Source: Micromonospora cremea
GTDB lineage: Bacteria > Actinomycetota > Actinomycetes > Mycobacteriales > Micromonosporaceae
NCBI RefSeq assembly: GCF_900143515.1
Contig: NZ_FSQT01000001.1
Span: 1,116,001 to 1,180,000 of the forward strand
Length of the DNA stretch: 64,000 bases
Direction: 5' to 3'
Below the pieces are notes generated by a model. That model was not told the DNA's origin and made no database searches. It saw nothing but the letters and a program-made list of their open reading frames with translations. Shown one piece after another: positions 1 through 64,000 of the stretch; the stretch's first letter is position 1, and every line of letters begins with the position of its first letter. A program made the position numbers and the translations under genes.

Positions 1-3000
1 CCATTGCGCGCTTCCTGTCCCCCCGACTGATCGCCGCGACAACCGCGGTCCTCCTGCCGGTGGGACTCCTCGTCGGCGCGCCCCTGGCCAGTGCCGCACC
101 CACCACCGCGCCGCCCGGCAGCTTCAGCTCCTCGTTCGAGTCGGCCGATCCGCAACCCGCCGCGAGCACCGTCGAGGTCGACCGGAGTGGCAAGCCGATC
201 CAGCAGAACCTGAGCGGATCGAGCCGCACGGTACTGCCCGGCAGCCTGCTCGAGCAGGTCGGCGCGGTGACCGCGAGCGCCGAGAACGCGCCGAACGAGA
301 CCGCCGCGAAGCTCACGGACGGCGACCCCTCGACCAAGTGGCTGGCGTTCAACCCGACCGGCTGGGTGACGTACCAGCTGACCAAGCCGGCGACCGTGGT
401 GCGGTACGCGCTGACCTCGGCGGACGATGCTCCGACCCGCGACCCCAGGGACTTCACCCTCCAGGGCTCCACCGACGGCAGCACGTGGATCGACCTGAAC
501 CGGCAGACCGGGCAGGCCTTCGGTGGCCGGTTCGCCACGAAGACCTACAGCTTCACCAACACGACCGCCTACGGCTACTACCGGCTGAACGTCACCGCCA
601 ACTCCGGTGACTCCCTCGTTCAGCTCGCCGGCTGGGACATCAGCGACGGCTCGGACGTCAAACCACCGGCCACTCCGATGGTCAGCGTCACCGGCGCCGG
701 TCCGGCCGGCGGCTACACCACCAAGCCGGGGGTGGGCTTCACCGGCCTGGCTTCACTCCGGTACGCGGGCGGCGCCGAAGCCGCCGGCCGCTCGTACGCG
801 ACCAACAGGCTGTTCGACGTCGACATCCCGGTCGGGCCGAAGACCCGGCTCTCCTACAAGATCTTCCCCGAGTTCACCGGTCAGGACGCCCGGTACCCGT
901 CCACCCACGCCGCGGTCGACCTGCACTTCACCGACGGCAGCTACCTGAGCAGCCTCGCGCCCGTCGACCAGCACGGCTACGCGCTCACCGGGGCCGGGCA
1001 GGGTGCGTCGAAGGTGCTCTACGCCGACCAGTGGAACGTCGTGCAGGCCGACATCGGCGCGATCGCGCGCGGCAAGACGATCGACCGCATCCTGCTCGCC
1101 TACGACGACCCGCAGGCAACGGGGGAGACCCGGTTCCAGGGCTGGCTCGACGACGTCGCGGTGACGGCCTCCCCGGCGTCGATCGACGGTTCGCGGCTCA
1201 CCAACTACGTCGACACCCGGCGCGGGACCAACTCCACGGGCGGGTTCTCGCGCGGCAACAACCTGCCGATCACCTCGGTCCCGAACGGCTTCAACTTCTT
1301 CACGCCGGTCACCGACGCGACGTCCGACTCGTGGGAGTACCAGTACCACCGGGTCAACAACGCCGCCAACCTGCCCACCCTCCAGGGCCTCGCGATCTCG
1401 CACGAGCCGAGCCCGTGGATGGGTGACCGCAACCAGATGTCGGTCATGCCCGTCGCCGGCGACGGACCCCTCACCGGGCCGCCGTCCAGCCGGGCGCTCG
1501 CCTTCCGCCACGAGGACGAGACGGCACAGCCGGACCTCTACCGGGTCGCGTTGCAGAACGGCCTGACCGCCGAGATGTCGCCCACCGACCACGCCGGGAT
1601 CATGCGGTTCACCTTCCCGTCCGGGCCGGCGACCGGAAGCCTCGTCTTCTACAACGGCACGTTCACCATCGGCGCCGACGGCACGTTCACCGGCTGGGTC
1701 GACAACGGAAGTGGCCTCTCGGCCGGTCGTAGCCGGATGTTCGTGTCCGGCGCCTTCGACCGGGCCCCCGCGGCGTCCTCCGCGACGGCCGCCACCTTCG
1801 ACGTCTCCACGAACCGCCAGGTGACGATGCGCATCGCGACCTCGTTCCTCTCGGTCGACCAGGCGCACCGGAACCTCGACCTGGAGGTCACCGGAAAGAG
1901 CTTCGACCAGGTCCACGCCGACGCCACCGCGGCCTGGCAGGACCGGCTCGGCCGGGTCGAGGTGCGGGACGCGACCGAGACGCAGCTGGTGACGATGTAC
2001 TCGAACCTGTACCGGCTGAACCTGTACCCGAACTCGCAGTCGGAGAACACCGGCACCGCCGCCGCGCCGCGTTGGCAGTACGCGAGCCCGGTGTCGGCGC
2101 CGACCGGCACGTCGACCGCGACCCACACCGGCGCGAAGATCGTCGACGGCCAGATCTACGTCAACAACGGCTTCTGGGACACCTACCGCACCGTGTGGCC
2201 CGCCTACGCGCTGCTGTACCCGGACGTCGCGGCCAGGATCTCCGACGGGTTCGTCCAGCACTACCGCGACGGCGGCTGGATCGCCCGCTGGTCGTCCCCG
2301 GGCTACGCCGACCTGATGACCGGCACCAGCGCGAACGTGGCACTGGCCCAGGCGTACCTCACCGGCGTCAAGTTGCCCGACCCGCTCGCGGCGTACGACG
2401 CGGCGGTCAAGGACGCGACCGTCGCATCCGGCCGCAGCGCGGTGGGCCGCAAGGGCATCGAGACGTCGCTGTTCCTCGGCTACACGCCGACCTCCACCGG
2501 AGAGTCGGTGTCGTGGGCGCTGGAAGGTTTCATCAACGACTACGGCATCGGCAACATGGGCGCGGCCCTGGCCAAGGACCCGGCCACACCGAAGTCGGAG
2601 CGCGATCGGCTCAAGGAGGAGTCGCGGTACTTCCTGGAGCGCGCCCGCAACTACGTCCACCTCTTCGACCCGAAGACGAAGCTCTTCCAGGGCCGCGACG
2701 CCTCCGGCACCTTCCTCGCCGGTGACCCGCTGGACTGGGGCGGCGTCTACACCGAGACCAACGGCTGGAACTTCGCGTTCACCGCGCAGCAGGACGGTCA
2801 GGGACTGGCCAACCTGTACGGCGGGCAGAAGGCGCTGCGCGACAAGCTCGACCAGTTCTTCGCCACCCCGGAGACCGCCGACCGACCCGGCGGGTACGGC
2901 GCCACGATCCACGAGATGCTCGAGGCGCGCGCGGTGCGGATGGGCCAGCTCGGCATGAGCAACCAGCCGTCGCACCACATTCCGTACATGTACGACTACG

Positions 3001-5612
3001 CGGGCGCGCCGGCCAGGACGCAGGCGATCGTGCGGGAGATCCTGCAGCGTCTCTACGTCGGCAGTGAGATCGGCCAGGGCTACCTGGGCGACGAGGACAA
3101 CGGCGAGATGTCGTCGTGGTACATCCTCAGCTCGTTGGGCATTTACCCGCTGCAGGCCGGGTCGTCCCACTGGGCCATCGGCTCGCCGCAGTTCACGAAG
3201 ATGACCGTCCACCGCACGAGCGGCGACATCGTCGTCAACGCGCCGAACAACAGCACCAAGAACGTCTACGTGCAGGGCGTCAAGGTCAACGGAAAGAAGC
3301 AGCGCGAGCTGTCCGTCGACGTGTCCGCGCTCGCCAAGGGCGGCACGATCGACTTCCAGATGGGCCCCGACCCGTCGTCCTGGGGGACCGGCAGCAACGA
3401 CGGACCGCCGTCACTGACCAGAGGCGACAAGGCGCCCAAGCCGCTGCAGGATGTCACCGGCCCCGGTCTCGGCACCGCGACCGCGACGGGCGGCCAGGAC
3501 GCGTTGAAGCTGTTCGACGACTCGTCGACCACGCAGCTGACGTTCACCACCGCGACGCCGCAGGTCAGCTGGGCCTCCCGTGGCCCCACGCAGAAGCCGA
3601 CCTACTACACCCTCACCTCCGGGGCGAACGTGGGCGATCCGGCGGACTGGCGGTTGCAGGGCTCCAATGACGGCATCACCTGGAGCACCGTCGACGCCCG
3701 CGAGGGCGAGGTGTTCCGGTGGCGCAACCAGAGCCGCCCGTTCACCATCGACAAGCCGGGACGGTTCGCGCAGTTCCGCCTCGTCGTCACCAGGACCGTC
3801 GGCGCCGCGCAGGCGAACCTCGCCGAGATCGAGTTGCTCGCCGGAGGAGACATCGAGGTCGGTGGCGGCGACATCGCCGTGACCGCCGCGGGCAGTGTGC
3901 ACGCGACGACCGGCGTACCCGTCTCGGTGCCCCTGGCCTCCGTCACCGGGGGCACCGCCAGCGGCTACCAGGCCACCATCGACTGGGGTGACGGGTCACC
4001 GGTCACCGAGGGCACCCTGACGTTGAGCTCGCGGGCCGTCTACAGCGTCAGCGGCTCGCACACCTACGCCACGCCGGGTCACCACCAGGCGAGCGTCACG
4101 GTGACCGACGGCACCGGCCAGGGCTCGGTGACGGTCGGCGTCGACGTGGCCTACGCGCCGAACTCCGGCCTCACCGCGGCGTTCGACACCGTCTGCATCG
4201 GTGACGAGGGCACCCTCGCGGCGAACTGCGACGCCAAGTCGTGGGCGTACTCGCGGGCCGCCCTGACGGCGGCCGGCGTAACCCAGGGCCAGCGGCACCA
4301 GGTGCCCGGAACGGCGCTGCAGTTCACGCTGCCGGCGATCCTGGCCGGGCAGCCGGACAACGCCACCGGCAATGGCAGGACGGTCGTTCTCAACCTTCCG
4401 GCCGACGCCAGGAGCATCTCGTTCATCGGCGCCGGCACGCAGGGCAACCAGAACACCACCGGCACGGCGACGTTCAGCGACGGCAGCACGGCCAGCATCC
4501 CGATCCAGATGAGTGACTGGACGCTGGGCGGCAACGCCAACGGCACCCCGTCGTACGGCAACATCGTCGTCGCCAAGGCCGCGTACCGGTTGAGCGGCAC
4601 CAGCCGGGACGGCGCGCAGCCGTTCCTGTTCGCCACCGCGCCGTACCAGATCCCGGCGGGCAGGACGCTCGTCTCGGTGACCCTGCCGACGCAGACCGGC
4701 GACCCCGGCTCGGCGGGCCGGATCCACGTGTTCGCCATCGCGAACGACGGCACGCCGGCCGCCGCGCTGGTGACCACCGCCCCGAAGGACCAGACGGCCG
4801 ACGCCGGGCAGGTCCTCTCGGCCACCCTCGGCTCGGTGAGCGGCGGCGTTCCCGGTACGACGGGCTACCGCGCCCGGGTGCAGTGGGGCGACGGCACGGT
4901 TCCGGACGACGTCACGATCGGCCCGGACGGTGCGCTGAGTGGACGGCACACCTATGCGCAGGAGGGCACCTACACGGTGCACGTCACCGCGTGGGACACG
5001 TTGTCGAGCAGCACCGAGACCTTCACGGTGACCGTGGCTCGCGGCGGGTCCCAGCCGGCGATCGCGGTGTCGACCTCGGCCACCGTGACCACCGGTGACG
5101 CGGTCACGATCAACGGCAGCGGCTTCGCGGCCGGCGAGCAGGTGACCGTGACGCTCGGCACCAGTCCGGCGCGGACCATCAGGGTCGCGGCGTCCAAGGC
5201 GGGAGCGGTACGAGCTTCCGTCGCGACGTCGGGTGACGCGCAGCCCGGCCGGTACTCCGTCACCGCCACCGGCGCGTCCTCACGGATGCCGGCGACCGCC
5301 ACCGTCCAGGTGACCGGGCAGCCGGAGAAGCCGACCTACGAACCGCAGGCGGCGCTGACGACCACGTCGGGACCGCGCGGTACGTCGATCACGGTCGACG
5401 GCGCCGGATTCGCTCCGAACGAGGCGGTCACGGTCACCTTCGCGAGCGGCCTCGCGGTCAGCACCATGCGCGCGAATGGTGACGGCGTCATCGCCGGCGC
5501 GACAGTCAGCGTCCCCGGGACGGCGAAGGCCGGCTCGACCGTCGTCACGCTGGCGGGAGCCAGGTCGGTGACGCGGGTCGCGCTGCCCTTCACCGTCACC
5601 GGCCCGAAGTGA
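1..5612 (+). CDS. Secreted GH92 family alpha-mannosidase, multidomain (5' partial)
   Basis: Predicted exported exo-alpha-mannosidase (GH92 enzymes usually need Ca2+). The reading frame is open to the left edge: an uncleaved signal-peptide-like stretch (SPRLIAATTAVLLPVGLLVG then ASAA) begins before the first in-frame GTG at 60, so the true start lies outside the window. Counting from that GTG, domains are: an F5/8 type C (discoidin) domain at about 65-195; GH92 N-domain and (alpha/alpha)6 catalytic domain at about 375-1110, with the family signature GDEDNGEMSSWYILSSLGIYP near 1010; a second discoidin-like domain at about 1150-1265; PKD domains near 1290-1365 and 1590-1660 (both with WGDG) around a beta-sandwich; and two IPT/TIG-like repeats at 1665-1845. 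It is far longer than typical 700-800 residue bacterial GH92 proteins. The accessory domains suggest binding to glycan polymers outside the cell. Confidence 0.93.
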   Translation, partial: IARFLSPRLIAATTAVLLPVGLLVGAPLASAAPTTAPPGSFSSSFESADPQPAASTVEVDRSGKPIQQNLSGSSRTVLPGSLLEQVGAVTASAENAPNETAAKLTDGDPSTKWLAFNPTGWVTYQLTKPATVVRYALTSADDAPTRDPRDFTLQGSTDGSTWIDLNRQTGQAFGGRFATKTYSFTNTTAYGYYRLNVTANSGDSLVQLAGWDISDGSDVKPPATPMVSVTGAGPAGGYTTKPGVGFTGLASLRYAGGAEAAGRSYATNRLFDVDIPVGPKTRLSYKIFPEFTGQDARYPSTHAAVDLHFTDGSYLSSLAPVDQHGYALTGAGQGASKVLYADQWNVVQADIGAIARGKTIDRILLAYDDPQATGETRFQGWLDDVAVTASPASIDGSRLTNYVDTRRGTNSTGGFSRGNNLPITSVPNGFNFFTPVTDATSDSWEYQYHRVNNAANLPTLQGLAISHEPSPWMGDRNQMSVMPVAGDGPLTGPPSSRALAFRHEDETAQPDLYRVALQNGLTAEMSPTDHAGIMRFTFPSGPATGSLVFYNGTFTIGADGTFTGWVDNGSGLSAGRSRMFVSGAFDRAPAASSATAATFDVSTNRQVTMRIATSFLSVDQAHRNLDLEVTGKSFDQVHADATAAWQDRLGRVEVRDATETQLVTMYSNLYRLNLYPNSQSENTGTAAAPRWQYASPVSAPTGTSTATHTGAKIVDGQIYVNNGFWDTYRTVWPAYALLYPDVAARISDGFVQHYRDGGWIARWSSPGYADLMTGTSANVALAQAYLTGVKLPDPLAAYDAAVKDATVASGRSAVGRKGIETSLFLGYTPTSTGESVSWALEGFINDYGIGNMGAALAKDPATPKSERDRLKEESRYFLERARNYVHLFDPKTKLFQGRDASGTFLAGDPLDWGGVYTETNGWNFAFTAQQDGQGLANLYGGQKALRDKLDQFFATPETADRPGGYGATIHEMLEARAVRMGQLGMSNQPSHHIPYMYDYAGAPARTQAIVREILQRLYVGSEIGQGYLGDEDNGEMSSWYILSSLGIYPLQAGSSHWAIGSPQFTKMTVHRTSGDIVVNAPNNSTKNVYVQGVKVNGKKQRELSVDVSALAKGGTIDFQMGPDPSSWGTGSNDGPPSLTRGDKAPKPLQDVTGPGLGTATATGGQDALKLFDDSSTTQLTFTTATPQVSWASRGPTQKPTYYTLTSGANVGDPADWRLQGSNDGITWSTVDAREGEVFRWRNQSRPFTIDKPGRFAQFRLVVTRTVGAAQANLAEIELLAGGDIEVGGGDIAVTAAGSVHATTGVPVSVPLASVTGGTASGYQATIDWGDGSPVTEGTLTLSSRAVYSVSGSHTYATPGHHQASVTVTDGTGQGSVTVGVDVAYAPNSGLTAAFDTVCIGDEGTLAANCDAKSWAYSRAALTAAGVTQGQRHQVPGTALQFTLPAILAGQPDNATGNGRTVVLNLPADARSISFIGAGTQGNQNTTGTATFSDGSTASIPIQMSDWTLGGNANGTPSYGNIVVAKAAYRLSGTSRDGAQPFLFATAPYQIPAGRTLVSVTLPTQTGDPGSAGRIHVFAIANDGTPAAALVTTAPKDQTADAGQVLSATLGSVSGGVPGTTGYRARVQWGDGTVPDDVTIGPDGALSGRHTYAQEGTYTVHVTAWDTLSSSTETFTVTVARGGSQPAIAVSTSATVTTGDAVTINGSGFAAGEQVTVTLGTSPARTIRVAASKAGAVRASVATSGDAQPGRYSVTATGASSRMPATATVQVTGQPEKPTYEPQAALTTTSGPRGTSITVDGAGFAPNEAVTVTFASGLAVSTMRANGDGVIAGATVSVPGTAKAGSTVVTLAGARSVTRVALPFTVTGPK

Positions 5613-5623
5613 GTCAGAGATAG

Positions 5624-5673
5624 CAAGAACGCGTGGGGCGGGCCGTGATCACGGCCCGCCCCACGCGTTCTTG
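5624..5673. terminator. Perfect 50-bp palindrome, terminator of the GH92 gene
   Basis: The two 25-bp arms match perfectly around the centre TGATCA, starting 11 bp after the GH92 stop codon. No T-tract follows, as is common for actinobacterial terminators. The next ORF could formally begin inside the palindrome, which argues for its later start at 5734. Confidence 0.85.
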
Positions 5674-5719
5674 GGCCACGGCCACGCCGCGCGGGGCGCG
5701 GGTGCCCCGTACTGCCTGC

Positions 5720-5725
5720 TAGCGT
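5720..5725 (+). promoter_or_regulatory. Probable -10 element (TAGCGT) for a leaderless transcript
   Basis: TAGCGT lies 8 nt before the GTG at 5734, so transcription would begin at or near the start codon. Ten other genes in the window show the same spacing (see findings). Confidence 0.5.
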
Positions 5726-5733
5726 CGACCGTC

Positions 5734-6393
5734 GTGGACAGTCCCGTACTGCTCGCATCCAGGCGCGACGCGGACGTCTTCGTGCTCGACGAGGCACGCG
5801 TGCTGCGCCGCTACCGTGACGGCGGCGACACCGCGCCGGAGGCGGCCATGATGGCGTACGTCGCCGCAGCGAATTACCCGGTGCCGGTGGTGTACGCCGC
5901 CGACGGCCCCGACCTGGTGCTCGAACGGCTCGACGGCGAGACCCTCCTGGACGCGCTGCTCGTCGGCCGGATCGACAACGACTCCGCCGCCGAGCTGCTC
6001 GTGGATTTGCACGACCGCCTGCACAACCTGCCGGCCCGGCTCGGTGCCGAGCCGACGGATCGCGTCCTGCACCTCGATCTGCACCCGCGCAACGTCATGG
6101 TGACCTCGCGCGGTCCGGTTGTCATCGACTGGCGCAACGCGGCCGAGGGACCGGCCGACTTCGACGTGGCCATGACCGCGCTGATCCTCGCCGAGGTGGC
6201 GGTCGGTCAGGATGCCCACCTTGCCCGGCGCGCCCGGGCGGGACTCACCGCCTTCCAGCGGTGGGCGGAACCGCCCCGAGCCAGCCAACTACGGCGTGCC
6301 CTGGGCATGCGACGGGTCAATCCCACGCTTTCCGCCGTCGAGAAGGCCGCCCTGGACCGCGCCGCCGCCCTGGTCCAGACCCGCCCCGGCTGA
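5734..6393 (+). CDS. APH/choline-kinase-fold small phosphotransferase-like protein
   Basis: A 219-residue protein with a protein-kinase-like fold of the aminoglycoside phosphotransferase type. The catalytic loop HLDLHPRNVM (about residue 117) and the metal-binding segment VVIDWRNA (about 130) are both visible. The N-terminal lobe is short, with a YRDGG stretch in place of a clear glycine loop. GTG 5734 is preferred because the -10 element at 5720-5725 fits a leaderless start, and because longer starts fall within the upstream terminator palindrome. The substrate is unknown; related proteins are generic kinases rather than resistance enzymes. The gene stands alone between a terminator and the nrd leader. 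Confidence 0.7.
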   Translation: MDSPVLLASRRDADVFVLDEARVLRRYRDGGDTAPEAAMMAYVAAANYPVPVVYAADGPDLVLERLDGETLLDALLVGRIDNDSAAELLVDLHDRLHNLPARLGAEPTDRVLHLDLHPRNVMVTSRGPVVIDWRNAAEGPADFDVAMTALILAEVAVGQDAHLARRARAGLTAFQRWAEPPRASQLRRALGMRRVNPTLSAVEKAALDRAAALVQTRPG

Positions 6394-6589
6394 TGCCGGC
6401 CGAGCCGTCCTGGCGTGCGGTGCTGACACCAGGACCGCTCAGCGTCCACGCCCTGCCCTGCCCTGACCGAGCGGCGTCCGGCTGGTGACCGTCGTCACCG
6501 ACCTGACCGCCGACACGCCCATGCCCGAGATGTGGGGGTGTGACAACGGCGTCGTCCCTATATATGGTGTCGATCGCAGCTGGTTCGGC
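6394..6589. other. Non-coding leader DNA before the riboswitch, with candidate nrd promoter
   Basis: Together with the riboswitch and expression platform this makes a 518-bp gap between genes. A TATATAT run at 6559-6565, unusually AT-rich for this window, with TGACAA about 13-15 bp upstream (6541-6546), is the most likely promoter of nrdAB. I see no convincing gene. Confidence 0.4.
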
Positions 6590-6780
6590 CGCTCATCCGC
6601 AGTGGTCGAGGCAAGAGGGAACCCGGTGGAAATCCGGGACTGCCCCGCAGCGGTGAGTGGGAACGACCGCCGTCATCAGCACTGGGCCGCCAAGCGGCCT
6701 GGGAAGCGACGGCCAGTAGGAGACCGGCGAGTCCGGTCGTGCCCACAAGTCCGAAGACCTGCCAGCGCGCCGCGCACCCG
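6590..6780 (+). ncRNA. Cobalamin (B12) riboswitch controlling nrdAB
   Basis: Conserved cobalamin-riboswitch core elements occur in order: GGGAACCCGGTGGAAATCC, then GGGACTGCCCCGCAGCGGTG, then a GGGAACGACC segment, ending with the B12-box-like AGTCCGAAGACCTGCC (to about 6772). It sits 130-140 bp before nrdA on the same strand. In Streptomyces a B12 riboswitch represses the class Ia nrdABS operon when coenzyme B12 supports the class II enzyme; the same logic is expected here. GC-rich inverted segments between 6780 and 6840 probably form the expression platform. Confidence 0.93.
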
Positions 6781-6911
6781 CACCCGGGTGGGCGGCGGTC
6801 CGACGCCGCGTGGGACGGCCGACGCCCCCTGACCCACGCCCGGCGTGGCGTCCGCCGGTGTCTGTCTCCTCGCGTCCGAGGGCCATCAGGTCTCGAACTC
6901 GCGAGGAGTGA

Positions 6912-9314
6912 GTGGTGACAGTCACCCAGGTGGTCCCGACCGGCGGCGACACCGCCCTGCCGGGCCGGCGGCGGACGCAAATGCACGTCCGCAAGCGCGA
7001 CGGCGCCAGCGAACCGGTGGACGTGAACAAGATCGTCCGTGCGGTCGAGCGGTGGACCGACGACCTGACCGATGTCGACCCGCTGCGGGTGGCGACCCGG
7101 ACGATCAGCGGGCTCTACGACGGCGCGACCACCGCCGAGCTGGACCGGCTGTCCATCCAGACCGCGGCCGAGATGATCGGTGAGGAGCCGCAGTACTCAC
7201 GCCTGGCCGCTCGGCTGCTGGCCGGCTACGTCGACAAGGAGGTGCGCCGGCAGGGCGTCACCTCGTTCAGCACGGCGATCCGGGTCGGCCACGCCGAGGG
7301 ACTGATCGGAGACGACACCGCCGCCTTCGTCGCCGCACACGCCCGGGCGCTCGACGACGCCGTCGACCCGGACGGCGACCGGCGGTTCGAGTACTTCGGC
7401 CTGCGCACGGTGTACGACCGGTACCTGCTGCGCCACCCGACCAGCCGGCTGGTGCTGGAGACCCCGCAGTACTGGCTGCTGCGGGTGGCCTGCGGCCTGT
7501 CCCGTACGTCGGACGAGGCGGTCGACTTCTACCGGCTGATGTCCAGCCTGGCCTACCTGCCCAGCTCGCCGACGTTGTTCAACTCCGGCACCCGGCACAC
7601 CCAGATGTCCTCCTGCTACCTGGTCGACTCCCCGCGAGACGAACTGGACTCGATCTACCAGCGGTACGCGCAGGTCGCCAACTTGTCCAAGTTCGCCGGC
7701 GGCATCGGCATCGCGTACTCCCGGGTCCGGTCGCGGGGCGCGCTGATCCGCGGCACGAACGGGCAGTCCAACGGGATCGTGCCGTGGCTGCGCACGCTGG
7801 ACGCGAGCGTCGCCGCGGTCAACCAGGGCGGCCGGCGCAAGGGCGCCGCCTGCGTGTACCTGGAGCCGTGGCACCCGGACATCGAGGAGTTCCTGCAACT
7901 GCGGGACAACACCGGCGAGGACGCCCGGCGCACCCACAACCTGAACCTGGCCAACTGGATCCCCGACGAGTTCATGCGCCGGGTCGAGGCAGACGAGGTG
8001 TGGTCGCTGTTCGACCCGCACGAGGTGCCGGAACTGCCCGACCTGTGGGGCGAGCGGTTCGACGCCGCGTACCGGACGGCCGAGGCGCAGGGCCGCTACG
8101 TGCGGCAGATCCCGGCGCGGGAGCTGTACGGGAAGATGATGCGCACCCTGGCCCAGACCGGCAACGGGTGGATGACCTTCAAGGACGCCGCGAACCGGCT
8201 GTGCAACCAGACCGCCGAACCGGGCAACGTGGTACACCTGTCCAACCTCTGCACCGAGATCATCGAGGTGTCCAGCGACGCCGAGACCGCGGTGTGCAAC
8301 CTCGGCTCGGTGAACCTCGCCGCCCACCTCACCGATGGCGCCATCGACTGGCAGCGGCTGCGCGCCACGGTCCGTACCGCGGTCACGTTCCTCGACCGGG
8401 TCATCGACATCAACTACTACCCGACCGCGCAGGCGGCGGTGAGCAACCCCCGCTGGCGGCCGGTCGGGCTCGGGCTGATGGGCCTGCAGGACGTGTTCTT
8501 CGCGCTGCGGATGCCGTTCGACTCCCCGGCCGCGCGGGAGTTGTCCACCCGGGTCAGCGAGGAGTTGTACCTGACCGCCCTGGAGACCTCCGCGGACCTG
8601 GCGCGGCGCTTCGGCGCGCACCCGGCGTACGGGCAGACGCGGGCGGCGCGCGGGCAGTTACAGCCCGACCTGTGGGGCGTCGAGGGAACGCAGACCGCCC
8701 GGTGGACCGCGCTGCGGGAGCGGGTGGACACGCACGGGTTGCGCAACTCCCTGCTGGTGGCGGTCGCCCCGACCGCCACCATCGCCTCGATCGCCGGTTG
8801 TTACGAGTGCGTCGAGCCGCAGGTCTCCAACCTGTTCAAGCGCGAGACCCTGTCGGGGGAGTTCCTTCAGGTCAACACCGCTCTGGTACGCGAGCTGAAG
8901 GCCCGCGGCCTGTGGACCGAGCCGGTCCGGTCGGCGATCAAGCGGGCTGAGGGCTCGGTGCAGGAGATCACGGAGCTACCGGCCGCCGTCCGCGAGCTGT
9001 TCCGCACCGCGTGGGAGCTGCCGCAGCGGGCGCTGATCGACCTGGCCGCCGCTCGGGCGCCCTTCATCGACCAGTCCCAGTCGCTGAACCTGTTCCTGGC
9101 CTCGCCCACCATCGGCAAGCTCTCCTCGATGTACCTGTACGCCTGGAAGACCGGGCTGAAGACCACCTACTACCTGCGGTCCCGCCCCGCCACCCGGATC
9201 CAGCAGGCCACCGTCGCGCCCACCGCCATCGCCCTCGCCGCGCCCGTGACGGCCGATCCGGAGGCGCTGGCCTGCTCGCTGGAGAACCCCGAGTCCTGCG
9301 AAGCCTGCCAGTGA
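6912..9314 (+). CDS. nrdA: Class Ia ribonucleoside-diphosphate reductase, alpha (large) subunit
   Basis: Reduces ribonucleoside diphosphates to deoxy forms together with NrdB. The protein is 800 residues, or 799 if the adjacent GTG at 6915 is used; GAGGAG at 6903-6908 fits either. An N-terminal ATP-cone (MHVRKRDG, EPVDVNKIVRAVERW) gives the allosteric activity site. Active-site elements are present: the first redox cysteine in MSSCYLVD, the NLCTEI loop with radical cysteine and glutamate, and the second redox cysteine in AVCNLGSVNLA. The C-terminal tail ends in CEACQ, the CxxC pair that re-reduces the active site. It is translationally coupled to nrdB and controlled by the upstream B12 riboswitch. 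Confidence 0.97.
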   Translation: MVTVTQVVPTGGDTALPGRRRTQMHVRKRDGASEPVDVNKIVRAVERWTDDLTDVDPLRVATRTISGLYDGATTAELDRLSIQTAAEMIGEEPQYSRLAARLLAGYVDKEVRRQGVTSFSTAIRVGHAEGLIGDDTAAFVAAHARALDDAVDPDGDRRFEYFGLRTVYDRYLLRHPTSRLVLETPQYWLLRVACGLSRTSDEAVDFYRLMSSLAYLPSSPTLFNSGTRHTQMSSCYLVDSPRDELDSIYQRYAQVANLSKFAGGIGIAYSRVRSRGALIRGTNGQSNGIVPWLRTLDASVAAVNQGGRRKGAACVYLEPWHPDIEEFLQLRDNTGEDARRTHNLNLANWIPDEFMRRVEADEVWSLFDPHEVPELPDLWGERFDAAYRTAEAQGRYVRQIPARELYGKMMRTLAQTGNGWMTFKDAANRLCNQTAEPGNVVHLSNLCTEIIEVSSDAETAVCNLGSVNLAAHLTDGAIDWQRLRATVRTAVTFLDRVIDINYYPTAQAAVSNPRWRPVGLGLMGLQDVFFALRMPFDSPAARELSTRVSEELYLTALETSADLARRFGAHPAYGQTRAARGQLQPDLWGVEGTQTARWTALRERVDTHGLRNSLLVAVAPTATIASIAGCYECVEPQVSNLFKRETLSGEFLQVNTALVRELKARGLWTEPVRSAIKRAEGSVQEITELPAAVRELFRTAWELPQRALIDLAAARAPFIDQSQSLNLFLASPTIGKLSSMYLYAWKTGLKTTYYLRSRPATRIQQATVAPTAIALAAPVTADPEALACSLENPESCEACQ

Positions 9315-10348
9315 CCGCCGCCGACACCACCACCGACACGAGGACCACGCACATGCTGCTCGACCCCGGGATGGACCTCACCCTCCGCCCGATGCGCTAC
9401 CCGCACTTCTTCGACCGGTTCCGCGACGCCATCCGCAACACCTGGACCGTCGAGGAGGTCGACCTGCACGCCGACCTCGCCGACCTCGACAAGCTTTCCC
9501 CCGCCGAGCGGCACCTGGTCAGCCGGCTGGTCGCGTTCTTCGCCACCGGCGACACAATCGTCGCCAACAACCTCGTGCTCAACCTCTACCAGCACGTCAA
9601 CAGCCCGGAGGGTCGCCTCTACCTGTCCCGGCAGTTGTTCGAGGAGGCGGTGCACGTCCAGTTCTACCTCAACCTGCTCGACACGTACGTGCCCGACGAG
9701 ACCGAGCGGTTCGCCGCCTTCGCCGCCATCGAGAGCATCCCCTCGATCCGCCGCAAGGCCGACTTCTGCTTTCGTTGGATCGACTCCCTCGACAACCTGC
9801 GCGAGCTGCGGTCCCGCGAGGACCGGCGGAAGTTCCTGCTCAACCTGATCTGCTTCGCCGCCTGCATCGAAGGACTCTTCTTCTACGGCGCGTTCGCGTA
9901 CGTCTACTTCCTGCGCTCCCGCGGCCTGCTCCACGGACTCGCTTCCGGCACCAACTGGGTGTTCCGCGACGAGTCCATGCACATGGCCTTCGCGTTCGAC
10001 GTCGTCGACACCGTGCGCGGCGAGGAACCCGACCTGTTTGACGACGACCTCGCCGATCAGGTCCGCCAGATGCTCACCGAGGCCGTCGAGTGTGAGGTTC
10101 AGTTCGCCGAGGACCTGCTCGGCCACGGCGTGCCCGGTCTGACGCTGGCCGACATGCGGGAGTACCTCCAGCACGTCGCCGACCGGCGTCTCGCCCAGCT
10201 CGGGATCGCACCGCACTACGGGTCGGCCAACCCGTTCGCCTTCATGGAGTTGCAGGACGTGCAGGAGCTGTCCAACTTCTTCGAGCGGCGGGTGTCGGCG
10301 TACCAGGTGGGGGTCACCGGCACGGTCGCCTTCGACGACGACTTCTAG
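9311..10348 (+). CDS. nrdB: Class Ia ribonucleotide reductase, beta (radical) subunit
   Basis: Diiron-tyrosyl radical subunit that generates the thiyl radical in NrdA. The GTG at 9311 overlaps the nrdA stop (GTGA); an ATG at 9353 with CGAGGA upstream is an alternative start. Diiron ligand motifs are visible: GDTIVANN (first Asp), EEAVHVQFY (Glu and His, with the Tyr at the radical position four residues after His), IEGLFF (Glu) and RDESMHMAF (Glu and His). The retained radical tyrosine supports class Ia rather than the Tyr-less class Ic. No nrdR or nrdS-like gene follows, unlike the Streptomyces operon; the operon ends at the hairpin at 10355. Confidence 0.96.
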   Translation: MTAADTTTDTRTTHMLLDPGMDLTLRPMRYPHFFDRFRDAIRNTWTVEEVDLHADLADLDKLSPAERHLVSRLVAFFATGDTIVANNLVLNLYQHVNSPEGRLYLSRQLFEEAVHVQFYLNLLDTYVPDETERFAAFAAIESIPSIRRKADFCFRWIDSLDNLRELRSREDRRKFLLNLICFAACIEGLFFYGAFAYVYFLRSRGLLHGLASGTNWVFRDESMHMAFAFDVVDTVRGEEPDLFDDDLADQVRQMLTEAVECEVQFAEDLLGHGVPGLTLADMREYLQHVADRRLAQLGIAPHYGSANPFAFMELQDVQELSNFFERRVSAYQVGVTGTVAFDDDF

Positions 10349-10354
10349 GGCGCC

Positions 10355-10388
10355 AGGGAGGCGACGGCGGGTCCGTCGTCGCCTCCCT
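10355..10388. terminator. Bidirectional terminator between nrdB and the lipase gene
   Basis: Arms AGGGAGGCGACG (10355-10366) and CGTCGCCTCCCT (10377-10388) are fully complementary around a 10-nt loop, between two convergent genes. Confidence 0.85.
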
Positions 10389-10391
10389 CCC

Positions 10392-11720
10392 TCAGAAGTC
10401 GTCGACGTTCACCGACACGCGATGCGCGCTGGATTTCCAGTTGGGCACGTTGACCACGTCGTACCCGCCGCCGCGCTGACCCACGGTGATCCGCACGAGG
10501 CCGAGGTGCGCCGGCGCGGCCGGGATGAACAGGTCCATGCCGGTGATGAAGGTCTGGCTGAAGAACTCCGGCAGCGGAGCGGTCAGGTCGGTGACGCCGT
10601 CACTGCCGTCGTCGAACGCGAAGACGGCGATCGTCCTCTTCGCGCGCGGCGTGTTCGCCGGGTTCAGGACATCCCGACCGTTGATCCAGAGGTTGTCGCC
10701 GGCGTCTCCCTGGTCGCCCCACCACTCCTTCTGGCGCTGGATCGTCAGCGCCGTGTGCCGGTCGCTGGTGTCGATCAGTGCGCCGAGACCCTCGCCCGGC
10801 CGGCTCGTCGCGAGGCGTAGGAACGAGTCGGAGCGGAGGAACGGCTGGAAGTAGAAGTGGTGCGTCGCCGCTCCGGCGCGCACGATCGCGAACTCGTACC
10901 GGGCTGTGGCGAGCACCGGGAACGGTCCGAACGAGCCGTCGCCGCTGAGTGACACCCGATGCGCGGGCCGGTTCGACAGCCGACCGCCGGTAAGGGAGTT
11001 GACCGGGTAGACCTCGAGGGTCGCGTCGGCGACGCCGGCGTTGCTCGGGAAGAGCACCGCGCGGCCGGAGACCCGGGCGGTGCCAAAGAGTTGGGGCACG
11101 ATGCTCGTCGTGCGTGGCGCGCGGCCCTGGAAGAACCGGAAGATCTCGCCGAACGACTCCCGCGACGACACCGTCTGGGTGTGGGACTGGTCCGGCAAGT
11201 AGACGTTCCTCGCGCCCGCGACGGCCCGCGCCGCGTCCCCCTCGCCCCAGATCGCGAGCGTGGGTACGCCGCCCGGCGGCGCCGCCGCAGTTCGCCCGTC
11301 CAGGTTGACGTAGTGCGCGACCCGCGCGGCCCGGTCGGGGGAACTGGCGAGGTAGCCCTGCATGACGAAGGTGCCCAGGGAGTGCGCGAGCAGATCCACC
11401 CGGTCCGCTCCGGTCGCTGCCAACAGCCGCGAGATCCGCGCGTCCAGCCCCGCGTACACCTGGGGCAGGATCGTGGCGAGGTTCGGCGAATCGTATTCGT
11501 GTGCCTCGATGATGTCGATCGGGTAGCCGTTGCTGGCCAGGCGCTTGGCCTGGGTCTGGAACTGCGACGCCGACCCGGCGCTGCCGTGCACGAAGATCAC
11601 TGGCCGGTACGACGGGGTGGTGGCGGCCTCGGCGGCGCTCGGAACGGCGGCGACGGCCGGGCCGGCGGCGAGTGCCACCCCGGCGAGAAGGGAGAGCAGT
11701 CTGCGTCGGGACGTGTGCAT
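10392..11720 (-). CDS. Secreted alpha/beta hydrolase (lipase/esterase), Tat-type signal
   Basis: A 442-residue exported hydrolase. The N-terminus carries a twin-arginine-like motif (SRRRLLSLL), a hydrophobic segment and an Ala-rich cleavage region near residue 33. The catalytic domain has the oxyanion HG motif in VIFVHGSAGSAS (about 42) and the nucleophile elbow AHSLGT (about 113). The general-base region has WGEGDAA and a histidine in DQSHTQT. The C-terminal half (about 220-442) is a beta-rich region found in a family of extracellular actinobacterial lipases acting on hydrophobic esters; the exact substrate cannot be read from the sequence. Confidence 0.85.
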   Translation of the reverse strand: MHTSRRRLLSLLAGVALAAGPAVAAVPSAAEAATTPSYRPVIFVHGSAGSASQFQTQAKRLASNGYPIDIIEAHEYDSPNLATILPQVYAGLDARISRLLAATGADRVDLLAHSLGTFVMQGYLASSPDRAARVAHYVNLDGRTAAAPPGGVPTLAIWGEGDAARAVAGARNVYLPDQSHTQTVSSRESFGEIFRFFQGRAPRTTSIVPQLFGTARVSGRAVLFPSNAGVADATLEVYPVNSLTGGRLSNRPAHRVSLSGDGSFGPFPVLATARYEFAIVRAGAATHHFYFQPFLRSDSFLRLATSRPGEGLGALIDTSDRHTALTIQRQKEWWGDQGDAGDNLWINGRDVLNPANTPRAKRTIAVFAFDDGSDGVTDLTAPLPEFFSQTFITGMDLFIPAAPAHLGLVRITVGQRGGGYDVVNVPNWKSSAHRVSVNVDDF

Positions 11721-11817
11721 CGATCCTCCACCTCGGTAGACGAACTATTTGCACTAGCAGCGCAAGCATCGTCTCAGGGGGAGGGCCAGCGGTCCACACC
11801 TTCTTCCGCCGCGCGGT

Positions 11818-12168
11818 TCAACTGCCTGCGCAGCCGACACATGTGCGTGCTGAGGGCCGGGCGGCGAGTCGCTCGGCGGGGATCGGACGCGAGCACCGTT
11901 CGCACCTGCCGTAGGTGCCGGCCTCGACCCGTCGCAACGCCACGTCGAGCTCGGCGAGGCGCCGCCGCGTCGCGTCGAGGACCGCGGTGAGCTGCGCCCG
12001 TTCGAACGCGATCGTGCTGCCCTCGGGGTCGTGTTCGTCATCGGCGTTGGACGACCTCGATGCCTCGAAGAGGCTCCGCAGATCGCTGTCCAACGCCACT
12101 ACCTGGGCCTGGGTCTGGTCGCGCAGGCGGAGCAGCTCCGCGCGGACCGAGCTGGATTCCCTGGTCAT
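11818..12168 (-). CDS. TraR/DksA-family C4 zinc-finger protein
   Basis: A 116-residue protein with an N-terminal helical coiled-coil region, then a C-terminal DksA/TraR zinc finger (CERC, then CVGC at the end). Family members bind RNA polymerase through the secondary channel or act as small regulators. The coiled-coil tip acidic pair typical of DksA is replaced by a DDEHDPEG segment, and in actinobacteria these short forms are of uncertain function. A TACCGT element 9 nt before the ATG suggests leaderless transcription. It lies upstream of the lipase gene but 97 bp away, so co-transcription is uncertain. Confidence 0.85.
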   Translation of the reverse strand: MTRESSSVRAELLRLRDQTQAQVVALDSDLRSLFEASRSSNADDEHDPEGSTIAFERAQLTAVLDATRRRLAELDVALRRVEAGTYGRCERCSRPIPAERLAARPSARTCVGCAGS

Positions 12169-12225
12169 GACCGCTCGACGGTACCGCGGACGGCCGTCAC
12201 CAGCGACCTGGTCCGGACGCGGGGT

Positions 12226-13443
12226 CTACATGAAGTTGCGGGTGTGCAGGGCGGAGAGCGCCGCCGCCTCGTCGGGCCGGAAGCCCAGCCGTACCAGCCG
12301 GCGCTGCCGGCCCTGATCCATCACGTGCTGCAACTGCCGCACCCGCTCGAAGCCGGCGGCCACGTCGTCGGGGTGCCATCCACCGGCCGCGAGCACCACC
12401 AGCGCGTCGAACACGTCCGCGTTGAGGCCCGCGGTGTCGACGAGCGCGTCGTGGCGGCGGTGGATCGCCGCGCGGAGCCGATCCCGCAGCAGCGGGTCCA
12501 CGGTCGCCTGGTGCTCAAGGTGTGCCATGCCGAACACCACGTGCCGGCGCTCGTCCTGCATCGCCAACCAGCAGACGCGACGGGTCACCGGGTCCGGCGC
12601 GTTCTGCTCCAGGAACGAGAGCAGGTCGACGAAGCTGCCCTCACCGAGTACGGAGAGCAGGAACGAGGCCAACGCGAAGTCGGACTCGGCGACAAGTGTG
12701 AAGAGCGACTGCCGGCCGCCGGCCGACGACGTGCCCAGCTCGGCGCCCCGGAGCAGCGCTCGCCGGCTGAACACCTCCATGTGCCGGGCCTCGTCGGCCA
12801 TCTGCACCGCGAGGAGCTGCATCACCTCGCGGAAGTGCGGGTGTATCCGCCCGACGAACCGTGCCGGCACGACGAGTGCGGCCTGCTCGTTCTCGACAAG
12901 GTAGGTCATCACCTGCACCACCGCCGCCTCGACGTCGGCCGGCAGCGCGAACGCGTCGTCCCACGGCACCGCGGTCTCCGGGTCCCACTGCCGCGCCGCC
13001 GCCTGCGCGTACAGCTTGGGGGCGACGTCGGCCCACACCAGATCGCGGTCGTCCAGGTCGAACCGCGCCTCGGGGCCACCGGCCTCCAGCAGCGCACCGC
13101 GGGCGCCGAGCCCCCAGCGCGGTGGGGGGCGACTGCTGAGCGCCGAGGGCAGGGCGGGCCCGGCTCGCTCCGCGCCGAACCTGCGGTCGTCATCCGCGGT
13201 GCCGCGGACGACCACCGCCACCAGCTCGCTCCGGTCGGCCGGATTCGGCCATTCGACCCGGTGGCCACGGCTGCGGCACCAGGCGGGCAGGTGCACCGGC
13301 AGAGCGGGGTCGAGGCCGGAGACCGCCAACCGGCCGCCGGGCGGTAGCGAGGCAAGGGCGCGTTGCACCAGCAGGTGCGCGCCCCGGTCGAAGCCCAGGC
13401 CCCCGAGGTGGATCTCGGCGTCGGCGGCCGGCGCGCTGCTCAC
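12226..13443 (-). CDS. TusA-like domain fused to a ferritin-like diiron protein
   Basis: Residues about 10-80 resemble the TusA/SirA fold (a PGGRLAV strand and PAWCRSRGHRVEW), but the catalytic CPxP motif is absent. Residues about 180-330 form a ferritin-like four-helix region with diiron ligand motifs: ENEQ, DEARHMEVF (ExxH), a further Glu in the SFLEQN helix, and DERRHVVF (ExxH). No radical tyrosine or membrane segment is evident. The start overlaps the end of the upstream binding-protein gene by 4 bp, so it is the last gene of a coupled three-gene operon. A diiron oxygenase or oxidase acting on a substrate held by its partners is an inference. No characterised relative is recognised. Confidence 0.75.
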   Translation of the reverse strand: MSSAPAADAEIHLGGLGFDRGAHLLVQRALASLPPGGRLAVSGLDPALPVHLPAWCRSRGHRVEWPNPADRSELVAVVVRGTADDDRRFGAERAGPALPSALSSRPPPRWGLGARGALLEAGGPEARFDLDDRDLVWADVAPKLYAQAAARQWDPETAVPWDDAFALPADVEAAVVQVMTYLVENEQAALVVPARFVGRIHPHFREVMQLLAVQMADEARHMEVFSRRALLRGAELGTSSAGGRQSLFTLVAESDFALASFLLSVLGEGSFVDLLSFLEQNAPDPVTRRVCWLAMQDERRHVVFGMAHLEHQATVDPLLRDRLRAAIHRRHDALVDTAGLNADVFDALVVLAAGGWHPDDVAAGFERVRQLQHVMDQGRQRRLVRLGFRPDEAAALSALHTRNFM

Positions 13444-14285
13444 GGCCGGTAGTCCGCGGCGGTCACCCGCCCGTCGGCCGCGTAGAACCCGCTGGCGTCG
13501 ACCGCCCGGGCGAGGGCGTCATACCCCGTGGTGCGGCCGTCTTCCCAGGCGGTCAGCCCTTCGAGGTCGAGCAACGGGCGGACCTCCGGGTCGGCGTACG
13601 ACATGCCACGCAGCAGCGTGCCGAAGAGCCGGACCCCGGCGGACGCCGGATCGCGCACCGTCATGTTGCAGTGGTCGTATCGGGCGGTCTGCGCGACGAT
13701 CCGGGTGCCCTCGGGCGGCAGCGTGCCCTCCTGGACGAACGCCAGGTGGTTGGCGTCGATCATGCAGGCGGCGTCGACCTCCTTGGCCACGAGGGCCCGG
13801 GCGGCGTCGCGCTCGCCGCCGATGTGGTCGCCGTGCAACCCGACGCCGACGTCGAACCGGCGCACGTCGACCTCGACCCCGGCGGCCGCGAGGTGTCCGA
13901 GTGGGATCAGCGTCGCCTGTGGACTGTCGACGGCGCCGACGGCGACGAGTGAACCGGACAGGTCCTCGACCTGGCGCGCCGGCGAGTCGGCCCGCACCAC
14001 CACGACCGAGGTGAGGTCCCGGTCGGTGTCGCGCATGGTGAGGGCGCTCACGGTGCCGCCGCTGGCCGCTGCCAGCCGTTCGGCCCGCAGCCAGGCGAGC
14101 GGTGAGTTCCACGCCGCGTCGATCCGCCCGGCGACGAGATCCTCGACCTGCCGCTCGTAGTGCGAGTAGAGGACGAAGTCGAAGTCCAGGCCCCGCCCTC
14201 GCAGCCAGGCGCGGAAGCCCTCCCAGATGGTCACCACCTTGGGGTCGTACGCGACCGCGCCCATCAGGACAGCCGGCGCCGGCAT
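13440..14285 (-). CDS. PhnD-like periplasmic-binding-fold protein lacking a signal peptide
   Basis: A 281-residue type II binding-protein fold of the phosphate/phosphonate (PhnD) and SsuA type: AAWNSPLAW ligand loop, VAVGAVDSPQATLIPLGHL and DAACMIDANHLAF. The protein starts directly at MPAPAVLMGAVAYDP with no signal sequence or lipobox, and no permease or ATPase lies nearby. It is therefore more likely an intracellular ligand-binding or enzymatic protein than a transport component. The ATG overlaps the stop of the acyl-CoA dehydrogenase gene (ATGA), and its own end overlaps the diiron gene, giving strict translational coupling. Confidence 0.8.
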   Translation of the reverse strand: MPAPAVLMGAVAYDPKVVTIWEGFRAWLRGRGLDFDFVLYSHYERQVEDLVAGRIDAAWNSPLAWLRAERLAAASGGTVSALTMRDTDRDLTSVVVVRADSPARQVEDLSGSLVAVGAVDSPQATLIPLGHLAAAGVEVDVRRFDVGVGLHGDHIGGERDAARALVAKEVDAACMIDANHLAFVQEGTLPPEGTRIVAQTARYDHCNMTVRDPASAGVRLFGTLLRGMSYADPEVRPLLDLEGLTAWEDGRTTGYDALARAVDASGFYAADGRVTAADYRP

Positions 14286-15454
14286 CAGCGGTTGGCCTCG
14301 TCGAGCAGCGGCAGCCCGGTAGCGACGCGGCCGACGAAGTCGTGCAGGGCGTCGGTGGTGGGTGCCATCACCCGGGCCGCGCGGGAGTCGCGGAACCGGC
14401 GTTCGAGGCCCAACTCCTTGCGGAACGCGCTGCCGCCGCAGAGCTGCATCGCGCCGTCGGTCACGTCGGCGGCCGTCTCGCCGGCGAGCGCCTTGACCTG
14501 CAACACCCGCAGCATCGCGTCCTCCCGGCCGGTCTCCAGCGCGGTCAGGGTGTCGCCGAGGAAGGCGCGCAAGGTGTCGGTGCGGGTCTTCATCTGGGCG
14601 AAGGCGCGTCGGGTGACCGGCGCGTCGCGAAGGGCCGCGCCGGTGTGCGTGAGCGTGGTCCTGGTGAGATGCCGGCCGGCCTCGGTGACCGCGCTGTCCG
14701 CGAGGCCGAGGCAGAACGCGGCGTTCAGCACCAGGAACCAGGGCAGGACCGCGCCGAGCGCGGTGTCGAGGCCGGCGCCGTCGGCGGCCATCATCGCGCC
14801 GGCGGGGACGCGCACCCCGTCGGCGGTCATCGGCCGGGAGCCGTTGCCGCGCAGGCCGAGCCCATCGAAGTCGCCGGCGATGCTGAGGCCGCTGCTGCCG
14901 GCGGGAACGAGCCACAGCGTCATCGGACCCGCACCCGGGGCGAGCGGGAGACTCGACCAGACGTAGCTGTCCGCCTCGCCGGCCGAGGTGACCCAGCTCT
15001 TCCTGGCGTCGAGCCGGACGGCACCGTCGTCGCCCGCCGTCGCGGTGCCGGTCGGCGACCAGAAATGGCTGCGCGAACCGAACTCGGAGAACGCCAACGT
15101 GCTCAGGTGATCGCCAGCGGCGATGGCCGAGCGGACCTCGCGCGGGCCGTGCGCCTCGATGACGGCGGTCGCCGCGTAGTGCATGAGAACGACCATCGCC
15201 GTGGAGCCGCACTCGGCGGCCAGCCGTTCGACGACCTCCGCGACCGTACGCATGCCCTTGCCGCCACCACCGACGTCGGTCGAGGAGGCGAGGCCGAGCA
15301 GACCAGCCGCGGCGAGGGCGTCCACGCTCTGCCGGGGAAAGGTGCCGTCCCGGTCGACCAGCGCGGCCTGGGGGCGGATCACGTCGTCGATCAGCGTGTC
15401 GAGCGTGGTTGAATCGTCGGAGTCGGGGCGGGCATTGTCGACACTGGCCGTCAC
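14285..15454 (-). CDS. Acyl-CoA dehydrogenase-like flavoprotein
   Basis: A 389-residue acyl-CoA dehydrogenase fold: N-terminal helical domain (to about 115), middle beta domain (LAFSEFGS, KSWVTSAGEADSYVW) and C-terminal helical domain with MQLCGGSAFRKELGLERRFRDSRAARVMAPTTD split over the FAD/active-site region. The usual catalytic Glu position of the acyl-CoA family is not evident in the C-terminal part, so it may be a flavin monooxygenase-type member (DszC/SfnB-like) rather than a beta-oxidation enzyme. It is the first gene of the three-gene operon. GTG 15454 has AAGGGA upstream, and the near-palindrome TCGGTCGGACCGA at 15467-15479 could be an operator. Confidence 0.82.
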   Translation of the reverse strand: MTASVDNARPDSDDSTTLDTLIDDVIRPQAALVDRDGTFPRQSVDALAAAGLLGLASSTDVGGGGKGMRTVAEVVERLAAECGSTAMVVLMHYAATAVIEAHGPREVRSAIAAGDHLSTLAFSEFGSRSHFWSPTGTATAGDDGAVRLDARKSWVTSAGEADSYVWSSLPLAPGAGPMTLWLVPAGSSGLSIAGDFDGLGLRGNGSRPMTADGVRVPAGAMMAADGAGLDTALGAVLPWFLVLNAAFCLGLADSAVTEAGRHLTRTTLTHTGAALRDAPVTRRAFAQMKTRTDTLRAFLGDTLTALETGREDAMLRVLQVKALAGETAADVTDGAMQLCGGSAFRKELGLERRFRDSRAARVMAPTTDALHDFVGRVATGLPLLDEANR

Positions 15455-15600
15455 GTGGATGTCCCTTCGGTCGGACCGATGGCACCGCCGTCGAGGCTAT
15501 CGCAGCTGACCAGCGCGGGGCGAGAACGTCGGATGACCGTCATCGGCGCGAATCGCATCCGTGGTCCTGCCGTGCAGGCTGACCAGCACCGGCGGTCCAC

Positions 15601-16548
15601 TCACCGTCCGGCGCGGGCGTCCTCGCGGTGCGGCCGGCCGTGCCCGTCGTCCCGGTCGATCCGCAACTCCCGCTCCAACTCCGCGATCACCGCGCGCAGG
15701 TCGTCCAGCCGTTGGCTGATCGCGATGCGGTCCACCTCGTCCGGTACGCCGTCGCCGTCCTCGTCGTATCCGGGGGCCAGGCGTTCGGTCATCTCCAGCC
15801 GGCGTGCTTCCTCCATCGAGTTGACGATCACCGCGATGAGGATGTTGAGCAGCAGGTTGACGGTGATGACCACGTAGCTGACGTAGTAGAGCAGCGTCCA
15901 CGGCGAGATCGTCATGCCCTGCTCGATGAGGTCCGGCAACGTCTCCAGGGACAACAGCACGAACAACGTCAGCAGGGACCGGCCGATGTCGCCGTACTGG
16001 TCCGGGAATCTGCTGCCGAAGATCAGCCAGCCGGCCATGCCGTACACGTAGAGCGTCACCACGGCCAGGGCGAGGAAACCACCGACGCCCGGCAGGCTGC
16101 GCCACAGGGCCGACACGATGGTCCGAAGGCCCGGAGAGAAACGCACCAACCTGACCATCCGGGCGACCCGCACCACACGCAGCAGCGCCGGGTCGCCGTG
16201 CAGGCCCGGAATGAAGATCGCCGCGATCACGGCGAAGTCGAAGACGTTCCAGCCGTGCCGGAAGAAATCCTGCGGGCGGCGGCCGTAGGCGGCCAGCCGG
16301 ATGCCGATCTCGACGACGAAGACGGCGCGGAAGAACAGCTCCAGCCAGTGCAGCGCGGCGCTCGCCACGGTCAGGCCCCGGTATGTCTCTAGGCCGAGGA
16401 CCACCCCGTTGGCGAGGATGACGACGACGATGCCGATCTCGAAGGGCCGTGACCGGGCGAGCCGGCCGCAGGCGTCGACCACTCTGGACCGGAGGCGCGC
16501 GGGTGGGGTCGGCTCGCCTCGCTGGGCGGGCACGCGTGCGCCACTCAC
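15601..16548 (-). CDS. Voltage-gated-type cation channel (NaChBac-like ion transporter)
   Basis: Six transmembrane segments typical of a one-domain tetrameric channel: S1 FEIGIVVVILANGVVLGLE, S2 LELFFRAVFVVEIGI, S3 WNVFDFAVIAAIFI, an S4 with regular arginines (RVVRVARMVRLVRF), then S5, a pore loop and S6 (VVITVNLLLNILIAVIVNSM). The pore loop reads LSLETLPDLIE, with the selectivity-filter Glu kept but the NaChBac TLESW sequence replaced. The cytoplasmic tail contains an EF-hand-like acidic loop (DEDGDGVPDEVD) followed by a coiled coil (ISQRLDDLRAVIAELERELR), the usual tetramerisation element. The start is uncertain; GTG 16548 is used, and an earlier in-frame start at 16596 exists. Confidence 0.87.
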   Translation of the reverse strand: MSGARVPAQRGEPTPPARLRSRVVDACGRLARSRPFEIGIVVVILANGVVLGLETYRGLTVASAALHWLELFFRAVFVVEIGIRLAAYGRRPQDFFRHGWNVFDFAVIAAIFIPGLHGDPALLRVVRVARMVRLVRFSPGLRTIVSALWRSLPGVGGFLALAVVTLYVYGMAGWLIFGSRFPDQYGDIGRSLLTLFVLLSLETLPDLIEQGMTISPWTLLYYVSYVVITVNLLLNILIAVIVNSMEEARRLEMTERLAPGYDEDGDGVPDEVDRIAISQRLDDLRAVIAELERELRIDRDDGHGRPHREDARAGR

Positions 16549-16716
16549 CAGGTGCCCGGCTCGGTGGTGCGTGCCGAGGCCGCCGGGCGGGCCCACCTCC
16601 GGCCGTCGTCGTGGCGGTGCGGGCGGCGTGCGGGCATGCCCATCACCCTAACGAAGCGCCCGACGCGCGGCGGATCGTCTCGCCTTCGGCCACCGGCTGG
16701 GCGGTTGCCTGGCGCG

Positions 16717-17553
16717 TCAGAGGTGGCCGGTCCGTTCCGGTGTCACCGGGGCCGCGAAGAACGTGGCGAGCGGGTCGACGAGCCGGGGGTGGGCCCGGTT
16801 GATGGCGTCGTGACCGCTGCGGGGAATCACCAGGGTTCGGGCTCGGGGCAACGCGCCGGCCAGCGCCTCGTTGAGGTCGACGTAGTAGGGCGGGCCGTCG
16901 GCGCCGCAGGCCAGCAGCACCTCGGCGGTGATCCCTGCCCATTGGCTGGCGGGGCCGTCGTGATCTCGGATCAGGGCGGACTCGTCCAGGGTCATCGGCA
17001 GCAGGTCGCCCATCATCCGCCCGATCGGCGTACGCAGGAACGCGCGAGTGATAACCAGCCGTACGCCGAACGGGAGCTTCGCCGCCGCCATCTGTGGGTT
17101 GATTCCGCCGGCCGTGATGGCGAGGCTCCGCGCGGTATCGCCGGCCCGCAGCGCCTCATGCGCGGCGTCGAGCCACGCGGCGGGGAAGCCGCCGTCGATG
17201 GAGACCGCAGCGTCGTAGAGGGCGAGCCGGTCGATCGGCAGTCGGAGCGCGGCCTGGAGCGCGATGAAGCCGCCGAAGCTGTGGCCGACGATGTTGCCGG
17301 ACCCGGTGTGCTCCAGCACCGCGGCGAGGTCGTCGATGTCCTGCTCGAAGGTGTAGGGCACCGACCTGGGTGGGGCGTCCGCCCGCCCCCGCCGGTTGTA
17401 GAGGTGCACGGTGAACCGGTCGGCGAGCGCCGTGGCTAGCCGTCGGTAGACGTCGATGGTGACCCCGCCGCCGTGTACCACGACGAGCCCGGGCCCGGTG
17501 CCCGTGGAGTGCAGCGCGATGCTCGCGCCGTCCCGTGCCGTGATCCGCTGCAT
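16717..17553 (-). CDS. Alpha/beta hydrolase
   Basis: A 278-residue cytoplasmic alpha/beta-hydrolase-fold protein. Oxyanion segment VVVHGGGV (about 25), nucleophile elbow GHSFGGF (Ser about 91) and the C-terminal catalytic histidine in PRSGHDAINRAHP are visible. It is divergent from a TetR regulator with a palindromic operator between them (17573-17602), so its substrate or product is likely sensed by that regulator. The specific ester or epoxide substrate is not evident. Confidence 0.85.
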   Translation of the reverse strand: MQRITARDGASIALHSTGTGPGLVVVHGGGVTIDVYRRLATALADRFTVHLYNRRGRADAPPRSVPYTFEQDIDDLAAVLEHTGSGNIVGHSFGGFIALQAALRLPIDRLALYDAAVSIDGGFPAAWLDAAHEALRAGDTARSLAITAGGINPQMAAAKLPFGVRLVITRAFLRTPIGRMMGDLLPMTLDESALIRDHDGPASQWAGITAEVLLACGADGPPYYVDLNEALAGALPRARTLVIPRSGHDAINRAHPRLVDPLATFFAAPVTPERTGHL

Positions 17554-17572
17554 AGTCAGCCCGCCTCTCGCG

Positions 17573-17602
17573 ATAAAACTGCGAACGATGTTTGCAGTTT
17601 AC
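17573..17602. promoter_or_regulatory. Candidate TetR operator between the hydrolase and regulator genes
   Basis: Inverted half-sites AAACTGC (17576-17582) and GCAGTTT (17594-17600) are perfect and extend imperfectly to 13-nt arms (GTTCGCAGTTTTA against GTTTGCAGTTTAC). The site overlaps the regulator's TACAGT -10 element (17600-17605), consistent with autorepression. Confidence 0.65.
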
Positions 17603-17611
17603 AGTAGATCA

Positions 17612-18310
17612 GTGAGCGACGCACCCACGAGATCCGGCGACGGCGACTCCGACCGGCAGCCGATCTGGACCAGGCCCGAACGCGGCAGCCGCGGCCCCGC
17701 CCCGGCGCACAGTCGCGATGCCATCGTCGCGGCCGCCATCGCGTTGGCGGACGAGGACGGCCTCGCCGCGGTGTCGATGCGGGGCGTCGCCACCGCGCTG
17801 GGCACCGGCGCCGGATCGCTCTACCGATACCTGTCGTCCCGTGACGACCTGCTGGACCTCATGACCGACCGGGTGGTGGGGGAGTTGCGGCCGTACCCGC
17901 GGGCGGACGGCGACTGGCTGGACGCCATGCTGCTGCTGGCCCGGCGGCAGTTGGCGCTGCACCGGCGCCACCCGTGGCTGACCGACGTGACCCACCGACC
18001 ATCCGGCGTCGGCCCGGAGACCCTGGCCTGGTTCGACAACTGCCTCCGCATCCTCGAGCCCGTCGGCTGCGCCGTCACCGCCAAGTTCGAGGCGATCGCG
18101 ATGGTGACCGGCGTGGTGAGCCTCTTCGCCCGCAGCGAGGCCACGACCGGGTCGTTCACCTTCGCCGGCGCCGACCTCACGGCGTACCCGCACCTGGTCG
18201 CGGCGTTCAGTCAGCCCTCGCCACCCGCGCCTCGGACGGGCCTGTTCGAGCGCACCCTGCGCAGCCTGCTGACCGGGCTGCTCCTGCCCGAGCCCTCGGA
18301 CGCGGGCTGA
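17612..18310 (+). CDS. TetR-family transcriptional regulator
   Basis: A 232-residue repressor. The HTH region covers about 30-75 (AHSRDAIVAAAIALADEDG, VSMRGVATALGTGAGSLYRYL), followed by an all-helical ligand-binding domain of the TetR_C type. GTG 17612 is chosen because a TACAGT -10 element ends 6 nt before it (leaderless) and because the candidate operator lies just upstream. It is divergent from the alpha/beta hydrolase gene, which is the probable regulated target. Confidence 0.87.
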   Translation: MSDAPTRSGDGDSDRQPIWTRPERGSRGPAPAHSRDAIVAAAIALADEDGLAAVSMRGVATALGTGAGSLYRYLSSRDDLLDLMTDRVVGELRPYPRADGDWLDAMLLLARRQLALHRRHPWLTDVTHRPSGVGPETLAWFDNCLRILEPVGCAVTAKFEAIAMVTGVVSLFARSEATTGSFTFAGADLTAYPHLVAAFSQPSPPAPRTGLFERTLRSLLTGLLLPEPSDAG

Positions 18311-18441
18311 ACCCCGACGCGATGCCGGGGTCTAGCGTCGGTGGTGGTGGGCGCGCGGGACCCGTGGGCTGCCCAGCACGGGCCGAAGAGGTCGGCGAGC
18401 CGGACGTGCCGCCGCCAGGCACTCGGGTGAGAGGTGCGAGC

Positions 18442-18549
18442 GTGTCGGATTACGATCTTGCCGACCTGCGGGAACGGGCCGCGAACGATGACCGGGACGC
18501 GGCGGACATCCTGGCTGACCTGACCGACGGCGCCGACGACGCCGGGTAG
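18442..18549 (+). CDS. Small acidic protein (35 aa), hypothetical
   Basis: GTG 18442 follows GAGAGG (18430-18435) at good spacing and encodes SDYDLADLRERAANDDRD then AADILADLTDGADDAG. The pattern resembles one helix pair of Sel1/TPR-like short proteins common in actinobacteria. The stop codon directly abuts a strong terminator hairpin, as expected for a genuine last gene. Function unknown. The rest of the 311-bp gap between the TetR gene and the NmrA-like gene holds only this ORF and the hairpin. Confidence 0.45.
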   Translation: MSDYDLADLRERAANDDRDAADILADLTDGADDAG

Positions 18550-18581
18550 TCCACGTCCCGCGCCGGGCGGCGGGCGTGGAC
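18549..18581. terminator. Bidirectional terminator hairpin
   Basis: Arms GTCCACG (18549-18555) and CGTGGAC (18575-18581) with inner CCCGC/GCGGG pairing; between convergent transcription units. Confidence 0.75.
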
Positions 18582-18621
18582 ACCCGTCGGCCGCCCGGGT
18601 GCCGGTCGACGCGGCCGAACG

Positions 18622-19479
18622 TCAGGCCCGCGCGGCCCGGATCGCGTCGTGCAGCGGGGTGCTCGGCCGGCCGATCAGCCGGCTGAGGTCGTCGCTGTCG
18701 GTCACCAGCTCACCGATCGCGATGGAGTGGTCGAGCGCGGCGACGAACCCGGCGGTGCCGGCGTCGAGGCCGACGTTCTCCAGGGCCGAGGCCAGCTCGG
18801 CGGCCGACAGGTCCTGGTGGACGACCGTGGTGCCGGTGACCTCGGTCACCGCCGCGGCCAGCTCGTCGAAGGTGAAGGCGGTGCCGCCCAGCTCGTAGAC
18901 GGTGTTGCCGTCCTCCTCGCGGGTCAGCGCCGCGGCGGCGGCGGCCGCGTAGTCGGCCCGGGTCGCGGCGGAGACCTTGCTGCCACCGGTGGCGCCGAGG
19001 ATCGTGCCGCTCTGCAGGTACTGCGGCAGCTGGTCGGTGTAGTTCTCGGTGTACCAGCTGTTGCGCAGCACGGTGTGCGGGAGGCCTGACGCGGCGAGGA
19101 CCTCCTCGGTGGCCCTGTGCTCCGGCGCCAGCGGGTTGGTGGTGGTGTCGGCGCGCAGGATGCTCGTGTAGATCAGGCGCTCGACCCCGGCCAGCTTGGC
19201 CGCGTCGATGACCGCGGTGTGCTGGCGCACGCGGTGGCCGGGCGTGTCGCCGGAGATGAGCAGCAGGCGGCGTACGCCGGCCACGGCGCCGGGCAGCGTC
19301 GACGGGTCGTCGTAGGTGGCCCGACGGATCTCGACGCCACGCGAGGCGAGGTCGGCGGCCTTCTCCGGGGTGCGGACGATGGCGGCGATCTCGGCGGCGG
19401 GCACGCCGGTGTCGAGCAGGTGCTCGATCACCAGCCGGCCCAGCCGGCCGGTGGCGCCGGTGACGGCATAGGTGGGCAT
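18622..19479 (-). CDS. NmrA-like / QOR2-type NAD(P)-dependent oxidoreductase
   Basis: A 285-residue atypical short-chain dehydrogenase. It starts with an NAD(P)-binding loop (YAVTGATGRLGRLVIEHLL) and lacks the classical YxxxK active site, as in NmrA and QOR2 proteins. RNSWYTENY and VYELGGTAFTFDELA are typical family segments. ATG 19479 is preferred because GGAGG lies just upstream. It is divergent from an HxlR regulator with a GTAAG-CTTAC operator between them, the arrangement known for redox- or quinone-responsive qor genes such as qorR-qor2 of Corynebacterium. A role in quinone or electrophile detoxification is inferred. Confidence 0.87.
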   Translation of the reverse strand: MPTYAVTGATGRLGRLVIEHLLDTGVPAAEIAAIVRTPEKAADLASRGVEIRRATYDDPSTLPGAVAGVRRLLLISGDTPGHRVRQHTAVIDAAKLAGVERLIYTSILRADTTTNPLAPEHRATEEVLAASGLPHTVLRNSWYTENYTDQLPQYLQSGTILGATGGSKVSAATRADYAAAAAAALTREEDGNTVYELGGTAFTFDELAAAVTEVTGTTVVHQDLSAAELASALENVGLDAGTAGFVAALDHSIAIGELVTDSDDLSRLIGRPSTPLHDAIRAARA

Positions 19480-19507
19480 GGCAACCTCCGATGGGTGACG
19501 CAAACCT

Positions 19508-19519
19508 GTAAGCACTTAC
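19508..19519. promoter_or_regulatory. Candidate HxlR-family operator
   Basis: GTAAGCACTTAC is an inverted repeat (GTAAG/CTTAC) centred in the divergent intergenic region of an HxlR regulator and its likely target. Confidence 0.6.
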
Positions 19520-19566
19520 GAATCTACAGCACATGCTAAGCCGTAACTGTGGGGTAGGCTGGTGAG

Positions 19567-19971
19567 GTGAGCGACATGCCGGCCCAGGACCCGGCGGGGC
19601 CTACCCAGGAACTCGTCAGCGATGTCTTCGCGCGCGGCTGCACCTCCCGCGCGGCCTTCGAGGACGTCACCTCGAAATGGGCCTCGCTGGCCCTGCTGGC
19701 GCTCGGCGAGGGTCGGTACCGGTTCAACGCGCTACGCCGCCGCATCGACGGGGTGAGCGAGCGGATGCTCTCCCAGACCCTGCAGACCCTCGAGCGCGAC
19801 GGCATGCTCACCCGCGAGGTCCTCACGGCGATCCCGCCGCGTGTCGAATACTCGCTCACCCCCATCGGCGCCCGGGTCGCCGAGCAGCTTCGCGGCCTCG
19901 CCGACCTGCTGGAGGCCTCGGTGCCCGAGCTGCAGACCGCCCGCGACGCCCACGAGCGCGACCGGGGCTAG
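19567..19971 (+). CDS. HxlR-family transcriptional regulator
   Basis: A 134-residue winged-helix protein of the DUF24/HxlR type: conserved N-terminal cysteine (ARGCTSRAAFEDVTSKWASLALLAL), recognition region RFNALRRRIDGVSERMLSQTLQTLERDGML and wing TAIPPRVEYSLTPIG. The single Cys at the start of the domain is the redox sensor in several family members. A TAGGCT -10 element ends 6 nt before GTG 19567, suggesting leaderless transcription. The divergent NmrA-like oxidoreductase is the likely target. Confidence 0.92.
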   Translation: MSDMPAQDPAGPTQELVSDVFARGCTSRAAFEDVTSKWASLALLALGEGRYRFNALRRRIDGVSERMLSQTLQTLERDGMLTREVLTAIPPRVEYSLTPIGARVAEQLRGLADLLEASVPELQTARDAHERDRG

Positions 19972-20027
19972 AGGCCACCCACGCCGCATTGATCATCCCG
20001 CGTCGACCAGCTGTAGCCTCAGCCCTC

Positions 20028-20525
20028 ATGAGCTGGCTTCCTGACGACTTCGTCCACCCCGTCCACGTGCCCGTGCCCAACACCGCGCTGCACCTGCGGC
20101 CGATCCGGGAGGCGGACACCGCGCTCGACTACCCCGCCGTGATGGGCTCCCGAGAGCGCCTGTGGGAGATCTTCGGCCCGGCCTGGGCCTGGCCGCAGGA
20201 GACGATGACCTACGACGAGGACCGCGCCGACCTGCTGCGGCACGAGAAGGAGATAGCCGCGCACCAGTCGTTCAACTACGCGCTGCTGGACGAGCGGGAG
20301 ACGGCGATCCTTGGCTGCGTCTACATCGACCCGCCCGAGCGCACCGGCTCCGACGGCGAGGTCTCCTGGTGGGTGGTGGACGACCTGGTCGGCGGAGAGG
20401 CCGAGCGGGCGCTCGACGCGCTGGTGCCGCAGTGGATCGCCGCCGACTGGCCCTTCCAGCAGCCCCGTTATCTGGGCCGCGACATCACCTGGCAGGAGTG
20501 GCTCACGCTGCCGCGCGCCTCGTGA
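20028..20525 (+). CDS. GNAT-like N-acetyltransferase
   Basis: A 165-residue protein with GNAT-like beginnings (LHLRPIREADTALDYPAVMGS), a central strand (ILGCVYIDPPERTGSDGEVSWWVVDD) and a conserved C-terminus. The AcCoA-binding Q/RxxGxG/A loop is weak, so this belongs to the divergent GNAT-like group with unknown acceptor. ATG 20028 lies 8 nt after a TAGCCT -10 element (20014-20019), indicating leaderless transcription. It is convergent with an AraC regulator; the 36-bp gap contains no clear hairpin. Confidence 0.7.
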   Translation: MSWLPDDFVHPVHVPVPNTALHLRPIREADTALDYPAVMGSRERLWEIFGPAWAWPQETMTYDEDRADLLRHEKEIAAHQSFNYALLDERETAILGCVYIDPPERTGSDGEVSWWVVDDLVGGEAERALDALVPQWIAADWPFQQPRYLGRDITWQEWLTLPRAS

Positions 20526-20561
20526 CACGTCCGAGGCGGTGCCCGACCCGGCCTGTCCCGG

Positions 20562-21524
20562 TCAGGCGTTGAGCGTCTCGCGGGGCGGCACCCCGTAGCT
20601 GGCGTGATACCGGGCGGTGAATCTGCTGTGGCTGACGAATCCCCACCGACTGGCGATCGCCGACACGGTGTCCCAGCGAGGGTCGGCCCGGAGCAGGTCG
20701 TGGTGGGCCCGATCGAGCCGGACCCGACGCAGGTATGCCATCGGGGTGGTGTCGAGATGACGGCGGAAGGCGAGCTGCACCGCCCGCAGGGAGACCGCGG
20801 CGGCGTCGGCGATGTCGGCCGCGGTGATGTCCCGGTCGGCGTGCTCGTCCATGAAGGCGATCGCCCGGCGCAACGTGACGGTGCTGGCGTCGCGTCGGTC
20901 CTCGATGGTCGGATCGGTGACCGCCGTGTTGGGGAAGACGGTGAGCGCCGACGCGGCGAGCATCCGCGCGGCGTTGCCGATCACCAGCGGCTGCGCGCTG
21001 GCGATCGGGTTGTTCAGGACGACGTCGCCGACATAGCTGGTGGTGTTGCGCCACTGCCGGGCGAGGGCGGCAGTGGCGGGGCCGAGGTCGGTGAACCGGA
21101 TCTGACCGGGCCGTCGGCTCGGCGCGGCGGTGGCGACCTGCGCCAGCACCGCGAGGTCCAGCACGCAGATCTCCACCTCGCCGGGGTGCCAACGCACGGT
21201 GTGCGGCAGGTCGGGCGTGGTGGCGAGGAAGACGTCACCGGGCGCGAGCCGGTGGGCCATACCGTCGCAGGTGCGGTCGACTCGGGCGGTGCGGGTGCGG
21301 CAGATCACCAGTCCGTCGATGGTACCCACCTCGATGTCGAGGTACGCCGTCTGAGCGGTGGTCGCGAGGGCGAACGGCCCGGCGTCGACGCGCTGGTGGA
21401 CGAGCCGGTATCCGTCGTCCCCGCCGCGCATGCGCAGGTCCGTGTCGTACGTCCTGGCCAGGAAGTGGTGGATGGCCGACGGATCTCTGCTGTCGAACCC
21501 TCGGGTCTGCACTGGTGACGTCAT
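20562..21524 (-). CDS. AraC-family transcriptional regulator
   Basis: A 320-residue regulator with an N-terminal AraC-binding-like/cupin sensor domain (about 35-180; RLAPGDVFLATTPDLPHTVRW) and a C-terminal double HTH (about 220-320; DITAADIADAAAVSLRAVQLAFRRHL, then WGFVSHSRFTARYHASYGVPP). The effector is unknown. ATG 21524 is the first Met that keeps the conserved N-terminal region; longer starts give low-complexity sequence. Confidence 0.87.
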   Translation of the reverse strand: MTSPVQTRGFDSRDPSAIHHFLARTYDTDLRMRGGDDGYRLVHQRVDAGPFALATTAQTAYLDIEVGTIDGLVICRTRTARVDRTCDGMAHRLAPGDVFLATTPDLPHTVRWHPGEVEICVLDLAVLAQVATAAPSRRPGQIRFTDLGPATAALARQWRNTTSYVGDVVLNNPIASAQPLVIGNAARMLAASALTVFPNTAVTDPTIEDRRDASTVTLRRAIAFMDEHADRDITAADIADAAAVSLRAVQLAFRRHLDTTPMAYLRRVRLDRAHHDLLRADPRWDTVSAIASRWGFVSHSRFTARYHASYGVPPRETLNA

Positions 21525-22016
21525 CCGCTGTCTCCGTCCGGAATGGTGCCGCCGGGTGGTGGACCAGGACCGGCGGCGAGGTCGGGACGTGCCTGCGCGG
21601 AGGCGGTGTCCCGGCACGCTGCTGCCGGCGGAGCGGTTGCGGTGCCAGTGCCCGCCCGCGCCGTCCAGTTCGGACGGGTGGTGGGACCTGACGGCGGGGG
21701 TGTTCGGGTTGGGCGATCTCGGGGTGCAAGCGTCGTGAGCGGGACGGTGAGGGCCGGTCGAGCCGGTGTGGATCGGAGCTGATCTTTGAATTCCGCTATG
21801 GCAATAGCCATTGACGGGAATTCAACCCCTACGATAATCCGCCCGTATTCCGCTCGCGCTCGTCCGATCCGTCGGATCGACTTCGCTTTCCGGCTACCGC
21901 CTCCGGGGTTCTTGCGTCTATTGGCCTAGCCATTCAGGTTGCACCGGCGGAATTCTTTTCATGATTCCCGGGACACGGTAGGGACGCCGGGCGACTGGCC
22001 ACGTAGGGGGAGACCA
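21525..22016. other. 492-bp intergenic region with AT-richer nested inverted repeat
   Basis: No gene is seen here. The right part (21780-21960) is clearly less GC-rich than its surroundings and contains TTGAATTCC (21787-21795) and GGAATTCAA (21818-21826) as a perfect inverted repeat. Within its loop a second complementary pair occurs, ATGGC and GCCAT. The region probably carries regulatory sites for the divergent AraC gene and the downstream gene at 22017. Confidence 0.5.
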
Positions 22017-22676
22017 TTGGACAGTATCGAATCTGACCGTGTCGTTCGGTTCGCCGTGGCCGAGACGCTCGCGCGGGTGGCGGGCGAGGACAGCCTGGCG
22101 CTGGGCGAGACGGACGCGTTGCAGAGCCTCGGGGTTGCGCTGCGCGAGGTGCTGCGCCGCGCGCTCGACGACCAGGTGCCCCTCACCACGCCCCAGTTCG
22201 TCGACCTGTGCCGCGACCTGCGCCTGAACCGCGATTCCCTGGACCTGCTGGGGCACCACCTGCTGACGGCGCTGCTGACTCACCAGGTGGGGCCGGACGC
22301 ACTGATCCGCGTCGGCGTACTCCTCGGCACCGTCCGGCGCTACCTGCCCGCCGCCCGGCAGCCCACGCACCGCAACGGGCGCCCGGTGCCCGGGCGACGC
22401 GACGTACGCTCGGACAACAACGTCGAGGGCCGGTACCGGCCGAAGCTGCCGGAACACCTGCCCAGCCCACCGACCTGGACCTGCACCGGATGTGGTCGCG
22501 AGTGGCCCTGCGCCACCAAGCAGAGTCAACTCCTCGCTGAGTTCGGTGGGGCGCGCGCCGCCCTCGCCGTGTACCTCGGCTCCTGCCTCGCCGCCGCCGC
22601 CCAGGACCTGCCCACGCTGCCGTTGTCCGGGGCTCGGCTCCGATTCCTGGGCTGGCTGCCCCGCGCCCGGACCTGA
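22017..22676 (+). CDS. Hypothetical protein with C-terminal TCTGCGREWPC motif
   Basis: A 219-residue protein of unknown function. The first 110 residues are helical without a known motif. The C-terminal part has WTCTGCGREWPCATKQSQLLAEF followed by a helix, a pattern recurring in short actinobacterial proteins, possibly a small metal site from the CxxC plus Cys. TTG 22017 is preferred because GGGGGAGA lies just before it; the alternative ATG-like starts upstream give unlikely sequence. It begins after the AT-rich regulatory stretch and stands alone. Confidence 0.65.
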   Translation: MDSIESDRVVRFAVAETLARVAGEDSLALGETDALQSLGVALREVLRRALDDQVPLTTPQFVDLCRDLRLNRDSLDLLGHHLLTALLTHQVGPDALIRVGVLLGTVRRYLPAARQPTHRNGRPVPGRRDVRSDNNVEGRYRPKLPEHLPSPPTWTCTGCGREWPCATKQSQLLAEFGGARAALAVYLGSCLAAAAQDLPTLPLSGARLRFLGWLPRART

Positions 22677-22736
22677 TGACGACGTGGCCGCCCGCCCCGC
22701 CGGTCGCCATCGGCGACCGACGGCGACGGTGCGCGT

Positions 22737-23128
22737 TCAGCCGACCCGGACCTGGTAGATGCCGCGGCCGAAGGTGCCGGCCACCAGGCGCTGGTGAGTC
22801 GCGTCGTACTCGATGTCGTCGACGGGGACCATCGGCAGCCCCCGGCCCTGCCGCAGCCAGATCGCCCCACCGGTCGGACTCACGAAGACGCCCTGGTCGG
22901 TTGCCACGTAGAGGGTGAGCCCCCGGCCGATCACCAGATCGTTGACCGGCGCCCGGGGCAGCGTGCCACTGACGTCCACGAAGTGCCGCCCGCCGTCCAG
23001 CGAGCCCAGCACGTACGGCCGGTCCGATCCCGACCGGTACGCGGACAGCGTCACGTACACCCGACCGGCGCGGGCCGAATCGACCACGACCCGGGTGACC
23101 CACGGCTGCCCGGAGAGCAGCGACCATT
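22737..23128 (-). pseudogene. C-terminal fragment of a sortilin/BNR-type beta-propeller glycosidase
   Basis: About 130 residues match the last blades of an Asp-box (BNR) propeller protein of the VPS10/exo-sialidase-like type: WVTRVVVDS, VYVTLSAYRSGSDRPYVLGS, SLDGGRHFVDVSG, LYVATDQGVFVS and RLVAGTFGRGIYQVRV. Similarity runs up to a TAA just upstream of the WSLLSGQPWVTR segment (about 23128), and no start codon, signal peptide or earlier blades precede it. Such proteins are normally 700 residues or more, so this is a remnant, probably cut by insertion or rearrangement beside the S15 peptidase gene. Confidence 0.75.
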
Positions 23129-23261
23129 ACGAAGACGGGCATCGATGGGCAGCCCCCCGGGGACGGAATGCTCGACGACGGGATCGGCGCAGGCACTAGG
23201 CAAGAGGGACATCGATGCGATGGAATGTGATCCACGCGCCGCACCCCTGGGGAGGACACCG

Positions 23262-25256
23262 ATGTCGTCCGCACCGTCGACCGCCCGCACCCGCGCCCGG
23301 GTCGCCGCCGTCCTGGCCGGCCTGCTGCTCGCGGCGTTGCCCGCCGCGCCCGCGCCCGCCGCACCGGCCGCCGCCCCGGAGGCGGCCGAAGCCGCCGCGC
23401 GGCACCGTCCGACACCCCCACACGTCGTCGGCGACAAGACCGTTCCCGTCTACTCTTACGCGGACGCGATCCGGGAGAGCGTCTGGGTGGAGACCCGGGC
23501 CGACAGCGATGGCGACGGGGTGCGGGACCGGGTGGCGGTGGACCTGGTCCGGCCCCGGGAGGCCGCCGCCGCGGGAGTCCGGGTGCCGGTCATCATGGAC
23601 GCCTCGCCCTACTACCTCTGCTGCGGGCGGGGCAACGAGAGCGAGCGAAAGACGTACGACGCGGCCGGCGTCATCGCCAAGGCGCCACTGTTCTACGACA
23701 ACTACTTCGTCCCGCGTGGCTACGCGTTCGCCGCGGTGGACCTCGCCGGCACCGCCCGCTCCACCGGCTGCGAGGACGTCGGCGGCCCGGCCGAGGTGGG
23801 CAGCGCCAAGGCCGTGGTGGACTGGCTCAACGGGCGGGCCCGCGCCTTCACGGCCGACGGCCGACCGGTCAGCGCGGCCTGGAGCACCGGGCGCGTCGGC
23901 ATGATCGGCAAGTCGTGGGACGGCTCGGTCGCCAACGGGGTCGCCGCCACCGGCGTGCCGGGGCTGGCGACCATCGTGCCGATCTCGGCGATCTCCAGCT
24001 GGTACGACTACATGCGCTACCAGGGGGTGCTGCGGTCCGCCGACTATCCCGGCTACCTGCACTCGTACGTCAACGGCCGCACGGACGGGGCCTGCGCGGA
24101 GGTGCTGGCCCGGCTGCGCGCCGACAGCGCCGAGGAGACCGGTGACTACAACGGCTTCTGGGCGCAACGCGACTACCGGCCCGCCGCGGGCCGGGTCCGG
24201 GCCAGCGTGTTCGTGGCGCACGGTGTCAACGACCTGAACGTCACCACCAGCCAGTTCGCCCGCTGGTGGCAGGAGCTGGCCGAGCAGGGCGTGCCCCGCA
24301 AGCTCTGGCTCTACCAGGCCGGCCACGAGGACCCGTTCGACGTCCGGCGCGCCGAGTGGGTGGACTCTCTGCACCGTTGGTTCGACTACTGGTTGCAGGG
24401 GCTGCGCAACGGGGTCATGGACGAGCCGCGGGTCGATCTGGAGACCGCGCCCGGGACGTGGACGACGCAGCGGGACTGGCCGGCGCCCGGCACCCGCTCG
24501 GTCCGGGTCGCCCTCGGCGCCGGAGACGGCGTTACCGGCACCCTCGGCGGGCGCGGCGCTCGGCCGGGCCGCGAGCAGGCGTACGTCGACGAGTCGCTGA
24601 GCGAGGTCGAGCTGGTCGCCGAGCCGAGCACCGCGACCGCCGGACGGTTGGTCTTCCTCTCCGGCGCGCTCGCCGCGCCGGTACGGATCTCCGGCAGCCC
24701 CTCGGTGCGACTGCGGATCCGGGTGGACCGACCGACCACCGAGCTGAGCGCCCGACTGGTCGACTACGGCACCGCCGAGCGGATCCGTTACGACAGCTCG
24801 GAGGGGGTGCGGACGCTGAGCACCGAGTCCTGCTGGGGAGCCTCCACGGCCGCCGACGACGCCTGCTACCGGGACACCGAGGAGATCACCGCGGTCTCCG
24901 ACCACGCGGTGCTGACCCGGGGTTGGCTCGACGCCGCCCACCACCGCTCACTGCAGTTCAGCACCCCGCTGCGGCCGGACCGTTGGTACACGGTGACCGT
25001 GCCGCTGAACGCTTACGACGCGGTGCTTCCCGCCGGCCATGTGCTCGGGTTGGTGCTCGGCCAGAGCGACCCGGAGTTCACCGAGACCGACGACCGGGAC
25101 GCCACCGTCCGGGTCGACCTGGGTCGGAGCGAGCTGATCCTCCCGCTCGCCGGTCGGGCCGGGCTGCCCGCGGTCGACGTCGCACCGCGCGTGGTCACCG
25201 CCCCGGCCGACCCGTCGGCGGCCCGGACCGCGCCGGACACCCGGCAGGTGCCCTGA
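23262..25256 (+). CDS. Secreted Xaa-Pro dipeptidyl-peptidase / CocE-NonD family (S15) hydrolase
   Basis: A 664-residue exported serine hydrolase. A Sec signal (VAAVLAGLLLAALPAAPAPAA) occupies the first 40 residues. The catalytic domain contains the nucleophile elbow GKSWDGSVA (about 217), and the acid and base regions HGVNDLN and GHEDPFDV. The C-terminal X-Pro_DPAP beta-sandwich spans about 400-640 (RLVFLSGALAAPVRISGSPSVRLRI). ATG 23262 is preceded by GGGGAGG at 8-nt spacing. The family cleaves Xaa-Pro dipeptides or esters; actinobacterial secreted members act on proline-rich peptides. Homologues often sit alone, as here. Confidence 0.9.
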   Translation: MSSAPSTARTRARVAAVLAGLLLAALPAAPAPAAPAAAPEAAEAAARHRPTPPHVVGDKTVPVYSYADAIRESVWVETRADSDGDGVRDRVAVDLVRPREAAAAGVRVPVIMDASPYYLCCGRGNESERKTYDAAGVIAKAPLFYDNYFVPRGYAFAAVDLAGTARSTGCEDVGGPAEVGSAKAVVDWLNGRARAFTADGRPVSAAWSTGRVGMIGKSWDGSVANGVAATGVPGLATIVPISAISSWYDYMRYQGVLRSADYPGYLHSYVNGRTDGACAEVLARLRADSAEETGDYNGFWAQRDYRPAAGRVRASVFVAHGVNDLNVTTSQFARWWQELAEQGVPRKLWLYQAGHEDPFDVRRAEWVDSLHRWFDYWLQGLRNGVMDEPRVDLETAPGTWTTQRDWPAPGTRSVRVALGAGDGVTGTLGGRGARPGREQAYVDESLSEVELVAEPSTATAGRLVFLSGALAAPVRISGSPSVRLRIRVDRPTTELSARLVDYGTAERIRYDSSEGVRTLSTESCWGASTAADDACYRDTEEITAVSDHAVLTRGWLDAAHHRSLQFSTPLRPDRWYTVTVPLNAYDAVLPAGHVLGLVLGQSDPEFTETDDRDATVRVDLGRSELILPLAGRAGLPAVDVAPRVVTAPADPSAARTAPDTRQVP

Positions 25257-25410
25257 CCGGGCGACCCGGCTCCGGCACCCCGCGCTGCCACGGGTGACCG
25301 GCACACAGCGTCCCGCCACTGGCGGCCGAGCCTTTCAGCGGGTCCAGGCAGGGTGTTCATCGTGGACCCGCATCCCGTACAGCCGCCGTTCACGACCCTC
25401 TTCGAGGCTT

Positions 25411-25439
25411 CTTGATCGAAATAGCATTCGCTTGATCGA
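25411..25439 (+). promoter_or_regulatory. Directly repeated 9-mer upstream of the PHP gene
   Basis: CTTGATCGA occurs at 25411-25419 and 25431-25439, exactly 20 bp apart (two helical turns), within a locally AT-richer stretch just before the ribosome-binding site GAGGAGAGG. This looks like a regulator binding pair or promoter; no regulator is assigned. Confidence 0.4.
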
Positions 25440-25453
25440 GGAGAGGCTCTCAC

Positions 25454-26962
25454 GTGAGGGACAAGCAACCCGAAGAGGTCGAGCGCGCGCAGCTGTCGCG
25501 GCGCAAGCTGGTCAAGTACGCGGGCGTCGGCGCGACGCTGGCCGCGGCCAGCCCGTTGGTGGGCGGCGCCGCGGCGTGGGCCGATGAGGAGCGCCGGCCC
25601 GGCGACGACCGGAGCGACCGGGGCGGCTCGAAGGCCCGGGCGTGGCGCGCCGGTGACCACCATGTCCACTCGGAGTACAGCGGCGAGTTCGACACCACGA
25701 AGTCGCCCGTGGTCTTCCACAAGGGCGCGGACGCGGTCTACCCGATCGTCACCAACGCCATCATGGCCAAGAACTTCGGCCTGAGCTGGGCAATGTGCAC
25801 CGACCACGGTGGACCCACCCACTCGAAGGTGAACATCGAGCAGGCGTACCCCGACCTGCTGCGCTCGCGCAAGCTGGTCCCCGAGGTGCTTCAGTTCTGG
25901 GGCATGGAGTTCGACGCACCCTCGTTGGACCACCACACGCTGATGATCCCGCGTCACGACGACGAGGCGAAGCAGCTCTTCGAGCTGGAGAGCCGGTTCG
26001 CCAAGTACGACGCTTTCCCCACCGACCCGGGCCGGGACACCGAGGCCAAGATGGTGGAGTTCCTCAAGGTCGCGCGGGGCATGCCGCACAAGCCGCTGGT
26101 GATCGCCCACCACGCGTCCCGTTCGGCGCCCGGGCTCGGCGTCTACGGCCAGGACACTCCGCGCGAGTTCCGTAACGGCAACAACGCCGCGCCGGACGTC
26201 TACATCGGCTTCGAGGGCGCGCCCGGCCACCAGGCGGGTCCGCTCAACGGCGGCAAGCGGGGCGGGTACGGCAACCACCCCACCTACGGCGGCTTCGACC
26301 AGATGACCGCGCGGGTCGGCGGGCTGTGGGACTCGCTGCTCGGCGAGGGCCGACGCTGGTGGATCACCGCGACCTCGGACTCGCACGTGCACTGGACGCG
26401 TGGCGGCTCGGACTTCTGGCCGGGCGAGTACAGCAAGACCTACGTGCACGCCCGCCAGGACTACGGCGACATCATGGACGGCCTGCGCAACGGCCGGATC
26501 TGGGTCACCACCGGCGATCTGATCCGCAGCCTCGACGTCACCGCCAGCTCCCAGGGCCGGACCGCCGAGGTGGGCGAGACCATCACGGTCAGCCGCCGCG
26601 ACCGTACCGACGTCGAGATCGAGATCAGGTTCCGTCCGCTGGACGGCGAGAACGCCAACGGTGACCGGCCCGAGGTCCGCCGGGTCGACCTGATCGTCGG
26701 CCAGATCACCGGTCCGAGCACCAACCCGGATGCCGACACCAACCCCACCACCAAGGTGGTGGCCCGTTTCGGCCCGCGCGACTGGCGCCGGCAGGGTGCG
26801 GACTACGTCATCCGGCACACCCTGCGCAACGTCGAGGCCGACACCTACGCCCGGGTCCGCGGCACCAGCACCGACGAGGCCGAGCCGCTCGCCGACGGGC
26901 TGGAGAGCCCGTGGGACGACCTGTGGTTCTACTCGAACCCGGTGTTCGTGCAGGTGCGCTGA
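25454..26962 (+). CDS. Tat-exported PHP-domain metal-dependent phosphoesterase-like protein
   Basis: A 502-residue protein with a twin-arginine signal (SRRKLVKYAGVGATLAAA). The mature part shows PHP-type metal-binding motifs: GDHHVHSEYSG (about 70), CTDHGG (about 116), the distal HH in IAHHASRS (about 220) and TSDSHVHW (about 312). The usual fold covers residues 65-350, followed by a beta-sandwich region (about 355-500). GTG 25454 has GAGGAGAGG upstream. It is closed by a strong bidirectional terminator. Substrate unknown. Confidence 0.8.
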   Translation: MRDKQPEEVERAQLSRRKLVKYAGVGATLAAASPLVGGAAAWADEERRPGDDRSDRGGSKARAWRAGDHHVHSEYSGEFDTTKSPVVFHKGADAVYPIVTNAIMAKNFGLSWAMCTDHGGPTHSKVNIEQAYPDLLRSRKLVPEVLQFWGMEFDAPSLDHHTLMIPRHDDEAKQLFELESRFAKYDAFPTDPGRDTEAKMVEFLKVARGMPHKPLVIAHHASRSAPGLGVYGQDTPREFRNGNNAAPDVYIGFEGAPGHQAGPLNGGKRGGYGNHPTYGGFDQMTARVGGLWDSLLGEGRRWWITATSDSHVHWTRGGSDFWPGEYSKTYVHARQDYGDIMDGLRNGRIWVTTGDLIRSLDVTASSQGRTAEVGETITVSRRDRTDVEIEIRFRPLDGENANGDRPEVRRVDLIVGQITGPSTNPDADTNPTTKVVARFGPRDWRRQGADYVIRHTLRNVEADTYARVRGTSTDEAEPLADGLESPWDDLWFYSNPVFVQVR

Positions 26963-26977
26963 CCCCGGCACGGCACT

Positions 26978-27033
26978 GCGGGTCCGCCGGCACGGCTCGA
27001 CGCACGACGGTCGGGCGGTGCCGGCGGACCCGC
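26978..27033. terminator. Bidirectional terminator, 16-bp perfect stem
   Basis: GCGGGTCCGCCGGCAC (26978-26993) pairs fully with GTGCCGGCGGACCCGC (27018-27033), between convergent genes. Confidence 0.85.
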
Positions 27034-27069
27034 GCCGCGTTCGGCGGGTAGCGGGCAGGTCGCCCGGGA

Positions 27070-27669
27070 TCAGTCGGTGCCGCGGCGGCGGGCTCGGGCG
27101 ACGGGTGCCCGCCGGCCGGGCTCGGGCGTTGTCGCCGTCCGGCTCGGGGGAGGGGTCGCCGGGTCGGGCTGCACCTGCGCGACCACCTCGCAGAGGTCGC
27201 GCAGCGGGTCGACCGCCTGGGCCGAGCAGGCGACCCGCTGGAGCAGGGCCCGCAGCGTCGCCGACTCGGCCGGCGTGAGCGCCGCCAGCAGGTGCGACTC
27301 GACCTGCCGCAGCGCCCGCCGCCGCTGCTCCCAGGCCGCGCGGCCGGCGTCGGTGACGTCCACCAGCCGGCTGCGCCGGTCGCCCGGGTCCGCCCGACGG
27401 GCCACGTACCCGGGGCGTTCCAGGTCGTCGATGACGTACGTGAGCACGGTGCGGTCAATGCCGAGCTCCTCGGCGATCGCGCCCTGGTTCCGGGCCGGCG
27501 CGTTGATCGCGGCGGTGAGCACCTGGTAGCCGCGCGGGCCGCCGGGGAAGTCGGTGAGCGCGTGCTCGGCCGCCCGGACGTAGCCACGGAAGACGATCCC
27601 GAGCATCCAGCCCAGGTCCTCGTCGAGCGGATCGGGCCGGTCCCGCACCTCACTGGCACCCGTCGTCAT
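27070..27669 (-). CDS. MarR-family transcriptional regulator
   Basis: A 199-residue winged-helix protein: GAIAEELGIDRTVLTYVIDDLERPGYVARR is the HTH and DPGDRRSRLVDVTDAG the wing. The C-terminal tail (about 165-199) is proline/arginine-rich and disordered. ATG 27669 lies 6 nt after a TACTGT -10 element on the minus strand, suggesting leaderless transcription. It is divergent from the LLM-hemerythrin gene with 113 bp between them, so it probably regulates that gene and itself. Confidence 0.9.
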   Translation of the reverse strand: MTTGASEVRDRPDPLDEDLGWMLGIVFRGYVRAAEHALTDFPGGPRGYQVLTAAINAPARNQGAIAEELGIDRTVLTYVIDDLERPGYVARRADPGDRRSRLVDVTDAGRAAWEQRRRALRQVESHLLAALTPAESATLRALLQRVACSAQAVDPLRDLCEVVAQVQPDPATPPPSRTATTPEPGRRAPVARARRRGTD

Positions 27670-27782
27670 ACGCCGACAGTAGCGCAGCCGCACAGACCTT
27701 GTTGGCGGACGATGTTCTGTGTGACATAAGGTTGAGGTCACGGCGCATCGTCCGATCGTCGCGCGAAACGGGAGGCTCGCAG

Positions 27783-29354
27783 ATGAGCGACTACGGCCAC
27801 GACCTGCTCTTCGGATCGTTCACCACCCCGGGCAGTGACGATCCGGACCGCGCCGTCGGCCTCGCCGTCCTGGCCGAGCAGGTCGGTCTGGACCTGGTCA
27901 CCTTCCAGGACCACCCGTACCAGCCGAAGTTCCTCGACACCTGGACGCTGCTGAGCTACGTCGCCGCGCGGACCGACCGGGTGCACCTGTCGGCGAACGT
28001 CACCAACCTGCCGCTGCGCCCGCCGGCCGTGCTCGCCCGCAGCGTCGCCAGCCTGGACCTGCTCAGCGGCGGCCGGGTCGAACTCGGCCTCGGCGCGGGG
28101 GCGTTCTGGGAGGCCATCGAGGCGATGGGCGGCCGACGGCTGACCCCCGGGCAGGGAGTGCGGGCGCTGGAGGAGGCCATCGACGTCATCCGCCAGCTCT
28201 GGGACGCCGAGGCGCGTGGGGGAGTGCGGGTCGACGGCGAGTTCCACCGGGTTGCCGGCGCCAAGCGCGGCCCGGCCCCCGCGCACGCGGTGCCGATCTG
28301 GCTGGGCGCGTACAAGCCGCGCATGCTCGAACTCACCGGTCGCCGGGCCGACGGATGGCTGCCCTCGCTGGGCTACCTCCAGCCCGGTGACCTGACCAAG
28401 GGCAACGAGATCATCGACGACGCCGCGCGGCAGGCCGGCCGCTCGCCCGGGGACGTCCGCCGGTTGCTCAACATCTCCGGCCAGTTCACGTCCGCCGGGC
28501 GCGGCCCGCTGCACGGGCCCGCCGAGCAGTGGGTGCGGGAGCTGGTCGAGCTGGCGCTGGGCGATGGCATCAGCGCCTTCATCCTCGCCAGCGACGACCC
28601 CGACGACCTGCGCCGGTTCGCCGGCGAGGTGGCGCCCGCCGTGCGTGAGCTGGTCGCCGCCGAGCGCAACCGTGGCACCACGCCGGCACGTACGCCGGAG
28701 CCCGCCGTGGTCGTCGCGCCCCCGGCGCAGCCGACCCGCGCGAGCGCGACCGCCGGCGCGTTCGCCGTGGTGCCGACCCCCGACGACGGGCGGCGGCTCA
28801 GCGACCAGCGCGTCTGGGACGAGTCGGCCCGTCCGAGCGGGCCCGCGCCCGACCCGGCGCGCACCTACACCGCCCAGGAGCAGGCCACCGGCCAGCACCT
28901 GGTGCAGGTGCACGACGGCCTGCGCGGTGAGCTGGCCCAGATCCACGATCTGATCGAGCAGGTCGCCGCCGGTGAGATCGACGCCGGCGCGGCCCGGTCG
29001 CACATCAACACGATGACCATGCGGCAGAACCGGTGGACGCTCGGCACCTACTGCGAGTCCTACTGCCGCATCGTCACCACCCACCACACCATCGAGGACC
29101 AGGCTCTCTTTCCGCGGCTGCGGCAGGCCGACCCCCGGCTCCGTCCGGTCATCGACCGGCTGGAGCAGGAACACCACGTCATCCACGACGTCCTGGAGGG
29201 CGTCGACCGGGCCCTGGTCGCGTACGTCGGGGCGCCGGACGGGTTGGCCGAGCTGCGCGCCGCGGTGGACCTGCTCACCGACACCCTGCTGTCCCACCTG
29301 AGCTACGAGGAGCGCGAGCTGGTCGAACCGCTGGCCCGGCTCGGGGTGAGCTGA
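27783..29354 (+). CDS. LLM-class flavin oxidoreductase fused to a hemerythrin-like domain
   Basis: A 523-residue two-domain protein. Residues 1-300 form a bacterial luciferase-like (LLM) domain: TFQDHPY, RVELGLGAGAFWEAIEAMG, PIWLGAYKPRMLELTGRRADGWLPSLGYL. A Pro/Ala-rich linker (about 300-375) leads to a hemerythrin-like domain at 385-520 with iron-ligand signatures THHTIEDQALFPRL, LEQEHHVIHDVLEG and HLSYEERELVEPL. The fusion suggests a flavin monooxygenase whose activity depends on oxygen, iron or NO sensed by the diiron domain. GGGAGG lies before the ATG. It is divergent from a MarR regulator. Confidence 0.88.
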   Translation: MSDYGHDLLFGSFTTPGSDDPDRAVGLAVLAEQVGLDLVTFQDHPYQPKFLDTWTLLSYVAARTDRVHLSANVTNLPLRPPAVLARSVASLDLLSGGRVELGLGAGAFWEAIEAMGGRRLTPGQGVRALEEAIDVIRQLWDAEARGGVRVDGEFHRVAGAKRGPAPAHAVPIWLGAYKPRMLELTGRRADGWLPSLGYLQPGDLTKGNEIIDDAARQAGRSPGDVRRLLNISGQFTSAGRGPLHGPAEQWVRELVELALGDGISAFILASDDPDDLRRFAGEVAPAVRELVAAERNRGTTPARTPEPAVVVAPPAQPTRASATAGAFAVVPTPDDGRRLSDQRVWDESARPSGPAPDPARTYTAQEQATGQHLVQVHDGLRGELAQIHDLIEQVAAGEIDAGAARSHINTMTMRQNRWTLGTYCESYCRIVTTHHTIEDQALFPRLRQADPRLRPVIDRLEQEHHVIHDVLEGVDRALVAYVGAPDGLAELRAAVDLLTDTLLSHLSYEERELVEPLARLGVS

Positions 29355-29395
29355 TCGCGGGGATCCGGCTCGGCCCGGGGTTGCCTCCCCAGACC

Positions 29396-29425
29396 TGAGA
29401 GACTACTTTCGAAACATGTCTCTCA
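29396..29425 (+). promoter_or_regulatory. Inverted-repeat operator overlapping the ArsR gene start
   Basis: TGAGAGAC (29396-29403) and GTCTCTCA (29418-29425) are perfectly complementary. The second arm covers the start codon, and TACTTT (29404-29409) lies between the arms at the spacing of a leaderless -10. Autoregulation is likely. Confidence 0.6.
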
Positions 29426-30012
29426 AGAATCCCTACGGGGACTTCGAGATCACCGAGCCGCAGGCGCTGCGGGCGCTCGCGCACCCGGTCCGGCTGGCCA
29501 TCCTCGACCGTCTCCAGCAGCACGGCCCGGCCACCGCCACCGGGCTCGCGCCGCACGTCGGCGCCACGCCCTCGGTGGTCAGCTGGCACCTGCGGCACCT
29601 CGCGACGTTCGGGCTGGTCACCGACTGGGAGGGCGCCACCAGCAAGCGGGAACGCTGGTGGCAGGCCGTTTCCCGTGGCTTCCGCTTCACGCTGCCCGAC
29701 GACGCCGAGGGGCAGGCCGCCGGCCGTCAGCTGCGCGGCGAGATGTTCGCCCGGTCCGCCGACGCGCCGCAGCAGTGGCTGCTGCACGACGAGCCCCGGC
29801 TGGACGCCGAGTGGCGCGGGCTGGCCGGGGTGGCCGACACCCGGTTCGTGGCCACCCCCGACGAGTTGCAGCAGTTGGAGGACGCGATCGAGCAGCTGCT
29901 CGCCCCGTACGTGCGGCGCAAGGACGAGCAGGCTCCACCGGCCGGCGCGCACGTCGTCCGGATGCTGCGCTACCTGCTGCCCGAGCCCGGCGACGACCCG
30001 GCGACGTCGTGA
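29416..30012 (+). CDS. ArsR-type winged-helix regulator
   Basis: A 198-residue regulator with an ArsR/HTH_20 domain at about 10-95 (LRALAHPVRLAILDRLQQHG, ATATGLAPHVGATPSVVSWHLRHLATFGLV), then a helical region with conserved tryptophans. It lacks the CxC metal site of metal-sensing ArsR proteins, so it is probably a drug- or metabolite-responsive member. Its TGA overlaps the GTG of the MFS exporter gene (GTGA), giving a coupled regulator-transporter operon under the operator at 29396-29425. Confidence 0.9.
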   Translation: MSLKNPYGDFEITEPQALRALAHPVRLAILDRLQQHGPATATGLAPHVGATPSVVSWHLRHLATFGLVTDWEGATSKRERWWQAVSRGFRFTLPDDAEGQAAGRQLRGEMFARSADAPQQWLLHDEPRLDAEWRGLAGVADTRFVATPDELQQLEDAIEQLLAPYVRRKDEQAPPAGAHVVRMLRYLLPEPGDDPATS

Positions 30013-31265
30013 CCACCGTCGGCACCGCGCCCCCGCCGGCGTTGCACCGCGACCGGCGGTTCCGCACCTTCTGGATCGGCGAGACGGTTTCCCAGTTCGG
30101 CGACCGCATCAGCGAGCTGGCCCTCCCGCTGATCGCCGTCTCTCTGCTCGCCGCGACGCCCGCGCAGGTCAGCATCCTCACCGCGCTGATCTGGCTGCCC
30201 AACCTGCTGGGACTGTTCCTCGGCGCGTGGGTGGACCAGCGCACCCGCAAGCGCCGGCTCCTGATCGTCGCCGACCTGATCCGCGCGGCCGTCCTGCTCA
30301 GCCTGCCGGTGGCGTACCTGTTCGGCGCGGTCACCCTCACCCAGCTCTACCTGGTGGCGCTGCTCACCGGCGCCGGGGCGGTGCTGTTCGCCATGGCGCG
30401 CCAGGCGTTCTTCGTGGCACTGGTGCCGCCGTCGGCCTACATCGACGCGACCAGCAAGCTCAGCATGAGCCGTGCGGTCTCGTTCGTGGCCGGCCCGGCC
30501 GTCGGCGGGGGACTGGTCCAGGCGTTGACCGCGCCGGTCGCGGTCGTCGTCGACGCCGTGTCGTTCCTCGTCTCCGCGCTGCTGATCAGTCGCATCCCGG
30601 TGGCTGAATCGCCTCCGCCGCCGCGGCGGTCGTCCACCCTCGGTCTGGTCCGCGAAGGGCTCGTGCTGGTGCTGCGGCACCCGGTGCTGCGCGCCGCTCT
30701 CGGCTGCACCAGCACCGTCAACTTCTTCACCTTCATCGCCACCGCACTGCTGGTGCTGTACGCCAGTCGTGACCTCGACCTGTCCGCCGGCGCCATCGGC
30801 ATCGCGTTCGGCGCCGGTGCGATCGGTGGACTGGCGGGCGCGGCGCTGGCGCCTCGGGTCACTCGCGCCATCGGGTTGGGCCGTACCGCGATGATCGGTG
30901 TCGTGCTCTTTCCCGCGCCGCTGGCCCTGACCGCGCTGGTGACCGGCCCGACCTGGGCGAAGGTTGCCATGCTGGCGGCCATCGAGCTGGTCTCCAGCGT
31001 CGGGGTGATGCTCATGGACGTCAACCTGAACGCCCTCCTCACCGCGGTCACACCCGACGACGCGCGAGGCCGCCGGGCCGGCGCGTACAGCGCCGTCAAC
31101 TACGGGATCCGGCCGCTCGGCGCGCTGGTCGGCGGCGCGCTGGGCACCACCATCGGGCTACGGCCGACGCTCGTCATCGCGGGCCTGGGCGGCGTCCTCG
31201 CCGTGCTGTGGTTGGTCGCGTCGCCGGTGCGCCACATAACCAGCCTCGACGATGCGGTGACCTGA
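30009..31265 (+). CDS. MFS exporter (12 TM, drug efflux type)
   Basis: A 418-residue integral membrane protein of the MFS_3/enterobactin-exporter-like type. Twelve hydrophobic segments are visible, with the signature FWIGETVSQFGDRISELALPLIAV in TM1 and the loop 2-3 motif GAWVDQRTRKRRLLIVADLIRA. The second half repeats the pattern (GAYSAVNYGIRPLGALVGGALG). The start codon overlaps the ArsR stop. The context suggests efflux of a toxic compound sensed by the ArsR partner. Confidence 0.92.
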   Translation: MTTVGTAPPPALHRDRRFRTFWIGETVSQFGDRISELALPLIAVSLLAATPAQVSILTALIWLPNLLGLFLGAWVDQRTRKRRLLIVADLIRAAVLLSLPVAYLFGAVTLTQLYLVALLTGAGAVLFAMARQAFFVALVPPSAYIDATSKLSMSRAVSFVAGPAVGGGLVQALTAPVAVVVDAVSFLVSALLISRIPVAESPPPPRRSSTLGLVREGLVLVLRHPVLRAALGCTSTVNFFTFIATALLVLYASRDLDLSAGAIGIAFGAGAIGGLAGAALAPRVTRAIGLGRTAMIGVVLFPAPLALTALVTGPTWAKVAMLAAIELVSSVGVMLMDVNLNALLTAVTPDDARGRRAGAYSAVNYGIRPLGALVGGALGTTIGLRPTLVIAGLGGVLAVLWLVASPVRHITSLDDAVT

Positions 31266-31283
31266 CCGCTCCGGTAGACGACC

Positions 31284-31309
31284 GGCGGTGCGGCGGGCGC
31301 CGCACCGCC
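31284..31309. terminator. Bidirectional terminator, 11-bp stem
   Basis: GGCGGTGCGGC (31284-31294) and GCCGCACCGCC (31299-31309) around a 4-nt loop, between the convergent MFS and hydrolase genes. Confidence 0.8.
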
Positions 31310-31362
31310 AGCCGGGAGCGCCCGACGAGGATTGCCGCTATCGCCCGAGCGACCCGGGCAGC

Positions 31363-32058
31363 TCAGGCCGCTGCCGCCAGCAGCAGCCGGGCCAGCTCGG
31401 CGGGCTGGGAGACCATCGGCCAGTGGCCGGTGTCCATCGTGACCAGTCGCCAGTGCTCACTGGACAGCAACCCGGCCACGGTGTCGTTGGGCTCGGGCCC
31501 GTCGAGCAGGCACTTGACGTACGTGGTCGGCAGCTCGCCGAGCGGGCGGGCCAGCACGGCCGGCTCGGTCAGCGTGGCGCCGGGGTGCGGGGTGAAGCCC
31601 TTGGTCAGCCGGGCGACCTGCTCGTCGGTGAGCCCCTGGCCGTCGAGATCGTCCGCGCTCAGCGGCGGCCAGTAGCCGCCGTTGTCGGCGAGCAGCGACT
31701 CCAACGCCGCCGGGCCCTGCCACCAGCCGGACGCGAACGACCGGCCGTCGACCGGCACCTCCGAGTCGACGAAGACCACCCGGGTCAGCCGGTCGCCGAT
31801 CCGCTCGGCGGCCTGACCCACCGGGATGCCCGAGTAGCTGTGCCCGACCAGCACCACGTCGCGCAGGCCCCGCCGCTCGATCTCACCGACGATGTCCTGC
31901 ACGTGGGTCTGCTGCCCGGCCGGCGCACCCTGCTTCTCGGCGAGGCCGGAGAGGGTCAGCGGGTGGGTGCCGTGGCCGGCCGCGCGCAGCGGCGGCAGCA
32001 CCTCGTCCCACACCCACGACCCCAGCCACGCCCCCGCCACCAGTACGAACTCTGCCAT
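31363..32058 (-). CDS. Alpha/beta hydrolase (salicylate esterase/hydroxynitrile-lyase-like)
   Basis: A 231-residue hydrolase. Features: MAEFVLVAGAWLGSWVWDEV (family N-terminus with oxyanion strand), nucleophile elbow GHSYSG (Ser about 79), the DSEVPVDG segment and a catalytic His in MDTGHWPMVSQP. The small size and GAWxG N-terminus match the plant-esterase-like/hydroxynitrile-lyase-like branch. ATG 32058 lies 7 nt after a TAGGGT -10 element on the minus strand (leaderless). Substrate unknown. Confidence 0.85.
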   Translation of the reverse strand: MAEFVLVAGAWLGSWVWDEVLPPLRAAGHGTHPLTLSGLAEKQGAPAGQQTHVQDIVGEIERRGLRDVVLVGHSYSGIPVGQAAERIGDRLTRVVFVDSEVPVDGRSFASGWWQGPAALESLLADNGGYWPPLSADDLDGQGLTDEQVARLTKGFTPHPGATLTEPAVLARPLGELPTTYVKCLLDGPEPNDTVAGLLSSEHWRLVTMDTGHWPMVSQPAELARLLLAAAA

Positions 32059-32122
32059 GGTCCGGACCCTAGCGGGGCCCTCCGACAACGCGCCAGCGCC
32101 GGCCGGCGCGGAGGCGTCGGGG

Positions 32123-32503
32123 TCACGGCCAGGTCCGGGCCTGGGCAGCGAAGATCTCCGGCGGACTCGCCACCGGCAGGACGCCGACCAGATGCCCGCC
32201 GGGCACTCGCAGGACCCGGCACTCCAGCCATCGCGAGACCTCGGTGGCACCGACGGCGATCAGCCGCGCCGTCTCCGCTGCCACGTCGTCGGCCTCGATG
32301 TCGAGGTGGAAGCGGGGCGTGTCATCGACTGCCTGGACCGCGGTGACCAGCCCGGGCAGCGCCTCGTGCAGACCAATGAACTGTGGCTCCGCGGGATCGG
32401 ACCGGGTGCTGACGCCCAGCGCCGCCGACCAGAACGCCGCCGCCCGGGCGGCCTCCGCCTCGGGGGCGTCGATCAGCAGGGCATAGACGCGGCTCCGGTG
32501 CAC
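32123..32503 (-). CDS. VOC (glyoxalase/bleomycin-resistance fold) protein
   Basis: A 126-residue single-module VOC protein: YALLIDAPEAEAARAAAFWSAALG, FHLDIEADDVAAETARLIAVGA and a final strand LRVPGGHLVGVLPV. It would dimerise to form a metal or ligand cavity. GTG 32503 is chosen because a TATCCT -10 element ends 7 nt upstream; a longer GTG start at 32545 overlaps that promoter. Function is not deducible. Confidence 0.8.
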   Translation of the reverse strand: MHRSRVYALLIDAPEAEAARAAAFWSAALGVSTRSDPAEPQFIGLHEALPGLVTAVQAVDDTPRFHLDIEADDVAAETARLIAVGATEVSRWLECRVLRVPGGHLVGVLPVASPPEIFAAQARTWP

Positions 32504-32572
32504 GGGTCCCAGGATATCGACGAATCCGTACGCCGGACCGACCACGACCCGACGCGCCGACCGGTCGTCCGT

Positions 32573-33606
32573 TCAGGGGTGGTGCGGTGGTGGCGGGCCG
32601 GCCTCGACCGGCATCCGGTAGATCCGGACCGGGTAGTCGACGGCCGCGTGCCCGTTGTTGAGCCCGGCGGTCAGGTGCAGCTGGGCGGCCGGCAGCCAGA
32701 GCCGGGCGTCGGCGTCGATCCACATTGCGTCCACCCAGGCCAGCCGGGGGTCGGCGACGAGCGTGCGCACGGTGCGGTCCGGCGCCAGGGTGAGGATGCG
32801 CCGTCGGTCCACGTCGCTGAGGTAGATGGTGCCGGCGGCGTCGATCGCCGTACCGCCGGTGCTGGGGCTGTCCCACCACCGTTCGACCCGCCGGGCCAGC
32901 TCGTCTGCGGACACCGACGGGTCGTCCAGCCATCGGGTGCCGATCCGCGACATCCCGCCGGAGGCCGGTTGGTAGTACAACCACCGGCCGTCGGGCGACA
33001 CCTCCAGCTGGTCGGTGTGGACGTGGACCGCACCGCCGTCGGGGTCGCGCAGCGGCCGGCCGTCCGCCACCAGGGGCCCGCCCACCGTGCTCGGATGCCC
33101 GTCGAGCACTCGCCGGACCTGCCCCGAGTCGAGGTCGAGCACGATCAGGCCCGGCGAACCGGCGTCGGTGAGGTAAGCGACGCCGTCGTGGAAACGGACG
33201 TCGTCGACGTAGCTGGTGGGATGCACCGCCGAGTCCAGGTGGTAGACCCGGTCGAACCGGTCGCCGTCCGGGTCGACCACGATCAGCCGGGCCCCGCCCG
33301 GCACCTGCCGGGCACCGATCCCGGCGCCCGCGTCGATGATCCACAGCGGCCGTCCGGGCCGGCACGCAGCCCGTTGACGTTGACGAAGGCGTTGTCCGGT
33401 GGCTGATCCACCCGGTTCCACGCGGCATCCGGGTACGGGTCGCGCCGGCCGTCCGGCAGTGCCTCGGCGACCCGCACGCCCGGCCGGTCCGCCGACGGGT
33501 AGCTCAGAAAGATCCGCCCGCGCAGGGTCGTCACGCCCGCGCACACCCGCTCCTCGGCGAGCACCGGCGTCAGTCGGAGGTCCTCCTCGGTGGGCAGCGT
33601 GGGCAC
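32573..33606 (-). pseudogene. MRJP/yellow-family (L-dopachrome tautomerase-related) protein, frameshifted
   Basis: The frame from GTG 33606 (VPTLPTEEDLRLTPVL ... AFVNVNGLRAGPDGR) stops matching the family at about 33346-33353. The +1 frame continues immediately with LWIIDAGAGIGARQVPGGARL and stays similar to the end (YVDDVRFHDGVAYLTDAGSPGLIVLDL, TDQLEVSPDGRWLYYQ, GTIYLSDVDRRRILTL). One extra G in GGCCGCTG would restore one protein of about 345 residues. Family members are beta-propeller proteins, in bacteria often secreted; no signal peptide is seen here. This is either a recent pseudogene or a homopolymer-type sequencing error in GC-rich DNA. Confidence 0.8.
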
Positions 33607-33773
33607 GGCACCGCTCCTCACTCGCCCGACGGCGTCCTCGGCTCCAACCGGCGGCCGAGGGGTCCCGGCCACCCGGCGCGCGGTATCCCCGGGCCGTGCC
33701 GCCCGAAACCGGCGGCACGTGGGTCGCCGCCGACCGCCGGCCACGCAGCCGGTCGGGCCGCCCGGCGGGACGC

Positions 33774-34196
33774 TCAGCCGGGTGGCGCGGCCGGTCGGTC
33801 CACCAGGGCGGCGAGTCGCTTCGGGGCGAGCAGGCAGTAGCTCTCGGTCAGCAGCTCGGCGACCTCGTCCCAGCCGGTGTCGTCGTCCACGACCATGCCC
33901 AGCACGGTCGGGCCCCACTCCGGCTTGTAGAAGGGATGCCCACTGGCCACCAGCCCGGCTATCTCGTCGGGCGGCGACCGGAAGATCAACAGGCAGGTCG
34001 GCCGGTCCACGTCCGCGGCGCGGGCATGGGCGACCTGGTGGTCGGGATCGACGGTGAGCACGTGGGCGAAGGTCCGCTTGCGGATCCGCCAGCGGGTGCC
34101 CACCCAGGCCGGCTCCTCATAGGTCTCCGGCAGCCCGAGGCAGATCGGCCGGAGCCGGTCGAGGACCTCGGCAGGGACGTCTCCGGGTTCGGTCAC
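33774..34196 (-). CDS. MmcQ/YjbR-family DNA-binding-like protein
   Basis: A 140-residue protein of the YjbR fold: LRPICLGLPETYEEPAW at the start, FAHVLTVDP, HPFYKPEWGPTVLGMVV and WDEVAELLTESYCLLAPKRLAAL at the end. The fold resembles CyaY and is called DNA-binding by structural analogy; no clear role is known. A TAGCGT -10 element 8 nt before GTG 34196 indicates leaderless transcription. Confidence 0.88.
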   Translation of the reverse strand: MTEPGDVPAEVLDRLRPICLGLPETYEEPAWVGTRWRIRKRTFAHVLTVDPDHQVAHARAADVDRPTCLLIFRSPPDEIAGLVASGHPFYKPEWGPTVLGMVVDDDTGWDEVAELLTESYCLLAPKRLAALVDRPAAPPG

Positions 34197-34545
34197 GGTC
34201 CGCGACGCTAGCCGGCCGGTACGACAGGTCACCCGGCTCGGCCGGTCAGGGCGGCGTACGTCGGTCTCGTCCACGACCGGCCAGTCCCTGCGGTACGCGG
34301 CGGTGCTGGCGTACGCCGCCGCGCCGCCCTTCGCTCGAAACGATGCTGGCCGATCCGCCGCGGTGGCCAAGGCGTGGCGGGCCGTCCTCGACGCGCCACC
34401 GCGTCCGGAGGACGACTTCCTCTTGGCCGCCGTTGACCCCGCCGCCGGTGGTGCGTGCTCGGCCGATCCGTCAGGATGGGCCGGGGCGACGCCGGGCTGG
34501 CGCCCCGGACCGAGCCACCCCCCCCCGTGCCCGATGAGGAGCGCC
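34197..34545. other. 349-bp divergent intergenic region
   Basis: It contains the YjbR promoter (TAGCGT on the minus strand, 34205-34210). The rest is GC-rich without convincing coding, hairpin or repeat structure. Open frames here have no recognisable protein features. Confidence 0.4.
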
Positions 34546-36348
34546 GTGCCGTCCACCCTGCTCTCCCGCCGCGACCTGGACTTCCTGCTGCACGACTGGC
34601 TGCGAGTGTCCCAGCTGGTCGAGCGTCCCCGCTACGCCGAGCACTCCCGGGAGACCTTCGACGACGCCCTGGACCTCGCCGAGCGGGTGGCGACCGAGCA
34701 GTTCGCACCGCACAACCGGGCCGCCGACCTCGCCGAGCCCACCTTCGACGGACAGCGGGTGCGGCTGATCCCGCAGGTCCGCGCGGCGCTGGAGAGCTTC
34801 GCCGAGACCGGCCTGCTCACCGCTGGGCTGGACGCCTCCATCGGCGGTCTGCAACTGCCGCACGCCGTCGCGGCGGCCTGCTTCACCTGGTTCCAGGCCG
34901 CCAACGTTTCCACCTCGGCGTACCCGTTCCTCACCCTGGGCAACGCCAACCTCCTGCTGGCGCACGGCACCGCGGAGCAGGTCGACACCTACGTGCGGCC
35001 CATGCTGGAGGGTCGCTTCTTCGGCACCATGTGCCTGTCCGAGCCGCACGCCGGCAGCTCGCTGGCCGACATCACCACCCGTGCCGAACCGCAGCCGGAC
35101 GGCACGTACCGGCTCTTCGGCACCAAGATGTGGATCTCCGGTGGGGATCACGAGCTGGCCGAGAACATCGTCCACCTGGTGCTGGCGCGGATCCCCGGCG
35201 GCCCGCCCGGGGTGAAGGGCATCTCGCTGTTCATCGTGCCCAAGGTGCTGGTCGGGCCGGACGGCTCGCTCGGCGATCGCAACGACGTGGTGCTGGTCGG
35301 ACTCAACCACAAGATGGGCTTCCGGGGCACCACCAACACCCTGCTCAGCTTCGGCGACGGCGGGCACACCCCCGCCGGTCGCTCCGGCGCCGTCGGTCAC
35401 CTGGTGGGCCCGCCGCACCAGGGGCTGGCCCAGATGTTCCACATGATGAACGAGGCCCGGATCGGGGTGGGCGCCGGCGCCACCGCGCTCGGCTACACCG
35501 GCTACCTCAAGAGCCTGGCGTACGCCCGCGAGCGGCCGCAGGGCCGGCCGGTCGACGCCAAGGACCCGGGCACGCCGCAGGTGCCGATCATCGACCACCC
35601 CGACGTACGACGGATGCTGCTGGCGCAGAAGAGCTACGTGGAGGGGGCGCTGGCCCTGGTGCTCTACTGCGCGCGGCTGCTCGACGAGGAGAAGACCGCC
35701 CCGGCCGAGGCCGACCGCGAGCGGGCGCACCTGCTGCTGGATGTGCTCACCCCGATCACCAAGAGTTGGCCGTCACAGTGGTGCCTGACTGCCAACGACC
35801 TGGCGATCCAGGTGCTCGGAGGGGCCGGGTACACCCGCGACCACGATGTGGAGCAGCACTACCGGGACAACCGGCTCAACCCGATCCACGAGGGCACCCA
35901 CGGCGTCCAGGCGCTGGACCTGCTGGGGCGCAAGATGACGATGCACAACGGCGTCGGCCTGACCCTGCTGACGTCGACGATCCGCGAGACCGTCGCACGG
36001 GCGGGGCAGGCCGGGGGAGAGGCCGCCGGGCTGGCCGACCGGCTGGCCGGCGCGGTGGAGCGGGTCGTCGCGGTCACCCGCCGGCTCTGGGCCGACGGCG
36101 ATCCGGTGCTCGCGCTGGCCAACGCGAGCGTCTACCTGGAGGCGGTCGGGCACGTCGTGATCGCGTGGATGTGGCTGGAGCAGGTGCTGGCCCTGCCGCC
36201 GGAGGGGTCCGGCGACGCGTTCCACGCCGGCAAGCGGCAGGCCGCGCGTTACTTCTTCAGGGTCGAGCTGCCCCGCACCGGTCCGCAGTTCGACCTGCTG
36301 GACAGCCGGGACCGGACCACGCTGGACATGCGCGCGGACTGGTTCTGA
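34546..36348 (+). CDS. Acyl-CoA dehydrogenase, long form with C-terminal domain
   Basis: A 600-residue FAD-dependent dehydrogenase of the bacterial long acyl-CoA dehydrogenase type. The N-terminal helical part begins with LLSRRDLDFLLHDWL. The middle domain has MCLSEPHAGSSLADITTRAE and KMWISGGDHELAENIVH. The C-terminal dehydrogenase domain has QVLGGAGYTRDHDVEQHYRD and IHEGTHGVQALDLLGRK, with the active-site Glu in HEGT. A further C-terminal domain follows from about residue 470. GTG 34546 is preferred over ATG 34534 because AGGAG sits at 5-nt spacing. Beta-oxidation of long or branched acyl-CoA is likely. No ETF or thiolase gene lies nearby. Confidence 0.92.
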   Translation: MPSTLLSRRDLDFLLHDWLRVSQLVERPRYAEHSRETFDDALDLAERVATEQFAPHNRAADLAEPTFDGQRVRLIPQVRAALESFAETGLLTAGLDASIGGLQLPHAVAAACFTWFQAANVSTSAYPFLTLGNANLLLAHGTAEQVDTYVRPMLEGRFFGTMCLSEPHAGSSLADITTRAEPQPDGTYRLFGTKMWISGGDHELAENIVHLVLARIPGGPPGVKGISLFIVPKVLVGPDGSLGDRNDVVLVGLNHKMGFRGTTNTLLSFGDGGHTPAGRSGAVGHLVGPPHQGLAQMFHMMNEARIGVGAGATALGYTGYLKSLAYARERPQGRPVDAKDPGTPQVPIIDHPDVRRMLLAQKSYVEGALALVLYCARLLDEEKTAPAEADRERAHLLLDVLTPITKSWPSQWCLTANDLAIQVLGGAGYTRDHDVEQHYRDNRLNPIHEGTHGVQALDLLGRKMTMHNGVGLTLLTSTIRETVARAGQAGGEAAGLADRLAGAVERVVAVTRRLWADGDPVLALANASVYLEAVGHVVIAWMWLEQVLALPPEGSGDAFHAGKRQAARYFFRVELPRTGPQFDLLDSRDRTTLDMRADWF

Positions 36349-36361
36349 GCCGCCCCGGCCC

Positions 36362-36538
36362 TCACCGTCGCCTGGTCTGGTGCTGCATGGCCTGCCGGCC
36401 CTTGACCACACCCAGGATGATCACGATCACCAGCGCGATCAGACCGATGATGATCAGCCAGCGGACCGCCTCGAGGATCAGCCCGAGCAGGATCAGCACG
36501 CCGGCGACCACGCCGACAACCCAGAGCAGTGCGCGCAT
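36362..36538 (-). CDS. Small two-helix membrane protein (58 aa)
   Basis: Two hydrophobic segments (LLWVVGVVAGVLILLGLIL and WLIIIGLIALVIVIILGVV) followed by a basic tail (KGRQAMQHQTRRR). ATG 36538 has GGAGG 5 nt upstream; a GTG at 36544 would overlap that site. Similar tiny proteins are widespread in actinobacteria without a known role. The stop lies 13 bp beyond the convergent acyl-CoA dehydrogenase end. Confidence 0.75.
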   Translation of the reverse strand: MRALLWVVGVVAGVLILLGLILEAVRWLIIIGLIALVIVIILGVVKGRQAMQHQTRRR

Positions 36539-36795
36539 GTCCACCTCCGGTGACCGGTCGCGCCGGCGGCGGCGACTTCCGGGTCACCTTCCCGATCCGG
36601 CCGGAACCATGCGCGAGCGTCGCGACGGGCGGCGGGAGAGGTGGCAACCCGGCCCCGCCGTGAGCCCACCGCACGGCTACATCCGCTCGGCGCGTGATCG
36701 ACCCGAGATCGCCGACATCGGGCTGTCACCGACGACGGGATACCGCAATATCACCGACACCGTGTCGATCAAGCGACCGTGCGGTCCGGGTCGGC

Positions 36796-37515
36796 TCAGC
36801 CCGCAGTGCGGGCAACGTAGACGGTGTTCGCGGACTGGCCGCCGGTCAGCGGGTTGGCGAACGGCACGACGTGCGCCCGCGCGGTCGCGAACACCTCGCT
36901 GAGCGCGGCCGTGAACTCGGCGTCCGGCGGGTCGTCCGACCAGAGCGCGAAGATTCCCTCCGGACGCAGCAGGGCGGCCAGACGCCTCAGCCCGGCCGGT
37001 GCGTAGAAGGCGGCGTGGCTGGGATGCAGGACGTTGCGCGGAGAATGGTCGACGTCGAGCAGCACGGCGTCGAACCGTCGCCCCGGCGCCTCGGCGTCGA
37101 ACCCGGTGTCGCCGGCCACCGCGGCGAAGAAGTCGGCCTGCACGAACCGGGTCCGCGGATCCTCGGCGAGCCCCGCCGCGAACGGCAGCAGCCCCTGCCG
37201 GTGCCAGTCGATCACGTCCTCGATCGCCTCCACCACCAGCAGCGACCGCACCCGCGGGTCGTCCAGCGCGGCGCAGGCTGTGTAGCCCAGCCCGAGGCCG
37301 CCAACCACCACGTCGAGCGTGTCACCGGCCAGCTCGGCCAGGCCCAGCCGGGCCAGCTCGATCTCCGCGACCGGGAAGAGGCTGGACATCAGGAACTCGT
37401 CGTCGAGCTTGACCTCGTACACCTCGACCTGGAGCGCCGGGTCGCGACGCCGGCGCAGGCTGATCGCGCCGATCGGGGTTTCCCGCCAGGCCAGCTCCTC
37501 GAAACGCGTGCCCAC
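36796..37515 (-). CDS. Spermidine-synthase-like SAM-fold protein
   Basis: A 239-residue Rossmann-fold protein related to polyamine aminopropyltransferases: ALQVEVYEVKLDDEFLMSS, the nucleotide-binding strand VVVGGLGLGYTACAAL, VVEAIEDVIDWHRQGLLP, DAVLLDVDHSPRNVLHP and LLRPEGIFALWSDDPPD. The catalytic GGGDGG motif is replaced by GGLGLG, so true spermidine synthase activity is doubtful. GTG 37515 has GAGAGG upstream. It is divergent from the broken eccB, with no polyamine genes nearby. Confidence 0.8.
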   Translation of the reverse strand: MGTRFEELAWRETPIGAISLRRRRDPALQVEVYEVKLDDEFLMSSLFPVAEIELARLGLAELAGDTLDVVVGGLGLGYTACAALDDPRVRSLLVVEAIEDVIDWHRQGLLPFAAGLAEDPRTRFVQADFFAAVAGDTGFDAEAPGRRFDAVLLDVDHSPRNVLHPSHAAFYAPAGLRRLAALLRPEGIFALWSDDPPDAEFTAALSEVFATARAHVVPFANPLTGGQSANTVYVARTAG

Positions 37516-37644
37516 GGGTGCCCTCTCGCCGCCGGATTCGTCCCCGGATGGTACCGGCCCGACCGGCGTCGGCCACGCAGGGTCCACGGGACATCGACGC
37601 AGCGCATATCCTGTGCCCCGGCCGATCCAGCGGGAAGGGACCTC

Positions 37645-38960
37645 ACGCCGTCGCGGCAGGACCAGCTGCACTCCTACCAGTTCAGCGTCCAGCGGGCGGT
37701 CGCCGCACTGGTGATGCGCGAGACCGATCCGGCCCAGTCGCCGTTCCGGCGGCTGGCCGGCGCCGCCCTGGCCAGCGTCCTGGTCGCGGCGATCGGGCTG
37801 GGCGGCTCGGCGCTCTACGGCCTGTTCGCCGGCGGCGGCAGCGGCTGGCGCGAGCCGGGTGCGGTGATCGTCGAGAAGGAGTCCGGTGCCCGGTTCGTCT
37901 ACCGCGAGCAGAAGCTGCACCCGGTGCTCAACCACGCGTCGGCGCTGCTGATCGTCGACGCGGACCGCTCGAAGACCGTGCGCTGCCCGCACCGGGCCGG
38001 TTGGCCACGGCGGCGTGGACGGTCTGCTCGACGATCCCGCCCGGCGCGGGCGGCGAGCTGCCCCGCTCCGCCCTGCTGATCGGCGCCGAGCCCGGCAGCG
38101 GCCGGCCACTCGGTGACGAGGCCCTGCTGGTGCGCCACCCGGACGGTGGGCTGCACCTGGTCTGGCACCAGCGGCGCTACCTGATCCGCGACCCCAGCCG
38201 GGTGCTGGCGGCGCTGGCCACCACCCGGGCCCGGGCGGTGCCGGTGGCTCCCGCCCTGCTCAACTCGCTGCCCGCCGGCGCCGATCTGGCCCCGCTCGCC
38301 CTGCCCGACCTGGGCCGCCGCGCCTCCGGGGTGCCGGGCGCCACGATCGGCCAGGTGTACCTGGTGCGCAACTCCGGTGGCGGACGGCAGTACGCGGTGG
38401 CGCTCGACGCCGGGCTGGCCGGGATCACCGAGTTGCAGGCCGGGCTGCTGCTGGCCCGCACCGGGCAGGGCGAGCCGGAGCCGATGACGTTGGGCCGGTT
38501 GGCCGCGCTGCCCACGGCGTCCGACCTCGCCCCGAACGGTCCGACCGCCCCGCCGCCGGCCCCGCCCCGGCTCGCGGCCGGCGGCGACGGGGCGCTCTGC
38601 ACCCGGGTCGGCGACGACGGCGGGGCCGGGGAGGTGCGGTGGGGCGTACCGCTGCCGGACCTGGCGGCCGTGCCGCGGACCGCGCCGGTCGGCGGCGCCG
38701 TGCTGGCCGACCACGTGGTGGTGGAACCGGGCCGCGGCGCGGTGGTCGAGGCCGCGGCGGCGCCCGGCGCGTCCGGGGGCGCGGTCTCCGTGGTCACCGA
38801 CCTGGGCCGGCGGTACGTGCTGGCCGACCGGGACGTGCTCGCGATGCTCGGCTATCGCAACGTGCGCCCCCTGCGGTTGCCGGCGGGCCTGGTCAGCCTG
38901 GTGCCGGCCGGCGCGACCCTGGACCCGGCCGCCGCGCGGGCCGTCGCCGCCCCCGCCTGA
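37645..38960 (+). pseudogene. eccB: Type VII secretion protein EccB, broken (no start codon, out-of-frame deletion)
   Basis: The first 115 residues match EccB: PSRQDQLHSYQFSVQRAVAAL, a transmembrane segment AGAALASVLVAAIGLGGSALYGL and VYREQKLHPVLNHASALLIV. A good ribosome-binding site (GGAAGGGA, 37633-37640) is placed for codon 37645, which is ACG rather than ATG/GTG. At 37979-37985 similarity jumps from SKTVR in this frame to ALPAPGRLATAAWTVCS in the next frame. The segment between (about 20 residues, the VPRGxPLGIPGAP region) is missing and the frame is lost. The remainder to 38960 is normal EccB (SALLIGAEPG, YVLADRDVLAMLGY, LVPAGATLDPAAARA). No other ESX genes are present. Confidence 0.82.
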
Positions 38961-38993
38961 CGGCCGGCGGACACGCGGGTGCCGAGTCGGGTG

Positions 38994-39599
38994 TCAGGCG
39001 GCCGGGCGGCGCAGGATGGTGACCGCGAAGGGCGCATCATCGCGCCACGGGCGCAGGTCCCAGGTGGCGAAACGGTGCTCCAGGCGCAGCCCGGCGGCGA
39101 CCACGTCGGCGTCGAACGCGGTCAGCGCGTAACCGCGATCGGTGCCGAAGCCGACCGCCAGCACGCCGTCCGGGCGCAGATGCCCGGCGAGCCGGCGCAG
39201 CACCTCCGGCTCGGTGCCGGCGGCGACGAAGGCGAGCACATTGCCGGCCAGCACCGCGGCGTCGAACGGCTCGGCCTCACCGAGCGCCGGCAGGTCCAGC
39301 TCGGCCAGGTCGGCGACCAGCCAGTGCGGGCCCGGGTAATCGGTGCCGGCGGCGGCCACCAGCGTGGGGTCGGCGTCCACCCCCACCACGGTGTGCCCGC
39401 GGTCGGCCAGCGCCGCACCCACCCGACCGGTGCCGCTGCCCGCGTCGAGGATCCGGGAGCCGGGCGGGACCAGGGCGTCCACCAGCCGGGCCTCGCCGGC
39501 CAGGTCCGCTCCCTCGGCCGCGAGCTTCCGGAACCGGTCGATGTACCACTGCGAGTGCTCGGGTCCGGTGTCGGTCGCCCAGCGGGTCGGGTTGGCCAT
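38994..39599 (-). CDS. Class I SAM-dependent methyltransferase
   Basis: A 201-residue Rossmann methyltransferase: motif I ILDAGSGTGRVGAALADRG, motif II VVGVDADPTLVAAA, motif post-II WLVADLAELDLP and FDAAVLAGNVLAFV. It is a small-molecule-type methyltransferase with unknown acceptor. ATG 39599 lies 6 nt after a TACGGT -10 element on the minus strand (leaderless). Confidence 0.9.
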   Translation of the reverse strand: MANPTRWATDTGPEHSQWYIDRFRKLAAEGADLAGEARLVDALVPPGSRILDAGSGTGRVGAALADRGHTVVGVDADPTLVAAAGTDYPGPHWLVADLAELDLPALGEAEPFDAAVLAGNVLAFVAAGTEPEVLRRLAGHLRPDGVLAVGFGTDRGYALTAFDADVVAAGLRLEHRFATWDLRPWRDDAPFAVTILRRPAA

Positions 39600-39879
39600 G
39601 TCGCCACCGTAACCGTGTCCGGCAGCGCCGCGACGCCCAACCCAGCCCCCGCCCCCGCCGCCGCCCCGCCCCCGCCCCGCCCCCGCGCCGGCCCCGCGCC
39701 GGTCCCGCGCCGCCGCCCCCGCGCCGGCCACCAGCGGCCGCCCCGCGCGCCGGCCACCCGCGTCGATCTAGGGCATATCGTCGTCCGTAGAGATCAACGA
39801 GCGCTGATATGCCCTAGATCGGCGGGGTGGGGGGCGCGGGGGCGGGGACGGAGGGTGGGGGCGTGCCGGGCGCGGGGGG
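39600..39879. repeat. 280-bp gap: CCCCG-rich low-complexity tract plus 58-bp palindromic element
   Basis: Positions 39640-39745 are a low-complexity run of CCCCGCCCC/GCCGG units. Positions 39764-39821 hold a striking inverted repeat: CGATCTAGGGCATATC pairs perfectly with GATATGCCCTAGATCG, with a 26-nt centre that has its own TCGT/ACGA pairing. The element is unusually AT-rich for the window. It may terminate the minus-strand ABC operon ending at 39880, or be a dispersed palindromic repeat. Confidence 0.7.
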
Positions 39880-40746
39880 TCAGCCCTTTTCGGCGCCGCT
39901 GGTCAGGCCCTCGGTGAGTAGGCGCTCGCTGGCGAAGAAGAGGATCACGATGGGCAGGGTGAGGACGACCGACCCGGCCATCAGCACCGTCTTGGGTACC
40001 TCGACCCCGTCGGCGAGCAGGGACAGGCCGAGCGACACCGTCCACCGGTCGGGCTTGTCGACCAGGAACAGCAGCGCAAAGAGGAACTCGTTCCAGGCGA
40101 TCATGAAGTCGTAGAGCGCGACCGCCATGATCGACGGCATGGCCAGGGGCAGGCTGACCCGGCGGATGATCCCGAGCCGACCGGCACCGTCGATCGCGGC
40201 GGACTCCTCCAGACTGACGGGGATGGTCTCGAAGTAGTTCTTCAGCATGTAGACCGAGACCGGCAGCGTCTGCGAGATGTAGACGAGGACCAGGCCGAAC
40301 AGTGAGCCGCGCAGCCCGGCCCGGGTGAAGACCACGAACAGTGGGATCGCGATGACGATCGACGGGAACAGGTAGACCGCCAGGAACAGGAAGTCGACCT
40401 GCCGCCGGCCGAAGAACCGCAGCCGGGCGACCGCGTACGCCCCGGGGATCGCCACCACCAGGGTGAGCAGGGTCGCCGCGACCGCGACCAGGCCGCTGTT
40501 GCGGATGAACGTGAGGAACCCCTGGCCGCCGTCGTCGGCGGCCTTGAGCACCTCGGCGTACGTGGCGACGGTCAGCTCGCCGAAGCCGACCACCAGTGAG
40601 CCGGGGTCGAGCAGCAGCCGCTCGATGGGGCGCACCGACAGCATCAGCATGTAGTAGAAGGGAAAGACGGTGACCACCAGGAACGCGGCGATCACCAGGC
40701 GGCGCAGCCAGCGCAGGCTCACCGTCTCGACGGCGTCCCGGTCCAT
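39880..40746 (-). CDS. Carbohydrate ABC transporter permease (MalG type)
   Basis: A 288-residue inner-membrane permease with six transmembrane segments and the EAA loop (LEESAAIDGAGRLGIIRRVSLPLAMPS). It starts with an ATG overlapping the stop of the MalF-type gene by one base (TGATG). Last gene of the operon binding protein - MalF - MalG. No ATPase gene accompanies it, as is usual for actinobacterial sugar importers that share one MsiK-like ATPase. Confidence 0.94.
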   Translation of the reverse strand: MDRDAVETVSLRWLRRLVIAAFLVVTVFPFYYMLMLSVRPIERLLLDPGSLVVGFGELTVATYAEVLKAADDGGQGFLTFIRNSGLVAVAATLLTLVVAIPGAYAVARLRFFGRRQVDFLFLAVYLFPSIVIAIPLFVVFTRAGLRGSLFGLVLVYISQTLPVSVYMLKNYFETIPVSLEESAAIDGAGRLGIIRRVSLPLAMPSIMAVALYDFMIAWNEFLFALLFLVDKPDRWTVSLGLSLLADGVEVPKTVLMAGSVVLTLPIVILFFASERLLTEGLTSGAEKG

Positions 40747-41702
40747 CAGCCGACCCTCCGTCCGAAGAAGCGCAGGTAGATCAGCACGAACACGATCAGC
40801 ACCACGGCCAGCACGACCGCCTGCGCGGCGGCGGCGCCGATGTCGGTCCGCGCGGTGAGGAACTCGTACACCCGCACGCTGACCACCTCGGTGCCGGCCG
40901 CCCCGCCGGTGAGCAGGTAGACGTCGTCGAACTTGTTGAACGTCATGATGAACCGCAGCACGCCCAGCAGCGCGATCACCGGCAGCAGCTGCGGCAGCAG
41001 GATGTGCCGGAACCGTTGGGTGGGGGTGGCGCCGTCGACCCGGGCGGCCTCCTCCAGCTCGCCGGGTACCGCTTGGAGCCGGGCCAGCAGGAACAGGAAC
41101 GCGAACGGGAAGTACCGCCACGCCTCGAACACGATCACCGTGGCCAGCGCGGTCGACTCCTGGGACAGGAACGGCACCGGGGCGTCCCAGCCGAGCAGCC
41201 GCCGGCCCCAGTCGTTGACGATGCCGAGCTGCGGGTCGAGCATCACCTGCCAGACGAAGGTCACCGCGACCACCGGCGCCACGTACGGCAGCAGCATGGA
41301 CGCCCGGACCAGGGTGCGACCGCGGAAGGGCCGGCGGACCACCAGGGCGGCGACCAGGCCCAGCAGGATCGACCCGACGGTGCCGCCGAGGCTGTAGACC
41401 AGCGTGGTCCACAGGGTGCTGGCGAAGCCGGGGGTGTGCAGGACCCGGTCGATGTTGTCCATGGTGAACTCGCCGAACAGCCCGGTCCTGCGCAGCGTGG
41501 CGAGCCGGACCCGCTGGAAGGCGAGCACCACGGTCCAGATGATCGGGATGCCGATGACCGCGATGGTGACGAGCAGGGTGGGTGCGACCAGCGCGAGGCC
41601 GGCTCGGGACTCGCGGCGGCGCAGGGTCAGGGGCCGGCGGCGCGCCGGCGCCGGCCGTTCCCGGGTGGGGGAGCGGCCCGGTCCGGGCGCGGTGGTGGTC
41701 AA
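40746..41702 (-). CDS. Carbohydrate ABC transporter permease (MalF type)
   Basis: A 318-residue permease: an N-terminal basic cytoplasmic extension (about 40 residues), TM1 ALVAPTLLVTIAVIGIPII, five further segments and the EAA loop (ELEEAARVDGATPTQRFRHILLPQLLP). TTG 41702 overlaps the TGA of the binding-protein gene (TTGA), a clear coupling signal. It forms the heterodimeric channel with the MalG-type partner. Confidence 0.92.
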   Translation of the reverse strand: MTTTAPGPGRSPTRERPAPARRRPLTLRRRESRAGLALVAPTLLVTIAVIGIPIIWTVVLAFQRVRLATLRRTGLFGEFTMDNIDRVLHTPGFASTLWTTLVYSLGGTVGSILLGLVAALVVRRPFRGRTLVRASMLLPYVAPVVAVTFVWQVMLDPQLGIVNDWGRRLLGWDAPVPFLSQESTALATVIVFEAWRYFPFAFLFLLARLQAVPGELEEAARVDGATPTQRFRHILLPQLLPVIALLGVLRFIMTFNKFDDVYLLTGGAAGTEVVSVRVYEFLTARTDIGAAAAQAVVLAVVLIVFVLIYLRFFGRRVG

Positions 41703-43093
41703 TTGACGCCCGCCTTGATGGCCTCGACGTCCTTCTTGGCTCGCGCGGCGGTGGCCGCGGCGTCGGACTTGCCGGCGATGAGGTCGCTCATCGCCTTGGG
41801 CACCGGCAGCTCGCCGAGCATCGCGCCGACCAGCTTGCCCTGCCCCTGGCTGAGCCCCCAGCGTTGGAAGGTGTCCGGGCTGCGGCGCAGCGTGGCCAGC
41901 ACCTCGTCGCCGTACACGTCTGCGAGGGGCTTCTTGGCGTCGACGCCGGCCTGGCTGGTGTTCCAGGCGGTGAGGTACGCCTCGGGCTCGGCCGGGGTGC
42001 CCTTGCGCACCGGGAAGCGGCCCTCGGGCGACATGCCGAACCAGCGCGGGTAGCCGTCGCCGAGCATGTACTCCACGAAGGACTTCGCCGAGCTGGTCGC
42101 GGCGCCGTCGAGCACCGCCCACGAGCTGATCTCGCCGTACTGGGCCGGTTCGGCGCCGTTCGGGCCCTTGATCGCGGTGACGAACCCGCTGTTCTTCGCC
42201 AGGAACGTCGGGTCGGCCTGGCACTGCGGGCAGGTCGGCTTGGCGTCGTTGCGCAGCCCGGCCAGCTCGTCGAGGATGAACGGCGACCAGACCACCATGG
42301 CCGCCTTCCCGGCGAAGTAGGTGGCCCGGGTGGTGTCGACGTCCTGCGCGCCCTTGACGGAGCTGTTCCGGATCAGGTCGCCGTAGAAGCGGAAGGCCTC
42401 GACGCACTGCGGCGAGTCCAGGGTGACCTTGCCGGCGTCGTCGGTGAGCTGGCAGCCGTTGGCCAGCGCCAGGTGCTCGAAGGTCTGCTGGGTGAACACG
42501 TCGCTGGGGGACGTCGCCGCGGTGATCCCGGCGACGCCGCCGGTGTTCAGCCTCGTCGCGGCCGCGGTGATCCGCTCGTACGTGTCGGGGGCGGGCAGGC
42601 CGGCGGCGTCGAAGAGGTCCTTTCGGTAGACGAGCAGCTGCCCCCAGCCGTCGCTGGGCACGGAGAGCTGCTTGCCGTCGTCGGAGGTGAGTTCCAGCGC
42701 GCGGGGGGAGAAGGTCTGCTTGCCGAGCGTGTCGACGATCTCGGTGTTGGCCGAGGCGTGCAGCAGCTCGTTGCCGGCGAGGGTGCGGATGCCGGCCAGG
42801 GAGACCGAGCCGACCACGTCGGGCAGGTCGCCGGCGGCGGCGTTGGCGGCGATCAGGGACGGGAACTGGTCCTCGTTGACGGTGACCAGCTCGACCTGGA
42901 TCCCGCTCTTCGCGGTGAAGTCGGCGATGATCGCCTTGGTGGCGGTGACCCGATCGGCCACGTCCTCCAGGCTCCACACGGTTATCTTCTTGCTGTCGCT
43001 TTCTGGCTTATCGTCCCCGCAGGCCAGCAGGGTGGACCCGGCCAGTGCCATGATCAGGGTGGTCGCGAGGATCCGCATCGGAGGTGCTGACAT
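41699..43093 (-). CDS. Sugar ABC transporter substrate-binding lipoprotein
   Basis: A 464-residue family 1 extracellular binding protein. The signal sequence ends in a lipobox (STLLAC, Cys at about 25), anchoring it to the outer face of the membrane. Typical segments follow: ITVWSLEDVADRVTATKAIIADF, DLPDVVGSVS, VPSDGWGQLLVYRKDLFDAAGLP and YFAGKAAMVVWSPF. ATG 43093 has GAGAGGAG at good spacing; a start at 43120 is less likely. It heads the importer operon, divergent from the catabolic genes. The sugar is unknown; the linked GH63-like enzyme suggests an oligosaccharide. Confidence 0.93.
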   Translation of the reverse strand: MSAPPMRILATTLIMALAGSTLLACGDDKPESDSKKITVWSLEDVADRVTATKAIIADFTAKSGIQVELVTVNEDQFPSLIAANAAAGDLPDVVGSVSLAGIRTLAGNELLHASANTEIVDTLGKQTFSPRALELTSDDGKQLSVPSDGWGQLLVYRKDLFDAAGLPAPDTYERITAAATRLNTGGVAGITAATSPSDVFTQQTFEHLALANGCQLTDDAGKVTLDSPQCVEAFRFYGDLIRNSSVKGAQDVDTTRATYFAGKAAMVVWSPFILDELAGLRNDAKPTCPQCQADPTFLAKNSGFVTAIKGPNGAEPAQYGEISSWAVLDGAATSSAKSFVEYMLGDGYPRWFGMSPEGRFPVRKGTPAEPEAYLTAWNTSQAGVDAKKPLADVYGDEVLATLRRSPDTFQRWGLSQGQGKLVGAMLGELPVPKAMSDLIAGKSDAAATAARAKKDVEAIKAGVN

Positions 43094-43139
43094 CGGTGGC
43101 ACTCCTCTCGAAGGGTACATGACGGATTCAACGCGCTCG

Positions 43140-43180
43140 ATTGATCAATGACAAGACATATAGCGATTTTTTGCTATCCT
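43140..43180 (+). promoter_or_regulatory. Operator/promoter region of the divergent sugar locus
   Basis: ATTGATCAAT (43140-43149) is a 10-bp perfect palindrome. ATAGC (43160-43164) and GCTAT (43173-43177) form a second inverted pair around GATTTTTT. TATCCT (43175-43180) is a good -10 for the rightward genes. The 115-bp intergenic stretch is the AT-richest part of this locus and probably binds a sugar-responsive repressor not encoded here. Confidence 0.5.
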
Positions 43181-43208
43181 GGAGCCCAGTGCTACCGGGA
43201 TGTGACTC

Positions 43209-44246
43209 ATGGTCAACTGGGTTGTCTCACTTGCCGGGCCCCGACGGATCAGCCTCGAGCCCTGCTCGCCGGATCCGCTCGGTCCCGGCCAAGTCCGGGT
43301 CCGCACCTGCTACTCCGGCATCTCGGCCGGCACCGAGCTCACTCTCTACCGGGGCAGCAATCCACGACTCAGCAAGGACTGGGACGACGCCGCGCGGATG
43401 TTCGTGCCCCGGCAGACGCCGGTGCCCTACCCGCTGATCGGCTTCGGGTACGAGGAGGTCGGCGAGGTCGTCGAGGTCGCCCCGGAGGTCGCCCACCGGC
43501 ACCCCGGGCAGATGGTCTGGGGCATCTGGGGACACCGCGCCGAGGCCGTGCTGGCCGCCGGGGCGGTCCGCCCGCTGCCCGCCGGCCTCGACCCGCTCGC
43601 CGCGGTCTTCGCCCGGCCGGGCGCCATCGCGCTGACCGCCGTGCTCGCCGGCGACCTGCACCTCGGCGACTGGGTCGGTGTCTTCGGGCAGGGCGTCATC
43701 GGGCTGCTCGCCACCCGACTCGCGGTGCTCTCCGGCGCCCGGGTGGTGGCGGTCGACCGCGTGCCCGGCCGGCTGGAGCACGCCGCCCGCTACGGTGCCC
43801 GGTCGACAGTGGACGCCGGCGCCGAGTCCGCCGCCGCCGTGCTGCGGCGGGCCACCGCCGGCCGGGGCGCGGACGTCTGCCTGGAGCTGTCCGGGGCGTA
43901 CCCGGCGCTGCACGAGGCGATCCGGTCCACCGCACACGCCGGCCGGGTCGTGGCCGCCGGCTTCTACCAGGGCCAGGCCGACGGGCTCGGCCTCGGCGAG
44001 GAGTTCCATCACAACCGCATCCAGTTGGTGGCCGCCCAGGTCTCCGGCCCCACCCCCGCGCCGAGCATGGCCGGCCGGTGGACCGGCGACCGGGTGACGC
44101 AGACCTTCATGGAGCTGGTGGCTGAGCACAGCGTCGACCCGTTGCCGCTGGTCAGCCACATCGTCGACGCCAGCGCCGTCGCCGACGCCCTCGCGCTGCT
44201 CGACCGCGGCGCCGGTGACGTCCTCCAAGTGGTGTTGAGGTTCTGA
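43209..44246 (+). CDS. Medium-chain dehydrogenase, zinc-site-degenerate
   Basis: A 345-residue MDR-superfamily protein: GroES-like N-domain (PGQVRVRTCYSGISAGTELT) and Rossmann domain (DWVGVFGQGVIGLLATRLA, VVAVDRVPGRLEHAARYGA). The position of the catalytic histidine in GHE is GYEEVG, and the structural four-cysteine lobe is absent, so a classical zinc alcohol dehydrogenase mechanism is unlikely. It probably oxidises or reduces a sugar or polyol. First gene of the catabolic operon, followed by the isomerase with overlapping stop/start (TGATG). Confidence 0.85.
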   Translation: MVNWVVSLAGPRRISLEPCSPDPLGPGQVRVRTCYSGISAGTELTLYRGSNPRLSKDWDDAARMFVPRQTPVPYPLIGFGYEEVGEVVEVAPEVAHRHPGQMVWGIWGHRAEAVLAAGAVRPLPAGLDPLAAVFARPGAIALTAVLAGDLHLGDWVGVFGQGVIGLLATRLAVLSGARVVAVDRVPGRLEHAARYGARSTVDAGAESAAAVLRRATAGRGADVCLELSGAYPALHEAIRSTAHAGRVVAAGFYQGQADGLGLGEEFHHNRIQLVAAQVSGPTPAPSMAGRWTGDRVTQTFMELVAEHSVDPLPLVSHIVDASAVADALALLDRGAGDVLQVVLRF

Positions 44247-45067
44247 TGACCACCATCGCGCTGGCCTGCCAGGAACAGCTCCTGCCGGGCACCGACCTGA
44301 TCCAGAAGTACGCTCTCGCCACCGCCCTGGGCTATCAGGGCATCGAGCTGCGCGGGCGCGGCGACCTCGCGTTCGCCCGCCGGCTGCCCGAGCTGCGCCG
44401 GGCCCGCGCCGCCGGGGTGGTGATGCCCACCGTCTGCGTCGAGATGGACCACTTCATCGGCGACTTCGATCCGGCCCGGTCCGCCGACGCGGTGCGCAAC
44501 CTGCGCTCCCAGCTCTCGGTCATCGCCGAGCTGGGCGGCGTCGGGGCGATGACACCGGCATCCTGGGGGATGTTCTCCCGGCGACTGCCTCCGTTCGAGC
44601 CGCCGCGCCCGCCGACCGGCGACCGGCGGGTGCTCCTCGACGCCCTCGGCGAGCTGGGCGAGCACGCCCGGAGCGAGGGGGTCAGCCTCTTCCTGGAACC
44701 CCTCAACCGGTACGAGGACCACATGGTCAACCGGCTCGACGAGGCGGTCGCGCTCTGCGCGGCGGTCGGGCTGCCGTCGGTGCGGGTGGTCGCCGACACC
44801 TTCCACATGAACATCGAGGAGGACGACGTGCACCGGGCGCTGCGCGCCGCCGCGCCGTACCTCGGGCACGTGCAGATCAGCGACTCCAACCGGTACCAAC
44901 CCGGCGCCGGGCACCTGAACTGGCCGGCGCTGGTGCGGACCCTGCTGGAGCTGGACTACCGGGGCTGGCTGGCGCTGGAGTGCCGGCTGCGCGGTGACCC
45001 CGTCCGCGCCCTCCAGCAGGCCGCCACGGTGCTGCGGCACGCGCTGCCCCGGCGGGCCGCGGCATGA
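44246..45067 (+). CDS. Sugar phosphate isomerase/epimerase-like TIM barrel
   Basis: A 273-residue AP_endonuc_2/xylose-isomerase-like barrel. Metal-ligand strands are visible: LFLEPLNRYEDHM (Glu), VVADTFHMNIEE (Asp, His), LGHVQISDSNRYQPGAGHLNW (Asp/His) and WLALECRL (Glu). It starts one base inside the dehydrogenase stop and ends overlapping the GH63-like gene start by 4 bp (ATGA). It likely isomerises a keto-sugar or inositol derivative produced by the neighbouring dehydrogenase. Confidence 0.88.
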   Translation: MTTIALACQEQLLPGTDLIQKYALATALGYQGIELRGRGDLAFARRLPELRRARAAGVVMPTVCVEMDHFIGDFDPARSADAVRNLRSQLSVIAELGGVGAMTPASWGMFSRRLPPFEPPRPPTGDRRVLLDALGELGEHARSEGVSLFLEPLNRYEDHMVNRLDEAVALCAAVGLPSVRVVADTFHMNIEEDDVHRALRAAAPYLGHVQISDSNRYQPGAGHLNWPALVRTLLELDYRGWLALECRLRGDPVRALQQAATVLRHALPRRAAA

Positions 45068-46422
45068 CCGCCGGCGCCCCGGCCCGCACCGGCGGGCCGG
45101 CAGACCTCGCCGGGCTGCGCCGGCTCGCGGTAGCCACCCTCGACGCCAACTGGGAGCACGACCACACCGTGCCCTCACGCACGCTCTACCCGCACCAGTG
45201 GAGCTGGGACTCCGCGTTCATCGCCATCGGGCTGGCCCAGGTCCGTCCCGAGCGGGCCTGGCGGGAGCTGGCGAGCCTGTTCCGGGCGCAGTGGGCCGAC
45301 GGGCGGGTGCCGCACATCGTGTTCAACCCGGCGCTCCGGGTCGGCGCGTACTTTCCGGGGCCGGAGCTGTGGCGCTCGGCGACCGCCGAGGGGGCGCCGG
45401 CCGTCGACACCTCCGGCCTGGTCCAGCCGCCGGTGCACGCGCTCGCCGCGTGGCTCGCGTACCGGCGGGCGCCCTACCCGGCCGGCCTGGCCGCGCTGCG
45501 CCGGCTCTATCCCGCGCTGGTGGCCCAGCAGCGCTACCTGGCCGCGCGGCGGGACCTGACCGGCTACGGGTTGGCCTGCATCGTGCACCCGTGGGAGTCC
45601 GGCCTGGACAACAGCCCGGCCTGGGACGAGCCGATGGCCGCGGTGCCGGCCGAGGCGACGGTGATGCGCGCGTACCGCCGGCACGACACCGCCCACGCGG
45701 ACGCCGCGCACCGCCCCACAGACCTGGACTACGCGCGCTACCTGGCGATCGTCGCCGCCTACCGGGACAACGGCTACTCCGACCGGGGCCTGGCCAACGG
45801 TCACCCGTTCCTGGTGGAGTGCCCGCTGTTCAACGCGGCGGTCGGCGCGGCCGAACACGCGCTGGCCGAGATCGCCGCGCTGGTCGGCGCCGACCCGGGG
45901 CCGCACCGGGCCCGCGCGACCCGGATCACCGAGGCCCTGGTGCGCCGGCTGTTCGACCCGGCCACCGGCACGTTCGCTCCCCGCGACCTGCGCACCGAAC
46001 GGCTGGTCCCGGCGCGCACGGTGCTCGGGCTGGCGCCGCTGATCCTGCCCGACCTGCCGACCCGACAGGCCGACGCGCTGGTCGTCGAGGCCCGGTCGGC
46101 GCGCTTCGGTGTGGCCCGGCGGATGGACCGGCCGCTGCCCAGCTACGACCGGACCGCTCCGGACTTCGAACCGTTGCGCTACTGGCGCGGGCCGAGCTGG
46201 CTGAACGTCGGCTGGCTGGTGCGGCGCGGGCTGCTCGCGCACGGGCACCCGGAGCTGGCGGCCGGGCTGCGCCGGTCCATGATCGGGCTGGTCGCCGGGG
46301 CCGGATGCCACGAGTACTTCCATCCGGACAGCGGCGCCGGGCTGGGCTCGCCGGCGTTCAGTTGGACCGCCGCGCTGCTGCTCGACCTGTTGGCCGAGGA
46401 CGCCGGGACCGCGCCGGGCTGA
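45064..46422 (+). CDS. GH63-like (alpha/alpha)6-barrel glycoside hydrolase
   Basis: A 452-residue protein of the MGH/GH63-like clan: WSWDSAFIAIGLAQ, the substrate loop HPWESGLDNSPAWDEP (acid-Asp region), YWRGPSWLNVGWLVRRGLL and YFHPDSGAGLGSPAFSWTAALLLDL with the general-base Asp/Glu region. Related enzymes cleave mannosyl- or glucosylglycerate and alpha-glucosides. No signal peptide, so it acts on imported substrate. Third gene of a fully overlapping operon opposite the importer. Confidence 0.88.
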   Translation: MTAGAPARTGGPADLAGLRRLAVATLDANWEHDHTVPSRTLYPHQWSWDSAFIAIGLAQVRPERAWRELASLFRAQWADGRVPHIVFNPALRVGAYFPGPELWRSATAEGAPAVDTSGLVQPPVHALAAWLAYRRAPYPAGLAALRRLYPALVAQQRYLAARRDLTGYGLACIVHPWESGLDNSPAWDEPMAAVPAEATVMRAYRRHDTAHADAAHRPTDLDYARYLAIVAAYRDNGYSDRGLANGHPFLVECPLFNAAVGAAEHALAEIAALVGADPGPHRARATRITEALVRRLFDPATGTFAPRDLRTERLVPARTVLGLAPLILPDLPTRQADALVVEARSARFGVARRMDRPLPSYDRTAPDFEPLRYWRGPSWLNVGWLVRRGLLAHGHPELAAGLRRSMIGLVAGAGCHEYFHPDSGAGLGSPAFSWTAALLLDLLAEDAGTAPG

Positions 46423-46478
46423 GCACGCCCGGTGCGTCGGCGTACCGTGTCCTCTTCCCATGGACGCGAAGGAGCATC

Positions 46479-46877
46479 GTGCCTGAGATCGACAAGGTGG
46501 CCTGGATCCTCATCGAGGACGGGCGGGTGCTGAGCACCCGCTCCCGGGGCAAGGACGTCTGGTACCTGCCGGGCGGCAAGCGCGAGCCGGGGGAGACCGA
46601 CCTGGACACGCTGCGCCGGGAGGTCGCCGAGGAGTTGAGCGTCGCGGTGGACGTCGCCGGCGCCGTGCACGTGGGCACGTTCACCGCCCAGGCGCACGGC
46701 CACGCCGCCGGCACGACGGTACGCATGACCTGCTACCGGGCCGAGCACGACGGCGAGCTGAGGCCGGCCAACGAGATCGCCGAGGTGGCCTGGCTGGGGT
46801 ACGCCGACCGGCACCGCACCTCCCCGGTCGACCAGGTCATCTTCGACCATCTGCTGGCGGCCGACCTGCTGCGCTGA
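46479..46877 (+). CDS. Nudix hydrolase
   Basis: A 132-residue Nudix-fold protein with a complete Nudix box (GGKREPGETDLDTLRREVAEEL). It hydrolyses a nucleoside diphosphate linked to another group, substrate unknown. GTG 46479 has AAGGAG just upstream (46469-46474). Confidence 0.94.
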   Translation: MPEIDKVAWILIEDGRVLSTRSRGKDVWYLPGGKREPGETDLDTLRREVAEELSVAVDVAGAVHVGTFTAQAHGHAAGTTVRMTCYRAEHDGELRPANEIAEVAWLGYADRHRTSPVDQVIFDHLLAADLLR

Positions 46878-46919
46878 CGGCGCAGTTTGCCGGCACCGGC
46901 CGGGGGTAAGCGCCCGGGC

Positions 46920-47465
46920 GTGACCGACAGGGCGGGCGGCGGGCAGTTCCCACACTTCATCGACGCGGTGTCCCGGCGGTCCGGTCTGCCGACCGAGCAG
47001 GCCGCCGCCGTCGCCCGCGCGGTGCTCCAGACGATGGCCGAGCGGGTGACCGGTGGCCCGCCCGACCCCCTCGCCGGGCACCTCCCGGACGACCTCGACG
47101 GCTACCTGGCCGACCCGGCCCCGCCCGCCGTGACCGCCGGCCCGGACGGCGGCGTGGCCGGCCCGGATACCGGCGTGGCCGGGCTGGACGGCGGCGTGGC
47201 CGGCCCGGACAGCGGCGTGGGCCTGGACGTTGGCGGCACGGCTGCGGCCCCGCCGGCGCCGGACGCCGGGCCGGTGGAGTTTCTTCGCCGGGTGGGTCAG
47301 CGCGCCGGGGTGGACCCGACCACCGCCCGGACCGGCACCGGCGCGGTCTTCGCGACCCTGCGGGAGGCGGTGACCGTGCAGGAGTTCCGGGAGATGGTGG
47401 CGCGCTTGCCGCGCGACAGCGATGGCGCGGTCGCGCCGGCGCCGTCCGATCCGTACGGACACTGA
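46920..47465 (+). CDS. DUF2267-like protein with internal heptad repeat
   Basis: A 181-residue protein. Both ends resemble the DUF2267 fold (FIDAVSRRSGLPTEQAAAVARAVLQTMAERVTGGPPDPLAGHLP, then PVEFLRRVGQRAGVDPTTARTGTGAVFATLREAVTVQEFREMVARLP), which is typically repeated. They are separated by four tandem 7-residue units of the form GPDGGVA, encoded by a 21-bp repeat (about 47142-47226). The repeat number could vary between strains. GTG 46920 follows a GGGGG tract. Function unknown. Confidence 0.8.
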   Translation: MTDRAGGGQFPHFIDAVSRRSGLPTEQAAAVARAVLQTMAERVTGGPPDPLAGHLPDDLDGYLADPAPPAVTAGPDGGVAGPDTGVAGLDGGVAGPDSGVGLDVGGTAAAPPAPDAGPVEFLRRVGQRAGVDPTTARTGTGAVFATLREAVTVQEFREMVARLPRDSDGAVAPAPSDPYGH

Positions 47466-47812
47466 TACGGCGCACATGTGCGTTTCCGGCGAGATCCACT
47501 CCAGGTCGTAGAAAATTGCGTTATCCCTGACATTCGAATGGCCGCAGGCCTCCGAAACTGGTGTCGATCATCCGACGGATCGACTGTCGATCCCGCGACT
47601 CCACTGTGCCGGTCGGGAAATTCCACCGCGCAAGGAATCCCGGGCCGCAAAATTGGCCGCCGGCAATCGTGTTAGGCGAAAATTCGGCGTTACGCCAGGG
47701 GGATGATCGGACGAGATTCCCCGTCCCTCGTCCGAGCCCCGAGTCGACCCTTTGGCTCGACTCTAATCGATGATCTTTCTCGACAGTCATCGAACCCTAT
47801 GCTCCTTCCATT
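47466..47812. other. 347-bp AT-richer regulatory region of the NRPS/PKS operon
   Basis: No gene is seen. It is clearly less GC-rich than flanking DNA. Notable sites: the 12-bp palindrome CGCACATGTGCG (47471-47482) just after the DUF2267 gene; GGATCGAC-T-GTCGATCC (47577-47593), a 17-bp perfect palindrome; and TCGATGA (47767-47773) with TCATCGA (47787-47793). TATGCT (47798-47803) is a good -10 element, which would start transcription next to the GTG at 47813. No -35 match is obvious. Confidence 0.5.
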
Positions 47813-47893
47813 GTGAAGTCCTGGGGGGGGATCATGATCACGATTGTCGATTGTTGCGCGGCCGTCTGTTGTGGATCGGCGTGCGCGTCCTGA
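47813..47893 (+). CDS. Cys-rich upstream mini-ORF (candidate attenuator leader or scaffold peptide)
   Basis: GTG 47813 (9 nt after TATGCT) or the in-frame ATG 47834 (after a G8 tract) encodes a peptide whose last 19 residues are MITIVDCCAAVCCGSACAS. Five of these are cysteine, three of them coded by TGT, a rare codon in this DNA. Its TGA (47891-47893) is followed after one base by the ATG of the megasynthase gene (TGAGATG), so downstream translation would depend on termination here. Cysteine-codon uORFs are known to mediate cysteine-responsive attenuation in actinobacteria. A role as LanB scaffold peptide is an alternative. No expression evidence. Confidence 0.5.
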   Translation: MKSWGGIMITIVDCCAAVCCGSACAS

Positions 47894-47894
47894 G

Positions 47895-50800
47895 ATGGGA
47901 AATTCGACGCTGATCCATCGCTTCAGCGATGCCGCCGCCGCTCGTCCCGACCATCCCGCCGTACTCGGCGACACCGGCCCACTCGACTACGCCGCCCTCG
48001 CCGGCCTGGCCGGGGGGCACGCCGACCTGCTGGCCGCGGCCGGCGTCCGGTCCGGTGACCGGGTCGGCCTGCTGACCGCCCATGGCGCCGGCACCATCGC
48101 CGCCATCCTCGGCACGCTCGCCGAGGGCGCCGCCTACGTTCCGCTCGACCCCGGCTTCCCGGAGCAGCGACTGCGCCACCTGCTCGACGGCGCCGACGTC
48201 ACCGTCCTGCTCTGCGGCGGCGAGCACACCGAGCTGGCCCGTCGGCTCGCCGCCGACCGGCCCGGCCTACGGGTCGTCCCGGCCCTCGACGTGCGGCCCG
48301 CGCCGCTGCGGCCGGTGCCGGTGGCCCCGGACGCGCTCGCGTACGTGCTGTTCACCTCCGGCTCCACCGGGCGGCCCAAGGCGGTCGGGCAGAGCCATCG
48401 CAACCTGACGCACGTCGTGGACAACCAGATCGCTCTCCTCGACCTGCGGCCGGACGACCGGCTGAGCCTGCTCGCCTCGTTCAGCTTCGACGCGGCGATC
48501 CCCGACCTGTACCCGGCGCTGCTCACCGGCGCCACCGTCGTCCCGGTCGACCTGCGCCGGCACGGGCTGGCGTACGCCGTCGAACAGTTGGCCCGCCACG
48601 GCGTCACCGTCTACCACTCCACCCCGACGGTCTACCGGTACCTGCTGGACACCCCGGGCGTAAAGCGACTGGACCGGGTCCGGGTGGTCCTGCTCGGCGG
48701 CGAACAGGCCAGCTACGCCGACGCGGCCCGCGCGCGGGGCCGCTTCGCCCCCGGCTGCGTCCTGGTCAACGGCTACGGGGCCACCGAGATGACCTTCGGC
48801 GCCCGGTACGCGCTGCCGCTGGCCGATGTCGACCCGGCGGCCACCGGTCCGCTGCCGATCGGCGCCGCCCTGCCCGGGTACGCGCTGCGGCTGGCGCCGG
48901 ACGGCGAGATCGTCGTACGCAGCCGGCACCTCGCCCCCGGCTACCTCGACCAGACCAGCGACCGGTTCGGCCACGACCCCGACGGCGTGCCGGCGTACCG
49001 CACCGGTGACCTGGGCGAGCTGCTGCCCACCGGCGAGCTGCGCTGCCTCGGCCGGCTGGACCGACAGGTCAAGGTGCGCGGGTTCCGGGTCGAGCTGACC
49101 GAGATCGAGTCCGTGCTCGCCGCCGAGCCGGGCATCGCCGAGGTGCGCGCCATCGCCCGCGACGGCGAGTTGCTGGCGTACGTCCGGCCGGCCGGGCCGC
49201 GGGTGGACGCGGTGGCGCTGCGGGCCGCCCTGGCCCGGCAGCTGCCCGAGTACGCGTTGCCCCGCGCCGTCGTGCCGGTCGCCGAGTTCCCCCTGACCGC
49301 CAGCGGGAAGGTCGACGAGCGGGCGCTGCCGGACCCGGCCCGGGCGGTGCCGCTCGGGGACCGGCCCGCCACCCCGACCGAGCGGGTCGTGCACGACATC
49401 TGGTGCGCCGTGCTCGGCCGGGACGCGGTCGGTCGCACCGACAGCTTCTTCGACGTCGGCGGGCAGTCCCTGCTCCTCGGCCAGGTGCAGCAGCGGTTGG
49501 CCGACCGGTTCGGTGTGGCGGTGCCGCTGCTGCGGCTCTTCGACCACCCGACCGTCGCCGCCCAGGCCCGGTTGGTCGACCCGCCGGCACCGACCACCCC
49601 GCCGCCCGCGCCGGTGGTTGCCACGCCGACCCTGCCCGCCGAGGCGCCAGCCGCCCCCGGCCTGTCCGCCGCGCCGGCCGGCGTGCGCGACCACACCGGC
49701 GACGAGATCGCCGTGGTCGGTCTCGCCGGCCGGTTCCCCGGCGCGCCGGACCTGGCCACCTTCTGGTGGAACCTGTGCGCCGGGGTGGACGCCATCCACG
49801 ACCACAGCGACGAGGAGCTGGCCGCGCTGGGCGTCGGCCCGGGGCTGCGCGCCGACCCCCGGCACGTCAAGTCCACCGGCCGGCTCGGTGGGGTCGCCGA
49901 CTTCGACGCGGAGTTCTTCGCCTTCGGCGACCGGGAGGCCGCCCGCACCGACCCGCAGCACCGGCTGTTCCTGGAGACCGCGTGGGAAGCGCTGGAGGAC
50001 GCGGGTCACGACCCGGCCCGGTTCCCCGGCCTGGTCGGCGTGTACGGCGCCACCTCCGTCAACCGCTACTTCCTGTTCCACCTGATGGACAACCCGGCGG
50101 TGGTCGGCGACGTCGACCCGGACGACTGGGAGGCCCGGCTGATCGGACGGCAGCTCACCGACCACCTGCCCGGGCAGGTCGCGTACCGGCTGGGGCTGAC
50201 CGGGCCGGCGGTGGCGGTGCAGAGCGCCTGCTCCAGCTCACTGGTGGCGGTCTGCCTCGCCGCGCAGAGCCTCGCCGACTACCAGTGCGACCTCGCCCTG
50301 GCCGGCGGGGTGAGCGTGACCTGGCCACGGCACCGGCACACTCCCGGTGGCCTGGCCTCCCCGGACGGCCGCTGCCGCGCCTTCGACGAAGCCGCCCAGG
50401 GCGCCGGGTTCGGCTCCGGCGTCGGGGTGGTGGCGCTGCGCCGGCTCGCCGACGCGCAGGCCGACGGCGACCAGGTCCTCGCGATCCTGCCCGGCTGGGC
50501 GGTCACCAACGACGGCGCCGAGCGGGCCGGCTACGCCGTCCCCGGCCCGGCCGGCCAGGCCGCCGCGGTGGCCGGCGCGCTCGCCGCCGCAGAGGTCGAC
50601 CCCGGCGAGGTCCGCTTCATCGAGACGCACGGCAGCGGCACTCCGCTCGGCGACGCCATCGAGGTGGCCGCGCTGCACGAGGTGTACCAGGGCGCCGCCC
50701 CGGCCGAGACCTGCGCGCTCGGCTCGGTGAAGACCACCATCGGGCACCTCGACGCCGCGGCCGGGATCGCCGGGCTGATCAAGGCGGTGCTCGCCGTGCG

Positions 50801-51410
50801 GCACGGCGTCATCCCGCCGAACCTGCACTTCACCCGCCCGCACCCGGAGATCGACCTGGCCGCCGGCCCCTTCTACGTACCGACCAAGGTGCGGGACTGG
50901 CCGGACGCGCCGCGCCGGGTCGCCGGGGTCAGCTCGTTCGGGCTGGGCGGCACCAACGCGCACGTCGTGGTCGAGCAGGCCCCGCCGGCCGATCCGGTCG
51001 ACCCGCCGCCGGCCGGGGCGCACCTGCTGCCGGTGTCGGCGCGTACCCCGGCGGCGCTGCGGGCGGCGTTGACCCGGCTGCGGCGGCACCTCGCCGGGAC
51101 CACCCCGGCGCTGTCCGAGGCGGCCGCGACGCTGGCGCTGGGCCGGCGCGCGTTCCGTCACCGGGCCGCCGTGGTGGCCAACGACTCGGCCGGCGCGGTT
51201 GCCGCCCTCGACGAGTTGCTGGCCACCGACGCGCGGGTGGCCGGCGCACCCGGGCCGCTGCGCGAGCTGGCCGCCGCCTGGGTGGCCGGGCGCGACGCCG
51301 ACCTCACCACCCTGCATCCCGCCGGCACCGTCCGGCGAACCTCGCTGCCCACCTACCCCTTCCAGCGGCAGCGGTACTGGATCGACCCCCCTCAGAAAGG
51401 CGTGCGGTGA
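47895..51410 (+). CDS. Hybrid NRPS-PKS: A-PCP-KS without AT
   Basis: A 1171-residue assembly-line protein starting with an adenylation domain (about 1-500; YVLFTSGSTGRPKAV, NGYGATEM, YRTGDLG, PLTASGKVDE). The by-eye specificity code is DAPHLGGFGK, which I cannot match. A PCP (DVGGQSLLLGQV, phosphopantetheine Ser525) and a ketosynthase (about 605-1025; active Cys779 in VQSACSSSLVAV, His in ETHGSGTPLGD and TTIGHLDAA) follow. The post-KS linker is directly joined to a post-AT-type tail (LPTYPFQRQRYW), with no AT and no ACP. It loads an unidentified amino acid or acid and passes it to the KS. ATG 47895 is preferred over the upstream TTG 47844, which would overlap the mini-ORF. Confidence 0.88.
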   Translation: MGNSTLIHRFSDAAAARPDHPAVLGDTGPLDYAALAGLAGGHADLLAAAGVRSGDRVGLLTAHGAGTIAAILGTLAEGAAYVPLDPGFPEQRLRHLLDGADVTVLLCGGEHTELARRLAADRPGLRVVPALDVRPAPLRPVPVAPDALAYVLFTSGSTGRPKAVGQSHRNLTHVVDNQIALLDLRPDDRLSLLASFSFDAAIPDLYPALLTGATVVPVDLRRHGLAYAVEQLARHGVTVYHSTPTVYRYLLDTPGVKRLDRVRVVLLGGEQASYADAARARGRFAPGCVLVNGYGATEMTFGARYALPLADVDPAATGPLPIGAALPGYALRLAPDGEIVVRSRHLAPGYLDQTSDRFGHDPDGVPAYRTGDLGELLPTGELRCLGRLDRQVKVRGFRVELTEIESVLAAEPGIAEVRAIARDGELLAYVRPAGPRVDAVALRAALARQLPEYALPRAVVPVAEFPLTASGKVDERALPDPARAVPLGDRPATPTERVVHDIWCAVLGRDAVGRTDSFFDVGGQSLLLGQVQQRLADRFGVAVPLLRLFDHPTVAAQARLVDPPAPTTPPPAPVVATPTLPAEAPAAPGLSAAPAGVRDHTGDEIAVVGLAGRFPGAPDLATFWWNLCAGVDAIHDHSDEELAALGVGPGLRADPRHVKSTGRLGGVADFDAEFFAFGDREAARTDPQHRLFLETAWEALEDAGHDPARFPGLVGVYGATSVNRYFLFHLMDNPAVVGDVDPDDWEARLIGRQLTDHLPGQVAYRLGLTGPAVAVQSACSSSLVAVCLAAQSLADYQCDLALAGGVSVTWPRHRHTPGGLASPDGRCRAFDEAAQGAGFGSGVGVVALRRLADAQADGDQVLAILPGWAVTNDGAERAGYAVPGPAGQAAAVAGALAAAEVDPGEVRFIETHGSGTPLGDAIEVAALHEVYQGAAPAETCALGSVKTTIGHLDAAAGIAGLIKAVLAVRHGVIPPNLHFTRPHPEIDLAAGPFYVPTKVRDWPDAPRRVAGVSSFGLGGTNAHVVVEQAPPADPVDPPPAGAHLLPVSARTPAALRAALTRLRRHLAGTTPALSEAAATLALGRRAFRHRAAVVANDSAGAVAALDELLATDARVAGAPGPLRELAAAWVAGRDADLTTLHPAGTVRRTSLPTYPFQRQRYWIDPPQKGVR

Positions 51411-54400
51411 ACTGGTTCATCTCCGCCGGCAGCCGCGACCCGGCACCGGTGCAGTTGTTCTGCCTGCCCTACGCCGGTGCCGGCGCCAGCGCGTTCCGAC
51501 ACTGGCCCGACCGGCTCGGCCCGGACGTCGAGGTGCTGCCCGTACAGCTCCCCGGCCGCGAGAACCGGATCAGCGAGGACCCGCGATTCCAGATCGCCGA
51601 CGTGGCCCGGGCCATCGCCGAGCGGGCCGACCGGCCGTACGCCATCTACGGGCACTCGATGGGCGGCCGGGTCGGCTTCGAGGTGGTCCGCGAGCTGCGC
51701 CGCACCGGGCGGCCGCTGCCACTGCGCCTCTACGTCGGCGGCGCCCGCGCCCCGCACGTCAGCGCGCCCAGCGTCTTCGACGGACTGTCCCAGGTGGACG
51801 ACGCCGAGCTGCTGCGCCGCTTGGAGGCCGGTGGCGGGCTCCCCGCCGGGCTGCTGGAGCACCCCGAACTCGTCGAGCTGCTGATGCCGCTGCTGCGCGC
51901 CGACTTCGACCGGGTGGACGGCTACCGCTACCGGCCCGAGGCGCCGCTGCCGGTGCCGATCGTGGCGTTCACCGGCCGCACCGACCAAGCGGTGACCCGG
52001 CAGCAGAGCGCCGCCTGGCGGGAGCACACCGCCGCCCGCTTCGCCCTGCGCGAGCTGGACGCCGGGCACTTCTTCCTGCACGACGCGCTGCCCGCGCTGG
52101 CCGCCGTGATCCGCGCCGACCTGCGCGCGGCCGTCGGCGGGAGCGCCCCGGAGTCAGGCGGGCACCGGATGCCGCTGGGCGACACCGGCTGGTCGGTGTG
52201 GCGCGACGCCCTGCTGCGCAGCACCGGGTTCCCGGCCGACGGGCTGACCCTGCTGGCCGCACCGCGGGCCGCCGCGGCCGCCGACGAGCTGTTGGTCACC
52301 GGCGCCGGCGTCGAGCAGTTCGACAAGGAATTCGACGAGGCCGTGCTCGCCAGCGCCCGTCAGCTGACCGACCTGGCCGCGGACCCGCTGCTGCGGGAGG
52401 CGGTCACCTGGCAGAACCGGGGTGCGTTGCCCGCCCTGGACGGGCTGGTCCGCGGTGGCGCCGAGGCCACCCGCAACGTGCGCCGGCGGGAGCGGGAACG
52501 CGCGCTGCTGAAGTACTGGCAGCGGTACTGCGGCAAGAACGAGACCGTCGGCTTCTTCGGGCCGAGCTGCTGGGTCACCATCGACCCCGACCTGCCGGCC
52601 GCCGCCGAGGTGCGCCCGGGCGCGGCGCTGACCCGCCGCCGCTGGGTGTGGTTCGAGTCGTGGGCGCTGGCCGCGTACGCCGAGCGGATCGGCGCGGACC
52701 CGGCGGTGCGCCGGTGGTGGGCGCCCCGGCTCGCCCCGCACCTGAGCCTCGCCGGCCGCGAGGTGCTTCGCCCGGGCCGGCCGCCGGTGCCGCTGTCCCC
52801 GGTCGAGGCGGCGCTGCTGGCCACCGTCGACGGCCGCCGCCCGGCCCGCGACGTGATCACCGACGGGTCGATCGGGCTGCGCCGACCCGAGGACGGGTAC
52901 GAGCTGCTGGACCGGCTCGTGCGGCGGGAGCTGCTCACCTGGGACGCCGCGCTGCCGGTGACCCCGCACGCCGAGGAGGTGCTGCGCCAGCGGATCGCAG
53001 CGATCGGCGACGCCCCGGCCCGGGCCGCCGCCGAGGCGGGCTTCGACCGGTTGTGTGCCGCCCGGGACGCGGTCGCCGCGGCGGCCGGTGACCCGGACCG
53101 GCTGCGGACCGCCCTGGACGCGCTCGACGAGACGTTCACCGAGCTGACCGGGCAGCCGCCGCAACGGCGGGCCGGGCAGATGTACGCCGGCCGCACGCTC
53201 TGCTACGAGGACACCAGCCGGGACCTGGACGTTGTCTTCGGCGCGCCGCTGCTGAACGAGCTGGCGGCGCCGCTGGCCGTGCTGCTGCGGGCCGCCCGCT
53301 GGCTGGCCGGCGCGCTGGAGGAGGCGTACGGCGCGGTCTTCCGCGAGCTCTACGACGAGTTGCGCGCCGAGGCGGGCGACGGCCCGGTCGCCCTGTCCGA
53401 CCTGTGGTTCCTGGTGCAGGGCCTGTTCTGGGGCACCGGGGAGCGCCCGGTGGACGCGGTCGCCGCGCAGTTCGCCGCCCGCTGGGCCGACCTGTTCGGC
53501 CTGGCCGGGCACCCGTCGGGCGCCACCGAGGTCCGGCTGGACGTGGCGGACCTGGCCGCCCGGGTCGACGAGGCGTTCCCGCCGCTGGCGGCGCACTGGT
53601 CCAACGCCCGGCTGCACAGCCCCGACCTGCAGATCTGCGCCGCCGACGTGGACGCGCTGGCCCGTGGCGAGTACACCGTGGTGCTCGGCGAGCTGCACGC
53701 CGCCTGGCCGTCGTTCGACACCTACGCGGTGACCCCGTCGCACCCCGACGTGGAGCGGCTGCGCGCCGCGCTGGCGGCCGACCTCGGCCCGCGTCGGATC
53801 CGGCTGCTCTACCCGACCGACTGGCCGCGGCGCACCAGCCGGGTCGCCGAGTCGCTGGCCGGCCCGACCGACCGGCAGTTGGCCTTCGCGGCGGCGCCCG
53901 GCGCCGAGGAAGACCGGGTGCTCCCCACCGTCACGCTCACCGTGCACGACGAGGCCGGCCGGCTGGTCGTCACGGCCGCCGACGGGCAGCGCTGGCCGCT
54001 GACCGAGGTCTGCGCCGCCCTGCTCAGCACCCACGCCGTCGACGGGTTCAAGCTGGTCGCCGCCGCGCCATACACACCCCGGATCACGCTGGACCGGCTG
54101 GTGGTGGCCCGGCAGACCTGGCGTACCACGGTGGGGGAGTGCGGCCTGGCCACGGTGACCGGCGACCGGGCCCGCTACCTGGCGGTGCGCGACTGGCGGC
54201 GCGGGCTCGGCCTGCCCGAGCAGGTGTACGTCAAGCTCGGCACCGAGACCAAGCCGTGCTTCGTCGACCTGAGCAGCCCCGCGTTCGCCAGCCTGTTCTG
54301 CACGATGGTCCGGGCGGCCGGCCGCGATGGCGGCGACGAGGTCACGCTGGTGGTCAGCGAGATGCTGCCCACCCCGGACGACGCCTGGGTGCCCGACGCC

Positions 54401-54472
54401 GCCGGCCGGCGCTACTTCAGCGAGCTGCGGCTGCATATCGTGGACGCCGCCGAGCCGGAGCTGGCCCGATGA
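51407..54472 (+). CDS. Type II thioesterase fused to a LanB (lantibiotic dehydratase N-domain) protein
   Basis: A 1021-residue protein. Residues 1-245 are a type II thioesterase of the GrsT/LgrE type (LFCLPYAGAGASAFRHWP; triad Ser84 in GHSMGG, Asp193 in GRTDQ, His221 in AGHFFLHD). Residues 255-1021 match the lantibiotic dehydratase N-domain (tRNA-dependent glutamylation) from the WRDALLRSTGFP start through RYCGKNETVGFFGPSCW (372-388), a long central region, LDRLVVARQTWR and YLAVRDWRRGLGLPEQVYVKLGTE to the typical SELRLHIVD end. No elimination (SpaB_C) domain is present. There is no stop between the halves; an internal ATG at 52169 (MPLGDTGWSVW) could also give free LanB. The start overlaps the preceding gene (GTGA). 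Confidence 0.82.
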   Translation: MNWFISAGSRDPAPVQLFCLPYAGAGASAFRHWPDRLGPDVEVLPVQLPGRENRISEDPRFQIADVARAIAERADRPYAIYGHSMGGRVGFEVVRELRRTGRPLPLRLYVGGARAPHVSAPSVFDGLSQVDDAELLRRLEAGGGLPAGLLEHPELVELLMPLLRADFDRVDGYRYRPEAPLPVPIVAFTGRTDQAVTRQQSAAWREHTAARFALRELDAGHFFLHDALPALAAVIRADLRAAVGGSAPESGGHRMPLGDTGWSVWRDALLRSTGFPADGLTLLAAPRAAAAADELLVTGAGVEQFDKEFDEAVLASARQLTDLAADPLLREAVTWQNRGALPALDGLVRGGAEATRNVRRRERERALLKYWQRYCGKNETVGFFGPSCWVTIDPDLPAAAEVRPGAALTRRRWVWFESWALAAYAERIGADPAVRRWWAPRLAPHLSLAGREVLRPGRPPVPLSPVEAALLATVDGRRPARDVITDGSIGLRRPEDGYELLDRLVRRELLTWDAALPVTPHAEEVLRQRIAAIGDAPARAAAEAGFDRLCAARDAVAAAAGDPDRLRTALDALDETFTELTGQPPQRRAGQMYAGRTLCYEDTSRDLDVVFGAPLLNELAAPLAVLLRAARWLAGALEEAYGAVFRELYDELRAEAGDGPVALSDLWFLVQGLFWGTGERPVDAVAAQFAARWADLFGLAGHPSGATEVRLDVADLAARVDEAFPPLAAHWSNARLHSPDLQICAADVDALARGEYTVVLGELHAAWPSFDTYAVTPSHPDVERLRAALAADLGPRRIRLLYPTDWPRRTSRVAESLAGPTDRQLAFAAAPGAEEDRVLPTVTLTVHDEAGRLVVTAADGQRWPLTEVCAALLSTHAVDGFKLVAAAPYTPRITLDRLVVARQTWRTTVGECGLATVTGDRARYLAVRDWRRGLGLPEQVYVKLGTETKPCFVDLSSPAFASLFCTMVRAAGRDGGDEVTLVVSEMLPTPDDAWVPDAAGRRYFSELRLHIVDAAEPELAR

Positions 54473-55071
54473 GCCACCGGCTACCGCTCGGGGAAACCCT
54501 CTGGTCGGTGTGGCGCGACGTGGTGCTGCGCACCGCTGGGTTCCCGGCGGTCGGGCTGGACGCCTTCGCCGCCCCGGACGCCGCCGACGCGCTGCTGGCC
54601 GGCGAGGTCGCCGCCGAGGTGTTCGACAAGGCGCTGGCCGTGGCGCTGGCCGACGCTTCGGCGACCGCCGGGCGGATCGCCGCCGATCCGCTGCTGCGCG
54701 AGGCGGTGACCTGGCAGAACCTGGAGATGGTCGCCGAGAGCGGGCTGGTCGGGGTGACCGGCGAGGCAGAGCGGTTCCTCGCGGTGCGCCGGTGGCCGGC
54801 CCGGCTCGGTCTGCCCGAGCGGGTGTTCGTGAAGGTCGGTACCGAGGTCAAGCCCTGCTACGTCGACCTGACCGGCGCGCTCTACGCCCAGTCGCTGTGC
54901 GCGATGGTCAACGCCGCCGCCCGCAGCGGCCCGGACGTCACGGTCGTGGTCGGCGAGCTACTGCCCGCACCGACGGACTGCTGGGTGACCGACGCGCGCG
55001 GGCGCGCGTACGTCAGCGAACTGCGTCTCCAGATCACCGATCCGATGACCTACCCCGGGGAGCACCGGTGA
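54469..55071 (+). CDS. Mini-LanB: internally deleted LanB paralogue
   Basis: A 200-residue protein whose residues 1-85 (LPLGETLWSVWRDVVLRTAG, ADPLLREAVTWQN) match the first 90 residues of the adjacent LanB domain. Its residues 90-200 (RFLAVRRWPARLGLPERVF, VKPCYVDLTGA, VVVGELLPAPTDCWVTD, YVSELRLQITD) match the last 110. About 570 residues of the LanB middle are missing, with a clean in-frame join. Both ends overlap the neighbours by 4 bp (ATGA and GTGA), so this is a maintained gene, not debris. It may act as a partner or regulatory subunit of the full LanB. No similar minimal LanB is known to me. Confidence 0.8.
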   Translation: MSHRLPLGETLWSVWRDVVLRTAGFPAVGLDAFAAPDAADALLAGEVAAEVFDKALAVALADASATAGRIAADPLLREAVTWQNLEMVAESGLVGVTGEAERFLAVRRWPARLGLPERVFVKVGTEVKPCYVDLTGALYAQSLCAMVNAAARSGPDVTVVVGELLPAPTDCWVTDARGRAYVSELRLQITDPMTYPGEHR

Positions 55072-58000
55072 CCGACATCCTGTCCATCAGCGCCGTACGG
55101 GGAGAGCCGCTGCCCTGGCCGGACGCGACGCTCGCCGAGCTGGTGGTCGCGCAGGCCAACCGGACCCCGGACGCGGTGGCGGTGCGCCAGTGGGACACCC
55201 GGCTCAGTTACGCCGACCTGCTGGCCCGCGCCGCCGCAGTGGCCGCGGCGCTGCGCGAGCGCGGCGTGGGCCGGCAGACCCGGGTGGGTGTGTGTGGCGG
55301 CCGCCGGCCGGAGCTGGTGGCCACCGTGCTGGGGGTGTTGCTGGCTGGCGGTTGCTACGTGCCGCTGGAGCCGGGCGGCCCGCGTCGGCGGCTGCGCGGG
55401 ATCGCCGCCGACGCGGGCGTGTCCCTGGTGGTCGGCGACGCCGCCGACGCGGAGTTCGGCGACGCGCCGGGCATCGAGGCGCTCGGGCTGCCCGGCCCGG
55501 CCCCGCTCGCGCCCTGCCCGGCCCGCCCCGGCGATCCGGCGTACGTGCTGTTCACCTCGGGCTCCACCGGGCGGCCCAAGGGCGTGCTCACCAGCCACCG
55601 CAACGTGGTCGAGTTCGTCACCGGCGTGGTCGCTCTCACCGGCGCGGACGCGGGCGTACGCAGCCTCGGCATCGCTTCGCTCGGTTTCGACGCGGCCACC
55701 ATGGACCTGTTCGTGCCGCTGCTGCTCGGCGGCACGGTGCAGCTGCTCGGCGCGGAGGACCGCGCCGACCCGGTGCGGCTGACCCGCTTCATCGCGGCGC
55801 ACGAGGTGAACTGGGGCTTCATCACGCCCACCGTGCTGGCCATGCTGGACCCGGCGGAGCTGCCCGGCTGGCGCACCGTGCTGTGCGGGGGCGAGGCGGT
55901 GCCGGCCGCCCTGGCCGCCCGCTGGGCGCCGGGCCGCCGTTTCCTCAACGGCTACGGGCCGACCGAGACCACGGTGCTCGCGGTCAGCGGCCCGTTGAGC
56001 GCCACCGAGACCGATCCGGTGCCGATCGGCCGACCGCTGCCCAACCACCGGGCGTACGTGGTGGACACGACGCTGGCCCCGGTGCCGGCGGGCGAGACCG
56101 GCGAGCTGCTGATCGGCGGGCCCGGACTGGCCGACGGCTATCTGGGCCGGCCGGCGCTGACCGCCGAGCGGTTCGTCCCGGACCCGTTCTCCGGCCTGCC
56201 CGGCGAGCGGCTGTACCGCACCGGCGACCTGGTCCGGCACGGCCCGGACGGGCGGATCGTCTACCTGGGCCGCGCGGATCGACAGGTCAAGATTCGTGGG
56301 CAGCGCATCGAGCTGGGCGAGGTGGAGGCGGTGCTGGCCGACCTGCCCGGGGTGACCGGGGTCGCGGTGGAGGCGGTACCCGGACCCGCCGGCGTCGAGC
56401 TGGTCGCGTTCCTCACCCCGGCGGACGCGCCCGACGACGCCCGACTGCGGGCGTACGCCGGCAGTCGGCTGACCGCGGCGATGCTGCCGGCACGGGTGCT
56501 GCGCCGCGGGTCCCTGCCGGTCAGCGCGGTCAGCGGGAAGCTGGACCGGCCGGCGCTGCGCGCGCTGGCCGTGACCGCCCTCGCCACCCCGCAGTCCGAC
56601 CCGGTCGACACCGGTGGTGCGGCCGCCGCCGAGCCGGCCGGTGACCCGGTCGCGGCGGCGGTGGCCGGGATCTGGACCCGGCTGCTGGGCGTGCCGCCCG
56701 GCCCGGACACCGACTTCCTCGCCGCCGGTGGCAACTCCATCGCGGCGATGCGCCTGGTCGCCGCGCTCCGCGCCGAGCTGGGCCGGCAGCTCGACACCCG
56801 CGAGGTGTTCACCCGGCGCACCTTCGGCCGGCTGGTCGAGGGGGTGGCCGCCGCGCCGAGCGGCGGCGACGGGCTGAGCACCGGCAACCCGCCGACGCTC
56901 TCCCCGCCGCAGCGCCGACTCTGGTTCGTCGACCAGCTCGCGCCGTCCAGCGCGCCCTACAACATCGCCGTGGCGCACCGGCTGCGTGGCCCGCTCGACA
57001 CCGCCGCGATCGGCGCCGCGCTGCGGGCCGTCGCCGAACGGCACGACGTGCTGCGCTGGCGGATCCCGCAGACCGGCGGCGTGCCGTACGCGGTCTGCGC
57101 CGAGCCCACCGACGTGGCGGTGCCGGTGGTCGACCTCACCGGCAGCGCCGATCGGGAGGCCGAGCTGGCCCGGATGCTCGCCGCGGGCGCCGCGCACCCC
57201 TTCGACCTGGCCACCGGGCCGCCGTGGCAGGTCACCGCCTACCGGCTCGGCCCGGACGAGCACGTGCTGGCCGTCACCTGGCACCACGCCGTCTTCGACG
57301 GCTGGTCCGAGCGGGTCTGCTACGACGACCTGGCCACCGGGTACGCCCGCGCGGTGGCCGGCGAGCCGCCACGATTGCCGGAGCTGTCCGCCCGCTACGC
57401 CGACTACGCCGTCTGGCGGGCCGAACGGGACCGCCAGCGCGGTTCCGCCGATCTGACCTGGTGGACGGCGCACCTGGACGGCGTGCCGACAGTGCTGGAG
57501 CTGCCCCGGGACCGACCCCGGCCCGCGGTGCAGACCTACGCCGGTGCGGAGGCCGGCGTCCGGCTGTCCGCCGACACCGACCGCGCGGTCCGGGAGCTGG
57601 CCGAGCGGCGCGGCACCACGGTCGCCGCCGTGCTGCTGGCCGCGTTCGGCGAGCTGATCGCGCGGCTCACCGGCGGCGACGACCACGTGCTCGGGGCGAT
57701 CGTCGCCGACCGGCGGCTGGCCGCGTTCGACGACGTGATCGGCTTCTTCATCGACACCGTGCCGGTGCGGGTCCGCACCGCCGGAGCGAGCTTCGCCGAG
57801 CTGGTCGACCGGTGCGCCGGGGAGCTGCACGAGGCCACCGCCCACCCGGGTGCGCCGCTGGAACGCATCGTCGAGGCGTTGGGCGTCGGCCGGGACACCG
57901 CCCGGGCGCCGCTGGTGCAGGTGCTGTTCAACGTGCTCAACTTCGCGCCGCCCCGGCTGACGCTGACCGGGCTGACCGCGGAGCCGGTGCCGGTGCCGGT

Positions 58001-58616
58001 GCCCAAGCCGGGCTCACCGTTCGACATCACCGTCTACGTGGTCCGGTCCGACGGCCGCACCGGCGTCGAGGTGGTCTACAACCCGGACCTCTTCGACGCC
58101 GGGCGCATCGACGACCTGCTCGCCGACCTGGTCGAGCTGGTGGGCGCGCTGGCCGCCGCACCGGACACGCCGGCCCGCGAGGTGGTCGCCGCGCTGCCCC
58201 GGCCCACCGTGCGGGTGCCGCAGCTCGGCGCGATGACCGTCGCCGGCAGCGAAACGACGCGCCACCCGCCGGCGCTGGTGCCCGCGGGCCCGGACGGGCT
58301 CACTGACACCGAGGAGCTGATCGCGGGAATCTGGCGGGAGGTGCTGGAGCGCGACCGGGTCGGGGTGACCGACAACTTCTTCGACATCGGGGGGCACTCC
58401 CTCGCGCTCGCCGCCGTGCACGCCCGGCTGACCGCCGCCACCGGCCGCTCCATCAAGATGCTCGATCTGTTCCGCCACCCCACCGTCCGGGCGCTCGCCG
58501 CCAGCCTCGATGGGGCCGCCGACCGCCCGGAGCTGGCGCGGGCCGCTCTGCGCGCCGCCGCCCGCCGCAGCCGTACCCGCCGTATCCCTCCCCGCCGCCC
58601 CGGCGGCACCGCGTGA
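55068..58616 (+). CDS. NRPS with order A-PCP-C-PCP
   Basis: A 1182-residue synthetase. The adenylation domain (about 25-500; YVLFTSGSTGRPKGV, NGYGPTETT, YRTGDLV, SAVSGKLDR) has a by-eye code of DAMFLGGVLK, suggesting a small aliphatic or branched residue. PCP1 has Ser557 in AAGGNSIAAM. A condensation domain (about 600-1030) has the HHAVFDG active site near 740. PCP2 has Ser1111 in IGGHSLALAA. The C domain has no own A domain, and the first A domain has no preceding C, so the protein fits between other modules. GTG 55068 overlaps the mini-LanB stop, with GGGGAG upstream. Confidence 0.9.
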   Translation: MTDILSISAVRGEPLPWPDATLAELVVAQANRTPDAVAVRQWDTRLSYADLLARAAAVAAALRERGVGRQTRVGVCGGRRPELVATVLGVLLAGGCYVPLEPGGPRRRLRGIAADAGVSLVVGDAADAEFGDAPGIEALGLPGPAPLAPCPARPGDPAYVLFTSGSTGRPKGVLTSHRNVVEFVTGVVALTGADAGVRSLGIASLGFDAATMDLFVPLLLGGTVQLLGAEDRADPVRLTRFIAAHEVNWGFITPTVLAMLDPAELPGWRTVLCGGEAVPAALAARWAPGRRFLNGYGPTETTVLAVSGPLSATETDPVPIGRPLPNHRAYVVDTTLAPVPAGETGELLIGGPGLADGYLGRPALTAERFVPDPFSGLPGERLYRTGDLVRHGPDGRIVYLGRADRQVKIRGQRIELGEVEAVLADLPGVTGVAVEAVPGPAGVELVAFLTPADAPDDARLRAYAGSRLTAAMLPARVLRRGSLPVSAVSGKLDRPALRALAVTALATPQSDPVDTGGAAAAEPAGDPVAAAVAGIWTRLLGVPPGPDTDFLAAGGNSIAAMRLVAALRAELGRQLDTREVFTRRTFGRLVEGVAAAPSGGDGLSTGNPPTLSPPQRRLWFVDQLAPSSAPYNIAVAHRLRGPLDTAAIGAALRAVAERHDVLRWRIPQTGGVPYAVCAEPTDVAVPVVDLTGSADREAELARMLAAGAAHPFDLATGPPWQVTAYRLGPDEHVLAVTWHHAVFDGWSERVCYDDLATGYARAVAGEPPRLPELSARYADYAVWRAERDRQRGSADLTWWTAHLDGVPTVLELPRDRPRPAVQTYAGAEAGVRLSADTDRAVRELAERRGTTVAAVLLAAFGELIARLTGGDDHVLGAIVADRRLAAFDDVIGFFIDTVPVRVRTAGASFAELVDRCAGELHEATAHPGAPLERIVEALGVGRDTARAPLVQVLFNVLNFAPPRLTLTGLTAEPVPVPVPKPGSPFDITVYVVRSDGRTGVEVVYNPDLFDAGRIDDLLADLVELVGALAAAPDTPAREVVAALPRPTVRVPQLGAMTVAGSETTRHPPALVPAGPDGLTDTEELIAGIWREVLERDRVGVTDNFFDIGGHSLALAAVHARLTAATGRSIKMLDLFRHPTVRALAASLDGAADRPELARAALRAAARRSRTRRIPPRRPGGTA

Positions 58617-58630
58617 CGAAGGACAGCCTG

Positions 58631-61600
58631 ATGAGCAACCCGACCGCATCCGACCTGCCCGACGACGTCACCGACCTGCCCGATGAGGGCATCGAACCGA
58701 TCGCGATCGTCGGCCTGGCCGCGCGCCTGCCCGGCGCGGCCGACGTGCACGAGTTCTGGCGCAACCTCATCGACGGGGTGGAGTCGGTCACCGAGCTGAC
58801 CCGGGAGGAGCAGCTGGCCCGGGGCGCGATCGTGGCCGAGGTCGACGACCCGGGCTGGGTCAGTCGTGCTCCGCTGGTCGACGGCTACGACGAGTTCGAC
58901 GCCGCGCTGTTCGGGATGACCGCCCGGGAGGCGGAGCTGACCGACCCGCAGCACCGCCTGTTCCTGGAGTCCTGCCACACGGCTCTGGAGGACGCCGGCT
59001 ACGACCCGACCCGCTACGACGGCGCGATCGGCGTGTACGCCGGCACCGGCGGCAACACGTACCTGCACCGGAATGTGCTGCGCAACCAGCGCGTCGGCGG
59101 CAACCCGCACGGCGCGGTCTCCATCGCCACCGGCAACTCGCCGAACTATGTGGCCACCAACGTGTCGTACCGCCTGGACCTGCGCGGGCCGAGCCTGACC
59201 GTGCACACCGCCTGCTCCACCTCCCTGGTCGCGTTCCACCTGGCGTGCGAGGCGCTGCGCAACGGCGAGTGCGACATGGCGCTCGCCGGCGGTGTGAACA
59301 TCGAGCTGCCGCACGTCGGCTACCTCGGCATGGAGGGCTTCACCTCACCCGACGGCCGCTGCCGCCCGTTCGACGCCGCCGCCAACGGCACGGTGTGGGG
59401 CAGCGGTGTCGGGGTGACCCTGCTCAAGCGGCTCTCCGACGCGATCGCCGACGGGGACGCCATCCGCGCGGTCGTGCTCGGCAACGCGATCAACAACGAC
59501 GGCGCCGGCAAGGTCGGCTTCACCGCGCCCAGCGTCGACGGGCAGGCGTCGGCCATCGCCCAGGCCGTGGCGATGGCCGACGTCGACCCCCGCACCGTCA
59601 GCTACGTCGAGGCACACGGCACCGGCACGGCCATGGGCGACCCGATCGAGGTGGCCGCGCTCTCCGCCGTGTACGCCCGCGACACCGACGAGCGGGGCTG
59701 GTGCGGCATCGGCTCGGTGAAGTCGAACATCGGGCACCTCAGTCAGCCCTCCGGCATCGTCAGCGTGATCAAGACGGTGCTCGCCATGGAGCACGGGCTG
59801 ATCCCGCCGACGATCAACTTCGAGACGCCGAACCCGGCCGTCGAGTTCGCCGACACCCCGTTCTACGTGGCGAACACGCTCACAAAGTGGGACACGGACG
59901 GCGGGCCCCGCCGGGCCGGGGTCAGCTCGTTCGGCATCGGCGGCACCAACGCCCACGTGGTGCTGGAGGAGGCGCCGGCGGCGTACCGCACCGACCGTCG
60001 GGTTCGTCCGGCACATCTGCTCCGGGTCAGCGCGGCCACCCCGAGCGCCCTGGACGCGGCGGTGCAGCACCTCGCCGAGCACCTGGACGGCGCCGCCGAC
60101 GCCGGGCCGGCGTACCTCGCCGACGTCGCGCACACCCTGCTCGTCGGCCGCCGCCAGTACCCGCACCGCCGCGCCGTGGTAGCCACCGACATCCCGGGTG
60201 CGGCCGCCGCCCTGCGCGCCCCGGTGCGCGGACCGCAACCATTGACCAACAGTTCAGCCCCGACGGTAGGGTTCCTCTTCTCCGGCCAGGGCGCCCAGTA
60301 CGCCGGGATGGGCGCGCAGCTCTACGCCGAGCAGCCCCGCTTCGCCGCGGTCGTCGACGAGTGCGCCGAGCTGCTCCGCCCCGACCTGGGCCTGGACCTG
60401 CGCGACCTGATCCTGGGCCGCGACCCGGCGGCGGGGGAGAAGCTCACCGAGACCCGATACACCCAGCCAGCGCTGTTCACCGTCGAGTACGCCCTGGCCG
60501 CGCTCTGGCAGGCGGCCGGGGTCCGGCCGGCCGCGATGATCGGCCACTCCATCGGCGAGTACGTCGCGGCCACCGTGGCCGGCGTGCTGAGCCTGCCGGA
60601 CGCGTTGCGGGTGGTCGCCGCCCGGGGTCGGCTGATGCAGTCGCTGCCCGCCGGGTCGATGCTCGCCGTCGCGCTGGACGAGTCGGTCGTCGTCGACCTG
60701 CTGCCCGACGGGCTCTGCGTGGCCACGGTCAACGGCCCGGGCACCTGCGTTGTGGCCGGTGAGACCGTGGAGGCGTTCGCCGCGACGCTGAAGGGCAAGT
60801 CGAAGGTGCTGCGCACCTCGCACGCGTTCCACTCGCCGATGATGGAGCCGATCCTCGCCGAGTTCACCGCGCTGATGGGTACGGTGCCGCTGCGCCCGCC
60901 GACGGTGCCGTTCCTGTCCAACGTCACCGGCACCTGGATCACCGCCGAGCAGGCCACCGACCCGGCGTACTGGGCGACGCACCTGCGTCAGCCGGTCCGC
61001 TTCGGTGACTGCGTGGCCACCCTGCTGACCGCGGGCACCTGGCAACTGGTCGAGTGCGGTCCCGGCCGGCAGTTGGCCAACCTGACCCGGATGCAGGTCG
61101 GCAAGGCCGCGCCGGAGCAGCGCACGCTCACCCCGCTGGGCAGCCTGCCCGCCGCCGGGGAGGCGACCGGTGACCTGGCCGCCCTGCTCGCCACCGCCGG
61201 GGCGCTGTGGTGCGCCGGGCTGCCGGTGCGTGTCGACGCGGACCCGACGGCCCGCCGGGTGCCGCTGCCCACGTACCCGTTCGAGCGCCGCCGCTACTGG
61301 ATCGAGCCGGATCCGGAGCAGGCCGTCGCCGCCGCGCCGGTGGAGACCGGGCCGCGACCGCTGGCCGAGTGGTTCGCGGTGCCGGTCTGGCGGCAGGCCG
61401 CCCCGCTGCCGCCGTCCGGGTCGTTGGGTCGCTGCCTGGTCCTCACCGCGGGTCCGCGCGGTGACGCGCTGGTCGCCGGCCTGCGGGCCGCCGGTGCCGA
61501 CCCGGTGCCGGTACGCCCCGGCGACGCCTTCGCCACCGCCGACGATGGCTACCGGCTCCGCCCAGGTGTACGTGCCGACCACGACGCGCTGGTCGCGGCG

Positions 61601-64000
61601 CTCACCGCCGACGCCACACCGCCGATCCGGCTGGTGCACGCGTTCACCCTGGACGGCGCGCCCACCGGCACCGACATCGGGGCCACCTGGGCCGCTCAGG
61701 ACCTGGGCTTCTTCAGTGCCCTGCACCTGGTGCAGGCGCTCGCCGGCGCCGGCCTCACCGGCGAGGAGCACGGCGTCGCCCTGGACCTGGTCACCGCCGG
61801 CACCGGCGACGTGCGCGGCGACGACCTGCGTCGCCCGGAGCACGCCACCCTCACCGGGTTGGCCCGGGTGCTCCCCGCCGAGCTGCCCGGGCTGGCCGTC
61901 CGTCTCATCGACGCGGATCCAACCGACGACGACGCCAGCACGGTGGTCGCCGAGCTGCGCCGTCCCCGGGAGCCCGAGGTGGCCCTGCGCGGCGGCCGCC
62001 GCTGGGTGGCCGACGTCGAACAGGTGACGATCGACGCCGAGGGTGAGCCGGGCGCGGTGCGCGACGGCGGCCGGTACCTGGTCACCGGTGGGCTCGGTGG
62101 GATCGGCATCACCCTGGCCGAGGACTTCGCCACCCGGGCCCGCGCGCGGCTGGTGCTGCTGGCCCGCTCCGGGCTGCCGGAGCGCGAGCGGTGGGACGAC
62201 CACCTCGCCGTGCACGGCGACGATCGCGCGGGTCGGGCGATCGCGGCGATCCGGCGGATGGAGGCCGCCGGCGCCGAGGTGCTGGTGCTCGCCGCGGACG
62301 TCACCGACCCGGCCGACCTGCGCCGGGTCCGCGACGCCGCGACGGCCGCGTACGGCGGCATCGACGGCATCGTCCACGCGGCCGGCCTGCCCGGCGGCGG
62401 GATGGCCGAGGTCAAGGAGCGGGCTGAGGCCGAACGGGTGCTCGCCCCGAAGCTCGCCGGCACCCTCGCCCTCGCCCAGGTCTTCGGCGACCTGCCCCTG
62501 GACTTCGTGGTGCTCTGCTCGTCCATCACCGCGGTGGTCGGCGGCTTCGGGCAGGTGGACTACTGCGCCGCCAACGCCTTCCTGGACGCGCACGCCCGCT
62601 CCGGCGCCGGCTGGCGGGCTCCGGTGCTGTCGCAGAACTGGGGCGGCTGGGCCGAGGTGGGCATGGCGGTCGAGACCGCCGCGCCGGCCGGCTTCCGGGC
62701 TGCCGGTCGCGACACGGTCACCAGCGCGGTCGACCACCCGGTGCTCACCACGAAGGTCACCGGGCCGGCGGAGACCGTGCTGCACGGCCTGGTCTCCGCC
62801 AGCACCCACTGGCTGCTCGACGAGCACCGGATCGGCGGCGTGCCGGTCGTACCGGGCACCGCCCACCTGGAATCGGTGCGGGCCGCGGTGGCCGTTGCGC
62901 TGCCCGCTCCCGGGCCGGGCGCGGCGGTGGAGCTGCGCGACGTGGTCTTCCTGGAGCCGTTCGCGGTGCCCGACGGCACCGTCGCCCAGTACCGGGTGGA
63001 GCTGACGCCGGCCGACGACGGCGGCACCGACTTCGCGGTCCGCAGCCTGGCCGATGGCCGACTGCGCACCCACGTGCGCGGCGCGGCCGGTTGGACCGAC
63101 GAGCCGGCCCCGCCGGCTGCCCCGGCCGTCCCGGCCGGCCGCCGGGTGGACGACGACGCCTCCTTCGGCCGGGGCCGAACCAGCATGCTCACCTTCGGGC
63201 CGCGCTGGGCCGCGCTGGGCGAGCACCACCTGGCCGACGGCTCCGAACTGGCGGTGGTCGAGGCACCCGCCGCGGCCGTCGGCGACCTGCCCGCCTGGGG
63301 CCTGCACCCCGCGCTGCTGGACGTGGCGACCGCGTTCGGCCGGGGCCAGGGCAGCGGCACGTACCTGCCGCTGTCGTACGGCCGGATCGTGGTGCGGGGG
63401 CCGCTGCCGGCCCGGTTCACCAGCGAGCTGCGGCACCGGCCCGGCGACACCGACGAGGTCGTCGCCGCCGATCTGTCGCTGCGCGACCCGGACGGCCGGG
63501 AGCTGGTCGCGATCAGCGACTTCGTGCTGCGCCGGGTCGACCAGGGCGCGGTCACCGGCGGTCTGACCGGACCGTCCGGTACGGACGCCGACGCGGTGGC
63601 GCCGACCTCGACCGAGGACATCCGGCCGCTGGACGGCGCGGAGGCGTTCCGCCGTAGCCTCACCGCCGGCCTCGGCGCCCAGGTGGTCATCGCCACCCGG
63701 ACGGTGGACGACATCCGGCGCCGCGCCGGGCGGGTCACCACCGACAACCTCACCGGCGACGACGCGGTCGCCGACCCGGCGGGGCCCCGCAACGGCGACG
63801 GCAGCGCCCAGCCGGGCACCGAACTGGAGATGACCATCGCCCGGGTGTGGCAGGACGGGCTCGGGGTGGCCGAGGTCGACGTCGACGACGACTTCTTCGC
63901 CCTGGGCGGCAACTCCCTGGTCGCGGTGCAACTCATCGCGGCGATGCGCAGGGCGACCGGGGTGCGGCTGCCGATGCGCAGCCTCTTCGAGACGCCCACC
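58631..64000 (+). CDS. Type I PKS module KS-AT-KR-DH-ACP (3' partial)
   Basis: 1790 residues visible, open at the right edge. KS at about 20-450 (Cys195 in HTACSTSLVAF, His in EAHGTGTAMGD and NIGHLSQPSG). AT at about 550-860 with Ser640 in GHSIGEY and HAFHSPMM, the malonyl-CoA-type motif. KR at about 1000-1340 (TGGLGGIGITLAEDF; Ser in LCSSI, Tyr in GQVDYCAANAF). DH at about 1390-1640 with the catalytic His1399 (HRIGGVPVVP) and Asp in HPALLD. ACP with Ser1762 (DFFALGGNSLVAVQ). The KR precedes the DH, the reverse of the usual DH-KR order. AAGGA lies 7 nt before ATG 58631, 14 bp after the NRPS stop. Confidence 0.9.
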   Translation, partial: MSNPTASDLPDDVTDLPDEGIEPIAIVGLAARLPGAADVHEFWRNLIDGVESVTELTREEQLARGAIVAEVDDPGWVSRAPLVDGYDEFDAALFGMTAREAELTDPQHRLFLESCHTALEDAGYDPTRYDGAIGVYAGTGGNTYLHRNVLRNQRVGGNPHGAVSIATGNSPNYVATNVSYRLDLRGPSLTVHTACSTSLVAFHLACEALRNGECDMALAGGVNIELPHVGYLGMEGFTSPDGRCRPFDAAANGTVWGSGVGVTLLKRLSDAIADGDAIRAVVLGNAINNDGAGKVGFTAPSVDGQASAIAQAVAMADVDPRTVSYVEAHGTGTAMGDPIEVAALSAVYARDTDERGWCGIGSVKSNIGHLSQPSGIVSVIKTVLAMEHGLIPPTINFETPNPAVEFADTPFYVANTLTKWDTDGGPRRAGVSSFGIGGTNAHVVLEEAPAAYRTDRRVRPAHLLRVSAATPSALDAAVQHLAEHLDGAADAGPAYLADVAHTLLVGRRQYPHRRAVVATDIPGAAAALRAPVRGPQPLTNSSAPTVGFLFSGQGAQYAGMGAQLYAEQPRFAAVVDECAELLRPDLGLDLRDLILGRDPAAGEKLTETRYTQPALFTVEYALAALWQAAGVRPAAMIGHSIGEYVAATVAGVLSLPDALRVVAARGRLMQSLPAGSMLAVALDESVVVDLLPDGLCVATVNGPGTCVVAGETVEAFAATLKGKSKVLRTSHAFHSPMMEPILAEFTALMGTVPLRPPTVPFLSNVTGTWITAEQATDPAYWATHLRQPVRFGDCVATLLTAGTWQLVECGPGRQLANLTRMQVGKAAPEQRTLTPLGSLPAAGEATGDLAALLATAGALWCAGLPVRVDADPTARRVPLPTYPFERRRYWIEPDPEQAVAAAPVETGPRPLAEWFAVPVWRQAAPLPPSGSLGRCLVLTAGPRGDALVAGLRAAGADPVPVRPGDAFATADDGYRLRPGVRADHDALVAALTADATPPIRLVHAFTLDGAPTGTDIGATWAAQDLGFFSALHLVQALAGAGLTGEEHGVALDLVTAGTGDVRGDDLRRPEHATLTGLARVLPAELPGLAVRLIDADPTDDDASTVVAELRRPREPEVALRGGRRWVADVEQVTIDAEGEPGAVRDGGRYLVTGGLGGIGITLAEDFATRARARLVLLARSGLPERERWDDHLAVHGDDRAGRAIAAIRRMEAAGAEVLVLAADVTDPADLRRVRDAATAAYGGIDGIVHAAGLPGGGMAEVKERAEAERVLAPKLAGTLALAQVFGDLPLDFVVLCSSITAVVGGFGQVDYCAANAFLDAHARSGAGWRAPVLSQNWGGWAEVGMAVETAAPAGFRAAGRDTVTSAVDHPVLTTKVTGPAETVLHGLVSASTHWLLDEHRIGGVPVVPGTAHLESVRAAVAVALPAPGPGAAVELRDVVFLEPFAVPDGTVAQYRVELTPADDGGTDFAVRSLADGRLRTHVRGAAGWTDEPAPPAAPAVPAGRRVDDDASFGRGRTSMLTFGPRWAALGEHHLADGSELAVVEAPAAAVGDLPAWGLHPALLDVATAFGRGQGSGTYLPLSYGRIVVRGPLPARFTSELRHRPGDTDEVVAADLSLRDPDGRELVAISDFVLRRVDQGAVTGGLTGPSGTDADAVAPTSTEDIRPLDGAEAFRRSLTAGLGAQVVIATRTVDDIRRRAGRVTTDNLTGDDAVADPAGPRNGDGSAQPGTELEMTIARVWQDGLGVAEVDVDDDFFALGGNSLVAVQLIAAMRRATGVRLPMRSLFETPT

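What the first reader, a model, noticed from the sequence alone, without database searches (positions are those of the whole stretch)
51407..54472. tRNA-dependent LanB domain fused to a thioesterase inside an NRPS/PKS operon
A 767-residue lantibiotic-dehydratase N-domain without elimination domain is joined in frame to a type II thioesterase and is translationally coupled to megasynthase genes on both sides. Known LanB N-domains and PEARLs transfer an amino acid from aminoacyl-tRNA to Ser/Thr side chains or to a peptide C-terminus. Here no classical RiPP precursor is seen, so the acceptor may be a carrier-bound or released assembly-line intermediate. That would be a merger of ribosome-associated tRNA chemistry with nonribosomal synthesis.
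Basis: partly seen in the sequence, partly recalled or inferred. Interest (0 to 1): 0.92.

Follow-up and report, generated by a model that had tools for sequence, protein, structure and literature searches.

The report
tRNA-dependent ligase in peptide assembly line
A soil bacterium's natural-product assembly line carries an enzyme that probably takes amino acids from the tRNAs used for protein synthesis and joins them to the product; the enzyme type has been described before, but this version, fused to a thioesterase and usually present as a pair, is an uncharacterised variant.

The parts
51407..54472 (+). TE-PEARL1: type II thioesterase fused to a PEARL-type LanB-fold domain, 1021 aa
51452..52117 (+). 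thioesterase domain, residues 16-237, GHSMG from residue 82
52163..54445 (+). PEARL domain, about residues 253-1013; D740 at 53624-53626, E762 to H764 at 53690-53698, E1006 to R1008 at 54422-54430
54469..55071 (+). remnant of PEARL2 (200 aa: 87 from the start, 113 from the end); in-frame deletion junction at 54729/54730
47844..51410 (+). A-PCP-KS protein, no AT; start codon uncertain
55068..58616 (+). A-PCP-C-PCP protein; C-domain motif HHAVFDG, not EHHXXHDG
58613..64000 (+). KS-AT-KR-DH-ACP polyketide synthase; gene ends at 64105, past the window (L078:613-6105)

Best explanation
The gene encodes a type II thioesterase fused to a PEARL. The PEARL part most likely uses ATP to activate a free carboxylate of an NRPS/PKS-made intermediate as an acyl phosphate, lets the amine of an aminoacyl-tRNA attack it, and the tRNA is then hydrolysed off, so that one amino acid is added. 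Shown here: the fusion, the LanB fold, the PEARL-type residue set and its invariance, the fixed place in an assembly-line operon, and an ancestral tandem partner that is broken in this strain. Inferred from TglB, BhaB and SnaE: the chemistry. Open: the acceptor. I weigh two candidates about equally: the carboxylate of the starter residue after a chain reversal at the C2 domain (as in threopeptin but with another C-domain signature), or an acid set free by the fused thioesterase. With PEARL2 deleted, this strain would make a congener lacking one tRNA-derived residue, or no product.
Against: No activity was tested. TglB, BhaB and SnaE sequences were not at hand, so residue equivalence rests on motif and spacing; in BhaBCTrp the first spacing is 17 (558/575), not 22, and the Arg reported as fully conserved in PEARLs for the tRNA 3' end could not be mapped: the nearest candidate here is Lys377. 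C2 lacks the published ureido motif. The terminal TE has a Cys nucleophile, which does not point to a free C-terminal acid. In L039-L041 TE and PEARL are separate, so fusion is not required.
Confidence: 0.75

Rival explanations
1. It is a glutamylation domain: it esterifies a Ser/Thr of an assembly-line or RiPP substrate with Glu from tRNA, for later elimination.
For: Closest solved fold is TbtB; Pfam model is Lant_dehydr_N; R271, R373, W905 and E1006 are shared with 12 of 12 LanB-type rows.
Against: No PF14028 in the cluster proteins scanned; D740, H764 and R1008 are absent from 12 of 12 LanB-type rows and present here. The genome-wide PF14028 search found none, but its control was silent, so that is inconclusive.
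Confidence: 0.07
2. The cluster is decaying in this strain and TE-PEARL1 has little present role.
For: PEARL2 lost 1,698 bp here; L043 and L044 have broken frames.
Against: The deletion is in frame and keeps the 4-base overlaps; the other cluster frames read here are open; TE-PEARL1 keeps the diagnostic residues; PEARL1 without PEARL2 also occurs in L023 and in seven genomes.
Confidence: 0.12
3. The thioesterase is a plain editing enzyme and its fusion to the PEARL has no mechanistic meaning.
For: Solved relatives include RifR; separate TE and PEARL frames in L039-L041.
Against: In-frame fusion in 38 of 44 sequences, 39 counting L005, and in the more distant L143 and L150.
Confidence: 0.45

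Closest known systems
SnaE, threopeptin cluster of Stackebrandtia nassauensis (PMC11212132)
   Same: Annotated lantibiotic dehydratase without RiPP precursor in an NRPS-PKS cluster with A-T-C-A-T, KS-AT, TE and MbtH genes; adds an amino acid to an assembly-line intermediate.
   Different: SnaE stands alone, one copy, with a ureido-forming C domain (EHHXXHDG). Here the PEARL is fused to a TE, was duplicated in tandem, and C2 reads HHAVFDG; the PKS has KR and DH. SnaE's own sequence was not compared.
PEARLs TglB, BhaB, AmmB (PMC11117183, PMC11962472)
   Same: LanB-type fold without elimination domain, ATP-grasp-like residue set.
   Different: They extend ribosomal carrier peptides; none was seen in this operon.
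TbtB and other LanB glutamylation domains (6ec8, 5ehk, 4wd9)
   Same: Overall fold and several basic residues.
   Different: LanB-type rows lack D740, H764 and R1008.
Type II thioesterases such as RifR (3fla)
   Same: Fold by sequence and Ser nucleophile motif.
   Different: Free-standing there, fused to a PEARL here.

Membership tests
PEARL (peptide aminoacyl-tRNA ligase) | LanB-type fold | tested here: met
PEARL (peptide aminoacyl-tRNA ligase) | no PF14028 elimination domain in gene or cluster | tested here: met
   genome-wide search inconclusive, control silent
PEARL (peptide aminoacyl-tRNA ligase) | ATP-site residues equivalent to TglB Asp542, Glu801, Arg803 | tested here: met
   D740, E1006, R1008 by motif and spacing; TglB itself not aligned
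PEARL (peptide aminoacyl-tRNA ligase) | residues for the tRNA 3' CCA end (BhaBCTrp Arg208, Tyr205 and others) | tested here: inconclusive
   basic helix R361/R373/Y374/K377 conserved, one-to-one mapping not possible without BhaB
PEARL (peptide aminoacyl-tRNA ligase) | ATP- and aminoacyl-tRNA-dependent amide formation | not testable with these tools
   needs enzymology
RiPP (pearlin) PEARL system | carrier peptide gene in the cluster | tested here: inconclusive
   ORFs in the gap before the A-PCP-KS gene and around the TauD gene show no evident carrier by eye; an MbtH-like frame lies in one; elsewhere not searched
Threopeptin-type (ureido) NRPS-PEARL system | ureido-forming C domain, EHHXXHDG | tested here: not met
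   HHAVFDGWS in 41 and HHNVFDGWS in 1 of 44 sequences, no motif read in L044 and L047, EHHXXHDG in none of the plus-strand frames
Threopeptin-type (ureido) NRPS-PEARL system | PEARL encoded among NRPS/PKS genes | tested here: met
Class I lanthipeptide dehydratase | PF14028 elimination domain with PF04738 | tested here: not met
   absent from gene and the cluster proteins scanned
Type II thioesterase | PF00975 fold with GxSxG motif, outside a terminal NRPS module | tested here: met

The most novel reading that the evidence does not exclude
A second way to couple tRNA and assembly-line chemistry that needs no ureido group: the fused thioesterase frees, or the distinct C2 clade exposes, a carboxylate of an NRPS/PKS intermediate, and one or two PEARLs in tandem extend it with amino acids from tRNA. 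TE-PEARL would be a release-and-religate unit, and strains that lost PEARL2, like this one, would make shortened congeners.
Probability: 0.35. Interest if true: 0.75.

Novelty: new variant of a known kind. Interest (0 to 1): 0.5.

Why it matters
It offers a second, common and testable setting for the recently found use of aminoacyl-tRNA in nonribosomal biosynthesis, one in which the published account of the acceptor (ureido chain reversal) fails its motif test. 50 of 151 Micromonospora genomes hold a full-length PEARL2 (hand count), so natural variants with two, one or a broken second PEARL can be compared. If thioesterase and PEARL work together, this would be a new way to extend assembly-line products.

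Tried and rejected
Rejected: 'miniLanB as a short functional partner'. It is 50% and 55% identical to the two ends of PEARL1. Against L003 it aligns at 408 of 439 bases before and 404 of 467 bases after a clean 1,698-bp gap. It lacks the stretch that in PEARL1 runs from about residue 342 to 908, with R361, R373, K377, D740, E762, H764, R892, R902 and the RRE-like part. Of 16 proteins found, itself included, no other covers more than 74% of it. Rejected: the longer frame 49403-54472 as the gene; the coupled start is 51407.

Tried without result: the LanB domain against PDB sequences found no LanB chain; PF14028 in the genome, control silent; text search for lantibiotic dehydratase, Micromonospora, NRPS, thioesterase, 0 papers. 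Searches for work after threopeptin failed seven times, so I cannot say that TE-fused PEARLs have not been studied since. PMC9303977, PMC12715798 and PMC12550832 were looked at by word search only. No row of the 50 fold matches shown is named a PEARL.

Rows dropped: L045 and L046 (no LanB in the DNA held) of the 45 loci L003-L047; L048-L077 (match only in the TE part); from the alignment, L005's PEARL1, fragments of L043 and L044 and the window's remnant; there the row L005_LanB1 is L005's PEARL2. Of 26 loci L081-L106 meant as LanB-type controls 12 were used, the others gave no central plus-strand frame of 650 residues; these controls are named by PF04738 score and length, PF14028 in them was not checked. 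The related-loci scan kept the best 80 of 144 matches.

Weak points: the C-domain tree is a quick one with long branches. A-domain specificities are read from contexts with codes recalled, not computed.

Full report
OBSERVATION. The frame 51407-54472 (GTG to TGA) gives 1021 residues. Pfam finds a thioesterase at residues 16-237 (E 2.1e-33) and Lant_dehydr_N in two stretches from residue 325 (E 8.7e-29). The TE keeps GHSMG; the 13 PDB sequences matched include RifR and other thioesterases. The gene overlaps both neighbours by 4 bases. The window lies in a 7.76-Mb genome of two contigs whose two PF04738 pieces are both in this gene. Its close relatives are Micromonospora.

CLUSTER. Reading on past the window, the order is A-PCP-KS; TE-PEARL1; PEARL2 remnant; A-PCP-C-PCP; KS-AT-KR-DH-ACP; TauD dioxygenase; an MbtH-like small frame ending at L078:7270 (by eye); C-A-PCP; C-A-PCP-TE-MFS. 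No PF14028 was found in the proteins scanned.

PEARL OR DEHYDRATASE. [quoted passage not shown] it also names Glu564 and a His conserved in PEARLs. PMC11962472 (passages) writes Glu542 for the first residue and gives BhaBCTrp Asp558, Glu575, Glu813, Arg815. Here D740, E762-L-H764 and E1006-L-R1008 have the TglB spacings (22 and 2); the BhaBCTrp spacing 558/575 is 17. In a joint alignment D740, H764, E947, K949 and R1008 occur in 8 of 8 PEARL-type rows and 0 of 12 LanB-type rows, while R271, R373, W905 and E1006 occur in 12 of 12 LanB-type rows. In 41 family and cousin rows D740, H764, E1006 and R1008 never vary; E762 is Asp in one. In the family alignment they are invariant in 42 rows labelled PEARL1 and 32 labelled PEARL2.

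RELATIVES. The scan of genome contigs gave 75 loci from the best 80 of 144 matches. 45 (L003-L047) belong to this family by match; two hold only the TE part, leaving 43: 36 Micromonospora and 7 others (two Nonomuraea, Bailinhaonella, Planobispora, Planomonospora, Microtetraspora, Catelliglobosispora). The order TE, PEARL, A, C, KS recurs; exceptions are L047, which ends after A, and broken or patchy matches in L043 and L044. The A1 domain before KS1 was not found in the seven others, and L035 has no KS1 before TE. A second PEARL follows in 35 of 43, two of them (L043, L044) with broken frames; it is absent in L023 and the seven others. The tree of 41 rows joins PEARL1 and PEARL2 of Micromonospora (98/96), so the duplication is old. 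Of 151 Micromonospora genomes, 93 have some match to PEARL2 of L003; by hand count from the listing, 50 hold a full-length copy at 68-100% identity, G391 and G346 a partial one, and seven (G262, G264, G342, G358, G375, G380, G386) a PEARL1-like match at 56-58% but no PEARL2 (weaker rows were not listed).

THE 'MINILANB'. Against L003 the window aligns at 93.8% before and 92.5% after a gap that removes L003 13333-15030: 1,698 bases, 566 codons, in frame; junction 54729/54730. What is left is 87 residues from the start and 113 from the end of PEARL2. It may be a real deletion or an assembly error; one assembly was available.

ACCEPTOR. In threopeptin a ureido-forming C domain (EHHXXHDG) leaves a free carboxylate on the starter residue, where SnaE adds Thr (PMC11212132). 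Here C2 reads HHAVFDGWS in 41 and HHNVFDGWS in 1 of 44 sequences; none was read in L044 and L047, and EHHXXHDG was in no plus-strand frame. C2 sequences form a clade apart from the two EHHXXHDG domains seen near cousin PEARLs (L128, L148; 2 of 21 loci looked at) in a quick tree. By the published rule there is no ureido group. Yet C2 sits where the ureido domain sits in sna, and L035 has an A domain after C2, giving the sna-like order A-PCP-C-A before the PKS, so another kind of chain reversal is possible. The other candidate is an acid freed by the fused TE. Against a plain C-terminal acid: the terminal TE has Cys for Ser (GHCGVG) here and in 12 of 12 genomes that I picked.

WIDER PICTURE. Twenty stretches taken around more distant PEARLs of Micromonospora, 19 of them with a PEARL of 36-57% identity to PEARL1, show other settings: between PKS and NRPS genes (L131-L134), beside a ureido-type C domain (L148), and as a C-A-PCP-PEARL fusion (L146). 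The paper's remark on thioesterase and thiolation fusions covers these kinds.

VERDICT. Real, well conserved, and of a class whose first NRPS member was published in 2024. I file it as an NRPS-associated PEARL, not as a threopeptin-type system, because the ureido motif was tested and not met. The new points are the TE fusion as a conserved unit, the ancestral PEARL pair, the missing ureido signature and the deletion in this genome.

Noticed in passing
L078:10508-16012 (beyond the window, G000:C1:1184508-1190012): Terminal NRPS module fused in frame to a thioesterase and then to an MFS transporter; the TE nucleophile is Cys (GHCGVG), also in 12 of 12 genomes picked. Cys thioesterases are recalled from strained-ring formation (obafluorin, sulfazecin); with a Ser-like A domain a beta-lactone end is a guess.
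   Followed up: partly
L078:6129-7082 and L078:7395-10511: TauD-type dioxygenase next to a C-A-PCP gene whose A domain contexts look like the Asn code, the last A domain like the Ser code (contexts; codes recalled): perhaps beta-hydroxy-Asn.
   Followed up: no
L146:742-7284: A PEARL fused to the end of an NRPS module (C-A-PCP-PEARL, 2181-residue frame) in another Micromonospora; similar long frames in L138, L140, L147, L149.
   Followed up: partly
L128 (12580-13926, minus strand) and L148 (13517-14824, minus strand): C domains with the ureido motif EHHXXHDG in clusters that also hold a PEARL: likely further threopeptin-type systems.
   Followed up: partly
L033:5670-8265, L042:5740-8232: In relatives outside Micromonospora KS1 is preceded by a DUF6002 protein (PF19465) and an NAD(P)-binding dehydrogenase-like protein, fused in L042, in place of A1-PCP.
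   Followed up: partly
window 52706-52954 (P0001 residues 434-516): An RRE-like winged helix, the peptide-binding domain of RiPP enzymes, is kept in a PEARL with no visible precursor peptide; it might bind a carrier domain or be structural.
   Followed up: no
window 47844-51410 and 58613-64105: Two KS domains but one AT: the first protein ends in KS with no AT, and the PKS has KR before DH.
   Followed up: no
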